Of a stretch of DNA of 64,000 nucleotides, positions 1-64,000 are shown piece after piece; within the stretch, counting starts at the first letter, position 1, and each line of letters starts with the position of its first letter. A program made the position numbers and the translations under genes. A model generated the notes under the pieces. It had not been told where the DNA came from. It saw only the letters and a program-made list of their open reading frames with translations, and did not search any database. This stretch comes from Streptomyces mirabilis. GTDB lineage: Bacteria > Actinomycetota > Actinomycetes > Streptomycetales > Streptomycetaceae. The stretch is from assembly GCF_039503195.1 (NCBI RefSeq), contig NZ_JBCJKP010000001.1:3720001-3784000 (forward strand), written 5' to 3'.

Positions 1-338
1 AGATCACCGCCCGCGCCGCCGAGGTACCCGCCGCCGCGGACCGCATCCGCGTGGGCCGCACCGTACTGGCCGCGGCGGTCGAGAACGGCGCCGTGGTCTG
101 CTCCGGGATGCACCTGCCCGTCGGCAGCGTGAGCGAGATCGCGGGCGTCGGCACCCTGCCCGCCGAACGGCGCCGCGGGCTGGCGTACGGCGTCACGGCC
201 GCCCTCGTCGCCGACGCGCGGGAGCGGGGCGTCGAGACGCTGTTCCTGTCGGCCGGGGACGAGGACGTGGCGCGGATGTACGGCCGCCTGGGGTTCCGTA
301 CGGTGGCGACGGCGCTGATCGCGGAACTCGCCGAGTAG
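1..338 (+). CDS. GNAT-family N-acetyltransferase, C-terminal part (5' end outside window)
   Basis: The frame is open from base 3 to the left edge, so the start lies outside the window and only about 111 residues are visible. The visible part looks like the acetyl-CoA-binding half of a GNAT fold: a strand followed by LPAERRRGLAYGVTAAL (the R/Q-x-x-G-x-A/G pyrophosphate-binding loop and following helix), then ARERGVETLFLSAGD and the late motif MYGRLGFR typical of motif B. GNAT enzymes move an acetyl group from acetyl-CoA to an amine; the substrate cannot be read from this fragment. The internal GTG at 51 is probably not the real start because the GNAT-like frame continues upstream of it. The stop codon sits inside an 18-bp direct repeat. 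Confidence 0.75.
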   Translation, partial: ITARAAEVPAAADRIRVGRTVLAAAVENGAVVCSGMHLPVGSVSEIAGVGTLPAERRRGLAYGVTAALVADARERGVETLFLSAGDEDVARMYGRLGFRTVATALIAELAE

Positions 339-367
339 CGGGCCGATCACGAGTAGCGGGCCGATCA
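332..367. repeat. 18-bp tandem direct repeat over the stop of the acetyltransferase gene
   Basis: Two perfect adjacent copies of cgagtagcgggccgatca (332-349 and 350-367). The first copy carries the TAG stop of the upstream gene; the second repeats the same tag. It looks like a small slippage duplication. No hairpin or function is evident. Confidence 0.8.
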
Positions 368-664
368 GGGGGCGGGGACGAACTTCGGCCACTTTCGACA
401 ACCCCTGAAGAAACCGCCCGGCACGCCTTGCAATCCCAAGCCGCTCGCGCATCAATGGAACCGCTAGTTCCGACGGACCGTCAGAAACGCCTCCGCTGGC
501 GTCCCGCACCCCGCTCGCGGACGGTCCGTGTACACATCTCTCCGCACCCGCACCGGCGTTCACCGGTGACGCGTCCGTGTGCCCGGTCCGGCCCCGGCCT
601 CTGAGCAGACGGTTCCGTCCCTCCATCCCCACATGGCAATTCCCGTACAAGGGAAGGGAACCCG
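339..664. other. Intergenic region upstream of the surface-protein locus
   Basis: A 326-base stretch with no supportable gene. It holds a short inverted repeat GACGG-A-CCGTC (472-482), a related ggacggtccgt further on (about 515-525), and the motif CATCAATGG at 450-458 that recurs upstream of the next surface gene (1319-1327). The Shine-Dalgarno aagggaa lies just before the ATG at 665. No confident -35/-10 pair can be picked by eye. Confidence 0.5.
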
Positions 665-1141
665 ATGAGACGCAAGCAACTCGGAATCGCCGCGGCGTTA
701 GCCGCCGGCACCCTCGCCGCGACCGGACTGGCCCTCGCGCCGACCGCCGCGGCCGTCACCCCCCTCACCGCGACCATCAACGCGACCTGCACGATCGGCG
801 GCGGTGGTGCGGCCACCCTCACCGCCACCCAGACCGGCACGGCCGCGACCATCACCCTCAGCTCCACCTCGATCACCGCGCCGATCGCGCTGGCGCAGGA
901 CTCCATCGCCTCCACCCTGACCATGGCGAAGTCCGGCGGCGGCACCGTCGCGTTCACCGGCACGAAGAACCCCGCCATTCCGCTGGGCGGCGGGGTCACG
1001 GTGGGCCCGCTCAGCGGCACCGTCGCCTCCGGCGACAGCCTCGACGCGTACGGGGGGTCGCTGAAGATGGTCGTCTTCGGCATCACCATCACCTGCACCG
1101 CGAGCGCGGCGCAGGCACCGGGCCCGTTCGTCTTCAGCTGA
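665..1141 (+). CDS. Secreted beta-rich protein of unknown function, TTA-containing
   Basis: 158 residues. The N-terminus is a clear Sec signal peptide: MRRK, a hydrophobic Ala/Leu stretch, and a likely AAA-type cleavage site near residue 30. The mature part is rich in Thr, Ala, Gly and Ser with alternating hydrophobic strands and two cysteines (in NATCTIGGGG and ITITCTAS) that could form one disulfide. No enzymatic motif is seen. Codon 12 is TTA (698-700), the rare Streptomyces leucine codon read by the bldA tRNA, so expression may be developmentally gated. The start has a good ribosome site (aagggaa about 8 bases upstream). It is followed by a hairpin and then by the WxL-like and DUF916-like genes on the same strand, so a role in the cell envelope is inferred from context only. 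Confidence 0.75.
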   Translation: MRRKQLGIAAALAAGTLAATGLALAPTAAAVTPLTATINATCTIGGGGAATLTATQTGTAATITLSSTSITAPIALAQDSIASTLTMAKSGGGTVAFTGTKNPAIPLGGGVTVGPLSGTVASGDSLDAYGGSLKMVVFGITITCTASAAQAPGPFVFS

Positions 1142-1166
1142 GCCCCGCCACAGCACCTACGTGAAG

Positions 1167-1197
1167 ACCGGTGTCGCCGGTGCGCGGCGGCACCGGT
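1167..1197 (+). terminator. Hairpin terminator after the small secreted protein gene
   Basis: A 13-bp stem with one G-T type mismatch (accggtgtcgccg / cggcggcaccggt) around a 5-base loop, 26 bases after the stop codon. There is no long T-run, which is usual for Streptomyces terminators. Confidence 0.55.
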
Positions 1198-1217
1198 CCT
1201 CATACTGCCTGATGACG

Positions 1218-1277
1218 GTCAACTGGCCGACGGGGGTGACCAGTTGACGATGTTGACACGATCTGATGGCCCATCAG
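1218..1277. promoter_or_regulatory. Inverted repeats in the promoter region of the WxL-like gene
   Basis: Two perfect inverted repeats lie close together: GTCAACTGG-N13-CCAGTTGAC (1218-1248) and CTGATGG-C-CCATCAG (1263-1277), with ttgaca (1253-1258) between them as a possible -35 hexamer. This spacing upstream of the gene at 1381 suggests operator sites, but no regulator is known. Confidence refers to regulatory function; the repeats themselves are certain. Confidence 0.4.
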
Positions 1278-1380
1278 TCACCGCCTTGGCCCTCCATTGA
1301 CTTTTCACACAACCCGCACATCAATGGCCCCCTGTCGGCGCAGACGAGCCGCTGCGCCCGCATCCCTCAGGAGGGGGCAC

Positions 1381-2730
1381 ATGGCAACGCACAGGGGAAC
1401 CATGGGTTCGCACGCCCGAAGACGCCGCTGGGCGGCACTGCTCGGGGTGACCGCGCTGGCGGTCACCGCGGGAGGCGCGCTCGCGGCCCCGGCGGGCGCC
1501 GCGGCCGCGGCCTCCCAGAACGTGGACTTCGCCACGCACTGCATCCCGCCGGCGATCGCGGGCATCCCGCCGATCGACGGCACCACCACCGCGATCATCA
1601 CGGTGGACAACCCCAGTCCCAAGGTCGGTGACACCGTCACCGTGACGTACAAGGTGGTCACGCCCGCCGCGAACAACCCGACCGCCCTCGCCCTGCCCGC
1701 CGACATCATGACGCCCACCGGCAAGGTCGCCCTCGGCGGCGCGCAGACGGGAGACGTCACGGTCGCGGGCCCCAGGAAGAACGACCCGGTGGCGGGCAAC
1801 GCGCCCTTCCCGGGGTTCAGCATGACGGGCACCTTCACCGTCACCAGTCCGGGCGCCATCACCCTCGCGCCCGGCGACTACAACATCCACACCAGCTACG
1901 TCCTGGAGCTGGACACTCCCTGCACGGTCACCAACCCGCCCGCCCCGGTCTCCGGGACGATCACCGCGACGGACGGAACCCAGACCAACAACCGTGCCAT
2001 CTCGCTCGGTTCGGCCTCCGGGAAGCCCGGTGACAGCGTGACCGTCACCGGCAGAAACTTCACCCCGGGCGCGAGCGTGACCCTCGCCGGACGGTCGGGG
2101 GCCACCCAGACCGCCGACACCGCCACCACGACCGCCGACGCACAGGGCTCGATCAACGGCACGCTGGCCGTCAACGACAAGACGACGACCGGTGTGGTGG
2201 CGTACGAGGGCGCGAGCTGGAGCGACACCAAGGGCGCGGGGCCGGCGGCGTACGTGGTCGTCGACGACACCCCGATCCCCGCGGGCTCCCAGAAACTCAC
2301 CACCACGGTGAAGGCGGGAACCCTGTCGATGTCCCAGGCCGGGGACGCCGTCCAGCTGTCGGCGGTGGACTTCGGCAAGGGCGGGTCCTCGACCGGTGCC
2401 CTGCGGACGGTGACCGTCAAGGACTTCCGTGGCGGGCCCGCGGGCTGGTCCCTGACCGGCAAGGTCACCGACTTCACCGGTCCCGGCGCCAAGATCGACG
2501 CCGGGAAGCTGAGCTGGACCCCCGCCTGCGCGACCAAGGCGGGCAGCCCGAGTACCTGCCAGGCCGGTTCGTCCGGCGCGGTGGGCGGTGCGGGAGCGAC
2601 CCTGGCGTCCACCCCCAACGGGGCGCTCACCGGTGGTGAGTTCACCGTCGACGCCGGGCTGTCACTGGACGTACCGGCGTTCACCCCGCCGGGTTCCTAC
2701 TCCGGCGTGCTCACGCTGACGCTCACCTGA
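1381..2730 (+). CDS. Secreted WxL-like cell-surface protein
   Basis: 449 residues from the ATG preceded by an excellent aggagg ribosome site; an in-frame ATG at 1297 lacks one. An Arg-rich N-terminus and hydrophobic segment ending in AGAAAAAS form a signal peptide. The middle holds Thr-rich beta-sandwich sequence, including a segment like IPT/TIG surface domains (SASGKPGDSVTVTGRNF). The last ~120 residues match the layout of Firmicute WxL domains: an AVDFG strand, then VKDFRGGPAGWSLTGKVTDF with Trp356 in the W-x-L motif, and a final PPGSYSGVLTLTLT where the second WxL tryptophan is replaced. WxL domains bind peptidoglycan non-covalently and act with DUF916-type partners, and such a partner gene lies 86 bases downstream. 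There is no LPXTG sorting signal. The family call is by pattern recognition; the ligand is unknown. Confidence 0.7.
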   Translation: MATHRGTMGSHARRRRWAALLGVTALAVTAGGALAAPAGAAAAASQNVDFATHCIPPAIAGIPPIDGTTTAIITVDNPSPKVGDTVTVTYKVVTPAANNPTALALPADIMTPTGKVALGGAQTGDVTVAGPRKNDPVAGNAPFPGFSMTGTFTVTSPGAITLAPGDYNIHTSYVLELDTPCTVTNPPAPVSGTITATDGTQTNNRAISLGSASGKPGDSVTVTGRNFTPGASVTLAGRSGATQTADTATTTADAQGSINGTLAVNDKTTTGVVAYEGASWSDTKGAGPAAYVVVDDTPIPAGSQKLTTTVKAGTLSMSQAGDAVQLSAVDFGKGGSSTGALRTVTVKDFRGGPAGWSLTGKVTDFTGPGAKIDAGKLSWTPACATKAGSPSTCQAGSSGAVGGAGATLASTPNGALTGGEFTVDAGLSLDVPAFTPPGSYSGVLTLTLT

Positions 2731-2816
2731 TCCACCCCTCCGCACCCCGGTGGCCGGGCGCGCACCCGCCCGTCCACCCAGGGCCTGTCCACCCACGTCC
2801 GCGGGGGTCCGCACCC

Positions 2817-6625
<3,809 letters not shown>

Positions 6626-6628
6626 ACC

Positions 6629-6963
6629 TTCCTCGCCCCCGCCGCCCCTACCCGACCCATCCCTGGGGCCTACGCCCCCAGACCCCCTACCGGCCCGAAC
6701 GGCCTCGTCCTCGAACGCCGGACGGGCTGAAGGGTGCGCGCAGCGCCCCTTCAGGGGCACGAGGAACTGCGCGCCCAGCCCCCACCGGCCCGCGCCCAAA
6801 CGAATCCGGGCGGACGGGAGATCCGAGGCAAAGCCCCGGCCCTAGGGGCACGGGGAACTGCGCGCCCAACCCCCACCGGGCCCGCAGCCGACGGACAGGG
6901 CCGGGGTCTGGGGCGGAGCCCCAGGTCGAGGATGGGTCGGGTAGGGGCGGCGGGGGCGAAGAA
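6629..6963. repeat. 335-bp intergenic element with 34-bp terminal inverted repeats and two internal repeat copies
   Basis: The 344-base gap between era and the next gene is almost wholly this element. The ends 6629-6662 and 6930-6963 are inverted copies matching at 33 of 34 bases (right end reads ggatgggtcgggtagggg...). Inside are two direct copies of a ~45-bp module with core ggggaactgcgcg (6754-6797, 6845-6890), also found at 28836, 28927 and 42330, plus the accessory phrase cgccggacgggctga (near 6715). It contains no ORF. It starts 3 bases after the era stop and ends 6 bases before the stop of the convergent gene, so it could also act as a bidirectional terminator. Confidence 0.85.
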
Positions 6964-6969
6964 GCGGAC

Positions 6970-7323
6970 TCAGCCTGCGGGCGTCGTCAGGTGGACGGTG
7001 CCGTCGGTGCCCGCCAGCAGTACCGGCGTCGCCGACCCACCGAGGTCCCGGACCGCCGCCCGGTCCTCCGAAGAGACCTCCTCCGCCTCGGACACCACCG
7101 CCGCCGCCTCAAGAGACGTCGCCCCGGACGCCACCGCCATCGCGACCGCGGTACGCAACGCGCTCAACCGCAGGGAGGGAAGATCCACCGTCCCCGCGAC
7201 ATACGTACGGCCCGTCTCATCACGTACGGCCGCCCCCTCCGGCACCCCGTTGCGCGCCCGCGCGGAACGGGCCAGGGTGACGATCTTGCGGTCCTCGGGG
7301 TCAAGCGCGCTGCTGTCGGTCAT
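6970..7323 (-). CDS. Cytidine-deaminase-like protein lacking zinc ligands
   Basis: 117 residues beginning MTDSSALDPEDRKIVTLARSAR. The overall length and pattern (N-terminal helix, GAAVRDETGRTYVAGTVDLPSLRLSALRTAVAMAVASG) follow a cytidine deaminase monomer. However, the catalytic H/C-A-E signature is replaced by SALRTA, and the P-C-x-x-C zinc motif is absent; there is no cysteine at all. Catalysis as a zinc deaminase is therefore unlikely, and a structural or ligand-binding role is possible. As I recall, similar proteins sit near era in other Streptomyces. The upstream neighbour on the same strand (the regulator at 7365) is 41 bases away. Confidence 0.7.
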   Translation of the reverse strand: MTDSSALDPEDRKIVTLARSARARNGVPEGAAVRDETGRTYVAGTVDLPSLRLSALRTAVAMAVASGATSLEAAAVVSEAEEVSSEDRAAVRDLGGSATPVLLAGTDGTVHLTTPAG

Positions 7324-7364
7324 GTTCAGAGCATACGAAGGGATCGGAAGCCGCACGCACCGAC

Positions 7365-8240
7365 CTAGCCCGCCACGGGATACATCGAGCCCCGTCGCCC
7401 CTCCGGCGAGGCCAGCCACTCCAGCTTCGCCGCCGTGTTCGCCTCCGGCAGCGGCGTGTGCAGCACGATCGTGAGGTCGGGCCGCGCCGGCACCTTCATC
7501 GCGGTGGACTCGACGGCGAGCAGCCCGACGAGCGGGTGGTCGAGCTCCTTGCGGATCTGCCCGGCGTCCTCGATGTCCCGCTCCTCCCACAGCGCGGCGA
7601 ACTCCGGTGAGGCGTCCCGGAGTTGATCCAGCACCTCCTGGTACCCCTCGTCGTCCGGCGCCGCCGCGCACGACGCGCGGAACTGGGCGACGACCGTGCG
7701 CGCGTTCTTCTCCCAGGTCCGGGACTGCCCCCGGTACAGCGGGTCGGTGAAGAAGTCGATGACGCAGTTCTGCGTGTTGTCGGGCCGCATCCCGAGGACC
7801 ATCCCGGCGGCGTCGTTGTACATGACGCAGTTGTAGTAGGGGTCCATGATGTGCGCCGGATACGGCATCCACGTGTCGATCAGCCGCCGCAGCCCGTCGC
7901 ACATGTCCCGGACCTCGGGCGCGACCTCCGGCGCGGGCGGGTTCAGCCCGGCGAGCAGGTACAGATGGCGTCGTTCGGCGTTGCTGAGCCGCAGGACGCG
8001 GGCGACCGCGTCGAGTACCTGGGGCGAGACCGAGATGTCCCGCCCCTGCTCCAGCCACTGGTACCAGGACGCGCCGACGCCCGCGAGCACGGCCACCTCC
8101 TCGCGGCGCAGCCCCGGCGTGCGGCGGCGGGCCCCGCCGTCCGGCAGACCGGCCTCCGCCGGGGACACCCTCGCCCGACGGCTCATCAGGAAGTCCCGCA
8201 GCTCACGCCGTCGGTGGGTCCTGAGCGCGTCCTCCGTCAC
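7365..8240 (-). CDS. XRE-family transcriptional regulator with MmyB-like ligand domain
   Basis: 291 residues from a GTG preceded by aggggg. The N-terminal ~85 residues form an XRE helix-turn-helix (RRTPGLRREEVAVLAGVGASWYQWLEQGRDISVSPQVLDAVARVL). The rest matches the MmyB-like ligand-binding domain (PF17765), with PAHIMDPYYNCVMYNDAAG and NCVIDFFTDPLYRG. Members are usually repressors or activators of a divergently transcribed gene. Here an MFS exporter starts 90 bases away in the opposite direction, with a perfect inverted repeat between them, so it most likely controls that exporter and itself. A second regulator/exporter pair of the same type is at 58.8-61.3 kb. Confidence 0.88.
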   Translation of the reverse strand: MTEDALRTHRRRELRDFLMSRRARVSPAEAGLPDGGARRRTPGLRREEVAVLAGVGASWYQWLEQGRDISVSPQVLDAVARVLRLSNAERRHLYLLAGLNPPAPEVAPEVRDMCDGLRRLIDTWMPYPAHIMDPYYNCVMYNDAAGMVLGMRPDNTQNCVIDFFTDPLYRGQSRTWEKNARTVVAQFRASCAAAPDDEGYQEVLDQLRDASPEFAALWEERDIEDAGQIRKELDHPLVGLLAVESTAMKVPARPDLTIVLHTPLPEANTAAKLEWLASPEGRRGSMYPVAG

Positions 8241-8262
8241 GTGTGAATCCCCCTGTTGGTGA

Positions 8263-8281
8263 CTGGTGGTGCGACCACCAG
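8263..8281. promoter_or_regulatory. Candidate operator between the XRE regulator and MFS gene
   Basis: Perfect inverted repeat CTGGTGGT-GCG-ACCACCAG, 8-bp arms and 3-base spacer, in the 90-bp divergent promoter region. It lies 23 bases upstream of the regulator start and 50 upstream of the exporter start, a sensible place for a dimeric helix-turn-helix regulator. Confidence 0.55.
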
Positions 8282-8330
8282 CATAAGTTCCCGCTCCCCA
8301 CGGATATTCCGACGGCCGCACGCTCTTGTC

Positions 8331-9782
8331 ATGGCGATCGACACCACCGCAACCACATCCGCTTCCCCAACTGTCCACTCCCCGCTCGGCACCCGGCTGT
8401 CGACCCGCGACAAACTCGTTCTCTTCGTGCTGTGCGCCGCGCAGTTCATGGTCGCGCTCGACTTCTCCGTACTGAACGTGGCGCTGCCCGTGCTCGGCAA
8501 GGACCTGGGCATGAGCCAGTCCGCGCTGCAGTGGGCGGTCACCGCCTTCGCCCTGCCGTCCGGCGGCTTCCTGCTCCTCTTCGGCCGCATCGGTGACCTG
8601 TACGGCCGTCGCAGGCTCTTCCTGACCGGCCTCGCCCTCTTCGGTACGGCCTCGCTGCTGGCGACCTTCGCCTGGGACCCGGCGTCGTTCCTGACGGGCC
8701 GGGCGTTGCAGGGCCTCGGCGCGGCGGCGATCGTGCCGACGGGCATGTCGCTGCTGACGACGACGTTCCCCGAGGGCCCGGCGCGCGACCGTGCGCTCGG
8801 CATCTCCGGCACACTCCTCTCCCTCGGCTTCACGGTCGGCATGGTGGCCGGCGGCGTCCTGACCGACGTACTGAGCTGGCGCTCGACGATGGGCCTGCTG
8901 TCGGTCTTCGCACTGATCGTGCTGCCGCTGGCCCCGGGCCTGCTGCCCGAGTCCCGCACCCCCGACCGCCCGCGCCTGGACGTTCCCGGCGCGGTCACCG
9001 TCACCGGCGGTCTGCTCGCCCTGATCTACGCCCTGTCCACGGCCGCCGAGCGCGGCTTCGGCGGCATCGACGTCATCGTGACCCTCGCCGCGGGCGTGCT
9101 CCTGCTCGCCGCCTTCGTGTACATCGAGTCCCGTGCCCACGCCCCGCTCGTCAGCCTCCCCATGCTGCGCCGCCGCACGGTGGCGTGGGGCAACCTGGGC
9201 GGTCTGGTCACCTTCTCGATGATGTCGACGGTCGTCTTCGCGCTGACGCTGTATCTGCAGGAGACCCTCGGTCTGTCCGCGTTCGAGACGGGGCTGGTCT
9301 TCGGGGTCCAGGGCGTCATGTCCGCCGTCGCCGGGGTGTACGCCCCGAAGGTCATCGGCCGCTTCGGCGCCCGCCGTACGCTGGTCGGCTCGCTCGCCGG
9401 TCAGGGCCTGTTCGTGGCGGGGCTGGTGCTGCTGAACGCCCACACCTGGTCGGTCTGGCTCGCCACCGCCGCGGTCTCGCTGGCCAGCATGTGCCACCTG
9501 GGCGCGATCATCTCGTACGGCCTGACGGTGACCTCGGGCGTTCCCGACGAGGAGCAGGGACTGGCCACAGGCCTGGTGACCTCCACCCAGCAGGTCGGCC
9601 TCACGATCGGCATCCCGCTGCTGGGTGTCCTGGCGACGACGTCGAGCGACCTGCTGGCCGGTGTCCACACGGTCCTCGCCCTGGACGCGGTGATCGTCCT
9701 GGCGGCGGCGGCGCTGGTGGCGACCGGGCTGGGCCGCGACCGCTCACGCCCGGTCGAGGCGGAGGCGCTCGGCCTTCGGTAG
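8331..9782 (+). CDS. MFS drug-resistance-type exporter (DHA2, 14 helices)
   Basis: 483 residues with about fourteen hydrophobic helices. Motif A appears as GRIGDLYGRRRLFLTG and motif C as the Gly-rich LLSLGFTVGMVAGGVLTDVLSWR; an acidic residue in helix 1 (MVALDFSVLNVALP) is the usual DHA2 D1 motif. These proteins export cationic or lipophilic drugs with proton antiport; the substrate is not predictable here. It is divergent from its probable regulator. Its 3' end overlaps the convergent YjbR gene by 39 bases. Confidence 0.88.
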   Translation: MAIDTTATTSASPTVHSPLGTRLSTRDKLVLFVLCAAQFMVALDFSVLNVALPVLGKDLGMSQSALQWAVTAFALPSGGFLLLFGRIGDLYGRRRLFLTGLALFGTASLLATFAWDPASFLTGRALQGLGAAAIVPTGMSLLTTTFPEGPARDRALGISGTLLSLGFTVGMVAGGVLTDVLSWRSTMGLLSVFALIVLPLAPGLLPESRTPDRPRLDVPGAVTVTGGLLALIYALSTAAERGFGGIDVIVTLAAGVLLLAAFVYIESRAHAPLVSLPMLRRRTVAWGNLGGLVTFSMMSTVVFALTLYLQETLGLSAFETGLVFGVQGVMSAVAGVYAPKVIGRFGARRTLVGSLAGQGLFVAGLVLLNAHTWSVWLATAAVSLASMCHLGAIISYGLTVTSGVPDEEQGLATGLVTSTQQVGLTIGIPLLGVLATTSSDLLAGVHTVLALDAVIVLAAAALVATGLGRDRSRPVEAEALGLR

Positions 9783-10103
9783 ACCGGCGACGACGAGATC
9801 GTAGGAGTCCTCGATGAGCTCCCGGACCAGACGGTCCGGGAGTTCGCCGTCGACCGTCACCGTGTTCCAGTGCCGCTTGTTCATGTGGTAGCCCGGGACG
9901 ATCAGGCCCGGGTGCTCGCCGCGCAGCCGGACCGCGTCCTCCGGGTCGCACTTGAGGTTGACCGTGAGCGGGCGCGCGTCCAGTCGTGTCAGCGCGAAGA
10001 GCTTGCCCAGCACCTTGAAGACGGAGATGTCCGGGGCGAAGGGGAAGTCCTCGACGGTCGCGTTGAAGGACAGACAGAACGCACGCAGCTGCTGAGGTTT
10101 CAC
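9744..10103 (-). CDS. MmcQ/YjbR-family protein
   Basis: 119 residues from the GTG that has aaggag about 8 bases upstream; a GTG at 10124 is in frame but less well placed. The sequence matches the MmcQ/YjbR family (PF04237): MKPQQLRAFCLSF, FKVLGKLFALTRL, LTVNLKCDPEDAVRLR, GYHMNKRHWNTVTVDG. The fold resembles CyaY and has been called DNA-binding, but its role is not established. It follows corC by 40 bases on the same strand and overlaps the end of the MFS gene tail to tail. Confidence 0.85.
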   Translation of the reverse strand: MKPQQLRAFCLSFNATVEDFPFAPDISVFKVLGKLFALTRLDARPLTVNLKCDPEDAVRLRGEHPGLIVPGYHMNKRHWNTVTVDGELPDRLVRELIEDSYDLVVAGLPKAERLRLDRA

Positions 10104-10143
10104 TCCCGCGTCTCCTTCGCCCACGTCGCCTTCTCCGACGGCA

Positions 10144-11457
10144 TCACTCCGGCTTCTTCTCCTCCTCGGACGGCTCCGGGTCCACCGGGCCGACCGGCTC
10201 GACGAGCACCGTGACGATCTTGTTCCGGCGCCCGGCCGCGGCCTCCGCCGTCAGCCGCAGCTCGCGTCCGTCGGGCAGCTCGACCACCGAGGAGGCACCG
10301 GCGATCGGAACCCGCCCGAGTGCCTTCGCCAGCAGTCCGCCGACCGTCTCCACGTCCTCGTCGTCGTACGCCTCGAAGCCGTACAGCTCGCCCAGGTCGC
10401 CGATGTCGAGACGGGCGGTCACCCGGTAGCTGTCGTCGCCGAGTTCCTGTACGGGCGGCAACTCACGGTCGTACTCGTCGGTGATCTCCCCGACGATCTC
10501 CTCGAGGATGTCCTCGATGGTGACGATGCCGGCCGTGCCGCCGTACTCGTCGATGACGACGGCGACGTGGTTGCGCTCCTGCTGCATCTCGCGCAGCAGG
10601 TCGCCCGCGTTCTTGGTGTCGGGCACGAAGGTCGCGGGCCGCATGGCCGTGGACACGAGTTCGGACTCGGCCTCACGGCTGATGTGCGTCTTGCGGGCCA
10701 GGTCCTTCAGGTACACGATCCCGACGACGTCGTCCTCGCTCTCCCCCGTGACGGGGATGCGCGAGAAGCCGGACCTCAGCGCCAGGGTGAGGGCCTGGCG
10801 GATGGTCTTGTACCGCTCGATGACGACGAGGTCGGTCCTCGGCACCATCACCTCTCGTACGAGGGTGTCGCCCAGCTCGAAGACGGAGTGCACCATGCGG
10901 CGCTCCTCGTCCTCGATCAGGGACTCCTTCTCGGCGAGGTCGACCAGCGCGCGCAGCTCGGCCTCGGAGGCGAACGGACCGCGCCTAAAGCCCTTGCCGG
11001 GCGTCAGCGCGTTGCCGATGAGGATGAGGAGAGGCGGGATCGGGCCCATGATCCTGGCCAGCGGCAGCAGGACGTACGAGGCCGCCGTCGCCGTGTTCAG
11101 CGGGTGCTGGCGGCCGATGGTGCGCGGCGAGACGCCCACGGCGACGTACGACACGAGGACCATGACCCCGATGGCGACGACGAGGGCCTCCCAGGTCTCG
11201 TCGAACTCCTTCAGGCAGGCGTACGTGACGAGCGCGGCGGCGGCCATCTCGCAGGCCACGCGCACCAGCAGTGCCACGTTCAGATAGCGGGTCGGGTCGG
11301 CGGCGACCTGGGCGAGCTTGGCGCTGCCGCGCCGCCCGGACCGTACCGCCTCCTCCGCGCGGAAGCTGGAGACACGCGCGAGGCCCGCCTCCGCGCAGGC
11401 GGCGAGCCAGGCGACCACGACCAGTGCGATGGCGCCGATGACGAGCTGAGGACTCAT
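10144..11457 (-). CDS. HlyC/CorC-family transporter-associated membrane protein (CNNM/DUF21-CBS)
   Basis: 437 residues. The N-terminus is a DUF21/CNNM membrane domain with about three to four helices ([26 protein letters not shown]). Two CBS domains follow ([56 protein letters not shown]), then a CorC_HlyC C-terminal domain ([18 protein letters not shown]). Family members are implicated in magnesium/cobalt efflux. The start overlaps the ybeY stop by 4 bases, giving a coupled phoH-ybeY-corC operon, a common actinobacterial arrangement. The C-terminus is acidic and probably disordered. Confidence 0.9.
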
Positions 11458-11951
11458 GAAACGGTCGGGGCCGGCGAGGGGCCCGTCATGCCCTTCTCCG
11501 CGCGCCAGCCGTCCACGATGGCGGCCTGCAGACCGAACATCTCGGCCTTCTCGTCCGCCTCCTCGTGGTCGTAGCCGAGCAGGTGCAGCACTCCATGGAC
11601 GGTGAGGAGGTGCAGTTCCTCGTCCATGGAGTGCTGTGTGGAAGCATCCTTGCCCTGCCGCTCGGCGACCTCCGGGCACAGGACGATGTCACCGAGGAGT
11701 CCCTGCGGGGGCTCGTCGTCGTCCTTGGACGGCGGCCGCAGCTCGTCCATGGGGAACGACATCACGTCGGTGGGCCCCGGAAGGTCCATCCACTGGATGT
11801 GGAGCTGCTCCATGGCGTCGGCGTCCACGACGATCACCGAGAGTTCGGAGAGCGGGTGGATGCGCATCCGCGCGAGTGCGTAGCGGGCGATGTCGAGGAT
11901 CGCCTGCTCGTCGACCTCGGTTCCGGACTCGTTGTTGACGTCGATCGACAT
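11454..11951 (-). CDS. ybeY: Endoribonuclease YbeY
   Basis: 165 residues with the metal-binding motif [11 protein letters not shown] near residues 119-129 (H-x3-H-x5-H) and the conserved DVMSFPMDE and [15 protein letters not shown] segments. YbeY is a zinc-dependent single-strand RNase needed for 16S rRNA 3'-end maturation and ribosome quality control. It lies between phoH (13 bases upstream) and corC (4-base overlap). Era, which acts on the same rRNA end, is a few genes away. Confidence 0.95.
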
Positions 11952-11964
11952 GGTGCTCGCTTGT

Positions 11965-13032
11965 CTACTTCCCCTTGTGGCCGGCTTTGCCGCGGCTCTT
12001 GTGGGAGCCGTTCTCGGTGCCGTTCTCGCTGTCGTACTTCTCGTACGCGTCGACGATACGGCCGACCAGCTTGTGCCGTACGACATCGTGGGACGTGAGC
12101 CGCGAGAAGTGGACGTCGTCGAGGCCCTCCAGGATGTCCTGGACCTGGCGCAGGCCCGACTTCGTCCCGTTCGGGAGGTCGACCTGTGTCACGTCGCCCG
12201 TGACGACGATCTTCGACTCGAAGCCGAGGCGGGTGAGGAACATCTTCATCTGCTCGGCGCTCGTGTTCTGGGCCTCGTCCAGGATGATGAAGGCGTCGTT
12301 CAGGGTGCGACCGCGCATGTAGGCGAGCGGCGCGACCTCGATGGTCCCCGCCGCCATGAGCCGCGGGATGGAATCGGGGTCGAGCATGTCGTGCAGCGCG
12401 TCGTAGAGGGGCCGCAGGTAGGGGTCGATCTTCTCGTAGAGCGTGCCGGGCAGGAAGCCGAGCCGCTCGCCCGCCTCCACCGCGGGGCGGGTGAGGATGA
12501 TCCGGTTGACCTGCTTGGACTGGAGCGCCTGTACGGCCTTCGCCATCGCGAGGTACGTCTTGCCGGTGCCGGCGGGGCCGATGCCGAAGACGATGGTGTG
12601 CTTGTCGATGGCGTCGACGTACCGCTTCTGGTTGAGCGTCTTGGGTCGGATGGTGCGGCCGCGCGAGGACAGGATGTTCTGCGTGAGCACTTCGGCAGGG
12701 GTTTCCTGACCGTCGCCCTCCCCGTTCTCGCTCGCCCTGAGCATGGCGATCGAGCGTTCCACTGCGTCCTCCGTCATCGGCTGCCCCGTGCGGAGCACCA
12801 GCATCATCTCGTCGAACAGGCGCTGGACGAGAGCGACTTCACCGGCGTCGCCGACCGCACTGATCTCATTGCCCCGGACGTGGATGTCGGCCGCCGGGAA
12901 GGCCTTCTCGATCACGCGAAGCAGCGCGTCTCCGGAACCCAGCACGGTCACCATGGGGTGCATGGCCGGGACGGTGAAATGCGCTCGTGCCTGCCCCGAA
13001 GCGGGGCTGTGAGCTGTGGGTGTCTGAGTCAT
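11965..13032 (-). CDS. PhoH-like ATPase
   Basis: 355 residues. Walker A is [11 protein letters not shown] (about residues 150-160) and Walker [10 protein letters not shown], followed by the sensor [10 protein letters not shown]. The N-terminal KH-like part and the [15 protein letters not shown] segment are typical of PhoH. The family is thought to be an RNA-linked ATPase/helicase and is usually paired with YbeY, as here. The C-terminal ~20 residues are Lys/Gly/Ser-rich ([13 protein letters not shown]), compatible with RNA binding. It appears to be the first gene of the phoH-ybeY-corC unit. Confidence 0.92.
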
Positions 13033-13221
13033 GGGCCGGCTCTGTAGGCCTGCTTTTCCTCCTTGATCGGCACGCTTGCCACGGGGGCAGCCTTGCGGTT
13101 CCAAGGGTACGACGGTGGGGTGACAGTGCCGTAGGGCTTTTCGGCGCGGGTTCGGGGGCCGGGGCGGGGAGGAGCCCCGCTCCCAGGGGCAGGCGGAACC
13201 GGTCGTGCGGGGCGGGGAGCG

Positions 13222-14331
13222 TCAGGCCGACCGGCGGAAGCCGATGGTCGGGACCGCCCGTCGCAGCGGCCACGGACGGGTCACCTCCGGGAGGAGGCTC
13301 TCCAGGAAGGCGTACCGGCGCAGCGCGGCCGGTTCCTGGTCGTCGACGGACTGGACCCGGCGCCACCACGCCGCGATCTCGGCCCAGCCGGGCGCCGAGA
13401 GGGAGCCGCCGAACTCCTGGACGGAGAGCGCGGCGGTCAGCCCGGCGAAGGCGAGCCGGTCGGCGAGCGGCCAGTCGGCGAGGGTGCCCATCACGAACCC
13501 GGCGACGAAGACGTCCCCGGCACCGGTGGGGTCGAGGGCCTCCACGGCGATCGCGGGGACCTCGGCGGTCTCCCCGGTACGGCCGTCCACGGCGTACGCG
13601 CCCTCGGCACCGAGGGTGACGACGGCCAGTGGCACGTACTCGGTCAGCGCGTGCGCGGCGGCCCGCGGACAGTCCGCGCCGGTGTACCGCATCGCCTCGT
13701 CCGCGTTCGGCAGGAACGCCTCGCAGTGCTCCAGGTCCGCGAGCCCGGCCAGGTCCCAGCGCCCGGTGTCGTCCCAGCCGACGTCCGCGAAGATCCGGGT
13801 GCCCGCACGCGCGGACTCGGCGATCCAGTGCGCGCGCGTGCCGGGCGTCAGCGAGGCGACGGCGGCACGCGCACGGGGGGCGTGTTCCGGCGCCGGCTCC
13901 TCCGGGGGCGGCTCGTGCCCGTGGCTGACCATCGTCCGCTCGCCCTCGTACGCCATCGACACGGTGACCGGCGAGTGCCAGTCGGGCACGGTGCGCGACG
14001 GGGCGAGGTCGATGCCCTCGCCCTGTTCCAGGGCGTCCCAGCAGTACTCCCCGTAGTGGTCGTCCCCGAAGGCCGCCGCCAGGGAGGTCTTGAGGCCGAG
14101 GCGGGCGAGCGCGGTCGCCATGTTGGCGACGCCGCCGGGGCTCGACCCCATCCCGCGCGCCCAGGACTCGGTGCCACGCACCGGGGCGGTGTCGAGCCCG
14201 GTGAAGATGATGTCGAGGAAGACGGTGCCGGTGAGGTAGACGTCCCAGGGCGGGTCCTGAGGGGTGCGCAGACCGGCGAGCGGGTCGACGTGAGCGTGAC
14301 AGTACGGTCGCTCTCCGTTGGTCTCGATCAC
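13222..14331 (-). CDS. PfkB-family carbohydrate kinase
   Basis: 369 residues from a GTG with gggag 8 bases upstream; the longer open frame upstream has no ribosome site. PfkB signature 1 region: SSPGGVANMATALARLGLKTSLAAAFGDDHYG. Signature 2 with the catalytic base: ALDPTGAGDVFVAGFVMG (Asp of D-x-x-G-A-G-D). These enzymes phosphorylate sugars or nucleosides with ATP; the substrate cannot be assigned from sequence alone. It is followed by the phoH operon on the same strand after a 189-base gap. Confidence 0.88.
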   Translation of the reverse strand: MIETNGERPYCHAHVDPLAGLRTPQDPPWDVYLTGTVFLDIIFTGLDTAPVRGTESWARGMGSSPGGVANMATALARLGLKTSLAAAFGDDHYGEYCWDALEQGEGIDLAPSRTVPDWHSPVTVSMAYEGERTMVSHGHEPPPEEPAPEHAPRARAAVASLTPGTRAHWIAESARAGTRIFADVGWDDTGRWDLAGLADLEHCEAFLPNADEAMRYTGADCPRAAAHALTEYVPLAVVTLGAEGAYAVDGRTGETAEVPAIAVEALDPTGAGDVFVAGFVMGTLADWPLADRLAFAGLTAALSVQEFGGSLSAPGWAEIAAWWRRVQSVDDQEPAALRRYAFLESLLPEVTRPWPLRRAVPTIGFRRSA

Positions 14332-14607
14332 GGTGCGCTCCCTGAGGTGGTGCGGATTCAGGCCAGTGTGCACCAAACGGCACACGGTACGGCGCCGGTC
14401 GAGGCCGGAACGGACCGATGAACAGCCGGGTAAAAATCGTGCGCCTACCCCACCCTTCCCCCCACAAACGGAACGTGACCTGGATCACACCTCCCCGCCT
14501 ACGTCGCACCCCCACCCGCTTGATACAAATTGCCCGCGCGTTCCTGTCCGTCGACAGCCGCCCACCCCCCTCATCGAGCCGCTCTTTCGCATGCCCTGGG
14601 AACGCCC

Positions 14608-15936
14608 GTGTCCGCCCGCACCACCACGCCCTGGCCCCTCGTCGCCCTTTTCACGGCCGGGTACCTCGCCCCGTACCTGCTCCCGACCACCGTCGGCCGG
14701 CTGAGCGCGGGTCTCCCCCTCTCCGCCACCGAGGCCGGTTCCATCGGCAGCGCCCTGCTGCTGAGTTCGGCGACGGCGGGCTTCCTGCTCGCGTCCCGGG
14801 TGGACCGCTTCGGCCCCCGCGGGCTCGCCCGCGGCGGCCTGCTCCTGGCCGCCGCCGGCTACGGCACCGCCGCCCTCACGACGACCATCCCCCTGGTCGT
14901 CCTCGGTGCGATCGTCGGCGGCCTCGGTTCCGGCACGATCACCAGCGTCGCCGCCACCGGGATCGCCGGCCAGCGCGACCCCCACCGCACCACCACCCTG
15001 GGCCTGCTGGGTGTCTCCGCCCTCGCGGGCACGCTGTATCTGACGATCCCCCACCTGGGTCCGGGCCACGGCCACCCCCTCGCCGCGATCGCCGTCACCG
15101 CGCTGCTCGTGCTGCCCGTGACCCGCCGCCTCCCCGCCGCCGGCGCCCCCGAGACCCCCCACACCCCCGCCGCCCGCACCCTCCGCGCCACCACCACTCC
15201 GCTCCCCCACCGCCGCGCCGGTCTCGTCCTGGCCGCCTCGATGCTCTGCTGGTCCCTCGCCCAGAATTCACTCTGGGGTGTCAGCGGCCGGATCGGTCTG
15301 CGGCAGGCGGGGCTGACGGAGGTGACCGTCGGCGCGGTCTTCGCGGTGGCGCTCGGCGCGGGGCTGCTCGGGGTGATCGGCGCGGGCACGCTCGGCCGGC
15401 GCCTGGGCCGGGCGCTGCCCATCGGCGCGGGCACGGCCCTGATCGCCGGATGCATCGCGCTCAGCGCGGCGGCCACCGACCTGACGTCCTTCGCGACGGG
15501 CGAGATCGCCTGGAACACGGTCTACCCGGTCGTGCTCTCCTACGTCATCGGCCTCGCCGCGTCCCTGGACCGGCGCGGCCGATGGGCGGTCCTCGTCGGC
15601 TCCGCCTCCTCGCTCGGCACGGCGTGCGGCCCGCTCGCGGGCAGTCTGCTCTCCGCGCGGGTCGGATACCCGGGGATGGGCGTGATCCTGGCCCTCGGCC
15701 TGCTCCTGATCACCGTCCCGATGACGGCCGTGGCCCTGCGCACCCGGCGCGCCGCGCCGCTCCCGCAGGAGCACCCCGTCGTGGAGTACCCGGTCGTGGA
15801 GATCCCCGTCGTGGAGATCCCGGTCGTGGAAATCCCGCTGGACGCCGTCCCGGCACCCCGAACGGCGTACGACACGGCAGGGCCCCGGCAGGCGACCGCG
15901 GGTGCGGCGGCCGGGCCGGGGCCCGGAAGCAGGTAG
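14608..15936 (+). CDS. MFS transporter with pentapeptide-repeat C-terminus
   Basis: 442 residues from GTG (VSARTTTPWPLVALFTAGYLAPYLLP); an upstream in-frame ATG at 14530 adds a Pro/His-rich stretch that looks non-coding. About twelve helices are visible, with a weak motif A (DRFGPRGLARGGLLLAAAG). The cytoplasmic C-terminus contains four copies of VVE(I/Y)P encoded by a 15-bp DNA repeat (15778-15837). The substrate is unknown. The gene ends 12 bases from the stop of the convergent deaminase gene. Confidence 0.8.
   Translation: MSARTTTPWPLVALFTAGYLAPYLLPTTVGRLSAGLPLSATEAGSIGSALLLSSATAGFLLASRVDRFGPRGLARGGLLLAAAGYGTAALTTTIPLVVLGAIVGGLGSGTITSVAATGIAGQRDPHRTTTLGLLGVSALAGTLYLTIPHLGPGHGHPLAAIAVTALLVLPVTRRLPAAGAPETPHTPAARTLRATTTPLPHRRAGLVLAASMLCWSLAQNSLWGVSGRIGLRQAGLTEVTVGAVFAVALGAGLLGVIGAGTLGRRLGRALPIGAGTALIAGCIALSAAATDLTSFATGEIAWNTVYPVVLSYVIGLAASLDRRGRWAVLVGSASSLGTACGPLAGSLLSARVGYPGMGVILALGLLLITVPMTAVALRTRRAAPLPQEHPVVEYPVVEIPVVEIPVVEIPLDAVPAPRTAYDTAGPRQATAGAAAGPGPGSR
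15778..15837 (+). repeat. 15-bp in-frame minisatellite, four copies
   Basis: Four tandem units of the form gtcgtggagatcccg, each encoding V-V-E-I/Y-P at the C-terminus of the MFS protein. Copy number is likely variable between strains. Confidence 0.85.
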
Positions 15937-15948
15937 TCCCGTCTCGGT

Positions 15949-16941
15949 CTATCCGAACTCGTACGCCTCGACCTCGGCGAGGTAGCGCGCCCGCCGCTCC
16001 TCGTCGTGCTCGAGGAAGGACGCCACGAACGAGTTGCGCGCCAGTTCCCGCATCCGCTCCCGGTCCAGCCCCAGCGCCCCGTGCACGGCGTGGAAGGTGT
16101 CGCCGATGTACCCGCCGAAGTACGCGGGGTCGTCGGAGTTGACCGTGCACAGCAGCCCGGCGTCCAGCATCGCGGGCAGCGGGTGGTCCTCCAGGACGTC
16201 CACGGCGCGCAGCCGTACGTTCGACAGCGGGCAGAGCGTCAGCGGCACCCGGTCCCGTACGAGCCGCTCGACCAGCTCGGGGTCCTCCATGCAGCGCAGC
16301 CCGTGGTCGATGCGCTCGACGCCGAGCACGTCCAGCGCCTCGGTGATGTACTCCGGCGGCCCCTCCTCGCCCGCGTGGGCGACGCGCCGCAGCCCGAGCG
16401 CGGCGGCGGCCTCGTAGACCTCGCGGAACTTGACCGGCGGGTGCCCGACCTCGGCGGAGTCGAGGCCGATGCCGACGATCCGGTCGAGGTAGGGCTTCGC
16501 GGCCTCCAGGGTCGCGAGCGCCGACTCCGCGGACTCGTCGCGCAGGAAGCACATGATCAGCTGGGTGGAGACGCCGTGCGTCTCCTCGCTGCGGGAGAAC
16601 GCCCGGTGCAGCCCCTCGACGACCGTCCCCATGCCGATGCCCCGGGCGATGTGGGCCTGCGGGTCGAAGAAGATCTCCGCGTGCCTCACGCCCTGCGCGG
16701 CGGCCCGTGCGAGGTAGGCGTCGGCGAGGTCGGCGAAGTCCTGCTCGGTCCGCAGGACGGCCATGAGCTCGTAGTACAGGTTCAGGAACGACTGGAGGTC
16801 GTCGAAGAGATACGCCTTGCGCAGCTCCTCGGTGTCCGCGTAGGGGAGCGTGACGCCGTTGCGGGCGGCGAGTTCGAAGGCCAGCTCGGGTTCGAGGGTG
16901 CCTTCGATGTGGAGGTGCAGTTCTGCTTTGGGGAGGGGCAT
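15949..16941 (-). CDS. Adenosine deaminase-family protein, probably adenine deaminase
   Basis: 330 residues of the zinc amidohydrolase family: metal ligands in ELHLHIEGTLEPEL (His9, His11), the HAGEEGP segment with metal-binding His and catalytic Glu, the RIDHGLR histidine, and NSDDPAYFGGYIGDTF with the Asp pair near residue 270. The combination HIEGTLEPEL, GIGLDSAEVGHPP and DDPAYFGGY is what I recall for the adenine deaminase subgroup (such as Pseudomonas PA0148 and yeast Aah1), while true adenosine deaminases carry GxDLAGxE at the second site. The product would be hypoxanthine from adenine (purine salvage). Automatic annotation will probably say adenosine deaminase. Confidence 0.88.
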   Translation of the reverse strand: MPLPKAELHLHIEGTLEPELAFELAARNGVTLPYADTEELRKAYLFDDLQSFLNLYYELMAVLRTEQDFADLADAYLARAAAQGVRHAEIFFDPQAHIARGIGMGTVVEGLHRAFSRSEETHGVSTQLIMCFLRDESAESALATLEAAKPYLDRIVGIGLDSAEVGHPPVKFREVYEAAAALGLRRVAHAGEEGPPEYITEALDVLGVERIDHGLRCMEDPELVERLVRDRVPLTLCPLSNVRLRAVDVLEDHPLPAMLDAGLLCTVNSDDPAYFGGYIGDTFHAVHGALGLDRERMRELARNSFVASFLEHDEERRARYLAEVEAYEFG

Positions 16942-17057
16942 CGAAATATCGTACGGGTGTGTACCGACGATCTCGTGCGATGACGCCTCGTCGACTCGTA
17001 CGACGACGGCTCATCGCCGCTTCGGCACCGGCACCCGCACCAGATCGTGCGCCACGG

Positions 17058-17942
17058 TCAGCTCCCCCTCGAACCCGGCGGCCCGGGCCTGCCGCTCGAA
17101 TTCTCCCCGGACTCCGCCCGGGAGGTGCCCCCAGGTTCGGAATACCGCTGGCTGAAGTGCGTGAGCACGAGATGCCGTACGCCCGCGTCCCGCGCCACCC
17201 GTCCCGCCTGGCCGGCCGTCAGGTGGCCGTGGTCGACGGCGAGTTGGTGATCGCCGTCCAGGAACGTCGACTCGATGACGAGGAGGTCGCAGCCCTCGGC
17301 GAGGGCGTCCACACCCTCACACAGCCGCGTGTCCATGACGAACGCGAACCGCTGCCCGCGCCGCACCTCGCTCACGTCGTCGAGCGAGACCCCGCCGAGC
17401 GCGCCCTCGCGCTGGATCCGCCCCACGTCCGGCCCCTTGATCCCGTGCTCCGCGAGCAGTGCGGGCAGCATCCGCCGACCGTCCGGCTCGACCAGCCGGT
17501 AGCCGAAGGACTCCACGGGGTGGGAGAGCCTGCGGGCCTCCAGGGTGTACGAGGGGGTGGTCGCGAGCACGCCGTCCGCCTCGACCGGTGCCTCGGTCAG
17601 CTCGACGGTCTCGCGGTAGGCCGTCGCGTACCGCAACCGGTCGAAGAAGCGCTGCCCGGAGCGCGGGTAGTGCGCGGTCACCTCGTGCGGGACACGGTCG
17701 AGGTTGATGCGCTGGATCACCCCGGCGAGGCCGAGGGAGTGGTCGCCGTGGAAGTGGGTGACGCAGATCCGGTGCAGGTCGTGCGCGGCGGCCCCGGCCC
17801 GCAGCATCTGCCGCTGGGTGCCCTCACCCGGGTCGAAGAGCAGGCCCTCCCCGTCCCAGCGCAGCAGATAGCCGTTGTGGTTACGGTGCCGGGTGGGGAC
17901 CTGGCTGGCGGTGCCGAGGACCACCAGTTCACGTACGGACAA
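17058..17942 (-). CDS. rnz: Ribonuclease Z with frameshifted C-terminus
   Basis: 294 residues as read. The tRNase Z core is intact: [11 protein letters not shown] (H-x-H-x-D-H), the Asp in [20 protein letters not shown], and the late HFSQRY histidine. After YSEP the frame runs through a short GC-rich insert (17102-17135) and ends in an unrelated tail, stopping at 17058. One frame over, the sequence continues [20 protein letters not shown], then [10 protein letters not shown], to a stop at 17011-17013, which looks like the expected family C-terminus. So a repeat insertion has replaced about 30 residues. Since the catalytic residues lie before it, tRNA 3'-end processing may survive. The HIT gene starts 6 bases upstream in the same direction. 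Confidence 0.88.
17102..17135. repeat. Short palindromic Streptomyces-type repeat inserted in rnz
   Basis: On the minus strand it reads cctgggggcacctcccgggc followed by ggagtccgggg. It can fold into a hairpin (ctcccgggc / gtccggggag, one bulge). It resembles the short dispersed palindromes usually found between Streptomyces genes, but here it interrupts a reading frame and shifts it. Confidence 0.6.
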
Positions 17943-17948
17943 GGTCGG

Positions 17949-18302
17949 TTACCCCGGCGGCCACTGCATGCCACGGCCGCCCAGGAGGTGGGCGTGCGCG
18001 TGGAAGACGGTCTGGCCCGCGCCGCCGCCCGTGTTGAACACGATGCGGTAGCTCTCCAGCTTCTCCTCGGACGCCACCTCGCCCGCCTCGCGCAGCAGGT
18101 CCGCGGCGATGGCGGGCTCGGCGGCGGCGAGGGAGGCCGCGTCCGGGTGGTGCACCTTGGGGATGACCAGGATGTGCGTGGGCGCCTGGGGGTTTATGTC
18201 GCGGAAGGCGACGGTCGTGTCGGTCTCCCGGACGACGTTCGCGGGAACGTGCCCCGCGACGATCTTGCAGAACAGACAGTCGTCCTGCGGTTCTCCCGTC
18301 AT
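17949..18302 (-). CDS. HIT-family (histidine triad) protein
   Basis: 117 residues. The N-terminal CLFCKIVAG is the typical HIT zinc/dimer segment, and the catalytic triad is VFHAHAHLLGGR (H-x-H-x-H). HIT proteins hydrolyse nucleoside phosphoramidates (HINT-type). The gene is 6 bases from the rnz start and probably co-transcribed with it. The intermediate segment VAFRDINPQAPTHILVIPKVHH is classic HINT sequence. Confidence 0.95.
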   Translation of the reverse strand: MTGEPQDDCLFCKIVAGHVPANVVRETDTTVAFRDINPQAPTHILVIPKVHHPDAASLAAAEPAIAADLLREAGEVASEEKLESYRIVFNTGGGAGQTVFHAHAHLLGGRGMQWPPG

Positions 18303-18379
18303 GCGTGTGCCTCCTCACGCCGTCTGATCATTACGTCGTGCATCGTATCGGCCTCAGTAGGTACGGGTGGGTGCCCGGA

Positions 18380-21300
18380 TCAGAGCTCCGGCAGCGTCGG
18401 TGCCGCCTTCGCCGGGTTCTCCGCGAGCGCGGCCAGCGCAATCCGGATCGCCTCGTCGAGCTGCGCGTCGCGCCCGGCCGCGTGGTCCTGCGGCGTCTGG
18501 ACGACCTCGACGTCCGGGTCGACACCGTGGTTCTCCACGCCCCACCCGTAACCGTCCAGCCAGAACGCGTACTTGGGCTGGGTGACGAGGGTGCCGTCGA
18601 CGAGCCGGTACCGGCTGTCGATGCCGACGACCCCGCCCCACGTCCGCGTCCCGACGACCGGCCCGATGCCCAGCGCCTTGATCGCCGCGTTGACGATGTC
18701 GCCGTCCGAGCCGGAGAACTCGTTGGCGACGGCGACGACCGGTCCGCGCGGCGCGTCCTCCGGATAGCTGTACGGCCGCATCCCCCGCGGCAGGTCCCAG
18801 CCCACGATCCGCCGCGCGAGCTTCTCCACGACCAACTGGGAGGTGTGGCCGCCGCGGTTCTCCCGGACGTCCACGACCAGCCCCTCCCGGGCCACCTCAA
18901 CGCGCAGGTCGCGGTGGATCTGGGCCCAGCCGGGCGCCTGCATGTCGGGCACATGGAGATAGCCGAGCCGTCCGCCCGACTTCTCGTGGACATAGGCACG
19001 CCGGTCCGCGACCCAGGCGTGGTAGCGCAGCGGCTCCTCGTCGGCGAGCGGGACGACCACGGCGTGCCGCGGATCGCCGCCGCCCGACGGGGAGACGGTC
19101 AGCTCGACCGGCTTGCCCGCGGTGCCGACGAGCAGCGGCCCGGGTCCGGCCACCGGGTCCACCGGCTGCCCGGCGACCGCGACGATCGCGTCCCCGGCGC
19201 GCACCGCGACGCCGGGCGCGGCGAGCGGCGCCCGCGCGTGCGGGTCGGACGTCTCCGAGGGGAGGATCCGGTCGATGCGCCAACTGCCGTCCTCATGACG
19301 GGAGATGTCCGCCCCGAGCAGTCCCTGCGCCCGGTCGCCGCCGCCCCAGCCGCCGCGCGGGGTCACGTACGCGTGCGAGGTGCCGAGTTCGCCCTGCACC
19401 TCCCACAGCAGGTCGACGAGGTCGTCGTGCGTGGCGACCCGTTCGAGCACCGGCCGGTACCTCTCCAGTACGCCTTCCCAGTCGACCCCGCCCAGGTCGG
19501 GCCGCCAGAAGTTGTCGCGCATGAGGCGGCCGGTCTCGTCGTACATCTGCCGCCACTCGGCGGCCGGGTCGACGGTCTGGCGGACCCGGGAGAGGTCGAC
19601 GGTGATGTTCGTGTCGCTCTCGTCGTCGTTCGAGGCGCGGCGGTCGCTGGGAACGACCTTGAGCTTGCCGTCGGTCCACAGCAGGACGCGTTTGCCGTCG
19701 CCGCTGACGGCGAAGTGGTCGGCGTCCGCGGCGAGGTGCTCGACGCGCTGCTGGGCGAGGTCGTACCGCTCCAGTTCGGTCTTCGGGTCCGGGTCGTCCG
19801 GGGTGGCGCGGGAGGCGCCGAGGACTCCGACGACCGGGTGGCGCAGCCACAGCAACCCGTCCTTGGCGGCGCGCAGGGTCGAGTAGCGGGCCGCCTCCAC
19901 GGGGAACGGGACGATCCGGTCGGCGAGTCCGTCGAGGTCGATACGGGTGGTGGGGGCGCCCTCGCTGTCGGGCGTCTCGTCCTTGTCGGATGCCTCGAAG
20001 GGGCGGCCGTGGCGCTGCGGTCCGAAGGGGGACGGGGTGGTCGCGGCCAGGGTGATCAGATGCGGCCGGGAGCCCCCGACGAACGCGAGGTCGAAGACGT
20101 GTTCGTCGTAGACGGGGTCGAAGGAGCGGGCCGAGAGGAAGGCGAGGTGCTTGCCGTCGAGGGTGAACGCGGGTGCGTAGTCGCGGAAGCGCAGCGGGGT
20201 CGCCTCGGTCACCGACAGGTCGGCGGTGTTGGCCAGCTTGAGCTGGCGCAGCGGGCGCGGGCCGGGGTGCGACCAGGCGAGCCAGGTGGAGTCCGGCGAG
20301 AAGACGAGCCCGGAGACCTCGCCGTCCTCGCCCCGGTCGACCTCCCGTACCTCGCCGGTCTCCCGCTCGACGAGCAGCACCCGTCCGTCGTGCGAGGCGA
20401 CGGCGGCGCGGCTGCCGTCGGGTGCCATGGCGAGCCCGAGGACCCGCCCCAGCTGTCCGGCGGCGAGCCGGCGCGGGGTGGCCCCGGGCGCGAGACCGGT
20501 CGCCGGGGCGAACTCCAGCGCGTCGTCACCGGCCGCGTCCGTGACCCACACCACGTACTCCTCGCCCTCCACCCGGAAGGCGCGGGGCAGCCGGGCGCGC
20601 ACACCGGGCCGGGCGGCGAGCGCGCGGGCCGGTCCGGAGCGGTGGGTGACCCAGTGGACGGCGCCGCGCACGGAGACCGCGCTGCCGCGTCCGGTGTGGT
20701 CGGGGGCGGCGGCCGAGAACCAGCGGGAGGCGCTCACGAGGTGCGGCTGCTGGTCGACGCGCTGTCCGCCGAGCCGCAGGTCGAGCCGGCGCGGCTCGGC
20801 GCCGTCCAGGTCGTCGAGGAGCCACAGTTCACCGGCGGACGCGTACACGACCCGGGCGCCGTCGGTCGCCGCGTGCCGGGCGTAGAAGCCGTCGATCGGC
20901 GTGTGGCGGCGCAGATCGGATCCGTCGGCGAGGGAGGAGTAGAGCGCTCCGACACCCTCGTGGTCGGACAGGAAGGCGACGCGCTCCCCCACCCACAGGG
21001 GGTATTCGAGGTTCCCGTCCAGGTCCTCGTGCAGCCGTACGAACTCGCCGGCCCCCGCCCCGTCGCCGCCGGCCCTGTCGATCCACAGCTTGCCCGCCGT
21101 GCCGCCCCGGTACCGCTTCCACCAGGCGGCCTCGCGCCCCATGGGAGCCGACAGCAGCAGCACCCCCGGATCGCCGTGGACCACGTCGCCGACCGGCCCG
21201 TACGGGAGGGTGGTCGCGGGGCCCCCGTCGAGCGGGACGGCCCGGGCCCAGCTGCGGCGCAGGCTGGCCTGGCCCTGGGTGCTGAGCGCGAGCACGCGCC

Positions 21301-21625
21301 CGTCCGGGGTCCAGCCGCGCACCTGGGTCTTCGAACTCCCCCAGTACGTCAGCCGCGTGGACGGTCCGCCCTCCAGGGGCGCGGCGTGCACCTCGGGCGC
21401 TCCGTCGCGGGTCGACGTCCAGGCGACGGTCGTACCGTCCGGGGAGATGCGGGGGTGGTTCACCGGCATGTTGTCGGCGCTGACCCGCCAGGCGCGACCG
21501 CCGCCGTCGAGGGGGGCGACCCAGACGTCGTCCTCGGCGGTGAAGGCGACCAGCTCGCCGTGCAGATGCGGAAACCGGAGATACGCGGGCGATACCGACG
21601 ACGCGGACGATGCAGACTGAGTCAC
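18380..21625 (-). CDS. Tricorn protease homologue
   Basis: 1081 residues, the size of archaeal tricorn protease. The first ~680 residues form beta-propeller repeats (YLRFPHLHGELVAFTAEDDVWVAPLDGG; SPDGTTVAWTSTRDG; FSPDSTWLAWSH). Next comes the catalytic half: a helical C1 domain with LGTSHAYVTPRGG, a PDZ domain (APGVAVRAGDAIVAVAGQPVDP), and a C2 domain with VANEFSGSDGD, whose Ser near residue 970 should be the nucleophile. Tricorn is a self-compartmentalising peptidase trimming oligopeptides from the proteasome, which Streptomyces also possess. The protein is cytosolic, with no signal peptide. The start follows a normal open region; the stop is 77 bases from the HIT start. Confidence 0.93.
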   Translation of the reverse strand: MTQSASSASSVSPAYLRFPHLHGELVAFTAEDDVWVAPLDGGGRAWRVSADNMPVNHPRISPDGTTVAWTSTRDGAPEVHAAPLEGGPSTRLTYWGSSKTQVRGWTPDGRVLALSTQGQASLRRSWARAVPLDGGPATTLPYGPVGDVVHGDPGVLLLSAPMGREAAWWKRYRGGTAGKLWIDRAGGDGAGAGEFVRLHEDLDGNLEYPLWVGERVAFLSDHEGVGALYSSLADGSDLRRHTPIDGFYARHAATDGARVVYASAGELWLLDDLDGAEPRRLDLRLGGQRVDQQPHLVSASRWFSAAAPDHTGRGSAVSVRGAVHWVTHRSGPARALAARPGVRARLPRAFRVEGEEYVVWVTDAAGDDALEFAPATGLAPGATPRRLAAGQLGRVLGLAMAPDGSRAAVASHDGRVLLVERETGEVREVDRGEDGEVSGLVFSPDSTWLAWSHPGPRPLRQLKLANTADLSVTEATPLRFRDYAPAFTLDGKHLAFLSARSFDPVYDEHVFDLAFVGGSRPHLITLAATTPSPFGPQRHGRPFEASDKDETPDSEGAPTTRIDLDGLADRIVPFPVEAARYSTLRAAKDGLLWLRHPVVGVLGASRATPDDPDPKTELERYDLAQQRVEHLAADADHFAVSGDGKRVLLWTDGKLKVVPSDRRASNDDESDTNITVDLSRVRQTVDPAAEWRQMYDETGRLMRDNFWRPDLGGVDWEGVLERYRPVLERVATHDDLVDLLWEVQGELGTSHAYVTPRGGWGGGDRAQGLLGADISRHEDGSWRIDRILPSETSDPHARAPLAAPGVAVRAGDAIVAVAGQPVDPVAGPGPLLVGTAGKPVELTVSPSGGGDPRHAVVVPLADEEPLRYHAWVADRRAYVHEKSGGRLGYLHVPDMQAPGWAQIHRDLRVEVAREGLVVDVRENRGGHTSQLVVEKLARRIVGWDLPRGMRPYSYPEDAPRGPVVAVANEFSGSDGDIVNAAIKALGIGPVVGTRTWGGVVGIDSRYRLVDGTLVTQPKYAFWLDGYGWGVENHGVDPDVEVVQTPQDHAAGRDAQLDEAIRIALAALAENPAKAAPTLPEL

Positions 21626-21670
21626 CCGATCACCCTATGCAGGGACAGCTCGGCCCGACAGGGGTTCGGA

Positions 21671-22252
21671 TCACTTGCCCTGGGAGGGCCAGCAGGTGGG
21701 ATCGCCCTTGCACCACATGGTCTTCGTCACGGTGACGGTGGTGGTGGGGCCCGGACGGTGGTAGGTGGGCGCACCGTAGGTGGGGGGTGTGTACGAGGGC
21801 GTGCTCGGGGCGTTGCAGTTGCCCAGTACGTTCACGTGGAACCACTGCTTGCCGCCGACCTTGGCCGTCAGGTCCCCGCGGACGCACTTGCCCTCGACCT
21901 CGCGGGTGACCTTCCCGGTGATGGTGATCTGCCGCCGGTCCTTGGTCTGCCCCCGGCAGTCCACCTCCACCACGGAGGGCGTGGAACTCGAGGCCGACGG
22001 TGTGTGCCCCGGGGTGTAGGCCTTGTTCCCGCCGCCGTAGGACCCGGTGCAGCTCAGGTACTGCACGTCGACGTGCTGCCGCTGCAGCTCCGCGGTCCCG
22101 GCCCGGTCGGTCGTGTACGCCACCGCGGAGGCGCTCAGCCCGCCGACCGGTTCGCACGCGGCCACCCCGAAGGCGCTCACCACGGCGAGCCCGGCGACCA
22201 TCGGTCCCCGACGACCCGTCACCAGTCGCTTCACCACTCGTCGAAAACGCAT
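21671..22252 (-). CDS. Putative lipoprotein of unknown function
   Basis: 193 residues from the ATG of MRFRRVVKRLVTGRR, which has ggggg about 8 bases upstream; an ATG four codons further up is possible. A positively charged N-terminus and hydrophobic helix lead to the lipobox SAFGVAAC (Cys about residue 33), followed by EPVGG. The mature part has several cysteines (YLSCTGSYGG, VDCRGQTK, KCVRGD, GNCNAP, MWCKGDPTC) that may pair, and a Pro/Tyr/Thr-rich segment before the end. No known domain is recognised. It lies between the tricorn protease gene and the VOC gene, all on the same strand. Confidence 0.75.
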   Translation of the reverse strand: MRFRRVVKRLVTGRRGPMVAGLAVVSAFGVAACEPVGGLSASAVAYTTDRAGTAELQRQHVDVQYLSCTGSYGGGNKAYTPGHTPSASSSTPSVVEVDCRGQTKDRRQITITGKVTREVEGKCVRGDLTAKVGGKQWFHVNVLGNCNAPSTPSYTPPTYGAPTYHRPGPTTTVTVTKTMWCKGDPTCWPSQGK

Positions 22253-22363
22253 CAATGCCCCCATAGACGGCAGAGTGCCACTGTCCCGGGCGTCGCGGTA
22301 GACCCCATACGGCCACTACACACCCGCGTGCGCCCCCGTCGAACGCATATGCGTGAAACTCTG

Positions 22364-22756
22364 TCAGGTCCGCAGGAGGAGCCACTCCTGAAGTTCCACC
22401 AGGTTGCCCTCGGGGTCCTTGAGGTGGGCGACCCGCATCCGGTCCGTCATGAAGTCCGGGCCGTGCACGAGGACGGCGCCGCGCGAGGTGATGGCCGCGC
22501 AGTAGGAGTCGAGGTCGTCGACGCGCAGGACCACCAGGGAGCGGTGGCCGGTCGCCGAGTCGCCCAGTTCACCGAGTATCCGGGCCATCATCGCGCGGTC
22601 CTGGAGCGCGATGCCCGCCGAACCGACGGTGGGGCTGAACTTCTCGTACGGTCCTTCGGTCGCGCCCGACTGGGGCTTGAGGCCGAGGACCTCGGCGTAG
22701 AAGTGGTAGCAGACCGGGAAGTCCGAGACGAGCAGCCGTACTTGGGCGAGTTCCAA
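22364..22756 (-). CDS. VOC-family (glyoxalase/bleomycin resistance-like) protein
   Basis: 130 residues with the two-module beta-alpha-beta-beta-beta pattern: QVRLLVSDFPVCYHFYAEVLGL, then LVVLRVDDLDSYCAAITSRGAVLVHGP, ending HLKDPEGNLVELQEWL with the usual terminal Glu metal ligand. VOC proteins may be metal enzymes or binding proteins for small ligands. The substrate is not predictable. It is followed 24 bases... upstream in genome order by rsmE on the same strand, so a shared transcript with rsmE is likely. Confidence 0.85.
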   Translation of the reverse strand: MELAQVRLLVSDFPVCYHFYAEVLGLKPQSGATEGPYEKFSPTVGSAGIALQDRAMMARILGELGDSATGHRSLVVLRVDDLDSYCAAITSRGAVLVHGPDFMTDRMRVAHLKDPEGNLVELQEWLLLRT

Positions 22757-22780
22757 GGTGTCCCCCGTGCGTGCGCGAGG

Positions 22781-23530
22781 TCAGGACCAGCGGCCGGTGC
22801 GCGCCATCAGCAGCGCGGTCGCCACCGTCCCGGCGGTCGATGTACGCAGCACGGTACGCCCCAGGTGGCACGTCTTCGCGCCCGCCCCGGTGAACAGCTC
22901 GATCTCCTCGGGGGAGATCCCGCCCTCGGGGCCGACCACCAGCACGATCTCGCCCGAGGTGGGGAGTTCGGCCGTCACGAACGGCTCGGTGCCGACCTCC
23001 GTGTCCTCGTGCAGCACCGCCGCGAAGTCGGCACTGGCCAAAAGTGCGGCAACCTGCTTGGTCGTCGCCGCGTCCGCGACCTCCGGGAAGCGCACCCGGC
23101 GCGACTGCTTGCCGGCCTCCCTGGCCGTGGCCCGCCACTTGGCGAGCGCCTTCAGACCCCGCTCGCCCTTCCACTGCGTGATGCAGCGGGACGCGGCCCA
23201 GGGAACGATCGCGTCGACGCCGGTCTCGGTCATCGTCTCCACGGCCACCTCGCCCCGGTCGCCCTTGGGGAGCGCCTGGACGACGGTGATGCGGGGCTCC
23301 TCCGGGGGCTCCTCGCTGTACGAGTCCATCTGGACGATCAGCCGGTCCTTGCCCTCGGTGGCGACGACCACGCACTCGGCCCACCGCCCGGCCCCGTCCG
23401 TGAGGACGACGTCCTCACCAGGGTTCAGCCGCTTCACGGAGACGGCGTGGCGCCCCTCCGGGCCGTCGAGCACGTACCGTCCGCCGCTGCCCGCCTCGAA
23501 GTGCTCGACGACGAACACCGGTGCCGTCAT
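22781..23530 (-). CDS. rsmE: 16S rRNA (uracil1498-N3)-methyltransferase RsmE
   Basis: 249 residues. The N-terminal PUA-like part carries GRHAVSVKRLNPGEDVVLTDGAG. The C-terminal SPOUT domain shows the knotted SAM-binding signature LVVGPEGGISPEEIELF and LGRTVLRTSTAGTVATALL. RsmE methylates U1498 in the decoding centre of 16S rRNA. Its start overlaps the stop of the NMO gene by 4 bases, and the VOC gene follows 24 bases downstream. Confidence 0.95.
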   Translation of the reverse strand: MTAPVFVVEHFEAGSGGRYVLDGPEGRHAVSVKRLNPGEDVVLTDGAGRWAECVVVATEGKDRLIVQMDSYSEEPPEEPRITVVQALPKGDRGEVAVETMTETGVDAIVPWAASRCITQWKGERGLKALAKWRATAREAGKQSRRVRFPEVADAATTKQVAALLASADFAAVLHEDTEVGTEPFVTAELPTSGEIVLVVGPEGGISPEEIELFTGAGAKTCHLGRTVLRTSTAGTVATALLMARTGRWS

Positions 23531-24615
23531 CGGACCTCACCCCCCGCTTCCCCGGCGGCCGACAACGCTGTCCTGGCCTCCTCGAGCTCCGCGCTCAGCA
23601 CCTCCACCAGCTGCCCGGCGGGCAGCTCGCGCGCCATGCGGTGCCCCTGCCCGGCCCACAGCGCCATGCCCTGTGCGTCGCCCGCCTTGGCCGCCGCCTT
23701 GCGCAGCGGGGAGGTGAGGTGGTGGACCTCGGGGTACGCGGCGGGCGCGTACGGGCCGTGCTCGCGCATGAACCGGTTCACCAGGCCGCGCGCCGGCCGC
23801 CCGGAGAACGCGCGCGTCAGCTCCGTCCGTACGAACAGCGGGTTGGTCAGCGCCTGCTTGTGCACGGCGTTGGCGCCGGACTCCGGGGTGGCGAGGAACG
23901 CGGTGCCGAGCTGCGCGGCGTTCGCGCCCGCGGCCAGCACCGCGGCGATCTGGCTGCCGCGCATGATGCCGCCGGCGGCGATGATCGGGATGTCCACGGC
24001 CTCGCGGACCTGCGCGATCAGCGACAGCAGCCCGATACCCGTGCCGTCCGTCTCCGGGTTGTCGCGGTGGGTGCCCTGGTGGCCGCCCGCCTCCACGCCC
24101 TGCGCGATGACCGCGTCGGCGCCGGCCCGCTGGACGGCGAGGGCCTCCTCGGCCGTGGTCGCGGTGATCACGGTGAGGGTGCCGGCGCGGCGCAGGGACT
24201 CCAGGACGTCGGTGCTCGGGACGCCGAAGTGGAACGAGACCACCGGCACCGGGTTGTCGAGGAGGACGGCGAGCTTGGCGTCGTAGCCGTCGTCACGGCC
24301 GCTGTCGGGTTCACCGAGTTCGGTCTCGTACCAGGAGGACTCGCCCGCGAGCTGGTGGGCGTAGACCTCGACCGCCGCGGGGTCCGCGTACTCGGGCTGC
24401 GGCATGAACAGATTGACCCCGAAGGGGCAGCCCGTGAGCCCGCGCAATTGCTTGATCTCCTGGTACATGCCGTCGGCGGTCTTGTACCCGGCGGCAAGGA
24501 ACCCGAGCCCGCCGGCCTCGGACACGGCGGCCGCGAGATGCGGGACGGAGACGCCGCCCGCCATGGGGGCCTGCACGATCGGGTGGGGGAGGAGATCGGT
24601 CAGTGCGGTGGACAT
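23527..24615 (-). CDS. Nitronate monooxygenase-family FMN protein
   Basis: 362 residues of the NMO/2-nitropropane dioxygenase TIM barrel: PIVQAPMAGGVSVPHLAAAVSEAGGLGFLAAG, the QGVEAGGHQGTH segment with the active-site His region, and IPIIAAGGIMRGSQIAAVLAAGANAAQLGTAFL for the FMN phosphate loop. The family oxidises alkyl nitronates such as propionate 3-nitronate, a detoxifying reaction; distant members have other roles. It is translationally coupled to rsmE by a 4-base overlap, and a strong hairpin separates it from dnaJ upstream. Confidence 0.88.
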   Translation of the reverse strand: MSTALTDLLPHPIVQAPMAGGVSVPHLAAAVSEAGGLGFLAAGYKTADGMYQEIKQLRGLTGCPFGVNLFMPQPEYADPAAVEVYAHQLAGESSWYETELGEPDSGRDDGYDAKLAVLLDNPVPVVSFHFGVPSTDVLESLRRAGTLTVITATTAEEALAVQRAGADAVIAQGVEAGGHQGTHRDNPETDGTGIGLLSLIAQVREAVDIPIIAAGGIMRGSQIAAVLAAGANAAQLGTAFLATPESGANAVHKQALTNPLFVRTELTRAFSGRPARGLVNRFMREHGPYAPAAYPEVHHLTSPLRKAAAKAGDAQGMALWAGQGHRMARELPAGQLVEVLSAELEEARTALSAAGEAGGEVR

Positions 24616-24697
24616 GACGGCATGTTGTCACGTCCTCCGAACAAGTCCGAATCGGGCCTTCCGCCTGGCATAGGCCACCGGGATGGACGCTCGAGCA

Positions 24698-24718
24698 CCT
24701 GGGGGCGGAGCCCCCAGG
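24698..24718 (-). terminator. Terminator after dnaJ
   Basis: Perfect 9-bp hairpin CCTGGGGGC-GGA-GCCCCCAGG, 8 bases beyond the dnaJ stop and about 80 before the NMO start. No T-run follows. It resembles the short dispersed palindromes seen elsewhere in the window. Confidence 0.65.
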
Positions 24719-24726
24719 AACCCCCG

Positions 24727-25863
24727 TCAGCGACCGTTGAACGCGTCCTTCAGGCGCGAGAACAGCCCCTGCTGCCCGGGCTGGAACTGCCCGGTGGGCC
24801 GCTCCTCCCCGCGCAGCAGCGCCAGCTCCCGCAGCAACCGCTCCTGCTCGGGATCGAGCTTCGTGGGCGTGGTCACCTCGACGTGCACGATGAGGTCACC
24901 GCGGCCACCGCCCCGCAGATGCGTGACACCCCGCCCGTGCAGCGGAATCGACTGCCCGGACTGCGTGCCCGGACGGATGTCGACCTCCTCGAGACCGTCA
25001 AGGGTCTCCAGCGGCACCTTGGTGCCGAGCGAGGCCGCGGTCATCGGAATGGTCACCGTGCAGTGCAGATCGTCCCCGCGCCGCTGGAACGTGGAGTGCG
25101 GCAGCTCGTGGATCTCGACGTAGAGGTCACCGGCGGGACCGCCACCGGGCCCGACCTCGCCCTCGCCCGCGAGCTGGATCCGCGTGCCGTTGTCGACACC
25201 GGCGGGGATCTTGACGGTCAGCGTGCGACGCGACCGGACGCGCCCGTCACCGGCGCACTCGGGGCAGGGAGTCGGGACGACGGTCCCGAAGCCCTGGCAC
25301 TGCGGACACGGCCGGGAGGTCATGACCTGCCCGAGGAAGGACCGCGTGACCTGGGACACCTCACCCCGCCCGCGACACATGTCACAGGTCTGGGCCGAGG
25401 TACCCGGCGCCGCGCCCTCACCGTTGCAGGTGGCGCAGACGACGGCCGTGTCGACCTGGATGTCCTTCGTGGTGCCGAAGGCCGCCTCGTCCAGCTCGAT
25501 CTCGAGCCGGATCATGGCGTCCTGGCCACGCCGCGTACGCGATCGCGGACCGCGCTGCGACGCCGTACCGAAGAAGGCGTCCATGATGTCCGAGAAGTTC
25601 CCGAACCCGCCGGCGCCGAAGCCGCCCGCACCGCCGCCGCCCGACTGGGACAGCGGGTCGCCGCCGAGGTCGTAGACCTGCTTCTTCTGCGGGTCCGACA
25701 ACACCTCGTACGCGGCGTTGATCTCCTTGAACCGCTCCTGCGTCTTCGGATCGGGATTGACGTCCGGGTGCAGCTCGCGTGCGAGCCGCCGGAAGGCCTT
25801 CTTGATCTCGTCCTGGGACGCGTCGCGGCGCACGCCGAGTACGGCGTAGTAGTCCGTGGCCAC
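24727..25863 (-). CDS. dnaJ: Chaperone protein DnaJ (second, hrcA-linked copy)
   Basis: 378 residues from a GTG start. The J domain (residues 3-68) has HPD in LHPDVNPDPK, followed by a Gly-rich region (SGGGGAGGFGAGGFG). The zinc region carries four C-x-x-C-x-G-x-G repeats: CATCNGEG, CDMCRGRG, CPQCQGFG, CPECAGDG. DnaJ stimulates DnaK ATPase and delivers substrates. It directly abuts hrcA (stop and start are adjacent) and so should share the CIRCE-controlled transcript. Streptomyces usually carry another dnaJ in the dnaK operon; that is outside this window. Confidence 0.96.
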   Translation of the reverse strand: MATDYYAVLGVRRDASQDEIKKAFRRLARELHPDVNPDPKTQERFKEINAAYEVLSDPQKKQVYDLGGDPLSQSGGGGAGGFGAGGFGNFSDIMDAFFGTASQRGPRSRTRRGQDAMIRLEIELDEAAFGTTKDIQVDTAVVCATCNGEGAAPGTSAQTCDMCRGRGEVSQVTRSFLGQVMTSRPCPQCQGFGTVVPTPCPECAGDGRVRSRRTLTVKIPAGVDNGTRIQLAGEGEVGPGGGPAGDLYVEIHELPHSTFQRRGDDLHCTVTIPMTAASLGTKVPLETLDGLEEVDIRPGTQSGQSIPLHGRGVTHLRGGGRGDLIVHVEVTTPTKLDPEQERLLRELALLRGEERPTGQFQPGQQGLFSRLKDAFNGR

Positions 25864-26886
25864 TTAAGACTCCGCCAGGATCTGTCCGACGTACCGTGCC
25901 ACCGCTCGTACCGCTCCCATCGTGCCGGGGTAATCCATGCGGGTCGGTCCGACCACGCCGAGTTTCGCTACTGCCTCGTCGCCCGAACCGTAGCCGACCG
26001 AGACGACGGACGTGGAGTTGAGTCCCTCATACGCGTTCTCGTGCCCGATTCGCACGGTCATGCTCGAATCCCCGGCCTCACCAAGCAACTTGAGAAGCAC
26101 GACCTGCTCCTCCAGCGCTTCGAGCACCGGCCGGATGGTGAGAGGGAAGTCATGTCCGAAGCGCGTCAGATTGGCGGTCCCGCCGATCATCAGCCGCTCC
26201 TCGGTCTCCTCGACGAGCGTCTCCAGAAGAGTGGAGAGCACCGTCGCGACCGTACCCCGGTCCTCCGCCTCGAACGCGTCCGGGAGGTCCTGCACGAGCT
26301 GCGGGACGTCCGCGAAGCGACGGCCCGCGACCCTGCTGTTGAGCCGGGCCCGCAGATCCGCGAGCGACGTTTCTCCGAACGGGACCGGGCAGTCGATCAT
26401 GCGCTGCTCGACCCGCCCGGTGTCCGTGATCAGCACGAGCATCACACGGGCAGGCGCGAGCGACAGCAGCTCCACGTGCCGCACGGTCGATCTCGTCAGC
26501 GACGGATACTGCACGACGGCGACCTGCCGGGTGAGCTGCGCGAGCAGCCGCACCGTCCGCCCGACGACGTCGTCCAGGTCGACCGCGCCGTCCAGGAAGT
26601 TCTGAATGGCCCGCCGCTCGGGCGCGGTCATCGGCTTGACGCCGGCGAGCTTGTCGACGAAGAGCCGGTAGCCCTTGTCGGTGGGGATCCGCCCGGCGCT
26701 GGTGTGCGGCTGGGCGATGTACCCCTCGTCCTCCAGGGCCGCCATGTCGTTGCGGACGGTGGCCGGGGAGACCCCCAGCCGGTGCCGCTCGGTCAGCGCC
26801 TTGGACCCGACCGCGACCGGCTCGTCGGTGCCGACATAGTCCTGGACGATGGCGCGCAGCACCTCGAGCCTGCGTTCACTGAGCAT
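25864..26886 (-). CDS. hrcA: Heat-inducible transcription repressor HrcA
   Basis: 340 residues from the ATG with ggagg upstream ([24 protein letters not shown]). The N-terminal winged helix ([39 protein letters not shown]) is diagnostic; the remainder is the dimerisation/GAF-like domain ([19 protein letters not shown]). HrcA binds CIRCE and represses heat-shock genes with help from GroEL. A CIRCE site lies 38-64 bases upstream, so the hrcA-dnaJ pair is autoregulated. Confidence 0.97.
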
Positions 26887-26923
26887 CGCGCACACCTCCA
26901 GCTGTCGACCCTCGGCGCCTCGC

Positions 26924-26950
26924 TTGGCACTCAGCGCGTGCGAGTGCCAG
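26924..26950. promoter_or_regulatory. CIRCE operator upstream of hrcA-dnaJ
   Basis: TTGGCACTC-N9-GAGTGCCAG, with 9-base arms matching the CIRCE consensus TTAGCACTC-N9-GAGTGCTAA at all but one base per arm (arms are complementary except the terminal position). It is the binding site of HrcA. Confidence 0.92.
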
Positions 26951-27111
26951 CATTCCCCGGCCCAGTGTACGGCCGGTGGGTACGGCCCCGGCAAGGGCGG
27001 TCCCGCGATCTTGTGCAAGGTGCACGGACGTACACCGACGTGTCGCGCGATGTCACACCGTCCCTGCCCCCGAATGCCGTCGCGTCCACGCCCTCCCGCT
27101 AGCGTCGGCGT

Positions 27112-27897
27112 ATGAAGGTGACTTGGGAAGAGGCGGGGTGGGAGCAGCTGACACCGCGGGTGGGGCGGCGGCGGCTTCCGGTCTGGGACTGCACGGTCGG
27201 ACTGGTCGTGGGCGAGGGTGGGGCGCTGATCGTCGACGCGGGGTCGAGCCTCGCGGAGGGCGCGCGGTTGCGCGGGGAGGCGCAGGCGCTCGCCGGCCGC
27301 CGTGTGAACTTCCTCGCGCTCACCCACCCCCACTTCGACCATGTCCTCGGCGCGGCGGCGTTCGCGGGCGCGGAGGTCCTCGTCGCGGGCGGCTCGGCCG
27401 AGGTGTACGAGCACGGGCGCGAGGAGCTGTACACGGACGCGGTACGGGGCGGGCTGGACGCGCGGGCGGCGGAGGACGCGGCGGACACCCTGGTGCGACC
27501 CCGGCACTACGTGTGGGGCACCCGGCGTCTCGAGCTGACCGGCGGCGTCGAGGTCCTGCTGGTGCGGACGGGCGAGGGCCACACCGCCCACGACCTCGTG
27601 GTCGTGGTGCCGGGCGACCCGACGGTGGTGTTCTGCGGCGACCTGGTCGAGGAGTCCGGCGAACCCCAGGCGGGCCCCGATGCCGTACCGTCACGCTGGC
27701 CCGGGGCCCTCGACAGGTTGCTCGAACTCGGGGGCGAGGACGCGTTGTACGTGCCCGGTCACGGGGCGGTCGTGGACGCCGGGTTCGTACGGTCCCAGCG
27801 GGACGCGCTGGCCGCGCGTTTCGGCGTGTCGGGTTTCGGCGAGCCGGGTCTCGCCACGCCGGGTTTCGACGGATCGGATTTCGGCGTGTCGCGTTGA
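27112..27897 (+). CDS. MBL-fold metallohydrolase
   Basis: 261 residues. The metallo-beta-lactamase signature is [15 protein letters not shown] (H-x-H-x-D-H variant H-P-H-F-D-H), with further ligands in [16 protein letters not shown] and CGDLVEE, and a late VPGHGAVVD. This is a general hydrolase fold; the substrate is unknown. The C-terminal ~25 residues are Gly/Phe-rich with repeated FGVS/PGF units from short DNA repeats. The gene is divergent from hrcA and ends 31 bases before the DUF3097 gene. Confidence 0.87.
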
Positions 27898-27928
27898 GCG
27901 CCGCCGAGCTTCTCCTATCGTCATCCGA

Positions 27929-28732
27929 ATGCGCCAGTACTCTCCGGACCTGACTCCGCCGTGGAAGAAGCCCAAGCCCGTGCCGGAGGTTCCGGCGGAG
28001 CCGGGCCTGGTGGTCGAGGAGCCGGGTACCGGTTTCTGCGGTGCGGTGATCCGCTGCGAGGCGGGCACGGTGACGCTGGAGGACCGCTTCGGCAAGCACC
28101 GCGTGTTCCCTCTGGAACCGCGCGGTTTCCTCCTGGAGGGCCAGGTGGTCACCCTCACCCGCCCCTCCTCCGCCACCACCCGTCCCACCCGCACGGCCTC
28201 CGGTTCGGTGGCCGTCCCCGGCGCGCGGGCCCGGGTCGCCCGTGCCGGCCGGATCTACGTGGAGGGCCGCCACGACGCCGAGCTGGTCGAACGGGTCTGG
28301 GGCGACGATCTGCGCATCGAGGGCGTCGTGGTCGAGTACCTGGAGGGCGTCGACGACCTGCCCGCGATCGTGGCGGACTTCTCACCCGGCCCCGACGCCC
28401 GCCTCGGGGTCCTCGTCGACCACCTGGTGCCCGGCAGCAAGGAGTCCCGTATCGCGGCGTCGGTCACGAGCGATCACGCCCTGGTCCTCGGCCACCCCTA
28501 CATCGACATCTGGGAAGCCGTGAAGCCGTCGTCCGTAGGCATCCCGTCCTGGCCCCGGGTCCCCCACGGCCAGGACTGGAAAACCGGCGTCTGCCGCGCC
28601 CTCGGCTGGCCCGAGAACACCGGCGCCGCCTGGCAGCACATCCTGTCCCGCGTCCACTCCTACAAGGACCTGCAGCCGGAACTCCTGGGCCGAGTGGAAG
28701 AACTCATCGACTTCGTCACAGCCCCACACTGA
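27929..28732 (+). CDS. DUF3097 family protein
   Basis: 267 residues from the ATG of MRQYSPDLTPPWKKPKPVPEVP. The sequence matches the actinobacterial family DUF3097 (PF11296). The central part RIYVEGRHDAELVERVWGDDLRIEGVVVEYLEGVDDL resembles a TOPRIM-like core (E-G...D-A-E and D-D), and GVLVDHLVPGSKESRIAASVTS follows. A nucleic-acid role is therefore possible but not shown. It is near hrcA-dnaJ and hemW. Confidence 0.85.
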   Translation: MRQYSPDLTPPWKKPKPVPEVPAEPGLVVEEPGTGFCGAVIRCEAGTVTLEDRFGKHRVFPLEPRGFLLEGQVVTLTRPSSATTRPTRTASGSVAVPGARARVARAGRIYVEGRHDAELVERVWGDDLRIEGVVVEYLEGVDDLPAIVADFSPGPDARLGVLVDHLVPGSKESRIAASVTSDHALVLGHPYIDIWEAVKPSSVGIPSWPRVPHGQDWKTGVCRALGWPENTGAAWQHILSRVHSYKDLQPELLGRVEELIDFVTAPH

Positions 28733-29005
28733 CAACAGGCTCCCCAGCCCCCCTCCAGGGGCGCTACGCCCCCTGGCCCCGCGCATCGCCCTGAACGGCC
28801 TCGTCCTCAAACGCCGGACGGGCTGAAGGCTTTCAGGGGCGCGGGGAACTGCGCGAACAACCCCCACCGGCCCACGGCCGAAGAACAACGGGCGGCCGGG
28901 GTCCGGGGCGCAGCCCCGACCCTCCAGGGGCACGGGGAACTGCGCGGGCGGCCCCCACCCACCCGCGGCCGAAGAACACGGCCGGGGCGTGGGGGCGCAG
29001 CCCCC
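28733..29005. repeat. Intergenic repeat cluster with two copies of the ggggaactgcgcg module
   Basis: Two direct copies of the ~45-bp module (28836-28880 and 28927-28971), each with core cggggaactgcgcg then cccccacc, plus the accessory phrase cgccggacgggctga (near 28811) and G/C palindromes such as aggggcgctacgcccc. The same modules occur at 6.7 kb and 42.3 kb. It separates the convergent DUF3097 and hemW genes and may work as a terminator for both. Confidence 0.8.
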
Positions 29006-30238
29006 TCAGTCCACCAGGTCGCGTACGACCGCGTCCGCCAGCAACCGCCCCCGCAACGTAAGAACCGCCCGCCCCTCGCCGTACGGCCCTGATTCGAGCA
29101 ACCCCTCCGACCACGCGCGCCCCGCCGCCGCAAGCCCCTCCGCCCGCAGCAGCGACAACGGACACCCCTCCCGAAGCCGCAGCTCCAGCAGAATCCGCTC
29201 CACCCGCCGGTCCTCCTCCGAGAGCAGCTCACGCCCCGCCCCAGGAGACCGCCCCGCGGCCAACGCCCCCGCATACGCCCCGGGATGCTTCACGTTCCAC
29301 CACCGCACCCCGCCCACATGGCTGTGGGCCCCGGGCCCGGCTCCCCACCAGTCGGCACCCCGCCAGTACAGCTCGTTGTGAAGGCACCGCCCGGCGGCGG
29401 AAGTGGCCCAGTTGGACACCTCGTACCAGTCGAACCCCGCCCCGGAGAGCACCTCGTCGGCGATCAGATACCGGTCCGCATGCACATCGTCGTCCGTCAT
29501 CGGCACCTCGCCCCGCCGGATACGGCGGGCGAGCTGCGTCCCCTCCTCGACGATCAGCGCGTACGCGGAGACATGGTCGGGCCCGGCACCGAGCGCGGCG
29601 TCGAGCGAGGCCCGCCAGTCGTCGTCGGACTCACCGGGCGTGCCGTAGATCAGGTCGAGGTTCACATGCTCGAACCCGACCGCTCGCGCCTCGGCGACAC
29701 ACGCCTCGGGCCGGCCGGGGGTGTGCGTACGGTCGAGCACCTTGAGGACGTGCTGCCGGGCGCTCTGCATGCCGAAGGAGATCCGGTTGAACCCTCCGGC
29801 CCTGAGCGTCTCCAGATACCGCGGATCAACCGACTCCGGGTTCGCCTCGGTCGTGATCTCCGCGTCGTCCGCGAGCCCGAACTCGTCCCGGATCGCCCCC
29901 AGCATCCGTACCAGGTCGTCGGCGGCCAGCAGCGTGGGCGTACCGCCGCCGACGAACACGGTACGGACGGGTCGCGGGTCGTCGCCGAGGACCTTGCGGG
30001 CGAGCCGGACCTCGTCGATCAGCGTGTCCGCGTAGTTGTCGCGGGAGGCGAGCACGCCCCCGGTGCCCCGCAGCTCGGTCGCCGTGTAGGTGTTGAAGTC
30101 GCAGTAGCCGCAGCGGGTCGCGCAGTACGGCACGTGAAGGTAGAAACCGAGGGGTCGCTCGGCGGCTCCGGCCAGCGCGTGCGCGGGCAGCGCCCCGTCG
30201 TCGGGGACGGGCTCACCGTCGGGAAGTGCGGAAGGCAT
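29006..30238 (-). CDS. hemW: Radical SAM heme chaperone HemW
   Basis: 410 residues from MPSALPDGEP; an ATG three codons upstream is possible. The radical SAM cluster motif is CATRCGYCDFN (C-x3-C-x2-C), followed by VFVGGGTPTLL and EITTEANPESVD for SAM binding, then FNRISFGMQSA. The C-terminal HemN-like domain is present. Proteins of this type are often annotated as coproporphyrinogen III oxidase, but HemW members act as heme chaperones. The gene is monocistronic as far as can be seen. Confidence 0.93.
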   Translation of the reverse strand: MPSALPDGEPVPDDGALPAHALAGAAERPLGFYLHVPYCATRCGYCDFNTYTATELRGTGGVLASRDNYADTLIDEVRLARKVLGDDPRPVRTVFVGGGTPTLLAADDLVRMLGAIRDEFGLADDAEITTEANPESVDPRYLETLRAGGFNRISFGMQSARQHVLKVLDRTHTPGRPEACVAEARAVGFEHVNLDLIYGTPGESDDDWRASLDAALGAGPDHVSAYALIVEEGTQLARRIRRGEVPMTDDDVHADRYLIADEVLSGAGFDWYEVSNWATSAAGRCLHNELYWRGADWWGAGPGAHSHVGGVRWWNVKHPGAYAGALAAGRSPGAGRELLSEEDRRVERILLELRLREGCPLSLLRAEGLAAAGRAWSEGLLESGPYGEGRAVLTLRGRLLADAVVRDLVD

Positions 30239-30332
30239 GCCTTCCATTGTCCCGTACCCGGCCGCCTACCCCGTTCCAGCCACTCACCTGCAGTTTCTCT
30301 CTCCCCGCTCCTCCCGCTCTCCCGACTCCGCC

Positions 30333-32623
30333 CTACTCCGTCCACTCCGCCTGCAGCACCAACAACGCCAGGTCGTCCTCCGGCGGCTTGCTGCCGAACT
30401 CGTGCACGAGCCGCCGGATCCGTTCCGCGACGAGCTCCGCGCTCAGCCCCGTACAGCCCGCGAGGGCCTCCGCGAGCCCTTCGTCGTCATCGAACTGGCG
30501 GGGCCCGCTGCGGCGCTCCGTCACCCCGTCGGTGACACACAGGACGGTGTCACCGGGGTACAGGTCGAAGGTCTCGGAGACGTAGGTCGCGTCCTCGAAG
30601 ACCCCGAGGAGGGTCTGCGGCTCGGCCACTTCGCGTACGTCGCCGTCCGGGCCGAGGATCAGCGGCAGCGGATGCCCGGCGGAGGCGAGGGTGCAGCGTA
30701 CGCCGCCCTCGAAGGGCACCAGCTCGCCGTACAGCATGGAGAGGAAACGGGTCTGCGGACCCTCGTCGGGGCCGAGACCCGGCCCGCCCGCCGCCACCAG
30801 CGCACGGGCCGCCGCGTCCGCCGCCTCCGTCGCGTCGTCGAGGAGGAGCTGGTTGAGGCGGTCGAGGACGTCCGCGACGTGGTAGCCCTCGCGGGCCAGC
30901 AGTCGCACCCAGGGCCGGGCGAGGCCGATCACGACGGCGGCCTCGGGGCCCTTGCCCTGGACGTCGCCGAGGACGAAGCACCAGCGTCCGTCGCCCGCGG
31001 GGAACAGGTCGTAGAAGTCACCGCTGGGTCCGCCCTTGTCGAGCGGCTCGTACACGAGGGCGCTGCGCACCCCGGGGATCTCGGCGACCGCGCCGGGCAG
31101 CAGGCCACGCTGGAGGACCCGGCTGATGGTCGCCTGGCGCGCGTACTGGCGGGCCGCGCCGATGGCGAGGGCGATCCGCCGGCTGAGGTCCTCGACGAGC
31201 CCGGTGATCTCGTCGGGGAAGGCGGTCAGTCCGGCCCGGCCGATGACGAGGGTGCCGAGCGGCCGGCCGCCGGCGATCAGCCGGTACGCGAGCGCCGCCC
31301 CGCTCACCCCGCCCACGCCACTCGCCTGCCCCTGCCCCTGCCCCTGCCCCTGCCCCGTACCTAACGCCTCCCCCGGCTCTAACGCCTCCCCCGGCCAGGG
31401 CACCGGCACCGCCCGGGACCGCACCGCGTCCGGCAACCGCGGCGGATCCTTCTCCAGGGCCCGCCGCAGCTCCTCGATCCGGTTCTCACTGCCGTGCCAG
31501 ACGCGGGCGAGCCGGGGTCCCAGGGCCAGCCCGAGCCCACCCGCCCGGTCGGTGGCCTCGTCCTCCAGCCATACGGCACACCAGTCGGCGAGCCGCGGCA
31601 CGAGGAGCTGCCCGGCGAGCGCTGCGACGAGGTCCTCGTCGAGCTGCCCGGCGAGCAGGTCGGAGGCCTCGGCGAGAAAGGAGAGAGCGCCGCGGTTGAG
31701 CCAGTCGCCGTCCTGTCGCGGCCGTTGCCGCGGTCCGGCAGCGAACGTCCCGCCGACCGGCCCCGCCTCTCCGACCGGTCCCGTCTCTCCGGCCACTCCC
31801 GTCCCGCCCGGCAGTCCGATTCCCCCCGGCAGTCCCATTCCGCCCGGCAGTCCGACTCCGTCGACCAACCCCGAACCGGCGGACAGTCCCATGGCGTCCG
31901 TCATTCCCGGCCCGACACCCGACCCCCCATCGGCACCGAACCCACCACCCACGCTCAGCCCGCGCTCAACGCCCAACCCGCCACCCACGCTCAGCCCGCG
32001 CTCAACGCCCAACCCACCTTCAACACTCAGCCCACCTTCAACACCCAACTCACCCTCGACACCCAACCCACCCTGAGCGCCCAGCCCCTCCTCGACACCC
32101 AGCCCCCCGTCCACGGGCAGCCGCGCCCACACGGTCTTGACCCCGGTCCGATACGTGATCCCCCACGCCTCCGACAGGGAGGCGACCAACCGCAGCCCCC
32201 GCCCGTACTCCGGTGTGCCGTAAGCCCGTTCGGCCGACTCCTCGCGTACCGCCCGCGAGGGATGGTGGTCGGAGACCTCGACGACCACCGCACCCACCGC
32301 ACCGCCGTCGGTGATCTCCAGCCGGCACAGCAGGTCGACGTCGGTGCCCGCGTGCACGACGGCGTTGGTGACGAGTTCGCTGACGACCAGGACGGCGTCC
32401 TCGGCGAGGCGCTCGCGGACGATCTCGGCGCCGGGCAGGGCCAGTTCCCCCAGTCGGCGAGCGTCTCGCGCACCATGCGGCGGGCGGCGCCGGGCGCGAG
32501 CGGGGTGCCCGGCAGCGCGGCGCGCGCCATGGCTTCCTGACCCACGCGGTAGTGCGCGGGCGTACCAGGGGCGAGCGCCATGGAGTCCGGTTGCGACTCC
32601 CGTTGCGTCGGAATGGCCCCCAC
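30333..32623 (-). CDS. HATPase-GAF-SpoIIE protein phosphatase (RsbU-like), frame disrupted as read
   Basis: Restoring one G in the run at 32447-32451 gives 763 residues from a GTG with gggag upstream. Before the break the frame reads MARAALPGTPLAPGAARRMV...TLADWG; after it ELALPGAEIVRERLAEDAV, the expected continuation. Domains: an anti-sigma-type HATPase (SELVTNAVVHAG, EYGRGLRLV) in about residues 30-170, a ~120-residue low-complexity linker of GLGVEGGL-like repeats, a GAF domain (about 290-520) interrupted by a GQ-repeat, and a C-terminal SpoIIE/PP2C phosphatase (PSGDFYDLF, VLGDVQGKGPEAA, DTVLCVTDGVTE). Such proteins dephosphorylate anti-anti-sigma factors in stress signalling. It is divergent from the hybrid kinase. 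Without correction the phosphatase part would start elsewhere or be lost. Confidence 0.85.
31327..31356 (-). repeat. 6-bp microsatellite (tgcccc, five copies) in the phosphatase gene
   Basis: Five perfect tandem tgcccc units, read on the minus strand as ggggca and translated as alternating Gly-Gln. The unit is a multiple of 3, so changes in copy number keep the frame. Confidence 0.9.
31945..32016 (-). repeat. 36-bp direct repeat, two copies, within a longer Gly/Leu/Val repeat region
   Basis: Units 31945-31980 and 31981-32016 are nearly identical (begin ccacccacgctcagcccg). They lie in a broader low-complexity stretch (about 31800-32110) encoding GLGVERGLSVGGG-type sequence between the HATPase and GAF domains. 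All units are in frame, so it is a coding minisatellite. Confidence 0.85.
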
Positions 32624-32726
32624 TGTGCGGCTCCCTGAGCAGTTCGGACGAATACGCCTCAGGCGACACGGACAGAGTGACAGACTGGCCACGCCCATAA
32701 GCACCGAGTTACCGAAGTGGGCCGCC

Positions 32727-36904
<4,178 letters not shown>

Positions 36905-36915
36905 GGACAGTCACC

Positions 36916-37500
36916 ATGAGCGCTGAGGAACCGACCTACGAGCGCGCCAGCATCCTCCTGGTCGACGACATGGAGGACAACCTGATCGCGCTGGAGGCCG
37001 TCCTGGGGTCCCTCAACGAGCCGCTCGTACGTGCGCGTTCGGGCGAGGAGGCGATGAAGGCGCTGCTCAGGCAACGCTTCGCCGTCGTCCTCCTCGACAT
37101 CCGCATGCCCGGCATGGACGGCTTCGAGACAGCCGCCAACATCAAACGGCTCGACCAGACCAAGGACGTCCCGATCATCTTCCTGACCGGCACCGACGCC
37201 GACGCCGGCTACGCCTTCCGCGGCTACGCCACCGGCGCCGCCGACTACCTGACCAAGCCTTTCGACCCCTGGGTCCTGCGCGCCAAGGTCACGGTCTTCC
37301 TGGACCTCCACCGCAAGAACCAGCAGCTGGAACGCCTACTGACCCAGGAACACACCCACGCGGCCCAGATCAGCACACGGCTGGCGGCTCTGGAGAAGCA
37401 GTTGGCGACAGAGGATCCTCCGAATGTGCCGGACCTCCGCAGGCAGGTCGCAGAGCTACAGCACCTGATAGCCAGGGCGGCCGGCACCCGCGCCCCGTAG
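36916..37500 (+). CDS. Response regulator, receiver domain plus coiled coil
   Basis: 194 residues from the ATG with gaggac upstream; the ATG at 36901 overlaps the kinase stop (ATGA) and is an alternative. The receiver domain runs SILLVDDMEDNLIALEAVL, LLDIRMPGMDGFE (phospho-Asp), FLTGTDAD and ADYLTKPFDPWVLRAKV (Lys switch). A C-terminal helical segment with heptad character (LHRKNQQLERLLTQEHTHAAQISTR...) replaces a DNA-binding domain. It is probably the phosphorelay partner of the kinase just upstream, signalling by protein contact rather than by DNA binding. Confidence 0.92.
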   Translation: MSAEEPTYERASILLVDDMEDNLIALEAVLGSLNEPLVRARSGEEAMKALLRQRFAVVLLDIRMPGMDGFETAANIKRLDQTKDVPIIFLTGTDADAGYAFRGYATGAADYLTKPFDPWVLRAKVTVFLDLHRKNQQLERLLTQEHTHAAQISTRLAALEKQLATEDPPNVPDLRRQVAELQHLIARAAGTRAP

Positions 37501-37592
37501 GGGCGCGGGGCCCTGACATATGCGGCTCCGCCGCGTGGGCGCGATCAGCCACAACGAACCCGCAGCCGAACACCCGCCCGACCGCCGGAGGC

Positions 37593-39467
37593 TCACGCTT
37601 CCCTGGAACCGGCGTACATCTCCTCGATCAGCCCCTTGTACTCCCGCTCCACCACCGGCCGCTTCAACTTCAGACTCGGCGTGATCTCCCCGTGCTCCAC
37701 GTCAAGATCCCGCGGCAGCAACCGGAACTTCTTGATGGTCTGCCACCGCTGGAGCCCCTCGTTGAGTTCCTTGACGTACCCCTCGACGAGGGCGACCGTG
37801 GCAGGAGCCGCGACGACCTCGGCGTACGACTTGCCCTCCAGCCCGTTCTCCTTCGCCCACTCCAGGATGGACGGTTCGTCCAGGGCGATGAGGGCGGTGC
37901 AGAAGTTCCGGTCGGCGCCGTGCACCAGGATGTTGGAGACGTACGGACAGACGGCCTTGAACTGGCCCTCGACCTCGGCGGGCGCGATGTACTTGCCGCC
38001 CGAGGTCTTGATGAGGTCCTTCTTGCGGTCGGTGATCCGGAGGTACCCGTCGGGCGACAGCTCGCCGATGTCGCCGGTGTGGAACCAGCCGTCGGACTCG
38101 AGGACCTCGGCGGTCTTCTCGGGCAGCCCGTGGTAGCCCTCCATGATGCCGGGGCTGCGCAGCAGGATCTCGCCGTCGTCCGCGATGCGCACCTCCGTGC
38201 CGGGAAGCGGCTTGCCTACCGTGCCGGTGCGGTACGCCTCGCCGGGGTTCACGAAGGAGGCGGCGGAGGACTCCGTGAGGCCGTACCCCTCGAGGATGTG
38301 GATGCCGGCGCCCGCGAAGAAGTAGCCGATCTCGGGGGCGAGCGCGGCGGAGCCGGAGACGCAGGCGCGCAGCCGGCCGCCGAAGGCCTCGCGGATCTTG
38401 GCGAAGACGAGCGCGTCCGCGACCTTGTGCTTGGCGCCCAGCCCGAAGGGCACGGCGGCGGTGCCGGTGCGGCGGAAGTTGTCCTGGCTGGCCTTCGCGT
38501 ACTCGCGGGAGACCTCGGCGGCCCACTGGAAGATCTTGTACTTGGCGCCGCCGCCGGCCCGTGCCTTGGCCGCGACCCCGTTGTAGACCTTCTCGAAGAT
38601 GCGCGGGACGGCCGCCATGTACGTCGGCTGCACGATCGGCAGATTCTCGATGATCTTGTCGACGCGGCCGTCGACGGCGGTGACGTGCCCGACCTCGATC
38701 TGGCCGGAGGTGAGCACCTTGCCGAAGACGTGGGCGAGCGGCAGCCACAGGTACTGCACGTCGTCGGGGCCGAGCAGCCCGGTCGAGGCGATGGCCTTCG
38801 CCATGTACGACCAGTTGTCGTGCGGGAGGCGCACGCCCTTGGGACGGCCGGTGGTACCGGAGGTGTAGATGAGGGTGGCGAGCTGGTCGGCGGTGATCAC
38901 GCCGACGCGCTCCTTGATCAGCTCGGGGTTCTTCTCCAGGTACGCGGCACCGCGCGTCTCCAGTTCGGCGAGGGTGAGCACCCCGTCGCCGGTCTCGACG
39001 CCCGCCGCGTCGATGACGACGATGTGGCCGAGTTCGGGCAGCTCGGCGCGCTTCTCCCGGGCCTTGGCGAGCTGGGCCGCGTTCTCCGCGATCAGGACCT
39101 TGCTGTCGGAGTCGGAGAGGATGAACGCCGACTCCTCGGCGTTCGTCTGCGGGTAGATCGTCGTCGTGGCCGCGCCCGCGCACAGGATGCCGAGGTCGGC
39201 GAGGATCCACTCGACCCGGGTGGAGGAGGCGAGCGCGACGCGCTGCTCCGGCCGTACGCCCAGTTCGATCAGTCCGGCCGCGATGGCGTAGACCCGCTCG
39301 GCGGCCTGCGCCCAGCTCAGCGACTTCCACTCGTCCGGGCCCTCACCTGAGGCAGGGGGGACCGGGTAGCGGTAGGCCTCGGCGTTGGGCGTGGCTGCCA
39401 CGCGCTCCAGGAAGAGGGCCGCCACGGACGGCGGACGGTTCTCGATCAGGGTCTGTGTGTCGCTCAC
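37593..39467 (-). CDS. Long-chain fatty acid-CoA ligase (AMP-binding)
   Basis: 624 residues. The AMP-binding signature is LIYTSGTTGRPKGVRLPHDNW; the later ANL motifs are GYGLTESSAASFVNPG, ILLRSPGIMEGYHG, and the hinge/adenylate motif DGWFHTGDIGELSPDGYLRITDRKKDLIKTSGGKYI. The YGLTE and catalytic-lysine regions fit FadD15-type bacterial acyl-CoA synthetases. It activates long fatty acids for degradation or lipid synthesis. A palindrome about 90 bases upstream may be an operator. Confidence 0.93.
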   Translation of the reverse strand: MSDTQTLIENRPPSVAALFLERVAATPNAEAYRYPVPPASGEGPDEWKSLSWAQAAERVYAIAAGLIELGVRPEQRVALASSTRVEWILADLGILCAGAATTTIYPQTNAEESAFILSDSDSKVLIAENAAQLAKAREKRAELPELGHIVVIDAAGVETGDGVLTLAELETRGAAYLEKNPELIKERVGVITADQLATLIYTSGTTGRPKGVRLPHDNWSYMAKAIASTGLLGPDDVQYLWLPLAHVFGKVLTSGQIEVGHVTAVDGRVDKIIENLPIVQPTYMAAVPRIFEKVYNGVAAKARAGGGAKYKIFQWAAEVSREYAKASQDNFRRTGTAAVPFGLGAKHKVADALVFAKIREAFGGRLRACVSGSAALAPEIGYFFAGAGIHILEGYGLTESSAASFVNPGEAYRTGTVGKPLPGTEVRIADDGEILLRSPGIMEGYHGLPEKTAEVLESDGWFHTGDIGELSPDGYLRITDRKKDLIKTSGGKYIAPAEVEGQFKAVCPYVSNILVHGADRNFCTALIALDEPSILEWAKENGLEGKSYAEVVAAPATVALVEGYVKELNEGLQRWQTIKKFRLLPRDLDVEHGEITPSLKLKRPVVEREYKGLIEEMYAGSREA

Positions 39468-39555
39468 GACATCCTCCGGGGCCCGCGACAGTGCGTGCGT
39501 CTGGCTCGACCGACTGCTGACTGTTGCTGTGCGGCTGGCTGGTTCGGCTGTTGTT

Positions 39556-39569
39556 TAACTCGCGAGTAA
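39556..39569. promoter_or_regulatory. Candidate TetR-type operator upstream of the acyl-CoA ligase
   Basis: Perfect 10-bp palindrome ACTCGCGAGT (39558-39567) inside TTAACTCGCGAGTAA, in the AT-richer promoter region. The form A-C-T-N-N-N-N-A-G-T is typical of TetR-family sites, and fatty-acid genes in actinobacteria are often under such regulators. The regulator is not in the window. Confidence 0.4.
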
Positions 39570-39728
39570 CCATCGAGCAGAGATCAGAGTAAGGCGCGTC
39601 CGGCCAGTGCGTAAGGGGCGGCGGCCTGTCACTTCCTACAGAGAGCGACCCTACGCACGCGTACGGGCTCGCCGCGCCGAGGCGCGACGAGCCCGCATTG
39701 TGCCCGAGTTTCCGGGGGTAACAGGTGG

Positions 39729-41597
<1,869 letters not shown>

Positions 41598-41686
41598 GCA
41601 GGGTCCTGTCTCTTGAGGCGCCTGTCGCCTCGGGTCGGATCGATACGTAGGCTCCATGGTCCCACGGGTGGGGAGCTGCGACCGGT

Positions 41687-41716
41687 TTGGGCCGGTCGTG
41701 CGGCTACTGGTAGCCT
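41687..41716 (+). promoter_or_regulatory. Probable rpsT promoter
   Basis: TTGGGC (41687-41692) and TAGCCT (41711-41716) separated by 18 bases, in the divergent lepA-rpsT region. This fits a vegetative sigma factor consensus (TTGxxx / TAxxxT). The transcript start would then lie near 41724, leaving a ~100-base leader before rpsT. Confidence 0.45.
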
Positions 41717-41821
41717 GGGTGGCTGTGTCTCGTGCCCTCTCTGCAGGAGGCACACCCCAAGGAAATCAAACGGCGAGTGAGACGTGCTGTCTCGCGCGCC
41801 TGAACCTGTAAAGGCTCATTC

Positions 41822-42088
41822 GTGGCGAACATCAAGTCCCAGATCAAGCGGATCAAGACCAACGAGAAGGCTCGACTGCGCAACAAGTCGGTCAAGTCCT
41901 CCCTGAAGACCGCGATCCGCAAGGCCCGCGAGGCTGCTGCCGCGGGTGACGTCGAGAAGGCCACCGAGTACACGCGCGCTGCGTCGCGCCAGCTCGACAA
42001 GGCCGTCTCGAAGGGCGTCATCCACAAGAACCAGGCCGCCAACAAGAAGTCGGCGCTTGCTTCGAAGGTCGCTTCCCTCAAGGGCTGA
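41822..42088 (+). CDS. rpsT: 30S ribosomal protein S20
   Basis: 88 residues from a [33 protein letters not shown], the standard S20 N-terminus, highly basic and helical, ending [13 protein letters not shown]20 binds 16S rRNA early in 30S assembly. The ~100-base leader after the promoter may mediate autoregulation, known for E. coli S20, but no site is evident here. It is followed by a strong terminator and repeat DNA. Confidence 0.97.
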
Positions 42089-42233
42089 GTCGGCTGAGCC
42101 CTATCGGGCTCAACCCCTGACTTGACCGCCGGAAAGGACCCAGCGGGCCCTCTCTTCCGCTCCTGACCGGCACCCCCGGACCCACGCGCGGCCTGCGTTC
42201 GCCACGCGGGCGTGGATCCACCATCGTGATCCG

Positions 42234-42277
42234 AAGGCCCCGTTCCCCTCCTTCCCCAGGAGACGGACGGGGCCTTT
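42234..42277 (+). terminator. rpsT terminator
   Basis: Perfect 10-bp stem AAGGCCCCGT / ACGGGGCCTT around a 23-base loop, followed by TTT. It lies about 145 bases after the rpsT stop. Confidence 0.75.
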
Positions 42278-42329
42278 GGCATAGGTCCCACCAGGGGCAG
42301 ACAGGCAATCCGGGCGAAGCCCTGCCCGA

Positions 42330-42486
42330 GGGACGCGGGGAACTGCGCGAGCAACCCCCACCCACCCGCAGCCGACGAACCCCACCCGGGGTCCAGAGCG
42401 AAGCCCTCAGGTACGGGGTGATGGGGGTCCCCCTGCTCGAGCGAAGCCGAGAGCTTGGGGGAGGGTAGGGGCGGCGGGGGCGAAGA
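42330..42486. repeat. Intergenic repeat cluster between rpsT and holA
   Basis: The gap between rpsT and holA is 422 bases; beyond the rpsT terminator it is mostly repeats. It carries one ggggaactgcgcg module (42330-42375), the palindrome ccccctgctcgagcgaagcc (42429-42448) continuing gagagcttggggg, a very common Streptomyces dispersed hairpin, and the 24-base end gggtaggggcggcggggg... (42463-42486), identical to the inner part of the terminal inverted repeat at 6930-6963. No ORF is supported. Confidence 0.8.
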
Positions 42487-42510
42487 CCCCAGGCTCAGCC
42501 CAGCCGGACG

Positions 42511-43497
42511 CTAACCCCGCCGAGACCGAGCCGCCCGAGCAATCGCCACGACCGCCTTCTCCAGCGCGTACTCGGGATCATCTCCCCCGCCCTTGACCCC
42601 GGCATCGGCATCGGCGACCGCCCGCAGGGCAACCGCCACCCCGTCCGGCGTCCACCCCCGCATCTGCTGCCGCACCCGATCGATCTTCCACGGCGGCATC
42701 CCCAGCTCACGGGCAAGATCGGCCGGCCGGCCGCCCCGCGCGGAGGACAGCTTCCCGATCGCCCGCACCCCCTGAGCCAACGCACTGGTGATCAAGACGG
42801 GCGCGACCCCGGTCGACAAAGACCACCGCAACGCCTCCAACGCCTCCGCGGCCCGCCCCTCCACGGCCCGGTCGGCCACGGTGAAGCTCGACGCCTCGGC
42901 CCGCCCTGTGTAGTACCGCCCGACAATGGCCTCGTCGATCGTCCCCTCGACATCCGCGGTCAGCTGCGACACCGCGGACGCCAGCTCCCGCAGATCACTC
43001 CCGATCGAATCGACCAGCGCCTGGCACGCCTCGGGCGTGGCCGATCTCCCGAGCGCCCGGAACTCGCTCCGCACGAACGCCAGCCGGTCCGCGGGCTTCG
43101 TCATCTTGGGGCACGCCACCTCCCGCGCCCCCACCTTGCGCGCGGCGTCGAGGAGCCCCTTGCCCTTGGCCCCACCGGCGTGCAGCAGCACGAGGGTGAT
43201 CTCCTCGGCCGGCGCGTCCAGGTACGCCTTCACGTCCTTGACCGTGTCGGCCGACAGATCCTGCGCATTGCGCACGACCACGACCTTGCGCTCGGAGAAG
43301 AGCGAGGGACTCGTCAGCTCGGCCAGCGTGCCGGGCTGCAGCTGGTCCGGAGTGAGGTCCCGTACGTCCGTGTCGGCGTCGGCGGCCCTGGCGGCGGCCA
43401 CCACCTCCTGCACCGCACGGTCGAGCAGGAGGTCCTCCTGGCCCACGGCAAGTGTGACGGGGGCGAGAGGGTCGTCTTGAGCGGTCTTCTTGGCCAT
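42511..43497 (-). CDS. holA: DNA polymerase III subunit delta
   Basis: 328 residues from MAKKTAQDDPLAPVTLAVGQEDLLLDRAV. The HolA pattern is visible: VRDLTPDQLQPGTLAELTSPSLFSERKVVVVRNAQDL, LVLLHAGGAKGKGLLDAARK, and the C-terminal collar segment GMPPWKIDRVRQQMRGW. Delta is the clamp-loader wrench that opens the beta clamp. It is transcribed on its own strand after the comEC/NAT group, with a small gene between. Confidence 0.93.
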   Translation of the reverse strand: MAKKTAQDDPLAPVTLAVGQEDLLLDRAVQEVVAAARAADADTDVRDLTPDQLQPGTLAELTSPSLFSERKVVVVRNAQDLSADTVKDVKAYLDAPAEEITLVLLHAGGAKGKGLLDAARKVGAREVACPKMTKPADRLAFVRSEFRALGRSATPEACQALVDSIGSDLRELASAVSQLTADVEGTIDEAIVGRYYTGRAEASSFTVADRAVEGRAAEALEALRWSLSTGVAPVLITSALAQGVRAIGKLSSARGGRPADLARELGMPPWKIDRVRQQMRGWTPDGVAVALRAVADADAGVKGGGDDPEYALEKAVVAIARAARSRRG

Positions 43498-43570
43498 CAC
43501 CGAAAGCATCCCACGCGCCACTGACAACGCGCCCCGCACGGGAACCCGCACGCGCAGCCCCGGCGGAGCC

Positions 43571-43816
43571 CTACGGCTCCTCGCGCCAGCCGTCCCACTC
43601 CCCCGCGAACTCGTCCAGCTCCTTCGCATCGAGCCGCTCCCCGGGATCCGTCAGGACCAGTAGCCACTGCGCGTCCTCGGCATCGTCCTCACCGGCCAGC
43701 GCGTCCCTGACGAGCTGCGGCTCCTCGTCGAGCCCGAACCGGTCACCGATCACCTCCGCCGCCTCTTCCGCGGCATCGCGGTCGGGCAGCACCAGCACAT
43801 GTCTCACATCGCTCAC
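43571..43816 (-). CDS. Small acidic protein of unknown function
   Basis: 81 residues from the GTG of VSDVRHVLVLPDRDAAEEAAEV; a GTG at 43843 in the same frame would add nine residues, and neither start has a clear ribosome site. The sequence is very acidic (EDDAEDAQWLLVLTDPGERLDAKELDEFAGEWDGW), with a beta-alpha-beta look at the N-terminus. No domain is recognised. It lies between holA and the arylamine N-acetyltransferase, on the same strand as both. Confidence 0.6.
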   Translation of the reverse strand: MSDVRHVLVLPDRDAAEEAAEVIGDRFGLDEEPQLVRDALAGEDDAEDAQWLLVLTDPGERLDAKELDEFAGEWDGWREEP

Positions 43817-43879
43817 GAGAACATTTTCCGCCAGGCCGGACACGACCGACGCCGGGGTCGTCGCTTCTGAACGCTGGAA

Positions 43880-44707
43880 TCAGACCTGCCGCACTTCCGG
43901 CACCCGGTCCAGCTCGATCCCGAAGCGCTCCCGGTAGAGCGCCAGCACCTCCTCGTCCGTTGCCAGTTCCGACACCTCCTTCGTCCCGTCCGGCGCCGTC
44001 GCCGTCAGGTTCCGACCGCTGAGCGTGATCCGCCCTCCGTCCTCCGTCACCCGCGAACAGACCAGCGACCGCGTGAAATGCGACTTCGGCGAAGTGCTGT
44101 GCCACCAGGCCCCGGCGGCGAAGTCCCCCAGCACCCGCGGTCGCACCTCCAGGCGGTACTGCGGGTTGCCGTCCCGGATGACGTCCAGGTCCTCGGCCTC
44201 CCGCCGTCCGCCGACGCCCCGCACTCCCGCCGCGTCCGGTCCCGCCTCGAGCACCCTGAACGTGCCGCCCGGGTCCACCTGTTCGGTCCGCGCCCCGAAG
44301 GCCAGCGGATAGTGACTGTGCGCCCCGAACCCGACGTCCGCCAGCCAGTCGCCCCCGTCCACCGTCCGCACCCGCAGCGCGAGATGGTCGTACGGGATAC
44401 CGAGCCGCCCCTCCTCCCCGTACGCCCGCCCCGCGAGCAGCGTGACGTCGAAGCCCAGCGCCCCGAGCAACGCCCCGAACGCCCCGTTCAGTTCGTAGCA
44501 GAAGCCACCCCTGCGCCCGCCCACCACCTTGTCCAGCAGTCGCTTCTCCTCCAGCACGATCTCCTCACCCAGATGGATCGACAGGTTCTCGAACGGCACC
44601 GCCTTCAGATGACGCAGGTGCAGGTCGCGCAGCACACCTGAAGTGGGCCACGCGGGGTGATGGGCGCCGATCCGGCGGAGGTAGGCATCGGCCTGTGCGG
44701 AATTCAT
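43880..44707 (-). CDS. Arylamine N-acetyltransferase
   Basis: 275 residues with the NAT catalytic triad: Cys in GRRGGFCYELNGAF, His in PYDHLALRV and Asp in WLADVGFGAHS. NATs transfer acetyl from acetyl-CoA to arylamines, and some actinobacterial members serve in secondary metabolism. It ends close to the small acidic gene and starts 4 bases before the comEC stop, so it is probably in the comEA-comEC transcript. Confidence 0.93.
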   Translation of the reverse strand: MNSAQADAYLRRIGAHHPAWPTSGVLRDLHLRHLKAVPFENLSIHLGEEIVLEEKRLLDKVVGGRRGGFCYELNGAFGALLGALGFDVTLLAGRAYGEEGRLGIPYDHLALRVRTVDGGDWLADVGFGAHSHYPLAFGARTEQVDPGGTFRVLEAGPDAAGVRGVGGRREAEDLDVIRDGNPQYRLEVRPRVLGDFAAGAWWHSTSPKSHFTRSLVCSRVTEDGGRITLSGRNLTATAPDGTKEVSELATDEEVLALYRERFGIELDRVPEVRQV

Positions 44708-44711
44708 GCCC

Positions 44712-47381
44712 TCAGTCTCTCGCCACGCTCAGCCCTCCGCCCGCACCGACGACGGCCAGCGCCCCGTCCTTGTCCGTCCGCAGCACCACGGCACCCCCGG
44801 CACGCAGCGCCGCGACCGTGCTGGGCGCGGGATGCCCGTACGGGTTGTCCCTGCCGCACGAGATCAGGGCCAGTCGCGGGGCCACCCTCCGTATGAGCTC
44901 CGGGTTCTGGTAGGCCGAGCCGTGATGGGCGACCTTGAGCACGTCCACGGCCGTCAGCTCCCCGGCCGCCGGTGATCGCAGCAGCGCCTGCTGCGCCGGC
45001 GGTTCGAGGTCGCCGAGCAACAGCAGCCGCAGCCCCGCCGACCGTACGACGAGGGCGACGCTGGCGTCGTTCGGCCCGTCCGGGGTGGGCGCCGGGCTCG
45101 GTGGCGGCCACAGCACCTGCCAGTCGAGACTGCCGATGCGCCGCCGTTCACCCGCCACGGCCGACGTCACCGAGATATGGCGAGCGGCCGCCTCCCTCCG
45201 TACGAACTCGGCCTGATCGGGCGGCTCCGCGAAGCCCGTCGTCTCGATCGCCCCCACCGCACGCCCGCGCAGCACCCCCGGCAGCCCCGCCACATGGTCG
45301 GCGTGGAAATGCGTCAGCACGACGAGCGGGATCCGGGTGATGCCGAGCGTGGTCAGACAGTGGTCGACCAGCGCTGGCTCGGGGCCCGCGTCCACCACCA
45401 CCGCGGTGCCGTCGCCCGCCGCGAGCACCGTCGCGTCGCCCTGCCCCACGTCGCACATCGCGAACCGCCAGCCGGGCGGCGGCCATCCCGTGATCACCCT
45501 GGTGAGCGGCGCCGGCTGCACCACGACCAGCAGGAACACCACGACACAGGCACCGCTCAGCCAAGGGTGCTTCAGGAGCCGTCGCCCGGCGAACACGACG
45601 ACCGCCGTGACCAGGGCGAGCAGCAGCGCCCCCGGCCAGCTCGCGGGCCAGTCCACTCCCCCGCCGGGCAGCGCGACTCCGGTCCGCGCGATGTCGGCGA
45701 TCCACCGGGCCGGCCAACTCGCGCACCATGCGAGCCCCTTGGCCACGGGCAGCACCACCGGTGCCGTCGCCAGCGTCGCGAACCCCAGCACCGTGGCCGG
45801 CGCCACAGCGAACTCCGCGAGCAGGTTGCACGGCACCGCCACCAGGCTCACCCGGGCCGACAGAACCGCGACGACCGGCGCGCACAGGGCCTGTGCGGCG
45901 CCCGCGGCGGCCAGTGCCTCGGCCAGGCGCGGCGGCATCCGGCGTCTCTGGAGCGCCGCGCTCCACCGCGGGGCGAGCGTGAGCAGGGCGCCGGTCGCCA
46001 GCACGGAGAGCAGGAAGCCGTAACTCCGTGACAGCCACGGGTCGTACAGCACCAGCAGCAGTACCGCCGTGGCCAGGGCGGGGATCAACGATCTGCGGCG
46101 GCCGGTCGCGAGGGCGAGCAGCGCGATCGATCCGCAGGCCGCGGCCCGCAGCACGCTCGGGTCCGGCCGGCACACGATCACGAAGCCGAGCGTGACCGCG
46201 CCACCGAGCAGGGCGGTGGCCCTCAGCGGGATACCGAGCCTCGGTGCGAGGCCACGCCGCTCGGCGCGCGGGGCGAGACCCGGTGGTCCGACGAACAGGG
46301 CGAGCAAGATCGTGAAGTTGCCGCCGCTGACCGCCAACAAATGTGTGAGATCCGTCGCCTTGAACGCCTCGTCCAGCTCCGGTGTGACCCGTGAGGTGTC
46401 CCCCACGACCAGCCCCGGCAGCAGCGCCCGCGCGTCCGCCTCCAGCCCGTCGGTCGCCTGCCGCAGGCCCTCGCGCAACCGGCCGGCGAACCGCTGCGGC
46501 CCGGACGGCTGCCCCACCACCTCCGGCTGCCCGCTTCCCCGCACGCGCAGCACGGCCGCGATCCGGTCCCCGCCCGACAGCGCGGGGGCGAGCCGCGCGG
46601 CCACCCGCAACCGTGTGGACGGCAGCAGTGACAGCCAGGGCGAGCGCCCGCCGGGCAGCCGCGGCGAGCCTCTCGGCGACCTCGCGTCGACGATCACCAG
46701 CACCGGCGTACGCGTCACCACCACGGCCCCGTCTCCGCCCGCCCGCGTCACTCGCCGGACCTCCGCGTCGAGCAGCACAGCCGTGGGAGCCGCGTGATCC
46801 CCCTTGATCCGAGGCCGGGTGAGCCGTGGATCGGAGGTGATCTCCACCTCGGCGGTCACATGGGCGTACTGCCGTGCCAGGGCCGGGATCGGGCCGCGGC
46901 GCGCATCCGCCCCGTGCAGCCCCGCGGAGGCGGCGGCCGCCGCGACACAGAGCAGCGAGGCAGCGACGGAGACCCGCGGCCACGCACGGGATGGTCGTGC
47001 GCCGTACTCCCTCACCCTGCGCGCCTTGGCCCGCCCCCACGCCAACAACGCACCGGCCAGGCCCAGACAGCCCACCACCACGGCCGTGACCCGTCCGGGC
47101 GGTGCGTCCACCGTCAACGCCGCCGTCACCCAGACCGCGAGCGCGGGCGGCACGAGCCGCAGATCCGTCGGCCCTTCCTCGCGCGGGTGGGCGGTACCGA
47201 GCCGCTTTCCCGAGGCGGCGTGCACGGCTCGGCGGCTGCGGGAGTGCCGGGTGCTCCCCGGCGCATCCGCCGGTGGTGAGGTCGTGTGGGGTGGAGGAGG
47301 TGAAGGAGGTGAAGGGAGCGGAGGGGGCACAGGGGGCGACGAGGTCGCGGACGCCGCCGAGGGCCCGGCCGGCCCGCTCAC
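44712..47381 (-). CDS. comEC: ComEC/Rec2-family DNA internalisation protein
   Basis: 889 residues from a GTG overlapping the comEA stop by 4 bases. A Pro/Ser-rich N-terminus precedes DUF4131-type helices (ALAVWVTAALTVDAPP), then the Competence domain with many helices and the motif TDLTHLLAVSGGNFTILLALF. A C-terminal MBL domain follows with LTHFHADHVAGLPG, NDASVALVVR, LLLLGDLEPPAQ and KVAHHGS. ComEC forms the inner-membrane DNA channel in naturally competent bacteria. Streptomyces carry comEA-comEC although natural uptake is not routinely seen. Confidence 0.93.
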   Translation of the reverse strand: MSGPAGPSAASATSSPPVPPPLPSPPSPPPPHTTSPPADAPGSTRHSRSRRAVHAASGKRLGTAHPREEGPTDLRLVPPALAVWVTAALTVDAPPGRVTAVVVGCLGLAGALLAWGRAKARRVREYGARPSRAWPRVSVAASLLCVAAAAASAGLHGADARRGPIPALARQYAHVTAEVEITSDPRLTRPRIKGDHAAPTAVLLDAEVRRVTRAGGDGAVVVTRTPVLVIVDARSPRGSPRLPGGRSPWLSLLPSTRLRVAARLAPALSGGDRIAAVLRVRGSGQPEVVGQPSGPQRFAGRLREGLRQATDGLEADARALLPGLVVGDTSRVTPELDEAFKATDLTHLLAVSGGNFTILLALFVGPPGLAPRAERRGLAPRLGIPLRATALLGGAVTLGFVIVCRPDPSVLRAAACGSIALLALATGRRRSLIPALATAVLLLVLYDPWLSRSYGFLLSVLATGALLTLAPRWSAALQRRRMPPRLAEALAAAGAAQALCAPVVAVLSARVSLVAVPCNLLAEFAVAPATVLGFATLATAPVVLPVAKGLAWCASWPARWIADIARTGVALPGGGVDWPASWPGALLLALVTAVVVFAGRRLLKHPWLSGACVVVFLLVVVQPAPLTRVITGWPPPGWRFAMCDVGQGDATVLAAGDGTAVVVDAGPEPALVDHCLTTLGITRIPLVVLTHFHADHVAGLPGVLRGRAVGAIETTGFAEPPDQAEFVRREAAARHISVTSAVAGERRRIGSLDWQVLWPPPSPAPTPDGPNDASVALVVRSAGLRLLLLGDLEPPAQQALLRSPAAGELTAVDVLKVAHHGSAYQNPELIRRVAPRLALISCGRDNPYGHPAPSTVAALRAGGAVVLRTDKDGALAVVGAGGGLSVARD

Positions 47382-48625
47382 GGCCGTACGAGTTTCTGCA
47401 GATCGGAGAACCGGCGGTCGCCGATGCCATTGACCTCGCGGAGCTCGTCGACCGAACGGAAGCCGCCATGCTGGGTGCGGTAGTCGATGATGTGTCGCGC
47501 GAGAACGGGGCCGACGCCCGGCAGGGTGTCGAGCTGGTCCACGGTGGCCGTGTTGAGGGAGACGGGACCCGAAGGAGCCGCTCCCGAAACGGATCCGCCG
47601 ATCCCCGTGGCACTGGAGCCGCCACCCGTGGCCGGTCCGGTCACGCCGACGGGGACGCCCACCAGAACCTGTTCGCCGTCCATCAGGAGGCGGGCTCGGT
47701 TGAGCCCCTCGGTGTTCGCACCCGGTCGCACCCCACCCGCGGCCCGTAGCGCGTCCTCGACCCGCGACCCGGCCGGCAGTCGTTGCAGCCCGGGACTGCG
47801 CACCTTGCCGCTGACGTCCACCACGATCGCGGTCCCGGTCGAAGCGGCCGAACCGGTCGAACCAGCCGGGCTCGGCGGCGCCCCGCCCGCGCCTCCCGAC
47901 TCCGCCGGCTTCCGCTCCGCCGCGCCGCTCTGCCCTCCGTACGGCGCCACTGCCCGCACCACCTCAGGGGCCCGCACCGACTGCGTCCGGCCACCCCAGA
48001 ACTGCTGCACGGCGAAGACCACGGCGACAACGAGCAGCACACCGAGTGCGGCCACACTCCTGCGCTCCAGACCACACCTCGACTGCAGCCACAGCGGCAT
48101 CCGCTCCCGCACGGCAAGCCCGGCCCGCTCTCGCCATGCCGCCGTGGCCCCGGGGGCGGGAGCGCCATGCTCGGCATGGTCGCCCGCACTCGCACGCGCA
48201 CCTGGGCTTCGGCTCGGTTCGTCATGGTCCAGGACCCCGGTGGGCGAAGAGCCGCCACTTCCCCGAACTACGGCGACCCCGACCCCCGCCGAGGTGCTCC
48301 CCCTTGGGCCTCCCACATCCCGGTCCACGCCCGGCGGCCCGTCCCCCAACTCCCCTCGCGTGCCGGGCCTTTCGGAGAAGAGTGCCTGTGCACGCAGACG
48401 GAGCGCCTCGGCCGAGGCATCGCGGCGTCGGGCGCGGGCGCCTGTATCCGTACCCGTGCCCGTGCCTGTACCTGTACCTGTACCCGTACCGGCGTTTGTG
48501 CCTACACCTGCGTCTGCGCGGCTTGGCGAGCGATGGCGGCGATGGCGGGTGCGGCCGTCGGAGACGGGGCCGCGGCCCGGGCCGCTGGTCGGTGTGGCGG
48601 TGCGTGAGCGTGATCGAAGTGCCAT
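47378..48625 (-). CDS. comEA: ComEA-family DNA-binding protein
   Basis: 415 residues from MALRSRSRTATPTSGP; further open frame upstream lacks support. Order: a ~200-residue disordered cytoplasmic N-terminus with a (GT)n stretch, one membrane helix (SVAALGVLLVVAVVFAVQQFW), a SLBB-like segment (VVDVSGKVRSPGLQRLPAGSRVEDALRAAGGV), and a C-terminal helix-hairpin-helix (SLNTATVDQLDTLPGVGPVLARHIIDYR...VNGIGDRRFSDLQKLV). The HhH binds incoming DNA and hands it to ComEC. The Gly-Thr repeat reflects a minisatellite near 48443-48490. It is coupled to comEC. Confidence 0.92.
   Translation of the reverse strand: MALRSRSRTATPTSGPGRGPVSDGRTRHRRHRSPSRADAGVGTNAGTGTGTGTGTGTGTDTGARARRRDASAEALRLRAQALFSERPGTRGELGDGPPGVDRDVGGPRGSTSAGVGVAVVRGSGGSSPTGVLDHDEPSRSPGARASAGDHAEHGAPAPGATAAWRERAGLAVRERMPLWLQSRCGLERRSVAALGVLLVVAVVFAVQQFWGGRTQSVRAPEVVRAVAPYGGQSGAAERKPAESGGAGGAPPSPAGSTGSAASTGTAIVVDVSGKVRSPGLQRLPAGSRVEDALRAAGGVRPGANTEGLNRARLLMDGEQVLVGVPVGVTGPATGGGSSATGIGGSVSGAAPSGPVSLNTATVDQLDTLPGVGPVLARHIIDYRTQHGGFRSVDELREVNGIGDRRFSDLQKLVRP
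48443..48490 (-). repeat. Gly-Thr coding minisatellite in comEA
   Basis: Tandem 6-base units of the type cccgta/cctgta/cccgtg encode alternating Gly and Thr in the disordered N-terminus of ComEA. The unit length is a multiple of 3. Confidence 0.8.
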
Positions 48626-48815
48626 GCGTCGAGGATCGGGCAACTCGCGACCCTCGCGATGATCTTGCTCAAATTCCGGGAAAACTACCCAGTTGTGGAT
48701 AACTCCGTCACTCACACGAGTCACACCAGGCCCAGCAGGCACGGTGGACACAGCACACGCAGCCGTCCCACCAGACACAGGCGCCCCCACCCCGCCCCCA
48801 CCGGATTCCTCAGCC

Positions 48816-49661
48816 TCATCGAGGCGAGACGACCGCTCCCAGCAGCCCGGGGCCCGTGTGCGCCCCGATCACCGCACCGACCTCGCTCACATGCAGATCG
48901 ACCACGCCCGGCACCCGCGCCCGCAACCGGTCCGCGAGTGCGGACGCCCGCTCGGGGGCGGCGAGATGGTGGACGGCGATGTCGACCTGGGCACTGCCCG
49001 CGCGTTCGGCCACGATCTCCTCGAGCCGGGCGATCGCCTTGGACGCCGTCCGTACCTTCTCCAGAGGTTCGATCCGGCCCCCGTCGAGCTGGAGCAGCGG
49101 CTTCACCGCGAGCGCGGAGCCCAACAGCGCCTGCGCGGCGCCGATCCGGCCGCCACGGCGCAGATAGTCGAGTGTGTCGACGTAGAAGTACGCGTAGGTG
49201 CCGGCGGCCCGCTTCTCCGCGGCCGTGACCGCCTCGTCGGCGGTGCCCCCCGCCTCCGCGGACTCGGCCGCGGCCAGTGCGCAGAACCCGAGGGCCATCG
49301 CGATCATCCCGGTGTCCACCACCCGCACGGGGACCGGGGCCTCACGGGCCGCGATGACGGCGGCGTCGTAGGTACCGGAGAGCTCGGCGGACAGATGGAG
49401 CGAGACGATGTCGGTCGCGCCCGACTCGGCGACCCTGCGGTAGGCCGCGGCGAAGTCCTCGGGGCTGGGCCGGGACGTGGTGACGGGGCGCCGCTTCTGG
49501 AGTGCCTGTGCCAGGGAGCGGGCCGAGATCTCGGTGCCCTCTTCGAGCGCCTGATCACCGAGAACCACGGTCAGGGGCACCGCGGTGATGCCGTGGCGCT
49601 CCATCGTCCGGGGCGGCAGGTAGGCCGTGGAATCGGTGACGATCGCGACATGGCGGGACAT
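48816..49661 (-). CDS. DegV-family fatty acid-binding protein
   Basis: 281 residues: MSRHVAIVTDSTAYLPP, the ligand loop VTTSRPSPEDF, LSAELSGTYDAA, and DTLDYLRRGGRIGAAQALLGSALAVKPLL in the second half, all typical of DegV. In Firmicutes these proteins (FakB) bind fatty acids for phosphorylation by FakA; no fakA-like gene is seen here. It sits between comEA and a membrane protein, on the same strand. Confidence 0.93.
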   Translation of the reverse strand: MSRHVAIVTDSTAYLPPRTMERHGITAVPLTVVLGDQALEEGTEISARSLAQALQKRRPVTTSRPSPEDFAAAYRRVAESGATDIVSLHLSAELSGTYDAAVIAAREAPVPVRVVDTGMIAMALGFCALAAAESAEAGGTADEAVTAAEKRAAGTYAYFYVDTLDYLRRGGRIGAAQALLGSALAVKPLLQLDGGRIEPLEKVRTASKAIARLEEIVAERAGSAQVDIAVHHLAAPERASALADRLRARVPGVVDLHVSEVGAVIGAHTGPGLLGAVVSPR

Positions 49662-49730
49662 GAGCTGGAGGTTACCTGCCGGGGAGCGCGGACGGCAGCC
49701 CGGCCCCTTTCACCTGCGGTCCAGGTCAGG

Positions 49731-50465
49731 TCAAGTCGTGCTCTCGGGACGGGGTTTCTTCTGCCAGGGGTAGGTGGGCCGCTGTACCGGCGGGGTGATC
49801 GCGGAGGGCGGCGGCTCGTCGGCCGGGCGGGATTGCGGAGGCTCCGGCCAGGTCTGGCCGCTGGAAGTGGCCATGTCCGGTACCGGTGCCTCGGGCCAGG
49901 AGGCAGTGGGTCCCGGCTCGGTCGTCCAGTGCCGCAGGGCGCCCGCCTCCACGTCGATCTGCTCACTCAGCGAATCCAGGTCGTCGGCGGCGAACCGGCG
50001 GGCCCGGTCGCGCGCGGCCCAGCGCAGTGAGTCCGCGGACTGCGTGATCCGTTCGGTGCGCTCGCGCAGCTCGGGCAGCCGCGTGGAGAGCGTCCTCTTG
50101 TCCGGTTCGCTCTCCAGGCGCCTCAGCTCGTCGTCCAGCTCGCGCCCGTGCACACTGAGCCGCTCGAACAGCCCCAGGGACTCCTTCAGGGACTCGTCCT
50201 CGACCACGCCCGAGTGCAGCGCGTCCTGCGTGGCCCGCATCGAGGTGCGCAGCGTCAATCTCAGCTGGGCGATCTCCCCCGCCGGGCCCGGCTGAGTGAT
50301 GGTCTTGGCACGCAGGGTGGTGTCCTCGACCGTGCGGCGGGCCTGGGAGATCGTGCGGTCCACACCGCGCTTGGCGGCGCCGATCACCTTCACGGTGGCG
50401 TATGCGCCCAGCACCACGAACAGCAGGAAGAGCAGGGCGATCACTGTGATCACGGCTTCCACCAC
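49731..50465 (-). CDS. Single-pass membrane protein of unknown function
   Basis: 244 residues. An N-terminal helix (AVITVIALLFLLFVVLGAYATVKV) is followed by a long charged, coiled-coil-like segment (about residues 30-180; GRELDDELRRLESEPDK) and a Pro-rich tail (PPPSAITPPVQRPTYPWQKKPRP). No known domain is recognised. The Pro-rich tail and coiled coil suggest protein contacts at the membrane. The gene lies between degV and leuS on the same strand. Confidence 0.75.
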   Translation of the reverse strand: MVEAVITVIALLFLLFVVLGAYATVKVIGAAKRGVDRTISQARRTVEDTTLRAKTITQPGPAGEIAQLRLTLRTSMRATQDALHSGVVEDESLKESLGLFERLSVHGRELDDELRRLESEPDKRTLSTRLPELRERTERITQSADSLRWAARDRARRFAADDLDSLSEQIDVEAGALRHWTTEPGPTASWPEAPVPDMATSSGQTWPEPPQSRPADEPPPSAITPPVQRPTYPWQKKPRPESTT

Positions 50466-50523
50466 GCTCCTCCTCCTCGGACGGTCGCGGCAGCCGCCGC
50501 GTCGCTCTTCAACGGTAAACGCA

Positions 50524-50566
50524 ACGGGCAGGTCCGGAGTTCCAGAAGAACCCCGAACCTGCCCGT
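50524..50566 (-). terminator. leuS terminator
   Basis: Outer perfect 10-bp stem ACGGGCAGGT / ACCTGCCCGT extended by imperfect inner pairs, located 53 bases after the leuS stop. It could stop transcription from leuS before the next gene. Confidence 0.75.
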
Positions 50567-50618
50567 AGGGGACTACCCCTAGTCAAGCCACCCATCCGTG
50601 CCGGACCGGGGCAATCGA

Positions 50619-53507
<2,889 letters not shown>

Positions 53508-53553
53508 GATCCTCAAAGCTCCATCGATCGTCTCTGCCGGCGGCTTAGAAATG

Positions 53554-53578
53554 AAAAATCCCCTCGCACAGGAGGGGA
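53554..53578 (-). terminator. Attenuator terminator in the leuS leader
   Basis: On the minus strand TCCCCTC-CTGTGC-GAGGGGA followed by TTTTT: a 7-bp stem, 6-base loop and T-run, unusual for this GC-rich genome. It lies 47 bases before the leuS ATG and 45 bases after the leader-peptide stop, the classic attenuator layout. Confidence 0.85.
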
Positions 53579-53591
53579 CGCCGCGCCGATG

Positions 53592-53616
53592 CCGACCACG
53601 GGTCGTCAGTGGTCGG
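53592..53616 (-). other. Pause or antiterminator-associated hairpin in the leuS leader
   Basis: Perfect 8-bp stem CCGACCAC / GTGGTCGG with a 9-base loop, starting 7 bases after the leader-peptide stop codon. In a classical attenuator this would be the upstream hairpin that forms when ribosomes move normally; whether an alternative pairing with the terminator stem exists needs folding. Confidence 0.55.
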
Positions 53617-53622
53617 GACTGA

Positions 53623-53661
53623 TCAGCGCGGCTCGCTAAGCAGAAGGCGTACGGCACGCAT
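53623..53661 (-). CDS. Leucine-rich leader peptide of leuS
   Basis: A 12-residue [15 protein letters not shown], with three consecutive leucine codons CTT-CTG-CTT, of which CTT is rare in Streptomyces. It is followed by a hairpin and a T-run terminator before leuS. Classical attenuators were predicted for leuS in some Streptomyces (Seliverstov and co-workers 2005). No Shine-Dalgarno is seen; a TACCCT -10-like element (TAxxxT) ends 7 bases before the ATG, so the leader may be translated as a leaderless message. Confidence 0.8.
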
Positions 53662-53924
53662 GGCGTCAGGGTACCGCAGCCCCCGCGCGCGCCGCGACGA
53701 GCTTGGGACGGGGTCGGACACGCCGTGCCGCTCGTCACAATCACGCCAAAAAAACTGAACAATATTCAAATATTACTTCGCGTAAGGGGACGCTACGGGA
53801 CAACACAAGGACCTGGTCGCACTTTGATAACAACGCAATAACTCAAACCTCGTACCCATCGGTATGGCTCGACTTAGAGTTCGGCTTCGGGACCGCTTCC
53901 CCGAACCGTTGGGAGTAACCCCCT
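53662..53924. promoter_or_regulatory. AT-rich divergent regulatory region between leuS leader and redox operon
   Basis: A 263-base non-coding region whose centre is strikingly AT-rich for this genome (around 53740-53850). It holds the inverted repeat AATATT-CA-AATATT (53761-53774) and, partly overlapping, TTAC-TTCGC-GTAA (53773-53785), plus an A7 run near 53748. A ribosome site gggag lies just before the ATG at 53925. AT-rich patches of this kind are targets of Lsr2-type nucleoid proteins, which is inference only. Confidence 0.5.
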
Positions 53925-55241
53925 ATGAACCCTCGTCGCAGTGGCAGCACGCTTCCCCGACCGGGCCGCTCGGCCTACGGGGTGGCGACGGCTGCCGTCC
54001 TGCTGCTCATACCCGTGGTCGTGCTGACCGGAGGCAACCGAGTCCAGGACTTCCTCAACTTCGGTGCGGGCGTCCTGTCGCTCGTCTCCCTCACGTGTTC
54101 CGTCATCTGGGGCCTCATCGCCCAGGACCGGCTCATCCTCAACACGCGTCAGCGGATCGTGGCACAGGGCATCCACCGAGTGACGGCCGTCGGCTCGATC
54201 GCGTTCCTCCTGGTGCACATCACCATCAAACTGGCGCTGGACCACACCGTCCTGATCGCCGCGCTGATCCCCTTCAGCCTGGGTGTCAAGGGCAGCGCCG
54301 GACTCATCGGCCTCGGCTCCCTGGCCGGACTGCTCATGATCTTCGTAGGCATCACCGGCGCACTGCGCAACCAGTTCGCGGCCCCGGCACCGGTCGCGGC
54401 ACGCTGGCGCGCGATGCACATGCTGGCGTATCCGGCCCTGTGCGCGGCGCTGATCCACGGTCTCTTCGCGGGACGGGCGGCAAAGCCGTTCTTCATGGTG
54501 TCGTACGAGCTGTGCCTGGTCGCGGTCGGCGGGGCCCTCGCCCTGCGTGCGGCTCCGCACCCCTTCAAGCGCAAGGTCGCCGACCGGATCCTGGCGATCC
54601 TCGGCGAGGGCGGCGGCGCCGGTGGCCGCATGGCCCGCGAGGACCTGACGGCATCCCGTGCCGCCCTCGCGGAGAACTCCCTGCCGGGCTTCGCCCCGCG
54701 CCCCGCGCAGCAGTCCTCGGGCGCCCCCTTCGTACCCCCGCAGCGCACGCCGTCCCCCGAGCAGTCGCTGTACCAGACCCCGGCCGACCCCGCCGCCACG
54801 GACGCCACGTCCGGTTTCGCGGCTGCCTACCGCGCCGTCTCGGGCACGCCCGGCGCGAACCCCGCAGGCGCGGCCCCGACCGAGCGCGTCCAGATGCCCA
54901 TGAACATGCAGCCGACGGAGACGTTCCCCCGCGCCGACGCCGGTGGCAGCACGTCGGGCAGTTGGCCCATCCCCTCGCCGCCGCCGGTCGGTGAGGCGCC
55001 CCGCTCCGCGTACGACCCGCTCGCCGACACGGGATACAACATCCCCGTCTATGACAATTCGGCCACCGGTGGGTACGGCACGAGTGATGTGTACAACAAC
55101 GGTGAGACGAACCCCGCCTTCGGTACGTACAACACCAACGACACGTACGACAGCGGTCCCACGACTGACGTACTGCCGGGCGCCTTCGACGCTCCTGGCT
55201 CCGGTGAACCATGGAACGCCCCTTCCGGAGGCTTTAAGTGA
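53925..55241 (+). CDS. Ferric-reductase-like diheme membrane protein with disordered tail
   Basis: 438 residues. The first ~220 contain about six membrane helices. Two histidine pairs, His84/His98 (H-x13-H) and His165/His178 (H-x12-H), lie on helices as in ferric reductase/NOX membrane domains that bind two stacked hemes. The C-terminal ~210 residues are Pro/Ala-, then Tyr/Asn/Gly/Thr-rich and likely disordered (NIPVYDNSATGGYGTSDVY). It has no FAD/NAD domain of its own; these functions may be supplied by the next gene, which overlaps by 4 bases (GTGA). Together they could pass electrons from NADH across the membrane. The acceptor is unknown. Confidence 0.8.
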   Translation: MNPRRSGSTLPRPGRSAYGVATAAVLLLIPVVVLTGGNRVQDFLNFGAGVLSLVSLTCSVIWGLIAQDRLILNTRQRIVAQGIHRVTAVGSIAFLLVHITIKLALDHTVLIAALIPFSLGVKGSAGLIGLGSLAGLLMIFVGITGALRNQFAAPAPVAARWRAMHMLAYPALCAALIHGLFAGRAAKPFFMVSYELCLVAVGGALALRAAPHPFKRKVADRILAILGEGGGAGGRMAREDLTASRAALAENSLPGFAPRPAQQSSGAPFVPPQRTPSPEQSLYQTPADPAATDATSGFAAAYRAVSGTPGANPAGAAPTERVQMPMNMQPTETFPRADAGGSTSGSWPIPSPPPVGEAPRSAYDPLADTGYNIPVYDNSATGGYGTSDVYNNGETNPAFGTYNTNDTYDSGPTTDVLPGAFDAPGSGEPWNAPSGGFK

Positions 55242-56857
55242 ACGAGGCCCTGCCCGACGTCCCGGAGGTCCGCGTCGTCGGGCTTCCGCAGCTCACGTCG
55301 GGCTTCGACCTGGTTGAACGGCTCGATCTGCCCATGCACCTCAAGGTGCACGGGCCGCTCGAGCCGATGGGCGGTGAACAGCTCGCGGGCCTCGCCGAGG
55401 CGATCGGCCTGAAGGGCCGCGGCGGCGCGGGCTTCCCCTTCGCCAAGAAACTGCGCTCGGTCGCCGAGTCGGCCATCAGCAAGGGCATCCGACCCGTCGT
55501 GGTCGTCAATGGAAGTGAGGACGAACCCGCCTGCCGCAAGGACACGGTGCTCATCAACCGTGCCCCGCACCTCATCCTGGACGGCGCCCTGCTGGCCGCG
55601 GAGGCCATGGGTGCCCGCACCCTGGTCATCGGGGTGACCCGCGAGTCGACCCAGCGGTCCATGGAGGCCGCGCTGGCCGAGCGCGGCCTCAGCGACCGGC
55701 GCGGATCGCCGCTCCGCGCGCGCGTGCAACGCAATCCGGTGCGGATGGTGACCGGAGCGGCCGCTTCGCTCATCCGCTCCATCGACGGCGGCCCGGCCAT
55801 CCCGCCGGGTCGCAAGATCAGCGCGTCGCAGAGCGGCGTCGGCGGCGCGCCCACCCTGCTGTCGAACGCCGAGACGTACGCGCAGCTGGCCATCGCCGCC
55901 CGTATCGGCCCCGACCGCTACCGCAACACCGGTCTGTACGACGAGCCCGGCACCGTCATGCTCACCATCTCCGGGGCGGTCGCCCGCCCCATGGTGATCG
56001 AGGTCCCCACCGGTGTGCCGCTGCGTTACGTGCTCCAGCTGGCCGGCGCCCCGCCGATGCCGCAGGGCGTGCTGACCGGCGGCTACCACGGCAAGTGGCT
56101 GGACGCGGCGACGGTCAACGAGGCGATCGTCTCGCGCAACTCCCTGGACGCGGTGGGCGGCGCGCTCGGCGCCGGCGCGATCCTCCCGATCACCCAGGAG
56201 ACGTGCCCGCTGGGCGAGTCTCTCCGGGTGGCCCAGTGGCTGGCGGAGGAGAGCGCGGGACAGTGCGGTCCCTGCTACCTAGGCCTGCCCGCCGCGGCAC
56301 GCGGCCTGGAGGACATCCTCAACGGCGGCGGACCGGCCGCCCTGGAGGCCGTGAAGCAGGTCGCCAAGGCCGTGAAAAGACGCGGCGCCTGCTCGCATCC
56401 CGACGGCTCGGCGATGTTCATCGAGTCGACCATCAAGGCGTTCACGGACGACCTGGCCGCTCACGTCCTCGGCAATGGCTGCGGAAGGCCCGTGGAGGGC
56501 GTTCTGCCGCTCTTCGAGGGCGGCCAGCTGCCCACCGGCATCCCCGGCGGCCAGGCGGTCGAGGAGGCCGGCCCCAGCCGCCAGAAGATCTTCGTCGACT
56601 GGACACTGTGCCGCGGTCACGGCCTGTGCGCGGACATCCTTCCCGAGGTCTTCGAACTGGGCGCCGACGGCTTCCCCACCGTCGCACAGGCCCAGGTGCC
56701 CCGGTACGCGGAGGCGAAGGCGCTGCGGGCCGTACGCCGCTGCCCGGCGCTCGCCCTGCGCATCGAGGAGGACAGCCGCTCCTCCGCCCCGGCCCGCAAC
56801 AACCTTCCGGTCCTCTCCCAGCGCCGTGGTCGTCGGGCGCTCGGCAGCGGCCGCTGA
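55238..56857 (+). CDS. NuoF-like NADH-oxidising flavoprotein fused to a 3Fe-4S-type ferredoxin
   Basis: 539 residues from a GTG overlapping the previous stop. Residues ~40-240 resemble the NuoF/51-kDa FMN-NADH domain: GLKGRGGAGFPFAKKL and NGSEDEPACRKDTVLINRAPH (a variant of the usual N-x-D-E-x-E-P-G motif). A SLBB-like segment follows (SGAVARPMVIEVPTGVPLR). The 4Fe-4S site is SAGQCGPC plus GACSHPD (Cys about 342, 345, 386). The last ~90 residues are a small ferredoxin: WTLCRGHGLCADILPEVF ... RRCPALAL, with three cysteines (about 459, 465, 502), typical of 3Fe-4S ferredoxins. No other complex I subunits are nearby. Pairing with the diheme protein suggests a dedicated NADH-to-membrane electron route. 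Confidence 0.85.
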   Translation: MNEALPDVPEVRVVGLPQLTSGFDLVERLDLPMHLKVHGPLEPMGGEQLAGLAEAIGLKGRGGAGFPFAKKLRSVAESAISKGIRPVVVVNGSEDEPACRKDTVLINRAPHLILDGALLAAEAMGARTLVIGVTRESTQRSMEAALAERGLSDRRGSPLRARVQRNPVRMVTGAAASLIRSIDGGPAIPPGRKISASQSGVGGAPTLLSNAETYAQLAIAARIGPDRYRNTGLYDEPGTVMLTISGAVARPMVIEVPTGVPLRYVLQLAGAPPMPQGVLTGGYHGKWLDAATVNEAIVSRNSLDAVGGALGAGAILPITQETCPLGESLRVAQWLAEESAGQCGPCYLGLPAAARGLEDILNGGGPAALEAVKQVAKAVKRRGACSHPDGSAMFIESTIKAFTDDLAAHVLGNGCGRPVEGVLPLFEGGQLPTGIPGGQAVEEAGPSRQKIFVDWTLCRGHGLCADILPEVFELGADGFPTVAQAQVPRYAEAKALRAVRRCPALALRIEEDSRSSAPARNNLPVLSQRRGRRALGSGR

Positions 56858-56864
56858 ACACGAC

Positions 56865-56899
56865 GAAGGCGGGTCACCCTGACCGGGTGACCCGCCTTC
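56865..56899. terminator. Bidirectional terminator
   Basis: Perfect 15-bp stem GAAGGCGGGTCACCC / GGGTGACCCGCCTTC with a 5-base loop, 7 bases after the NuoF-like stop and 8 bases beyond the 3' end of the minus-strand tRNA-Ala. Both convergent transcripts can use it. Confidence 0.9.
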
Positions 56900-56907
56900 A
56901 ATATGTG

Positions 56908-56980
56908 TGGAGCTAAGGAGAATTGAACTCCTGACCTCCTGCATGCCATGCAGGCGCTCTACCAACTGAGCTATAGCCCC
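56908..56980 (-). tRNA. tRNA-Ala (GGC), copy 1
   Basis: 73 bases. The minus strand starts GGGGCTATAGCTCAGTTGG; acceptor stem GGGGCTA/TAGCTCC (one G-T pair), D-arm AGCTCAGTTGGTAGAGC, anticodon arm CCTGC-ATGGCAT-GCAGG with anticodon GGC, T-arm with GTTCAAT. The 3' CCA is not encoded. It is identical to the copy at 61398-61470. Confidence 0.96.
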
Positions 56981-57115
56981 TTGTGGCCATGCGGCGAAGC
57001 CGCATATCGACCGTGTCGCCCGGTTTCCCCGGCGGCGACGCCAACATTACACGGTCCTCCCCATGGACCACCAAATCGATTCCGCGCTGTGCGGACAATG
57101 CGGACATGAGGGATA

Positions 57116-58360
57116 GTGTCGGCCTTCGTGACCGTGATCGCGCTCCCCCGTGTCCGCCACCGTGCGCCTGTCGCCCTGGGGGCGTGCCTGTTGTCCTTCG
57201 CCGCCTTCTGGTGGGCACAGCGGGCCGCGCACGTGTCGATGATCGACCTGATGGTGTACCGGGCGGAGGGCGAGACCGTCCGCGCGGGCGGCGACCTCTA
57301 CGCGCTGCGTACGACCGAGGCCCATCTGCCGACCACCTACCCGCCGTTCGCGGCGTTGCTGTTCACGCCGCTGACGCTGCTGGACACGTCGACCATGCGG
57401 ACTCTGGCGACGGCCGGAAATCTGGCCCTTCTTGTGGTGTTCGTGGCCCTGTCGCTACGGCTCGTCGACCACGCGCGCGTGGAGGGGGTCTGGTGGGCGT
57501 CCGCGGCGGCCGTGTGGTGCGAGCCGGTGTGGACGACCGTGCGCTACGGGCAGATCAATCTGCTGCTCGGCGTGTTGGTGCTGTGGGACCTGACGCGGCG
57601 GCCCGGGCACCGGTGGGCCGGAGTGGGTATCGGGCTCGCGGCGGCGATCAAGCTGACACCGGCGCTCTTCGCGGTGTTCCTGCTGGTCACCGGCGTCGTG
57701 GCATACGCACGGCGGGGCCCCGGAGGCCCCTGGTTGCGGCACGTGCGCGGGTCGGCCGTCGCGTTCGCCGGGGCAACCCTGCTGGCGGCCTGCACCCTGC
57801 CCTACGACTCATGGAGCTTCTGGAGCCGCATGGTCTTCGAAACGGGTCGGGTCGGGCTCGTGGAGGACACCGCGAACCAGTCACTGCGCGGGGCACTGGC
57901 CCGGCTGCTGCACACCACTCAGCCGGGCCTCTGGTGGGTCGCCACGGCGGCCGTGGCGGGCTCCCTGGGCCTCGGGGTCGCCGTGACGGCGGAGCTGCGC
58001 GAGCGGCGCGCCTGGGCGGTGGCCGCCTGCGCGGTCACGGCGCTGCTGATCAGCCCGGTGTCGTGGTCGCACCACTGGGTGTGGTGCGTGCCGATGGTGC
58101 TGATCCTGGGCACGCGCGGCCGGGCGGCCGCCGTCGGCGCAGCACAGGTGGCCGCCGCCCGTACGGCACTGGTGACCGCCGCCGGTACGTCGCTGGTCTT
58201 CTGCTCGTACGCGCTGTGGTGGGTGCCACATGGCCCGGGACGGCTCGAACTGCGTCAGACGGGCGCCCAGTTGACGTTGTCGGCCCTCTACGAAGGAGCC
58301 GGTCTCGTCTTCCTGACCCTGATCGGGGTCAGGCTGTGGCGAACGAATAGAACCGTTTGA
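57116..58360 (+). CDS. GT87-family (DUF2029) membrane glycosyltransferase
   Basis: 414 residues from a GTG with gaggg upstream. About ten to twelve membrane helices. The N-terminal region MIDLMVYRAEGETVRAGGDLYALRTTEAHLPTTYPPFAALLFTPL has the conserved D-x-x-V-Y and YPPFA features of GT-C alpha-1,2-mannosyltransferases (GT87), with later RYGQINLLLGVLVLWDL and KLTPALF. In mycobacteria such enzymes add mannose to PIM/lipomannan from polyprenyl-phosphate-mannose. The target in Streptomyces is unknown. The 3' end overlaps the zinc-ribbon gene on the other strand by 32 bases. Confidence 0.87.
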   Translation: MSAFVTVIALPRVRHRAPVALGACLLSFAAFWWAQRAAHVSMIDLMVYRAEGETVRAGGDLYALRTTEAHLPTTYPPFAALLFTPLTLLDTSTMRTLATAGNLALLVVFVALSLRLVDHARVEGVWWASAAAVWCEPVWTTVRYGQINLLLGVLVLWDLTRRPGHRWAGVGIGLAAAIKLTPALFAVFLLVTGVVAYARRGPGGPWLRHVRGSAVAFAGATLLAACTLPYDSWSFWSRMVFETGRVGLVEDTANQSLRGALARLLHTTQPGLWWVATAAVAGSLGLGVAVTAELRERRAWAVAACAVTALLISPVSWSHHWVWCVPMVLILGTRGRAAAVGAAQVAAARTALVTAAGTSLVFCSYALWWVPHGPGRLELRQTGAQLTLSALYEGAGLVFLTLIGVRLWRTNRTV

Positions 58361-58562
58361 GCGTGCAGTGCTCGTCGAGGAGCCGGCCGTAGATCGGCTC
58401 GCCCTCCAGCTCGCGGTACGTCTCGATCGGGTCGCCTTTTATGATCAACGCCCGCGCGCACTCCTCGCACCAGTACTGGTAGTCGTGGTTGACCGGCTCC
58501 ATGTCGCGGACGATCGGCGTACCACTGCCGCACCAATCGCACTTCCGCCTGTGTGCACCCAT
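58329..58562 (-). CDS. Zinc-ribbon protein, unknown function
   Basis: 77 residues. Two C-x-x-C knuckles, CDWC (near the N-terminus) and CEEC, separated by about 22 residues, make a zinc ribbon; the rest (IIKGDPIETYRELEGEPIYGRLLDEHCTLKRFYSFATA) is helical. Function is unknown. The ATG lies 3 bases after the stop of the second zinc-ribbon gene, so the pair is one transcript. It overlaps the GT87 gene end. Confidence 0.75.
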   Translation of the reverse strand: MGAHRRKCDWCGSGTPIVRDMEPVNHDYQYWCEECARALIIKGDPIETYRELEGEPIYGRLLDEHCTLKRFYSFATA

Positions 58563-58565
58563 CGA

Positions 58566-58739
58566 TCAGCTCCAGCTGTGGCCGCAGGCCGTGCACACGT
58601 AGGAGATCCCGCCGTTGTCGCCGAGGACCTGGGCGACGTGGACCGATCCGCAGGAAGGACAGTCGAGGAGGGTGGCTCTTCTACGTGTCTGTGCCACATC
58701 GAGGAGATCGTCGACCTTCTCGAGGATGCTCGCAGGCAT
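58566..58739 (-). CDS. Small zinc-ribbon protein (57 aa)
   Basis: 57 residues: MPASILEKVDDLLDVAQTRR, then CPSC (Cys27, Cys30) and CTAC (Cys49, Cys52) with an intervening beta hairpin, ending GHSWS. It is a TFIIS-like zinc ribbon of minimal size. The next zinc-ribbon gene begins 3 bases after its stop. Neither partner is recognised beyond the fold; a nucleic-acid or protein adaptor role is possible. Confidence 0.7.
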   Translation of the reverse strand: MPASILEKVDDLLDVAQTRRRATLLDCPSCGSVHVAQVLGDNGGISYVCTACGHSWS

Positions 58740-58808
58740 CGCTTCTCCCTCCCGTCGGGCCGCGCCCCCTTCCGGCCGTTTGATTCTGCCACGGCCGGAG
58801 CAATACGG

Positions 58809-60278
58809 TCAGCGACGCCTTCGTACCAGTCCGGACACAGCACCCGACGTGGCCGTCGCGGCCAGCGCATACGTGCACATGAGGAGCGCGTCCGCAGAGG
58901 TATACGCCCCCGGAGCCCCAAGTGACTCAAGTCGGTTCAAGAAGAGTGTGCCGAAAGCCGCGACGCCGATCAGCTGACCGAGCTGCGCGACCGTCGCGAG
59001 CAGGCCGCTGGCGTCCGCCGCGTCCTCGGGCCGCACCGTGGCCAGAGCCCTGGTCAGCGTGGGGCTGAAGCCCAGCGCGAGACCGGTCCCCATGCCCGCG
59101 AACGCCACGTACAGCCAGAATCCGCCGTCGCCCCCGCCCTTCAGCACGGCTCCGACACAGGCCACGGAAACGGCGGCGACGGCGAAGCCGACCGGGATCA
59201 GGACACCTTGCAGTGCGGCCGGCCAGTCGCGCCAGGTCAGACCGACCAGGCCGAAGACCACCGCGGTCGGCGCGAAGGTGAGTCCGGCGCGCAGCGCGCT
59301 GTACCCGAGGCCGCCCTGGACATGCAGGGTCAGAGCGAACAGGAAACCCGCATTGACCGCCATCACCGCGAGCAGGCGGAAGACCGCGAGGCCCATGCCG
59401 GGGTGGCGCAGCACCCGGGGTGAAATCAGCGGCGCTCCACCCCGCCGGGCGAGCCGGGACTCGTACAGACGGAAAAGGGTGAAGAAGACCACGGCCGCGC
59501 CGAGCGACAGCCAGGACCACAGCGGCCAGCCCTCTTCCTGACCGAGCACGAGCGGCACGGTGAGCAGCGACACGGCGGCGCCGAGCAGGCCGAGGCCCGG
59601 CAGGTCGAGGCCGCGTGAGCGCTCCACGGCTCCCGGGGCGTCCCGGGGCAGGACGCGGTGGCCGACGGCCAGGAGTACGAGGCCCACGGGCACGTTGACC
59701 AGGAACACCGGCCGCCAGCCGGTGCCGAGCAGGTCGGCGCTGACCAGGACGCCGCCCAGCACCTGTCCGGCCGCGGCTCCCGTCGCGACGACGGCGGAGT
59801 ACGCGCCGAGGGCACGGGCCCGGGCCTCGCCGGTGAAGTGGCGCTGGATCAGGCTGAGCACCTGCGGAATCATCACGGCCGCACCGGCTCCCTGCACCAG
59901 CCGGAAGGCGATCAACTCCCCGGTTCCCCGGGCGAGTCCGCACGCCAGCGAGGCCGCGGTGAACAGCGCGAGCCCGGCGAGGTGGACGCGGCGGTGGCCG
60001 AGCAGGTCACCGAGGCGCGCGCCGGTGATCAGCAGTACGGCGTACGCGATGGAGTATCCGGCGACCACCAACTGCATTCCGGCGCCGGACGCGTGGAGTT
60101 CGGAACCGATCGTGGGCACGGCGACGTTCACGATGAAAACGTCTAGCAGTGCCATGAACTGGGCTGTGAGCACGACCGCGAGCAGCCGTCCGGGGCGATT
60201 GTCAGTGCCGGGGGCTTTACTGGTCGCAGGACTTGAATCCGCTGCGGGACCTGGGCCCGCGGGGGTTGTCGTCGTCAT
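58809..60278 (-). CDS. MFS drug-resistance-type exporter (DHA2, 14 helices)
   Basis: 489 residues from MTTTTPAGPGPAADS; upstream frame to 60671 is the antisense of the regulator. About fourteen helices; motif D1 as FMALLDVFIVNVAVPTIG, motif A as GARLGDLLGHRRVHLAG, motif C as ATGAAAGQVLGGVLV. Exports unknown compounds by proton antiport. It is divergent from the XRE regulator at 60390 and is the second such pair in the window. Confidence 0.88.
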   Translation of the reverse strand: MTTTTPAGPGPAADSSPATSKAPGTDNRPGRLLAVVLTAQFMALLDVFIVNVAVPTIGSELHASGAGMQLVVAGYSIAYAVLLITGARLGDLLGHRRVHLAGLALFTAASLACGLARGTGELIAFRLVQGAGAAVMIPQVLSLIQRHFTGEARARALGAYSAVVATGAAAGQVLGGVLVSADLLGTGWRPVFLVNVPVGLVLLAVGHRVLPRDAPGAVERSRGLDLPGLGLLGAAVSLLTVPLVLGQEEGWPLWSWLSLGAAVVFFTLFRLYESRLARRGGAPLISPRVLRHPGMGLAVFRLLAVMAVNAGFLFALTLHVQGGLGYSALRAGLTFAPTAVVFGLVGLTWRDWPAALQGVLIPVGFAVAAVSVACVGAVLKGGGDGGFWLYVAFAGMGTGLALGFSPTLTRALATVRPEDAADASGLLATVAQLGQLIGVAAFGTLFLNRLESLGAPGAYTSADALLMCTYALAATATSGAVSGLVRRRR

Positions 60279-60326
60279 GACTCCGAGCCTGGCGGCGGCC
60301 GGATACGGGTGCCGAGAGCCCGCCGA

Positions 60327-60343
60327 TGCTGGTACTGACAGCA
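60327..60343. promoter_or_regulatory. Candidate operator between the MFS and XRE genes
   Basis: TGCTG-N7-CAGCA inverted repeat in the 111-base divergent region, surrounding gtactga. Its position mirrors the operator at 8263-8281, though the sequence differs and the arms are shorter. Confidence 0.35.
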
Positions 60344-60389
60344 CCTGGCAGCGGGCGGGTTTCGGCGCGGACGATGGAAGACGGGGGAA

Positions 60390-61317
60390 GTGAAGCCGAT
60401 GAACACGACACAACGTCGCAGGCCGGAGCTGGCCGGCTTTCTGCGCGGTCGGCGGGCGCGGGTGACACCCGCCGACGTCGGGATGCCCCCGGGCGTGCGG
60501 CGCCGCACGCCGGGTCTGCGCCGCGAAGAGGTCGCACAGCTCTCCGGGGTCGGTGTGACCTGGTACACCTGGCTGGAGCAGGGCCGCCCCATCAACGCCT
60601 CTCCTCAGGTGCTGGACGCGGTGGCGCGCACCCTGCGCCTGGACCAGACCGAGCGGGAGCATCTGTACCACTTGGCCGAAGTGCCCTACGAGTCCGAGCC
60701 GGAGCTCCCCGCGCAGACCGTGAGCGCGGAGATCCAGGGCATCATCGACGCCTTCGATCCGCGCCCGGCGGCGGTCTACAACTCGCGGTACGACATCCTG
60801 GCCGCCAACCCCCCCTTACCGCGACCTGTTCTTCGTACCGCAGACGCTCGACATCGGCGTTCCCAACGTGCTGTGGACCCTGTTCACCGTGCCCGAGCCG
60901 GGCTGCCCCGTGGTGTTCCGGGACAGCGAACTGCCGTTGATGGTGGCGACGCTGCGCTCCGCGTACGGCAGACACGTCGGCGAGCCCGCCTGGGAGGACT
61001 ACATACGCGGGTTGTCGGCCGCCAGCCCGCGCTTCGCCGAGTTGTGGGCGGGCGGGGACGTCCTCCCGCCGGGACCGCGCGTGAAGACGTTCCGCCATGA
61101 GGCGGTGGGCGAACTGCGGATGACCTCGGTGTCGCTGTCCATCGACGGGATGCCGGAGTGCCGGATCGTCGCCTACACCCCGGACGACGAGAAGGCGCGC
61201 AAGGGGCTGGCGGTTCTGCGCGAGCGGCGGGAGCGGTTGTGGCCACCGTCACTCCAGGCCGCCGCGGCATCCCTGCGGTCGAAGTCGCCCACGTCACCGA
61301 CAACCTGGGGGACATGA
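60390..61317 (+). CDS. XRE-family regulator with MmyB-like domain, frameshifted as read
   Basis: Removing one C from the C7 run at 60809-60815 gives 308 residues from the GTG (VKPMNTTQRRRPELAG); the ATG at 60399 is an alternative. The HTH is RRTPGLRREEVAQLSGVGVTWYTWLEQGRPINASPQVLDAVARTL, nearly the same as in the regulator at 7365. After YNSRYDILAANPP the frame is lost, and the adjacent frame continues YRDLFFVPQTLDIGVPNVLW and LFTVPEPGCPVVFRDSELPLM, the expected ligand domain. As read it is split (the second ORF starts near 60868). It probably controls the divergent MFS exporter. Truncation or sequencing error both fit. Confidence 0.82.
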
Positions 61318-61318
61318 A

Positions 61319-61350
61319 AGAATCCCGCCCCTCGAAAGGAACGGGATTCT
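61319..61350. terminator. Bidirectional terminator
   Basis: Perfect 9-bp stem AGAATCCCG / CGGGATTCT with a 14-base loop, 1 base after the regulator stop on the plus strand and 48 bases past the tRNA-Ala 3' end on the minus strand. Confidence 0.8.
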
Positions 61351-61397
61351 CATCACTGATCTGTGCTGATCTTTGACAACTCAAGAGAGTTGATCTG

Positions 61398-61470
61398 TGG
61401 AGCTAAGGAGAATTGAACTCCTGACCTCCTGCATGCCATGCAGGCGCTCTACCAACTGAGCTATAGCCCC
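61398..61470 (-). tRNA. tRNA-Ala (GGC), copy 2
   Basis: All 73 bases identical to copy 1 at 56908-56980; same strand, anticodon GGC, no encoded CCA. It lies 107 bases downstream of the phosphoglycerate mutase-like gene on the same strand and may be processed from that transcript. Flanking identity outside the tRNA is only a few bases. Confidence 0.96.
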
Positions 61471-61577
61471 TTGCGTTCTTCCCGCCCGGCGGGGCGAACA
61501 AGAAGAACTTTAGCCTGCGACCTGCCAGAAAGTGAAATCCGGTCCCGCCCGGCCCCCGGGACCGGACAGGGGGCCGC

Positions 61578-62315
61578 TCAGTCGTCGTCGCCGAGCACCG
61601 GCTCCGGCAGTGTGCCGGCGTTGTGCTCGAGCAGCCGCCAGCCCCGCGCGCCCTCTCCGAGGACGGACCAGCAGCAGTTGGAGAGGCCACCCAGGCTCTC
61701 CCAGTGCCGGGACTCCAGGCCGAGCAGGCGCCCGATGGTGGTGCGGATGGTGCCGCCGTGGCTGACGACCACGAGGGTGCCGTCCTCGGGGAGCTTGTCG
61801 GCGTGGCGCAGCACCACGGGGGCGGCGCGGTCGGCGACCTCGGTCTCCAGTTCGCCACCACCGCGGCGCACCGGCTCACCACGCTTCCAGGCGGCGTACT
61901 CGTCGCCGTACTGGGCGATGATCTCCTCGTGCGTCAGCCCCTGCCAGACGCCCGCGTAGGTCTCGCGCAGGCCTTCGTCGTGGATGACGTCGATGCTGGT
62001 GAGCGTGGACAGTTCGGCGGCCGTGTTCGCGGCGCGCTGGAGGTCCGAGGCGACGATCACGTCGGGCTTCAGCGAGGCGAGCAGCCGGGCGGCGCGGCGG
62101 GCCTGGCCGATGCCCGTCTCGGTGAGCTCGACGTCCGTGGTGCCCTGGAAGCGGCGATCCACGTTCCAGGAGGTCTGGCCGTGCCGCCACAGGATGACGC
62201 GGCGACCGCGGCCCGGCTTCTCCCCGGCCTCGACGCCCGCGACGGTCGGCTGCCGCCCCGCCTGGGCGTCACCCGTGGCGGATGTCCCGGCCGCCTCGGC
62301 GCCCGCCGCGGTCAC
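61578..62315 (-). CDS. Histidine phosphatase (phosphoglycerate mutase-like) protein
   Basis: 245 residues from a GTG overlapping the rsfS stop by 4 bases. The N-terminal ~35 residues are Ala/Gly-rich. The RHG motif with the phospho-His is LWRHGQTSWN, followed by RFQGTTDVELTETGIGQA, SDLQRAANTA, EGLRETYAGVWQG and VVSHGGTIRTT. This points to a cofactor-dependent phosphatase; the linkage with rsfS is common in Streptomyces. The substrate is uncertain, since not all such proteins are mutases. Confidence 0.9.
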   Translation of the reverse strand: MTAAGAEAAGTSATGDAQAGRQPTVAGVEAGEKPGRGRRVILWRHGQTSWNVDRRFQGTTDVELTETGIGQARRAARLLASLKPDVIVASDLQRAANTAAELSTLTSIDVIHDEGLRETYAGVWQGLTHEEIIAQYGDEYAAWKRGEPVRRGGGELETEVADRAAPVVLRHADKLPEDGTLVVVSHGGTIRTTIGRLLGLESRHWESLGGLSNCCWSVLGEGARGWRLLEHNAGTLPEPVLGDDD

Positions 62316-62755
62316 CGCAGCTCCCCGAATTCGACGGAGTCCTCCTCGGCCTGCAGCTTGGCGTGCTCGGCGGCCTTGCCGCGGGTGGCCTTGGCGTCGG
62401 CGGGCAGGTCAAGCTCCGGGCAGTCCTTCCACAGCCGCTCCAGAGCGTAGAAGACACGCTCCTCGCTGTGCTGCACGTGCACCACGATGTCGACGTAGTC
62501 GAGCAGTACCCAGCGGGCCTCGCGGTCGCCCTCGCGGCGCACCGGCTTGACGCCGAGCTCCTTGTTGAGCCGCTCCTCGATCTCGTCGACGATCGACTTG
62601 ACCTGGCGGTCGTTGGGGGCGGACGCCAGCAGGAAGGCGTCGGTGATCGAGAGAACGTCGCTGACGTCGTAAGCGATGATGTCGTGCGCGAGCTTGTCTG
62701 CGGCCGCCTGCGCGGCGGTGGTGATGAGCTCGATGGAGCGGTCCGTGGCGGTCAC
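62312..62755 (-). CDS. rsfS: Ribosomal silencing factor RsfS
   Basis: 147 residues from a GTG: ELITTAAQAAADKLAHDIIAYDVSDVLSITDAFLLASAPNDRQVKSIVDEIE and REARWVLLDYVDIVVHVQHSEERVFYALERLW, the DUF143/RsfS signature. RsfS binds ribosomal protein L14 and blocks subunit joining in starvation. The C-terminal ~35 residues are charged. Coupled to the mutase-like gene by a 4-base overlap. Confidence 0.95.
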   Translation of the reverse strand: MTATDRSIELITTAAQAAADKLAHDIIAYDVSDVLSITDAFLLASAPNDRQVKSIVDEIEERLNKELGVKPVRREGDREARWVLLDYVDIVVHVQHSEERVFYALERLWKDCPELDLPADAKATRGKAAEHAKLQAEEDSVEFGELR

Positions 62756-62927
62756 TACGCGGCTTTCCGTCGGCGGTCAGTAATGACTCAAGGGTCTCAC
62801 GGACCGCCGACGGCACCCCACGCGTTTACGTGGCCACATCCCGGGGGCCCCGGGACGTGGCGCCGACCACTCCGGAGGGTCACCCGTGACCACTCCGCGT
62901 GATCACCCAGTGGAGCGGTCACCGTGA

Positions 62928-64000
62928 TCACCCGGTGGAAGTGGTCACCTTGTAGTCCTGGCCGAGGACCACCGAGACGTCCGCGTTGGACGAGCCACTG
63001 CCCTTCTTCACGGTGCTGGTGGGCAGACCGAGGGTCTTCGCGACCTCGATGGCGTCGTTCTTCCTGGCGGCATCGGTGTACGTGATCTGGGTCACGCTCT
63101 GGGCGGTGGCGGCGGTGCCTGAGTCCAGGAAGGTGTAGCCGCCGTTGACCAGGACGACGCGGGCCTTCTCGGTGGCGTCCTTGTTCCCGGTGGCGTTCTT
63201 GATGCCGACACGGACGGCGGCGCCGGCGTCGGGACTCTTGGCGGTGCCGCCGAGGACGTCCTTGACCACGCTGTTGGTGGCGCTCTCGCTCAGGGTGCCG
63301 TCCTGCTGCACGGGCAGCAGCGCCGTTTTGTAGTCGCCGCCCTTGGCGAGGTCGGCGAGCTTGGCGAGGAAGGCGCCGAGGTCCTGGTCGGTCAGGGAGG
63401 GGTCGAGGATCTGCGCCAGGGTCTGCACGGTGGTGGTCGCGGCCTGCTTGTCCGAGGACAGCTTGCGCAGCACGCCCTGCATGACCTGTCCGAAACGCTC
63501 CAACTGAGCGTTCTGGGCTTCACCGGAGGCCCGGTAGGTGGCGTAGGCGACGGCCATCTTGCCGCTGAGCGTCTGGTTCTCGCCCTTCTTCACGAGGGGC
63601 GCCTCGCCCTTCTTCTTCGCATCGGGGTCCGGCACATCGGCGTTGGTGGTCAGGTCGATGTTGCCGACGAGGTCGACGAGGTTGTTGAGGTAGGGGGTGT
63701 CGAGGCGCCAGGTGCCCTGGATGTTGGTCCCGAGCACCGTGTCGATCGCGTCCCGGGTCCCGGAGGAGCCGTCGTCGCCGACGGACTTGGCGAGCGTGGT
63801 CGTCGAGCCGCTGTCGTCCGTCAGAGCAAGGGAGTTGGGCAGCAGGACGGTGGTGCCCTGCTTGGTGGTGGTGTTGTCGACGAGCAGGGCCGTGGAGGTG
63901 CCGCCGCCCTTCGTGTTGTGCAGGTGGACGACGATCACGTCACGGTTCTGGGCACCCGTGGCCGTCGTCGCGGCGGACTTGCCGCCCGAGGAGGTGCCGG
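62928..64000 (-). CDS. LytR-CpsA-Psr family protein, C-terminal part (5' end outside window)
   Basis: Open to the right edge; about 357 residues visible. The frame upstream of the GTG at 63938 continues as TATGAQNRDVIVVHLHN, so that GTG is internal. The LCP catalytic domain is partial (VHLHNTKGGGTSTALLVDN, AIDTVLGTNIQGTWRLDTPYLNNLVDLVGNIDLTTNADVPDP, with QTLSGKMAVAYATYR). The C-terminal LytR_C domain is VRVGIKNATGNKDATEKARVVLVNGGYTF...DVSVVLGQDYKV. LCP proteins attach glycopolymers to peptidoglycan. The stop codon lies within a 25-26-bp imperfect direct repeat (62898-62948). Confidence 0.85.
   Translation of the reverse strand, partial: GTSSGGKSAATTATGAQNRDVIVVHLHNTKGGGTSTALLVDNTTTKQGTTVLLPNSLALTDDSGSTTTLAKSVGDDGSSGTRDAIDTVLGTNIQGTWRLDTPYLNNLVDLVGNIDLTTNADVPDPDAKKKGEAPLVKKGENQTLSGKMAVAYATYRASGEAQNAQLERFGQVMQGVLRKLSSDKQAATTTVQTLAQILDPSLTDQDLGAFLAKLADLAKGGDYKTALLPVQQDGTLSESATNSVVKDVLGGTAKSPDAGAAVRVGIKNATGNKDATEKARVVLVNGGYTFLDSGTAATAQSVTQITYTDAARKNDAIEVAKTLGLPTSTVKKGSGSSNADVSVVLGQDYKVTTSTG

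Follow-up and report, generated by a model that had tools for sequence, protein, structure and literature searches.

The stretch of DNA analyzed here, called the window throughout, is 64,000 nucleotides long and comes from Streptomyces mirabilis. Two overlapping genes on its forward strand, coding for a diheme-type membrane protein (P0001) and a NuoF-like protein (P0002), lie next to leuS (recognized by eye) and a tRNA-Ala gene, outside any nuo operon. The features of the locus are as follows:

53827..53848, + strand: conserved upstream element ATAACAACGCAATAACTCAAAC, a possible promoter or operator (from the Streptomyces upstream alignment)
53925..55241, + strand: P0001, diheme-type membrane protein, 438 aa (sequence; six helices in a low-confidence model; PF01794-type diheme kinship)
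54174..54218, + strand: helix 3 His pair, H84 (54174-54176) and H98 (54216-54218), kept in 121/121 and 83/83 rows
54417..54458, + strand: helix 5 His pair, H165 (54417-54419) and H178 (54456-54458), kept in 121/121 and 83/83 rows
54600..55238, + strand: low-complexity C-terminal tail of P0001, 213 residues, ending GEPWNAPSGGFK (length, composition)
55238..55241, + strand: GTGA start/stop overlap, translational coupling of P0001 and P0002 (sequence)
55238..56857, + strand: P0002, NuoF-like flavo-Fe-S protein with fused ferredoxin, 539 aa
55400..55888, + strand: Complex1_51K FMN/NADH domain of P0002 (107.8 bits, cut-off 31.2)
55961..56053, + strand: SLBB domain of P0002 (27.9 bits, cut-off 27)
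56225..56464, + strand: NADH_4Fe-4S domain of P0002 (60.9 bits, cut-off 23.5)
56588..56764, + strand: Fer4_15 ferredoxin domain of P0002, CxxHxxC...CP (55.8 bits, cut-off 22.4)
56907..56980, - strand: tRNA-Ala(GGC), downstream boundary of the pair

An earlier note on this DNA had proposed a diheme membrane protein translationally coupled to a NuoF-like partner, and the GTGA overlap, the two His pairs, and the domain matches confirm this. It had also made the proposal hinge on conservation of the heme histidines. All four are invariant in 121/121 rows (P0001 and the 120 homologs listed) and are kept in 83/83 rows that include distant operon relatives, so the proposal survives on this point. The His spacing in P0001 is 14 for the helix 3 pair and 13 for the helix 5 pair, a pattern also found in ferric reductases and NOX. 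P0001 shares with the ferric reductase/NOX/MsrQ superfamily (PF01794) one His pair in helix 3 and another in helix 5. Unlike that superfamily, P0001 has no FAD/NAD domain and misses the Pfam model, as a Pfam scan gave no PF01794 match over the cut-off; the dihemes of the paralog and of locus L045 likewise miss Pfam. Both dihemes scanned from the ApbE-type operons described below pass PF01794, and a profile-profile alignment of P0001 with these dihemes gave 98.7% probability. The single-sequence structure model of P0001 has six helices at low confidence and is too weak for a fold search. Judged by its two conserved His pairs in two helices, P0001 is classed as a ferric reductase-like/MsrQ-like diheme-type protein.

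The P0001 tail is disordered-looking and, by the positive-inside rule, probably cytosolic. Its end is conserved, with the last six residues reading PSGGYR in 78, PSGGFK in 30, and APSGGF in 8 of these same 121 rows (116/121 in total); GEPW is also seen in the tail of the more distant L064. Flavinylation of this tail, suggested by the PSGGF/Y ends, was rejected, as the final Ser/Thr is absent, L064 ends GEPWHAPAGDRP, and the tail probably lies in the cytosol. Upstream of the pair, the 22-mer ATAACAACGCAATAACTCAAAC is exact in 15 of 19 Streptomyces upstream regions and has at most one mismatch in 18 of the 19 in the alignment; the window copy is the only one in the genome, allowing up to 3 mismatches. 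A known promoter type upstream of 53925 was discarded, as inspection by eye gave no clear match and a promoter scan gave none; Rfam had no match for the upstream region.

The predicted structure of P0002 has the NuoF fold, and the FMN-site residues G60, R61, K71, N91, and E94 are each kept in at least 117 of 121 rows. The Asp of the NADE motif, which we take to be an FMN contact in complex I NuoF, is replaced by Ser. Three of the four usual N3 Cys are present in the NADH_4Fe-4S domain (C343, C346, C385); the first Cys of the motif is absent in 121/121 rows and in 81/81 wider rows. C323, just before this domain, is kept in 79/81 rows and C415, just after it, in 77/81, and both are candidate replacement N3 ligands.

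In P0002 the NADH-pocket GEE motif has become GAA. The first GEE Glu is kept in 72 of 121 rows and is Ala in the other 49; across the 81 wider rows it is kept in 61 and replaced by Gln in 17 and Ala in 3. Among rows with 84% or more identity to P0002, all 43 (P0002 included) read GAAAS, with Ala in place of both Glu. The NADH contacts of Aquifex NuoF are E95, E97, D103, and E184, according to the parts of PMC6560083 consulted. With residue numbering matched to Aquifex NuoF by motif rather than by coordinates, the counterparts of the first three in P0002 are E94 (119/121), E96 (118/121), and D102 (80/81 wider rows), and that of E184 is presumably absent. The window clade thus has Ala at both GEE Glu although the FMN-site residues are kept, and for this reason NADH is no more than a plausible donor to P0002. 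The earlier note had required that P0002 be able to bind FMN and NADH; the conserved FMN-site residues agree with the FMN half of this, and on the NADH half the kept E94, E96, and D102 point one way and the altered GEE pair of the close rows the other.

P0002 is 25-29% identical to complex I NuoF/Nqo1. Compared with complex I NuoF, it has lost one N3 Cys and the NADE Asp and has gained the ferredoxin fusion. The TIGR01959 NuoF equivalog model scores 168.6 bits on P0002 against a cut-off of 558.65, and no NuoE or NuoG gene was recognized next to it. An ordinary complex I NuoF is ruled out by the model score, the missing Cys, and the context. The genome has another NuoF homolog, at 6004715, that looks canonical and shares just 29% identity with P0002, in agreement with the claim that P0001 and P0002 form a set apart from complex I. 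They are likewise distinct from ferric reductases in which an FAD/NAD part is built in; two of these were recognized by eye elsewhere in the genome. As in Rnf/Nqr (RnfC), an SLBB-bearing FMN protein would feed a membrane redox subunit, and relatives have flavinylation genes; the RnfC model scores 38.3 bits on P0002 against a cut-off of 245.95, and no other Rnf genes were recognized by eye beside the pair.

We surveyed 121 Streptomyces genomes, the window genome included. The higher-scoring NuoF-like gene occupies 102 places in 95 genomes, and a diheme gene lies directly upstream (within 2.5 kb, same strand) at 95 of the 102, which bears out the conserved linkage that the earlier note had looked to as a check. 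Four of the seven unlinked places (G302, G340, G369, G396) are in genomes with an unlinked diheme match on another contig. Conversely, 11 of 111 diheme places have no NuoF-like partner in the lists for these genomes. The pair is dispensable, since 25/121 genomes have no match at E 1e-60. A lower-scoring NuoF-like group, separated by an E-value of our choosing, has 19 places, with a diheme found by P0001 linked at only 5 of them. The window genome carries a second cassette (L012, 7979-10290), 50% identical and coupled in the same way. Divergent from it, a diheme that matches PF01794 precedes a Fer4_15-Pyr_redox_2 protein; here the same ferredoxin module goes with another flavoprotein. Same-class NuoF-like relatives (L055-L060) branch apart on a quick tree; no diheme match was found at these loci, and their neighbors resemble P450, acyl-CoA dehydrogenase, and amidohydrolase genes by eye.

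The pair also has relatives in a wider operon family. A scan of named genomes with the family alignment gave 80 loci, best matches only, so that the counts describe this family. The usual set is a small membrane protein, an ApbE flavin transferase, a diheme, a NuoF-like protein, and a ferredoxin. By profiles built here, the order ApbE-diheme-NuoF-like-ferredoxin occurs in 62/80 of these best-match loci; the last three genes occur together in 71/80 and ApbE in 66/80, one ApbE being confirmed by Pfam at E 1.4e-36. The ferredoxin lies at most 400 nt downstream of the NuoF-like gene in 80/80. It is a separate ORF in 78/80 and fused with NuoF in 2/80, both Streptomycetaceae. An FMN-bind profile, built from three segments only and hence weak evidence, had no match in the 80 loci. 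The record titles of the hosts name Acidimicrobiia, Solirubrobacterales, Actinomycetes, Dormibacterota, Chloroflexota, and, in one record, Acidobacteria.

On our tree, the window and paralog types form one group with L140 and L142 (SH-aLRT 99) among ApbE-type rows; the tree was made by a quick method with SH-aLRT support only, and the placement of the window clade within the ApbE types depends on forks of 84 to 99. Because of this placement, the window pair looks like a Streptomyces branch in which NuoF and ferredoxin are fused and apbE linkage is lost. It would derive from, or be sister to, the operons with ApbE and the small protein. No apbE or FMN-binding gene was found near the window pair; the one ApbE that scores over the cut-off genome-wide lies 1.4 Mb from it, together with FMN_bind genes. 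After proS (recognized by eye), at L013 6940-7575, the window genome has a third NuoF-like trace. It opens with the beginning of a small tethered protein, after which come, in other frames, a NuoF-like C-terminal Fe-S part and a ferredoxin; neither ApbE nor a diheme lies between them. This trace looks like a remnant of the parent ApbE operon, and copies with ApbE, diheme, NuoF-like protein, and ferredoxin follow proS in L093, L098, L112, and L120.

The short protein encoded upstream of ApbE has one hydrophobic segment and a Ser/Thr/Pro-rich tail, which by the positive-inside rule should be extracytoplasmic. A homolog search returned nothing at E 0.001, perhaps owing to low complexity, and our literature searches found no account of such a protein. 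Among 62 loci with a readable upstream region, 29 small proteins end in [ST]G[AGS][ST], 6 in a CxxxPSGxxxC-like loop, and 22 otherwise, and 5 loci have no candidate. The [ST]G[AGS][ST] end is thus found in 29/57 small proteins, compared with 2/641 control hydrophobic ORFs of the same loci (3/782 in a second control count), a mean of 0.76 and a maximum of 5 matches in 2000 shuffles of the last 50 residues of the 57 proteins, and 47/3021 of their interior tetramers. Several of the 22 other ends are near-variants (SSGS, SGQS, SGGSGH) recognized afterwards, and some resemble unrelated ORFs. A broader motif set, also chosen afterwards, matches 45/57 small proteins (shuffles: mean 7.8, maximum 17; control ORFs: 15/782). 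Five Streptomyces small proteins (L093, L098, L109, L112, L120) end DSTSGAS.

In the portions of the literature seen, the ApbE motif is D-x-x-[ST]-G-A-[ST] with FMN joined to its last residue, a terminus was the best place for artificial flavin tags (both PMC12052999, a review), and flavinylation is mostly in folded domains, except that in FMN_red proteins it is on an unstructured C-terminal extension (PMC11334425). By its motif, the C-terminal end of the operon small protein is a probable natural flavin tag. Against this reading, 57 of 61 ApbE genes have no hydrophobic stretch before the domain (own threshold) and look cytosolic; with the tail outside, modification would have to precede export.

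Other branches have other partners on the outside. A lipoprotein with four PF03640 repeats lies beside the pair in 6 of 8 paralog-type Streptomyces loci (L171-L175, L177); none was seen in L170 or in L176, where the contig extends only about 1 kb downstream. A PucR-type regulator is divergent from the pair in both loci scanned (L170, L172). Downstream of the pair in L045, from another family, are a TlpA-like lipoprotein and a DsbD_TM-like protein (23.9 bits, below the cut-off of 27.1). That the partner varies while diheme, NuoF, and ferredoxin stay is our main argument for outward electron flow. No acceptor gene was recognized beside the window pair.

We therefore favor, with a probability of roughly 60%, a transmembrane electron-export relay as the function of the window pair. 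The FMN of the NuoF-like protein would be reduced by a donor in the cytosol, NAD(P)H being the likeliest. Electrons would then pass by an N3-like cluster with altered ligands to the fused ferredoxin, on to the inner and outer hemes of the diheme protein, and finally to an extracytoplasmic acceptor. The window branch, with no ApbE or small protein nearby, would have to use another acceptor. The gene pair, its domains, the modeled NuoF fold, the His conservation, the linkage, and the ferredoxin that is separate in relatives and fused in Streptomycetaceae are observed, and the cofactor content, direction, donor, and acceptor are our inference. The relay is further favored by the constant ferredoxin, the ApbE operon order, the partner genes of other branches, the module reuse at L012, and the MsrQ-like plus NuoF-like precedent discussed below. 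Counting against it are the missing GEE Glu pair (43/43), the N3 Cys missing throughout the rows, the lack of an acceptor gene beside the pair, the distant ApbE (1.4 Mb), the low-confidence diheme model, and the 25/121 genomes with no match.

A competing reading, which we consider unlikely, takes the window clade off NADH: the FMN domain would be a wire and the ferredoxin domain a port through which electrons are exchanged with a P450-type partner or a ferredoxin in the cytosol, perhaps with the membrane potential as driving force in an Rnf-like logic. The GAA motif in 43/43 close rows fits it, as do Gln in 17 and Ala in 3 of the 81 wider rows, and Fer4_15-type ferredoxins often serve P450s. 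However, the NADH-contact counterparts E94 (119/121), E96 (118/121), and D102 (80/81) are kept, and so is the first GEE Glu in most relatives (61/81).

Still less probable is a dedicated ferric/cupric reductase, or a superoxide-making NOX-like enzyme, whose outer heme itself reduces metal or O2. The diheme geometry of the ferric-reductase/NOX superfamily, with His spacing of 14 and 13, and the lack of a recognized acceptor gene adjoining the window pair would suit such an enzyme, but the extracytoplasmic partner genes in other branches do not, and no iron or copper gene was recognized by eye among ORFs of at least 230 aa from 44 to 64 kb. We give very little credence to a redox sensor or assembly factor with the disordered cytosolic tail as its output. 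The long P0001 tail with its conserved end motif and the gene-specific upstream element are what such a role would call for; against it, the family as a whole retains the ferredoxin and most of the residues at cofactor sites, and the operon relatives include a flavin transferase.

The electron-export relay has a published precedent. Clusters of MsrQ-like and NuoF-like genes, 31 in number and with NAD(P)H proposed as donor, were reported in 2021 (Meheust et al., PMC8238504), and the text consulted places MsrQ-like clusters mostly in Actinobacteria. The NADH-to-heme core idea, as far as that text goes, is already published, and the earlier note's suggestion of an undescribed system is not supported. 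The window pair, in which the diheme and NuoF-like (PF10589) genes adjoin, resembles these clusters in having a six-helix diheme and a NuoF-like cytosolic donor as separate genes. It differs from them, as described there, in its lack of a nearby ApbE or FMN-binding gene, its NuoF-fused ferredoxin, and its long diheme tail. The passages of PMC8238504 consulted do not mention a ferredoxin gene or a small tethered protein for the clusters. Our literature searches, including ones by S. coelicolor locus number, found no study of the pair. Within the literature searched, the new elements are the ferredoxin as a constant third component together with its fusion, the ApbE-free Streptomyces branch in which the NADH pocket is altered, and the candidate flavin tag at the C terminus of the small protein.

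Taken jointly, the observations suggest a tentative picture to which we give slightly less than even odds. In the parent system, a split NADH-to-heme relay would end in a minimal flavoprotein carrier that has no flavin domain. This carrier would consist of a single membrane helix, a disordered tether of Ser, Thr, and Pro, and an FMN that the operon ApbE bonds to the last residue (SGGS, SGAS, or, in Streptomyces, DSTSGAS), and the flavin would swing from the outer heme to acceptors farther away and back. As a Streptomyces branch, the window pair would have fused its ferredoxin and replaced the carrier, and a decayed copy of the parent operon would lie after proS in the same genome. If true, a flavin would hang on the loose tip of a disordered tether, unlike the flavinylated proteins in the accounts consulted, which are mostly folded domains.

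A probable electron-export pair is thus present in about four in five of the sampled Streptomyces genomes (95/121). If the relay reading is right, soil actinomycetes would have a way, separate from complex I, to pass electrons from NADH or ferredoxin to the outside, and the pair would be tied to a wider operon with a possible flavin carrier at the end of a tether.

The ApbE-type operons comprise genes for a small membrane protein, an ApbE flavin transferase, a diheme protein, a NuoF-like protein and a ferredoxin. Upstream of ApbE, the small single-helix protein carries a C-terminal [ST]G[AGS][ST] motif at the following positions, as well as in further loci among L065-L144:

Locus L093, 4967-5398
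Locus L098, inside 4634-5425
Locus L112, 5036-5419
Locus L120, 5033-5377

This motif is likely a natural C-terminal flavin tag. Variant small proteins in L078, L080, L085, L087, L092 and L094 end instead in a Cys-bracketed PSG loop, e.g., CYTTPSGSTVCY.

Additional copies, relatives and associated features are as follows:

Window, 53827-53848: 22-base element upstream of the diheme/NuoF-like pair, matched without change in 15 of the 19 Streptomyces upstream regions
Window genome, L012 11175-13935: PF01794 diheme protein, Fer4_15-Pyr_redox_2 fusion and 86-aa single-helix protein
Window genome, L013 about 6780-7575: apparent ApbE-type operon remnant, after proS
G341:C1:137813-139390: additional NuoF-like copy, 88% identical, near the contig start
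Locus L045, 4274-9082: pair, with a TlpA-like lipoprotein downstream, as well as a DsbD_TM-like protein

The 22-base element occurs once in the whole genome. The L012 genes are divergent from the second diheme/NuoF cassette. The trace after proS, in which the start of the small protein is followed by NuoF-like and ferredoxin parts in other frames, looks like a decayed remnant of an ApbE-type operon.

The G341 copy has no linked diheme gene, and diheme searches gave no match at L063 (G246) or at L055-L060. At L063, the NuoF-like gene adjoins leuS and is split across two frames, which points either to decay of this copy or to a fault in the assembly. The related genes at L055-L060, from genomes of the same class, form a separate branch and, by eye, adjoin P450-, acyl-CoA-dehydrogenase- and amidohydrolase-like genes.

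The diheme tail in L045 contains Arg/Glu-rich repeats. In six of eight paralog-type Streptomyces loci (L171-L175 and L177), the pair adjoins a lipoprotein of PF03640 (Lipoprotein_15), a family of unknown function. This lipoprotein is a possible extracytoplasmic redox partner.
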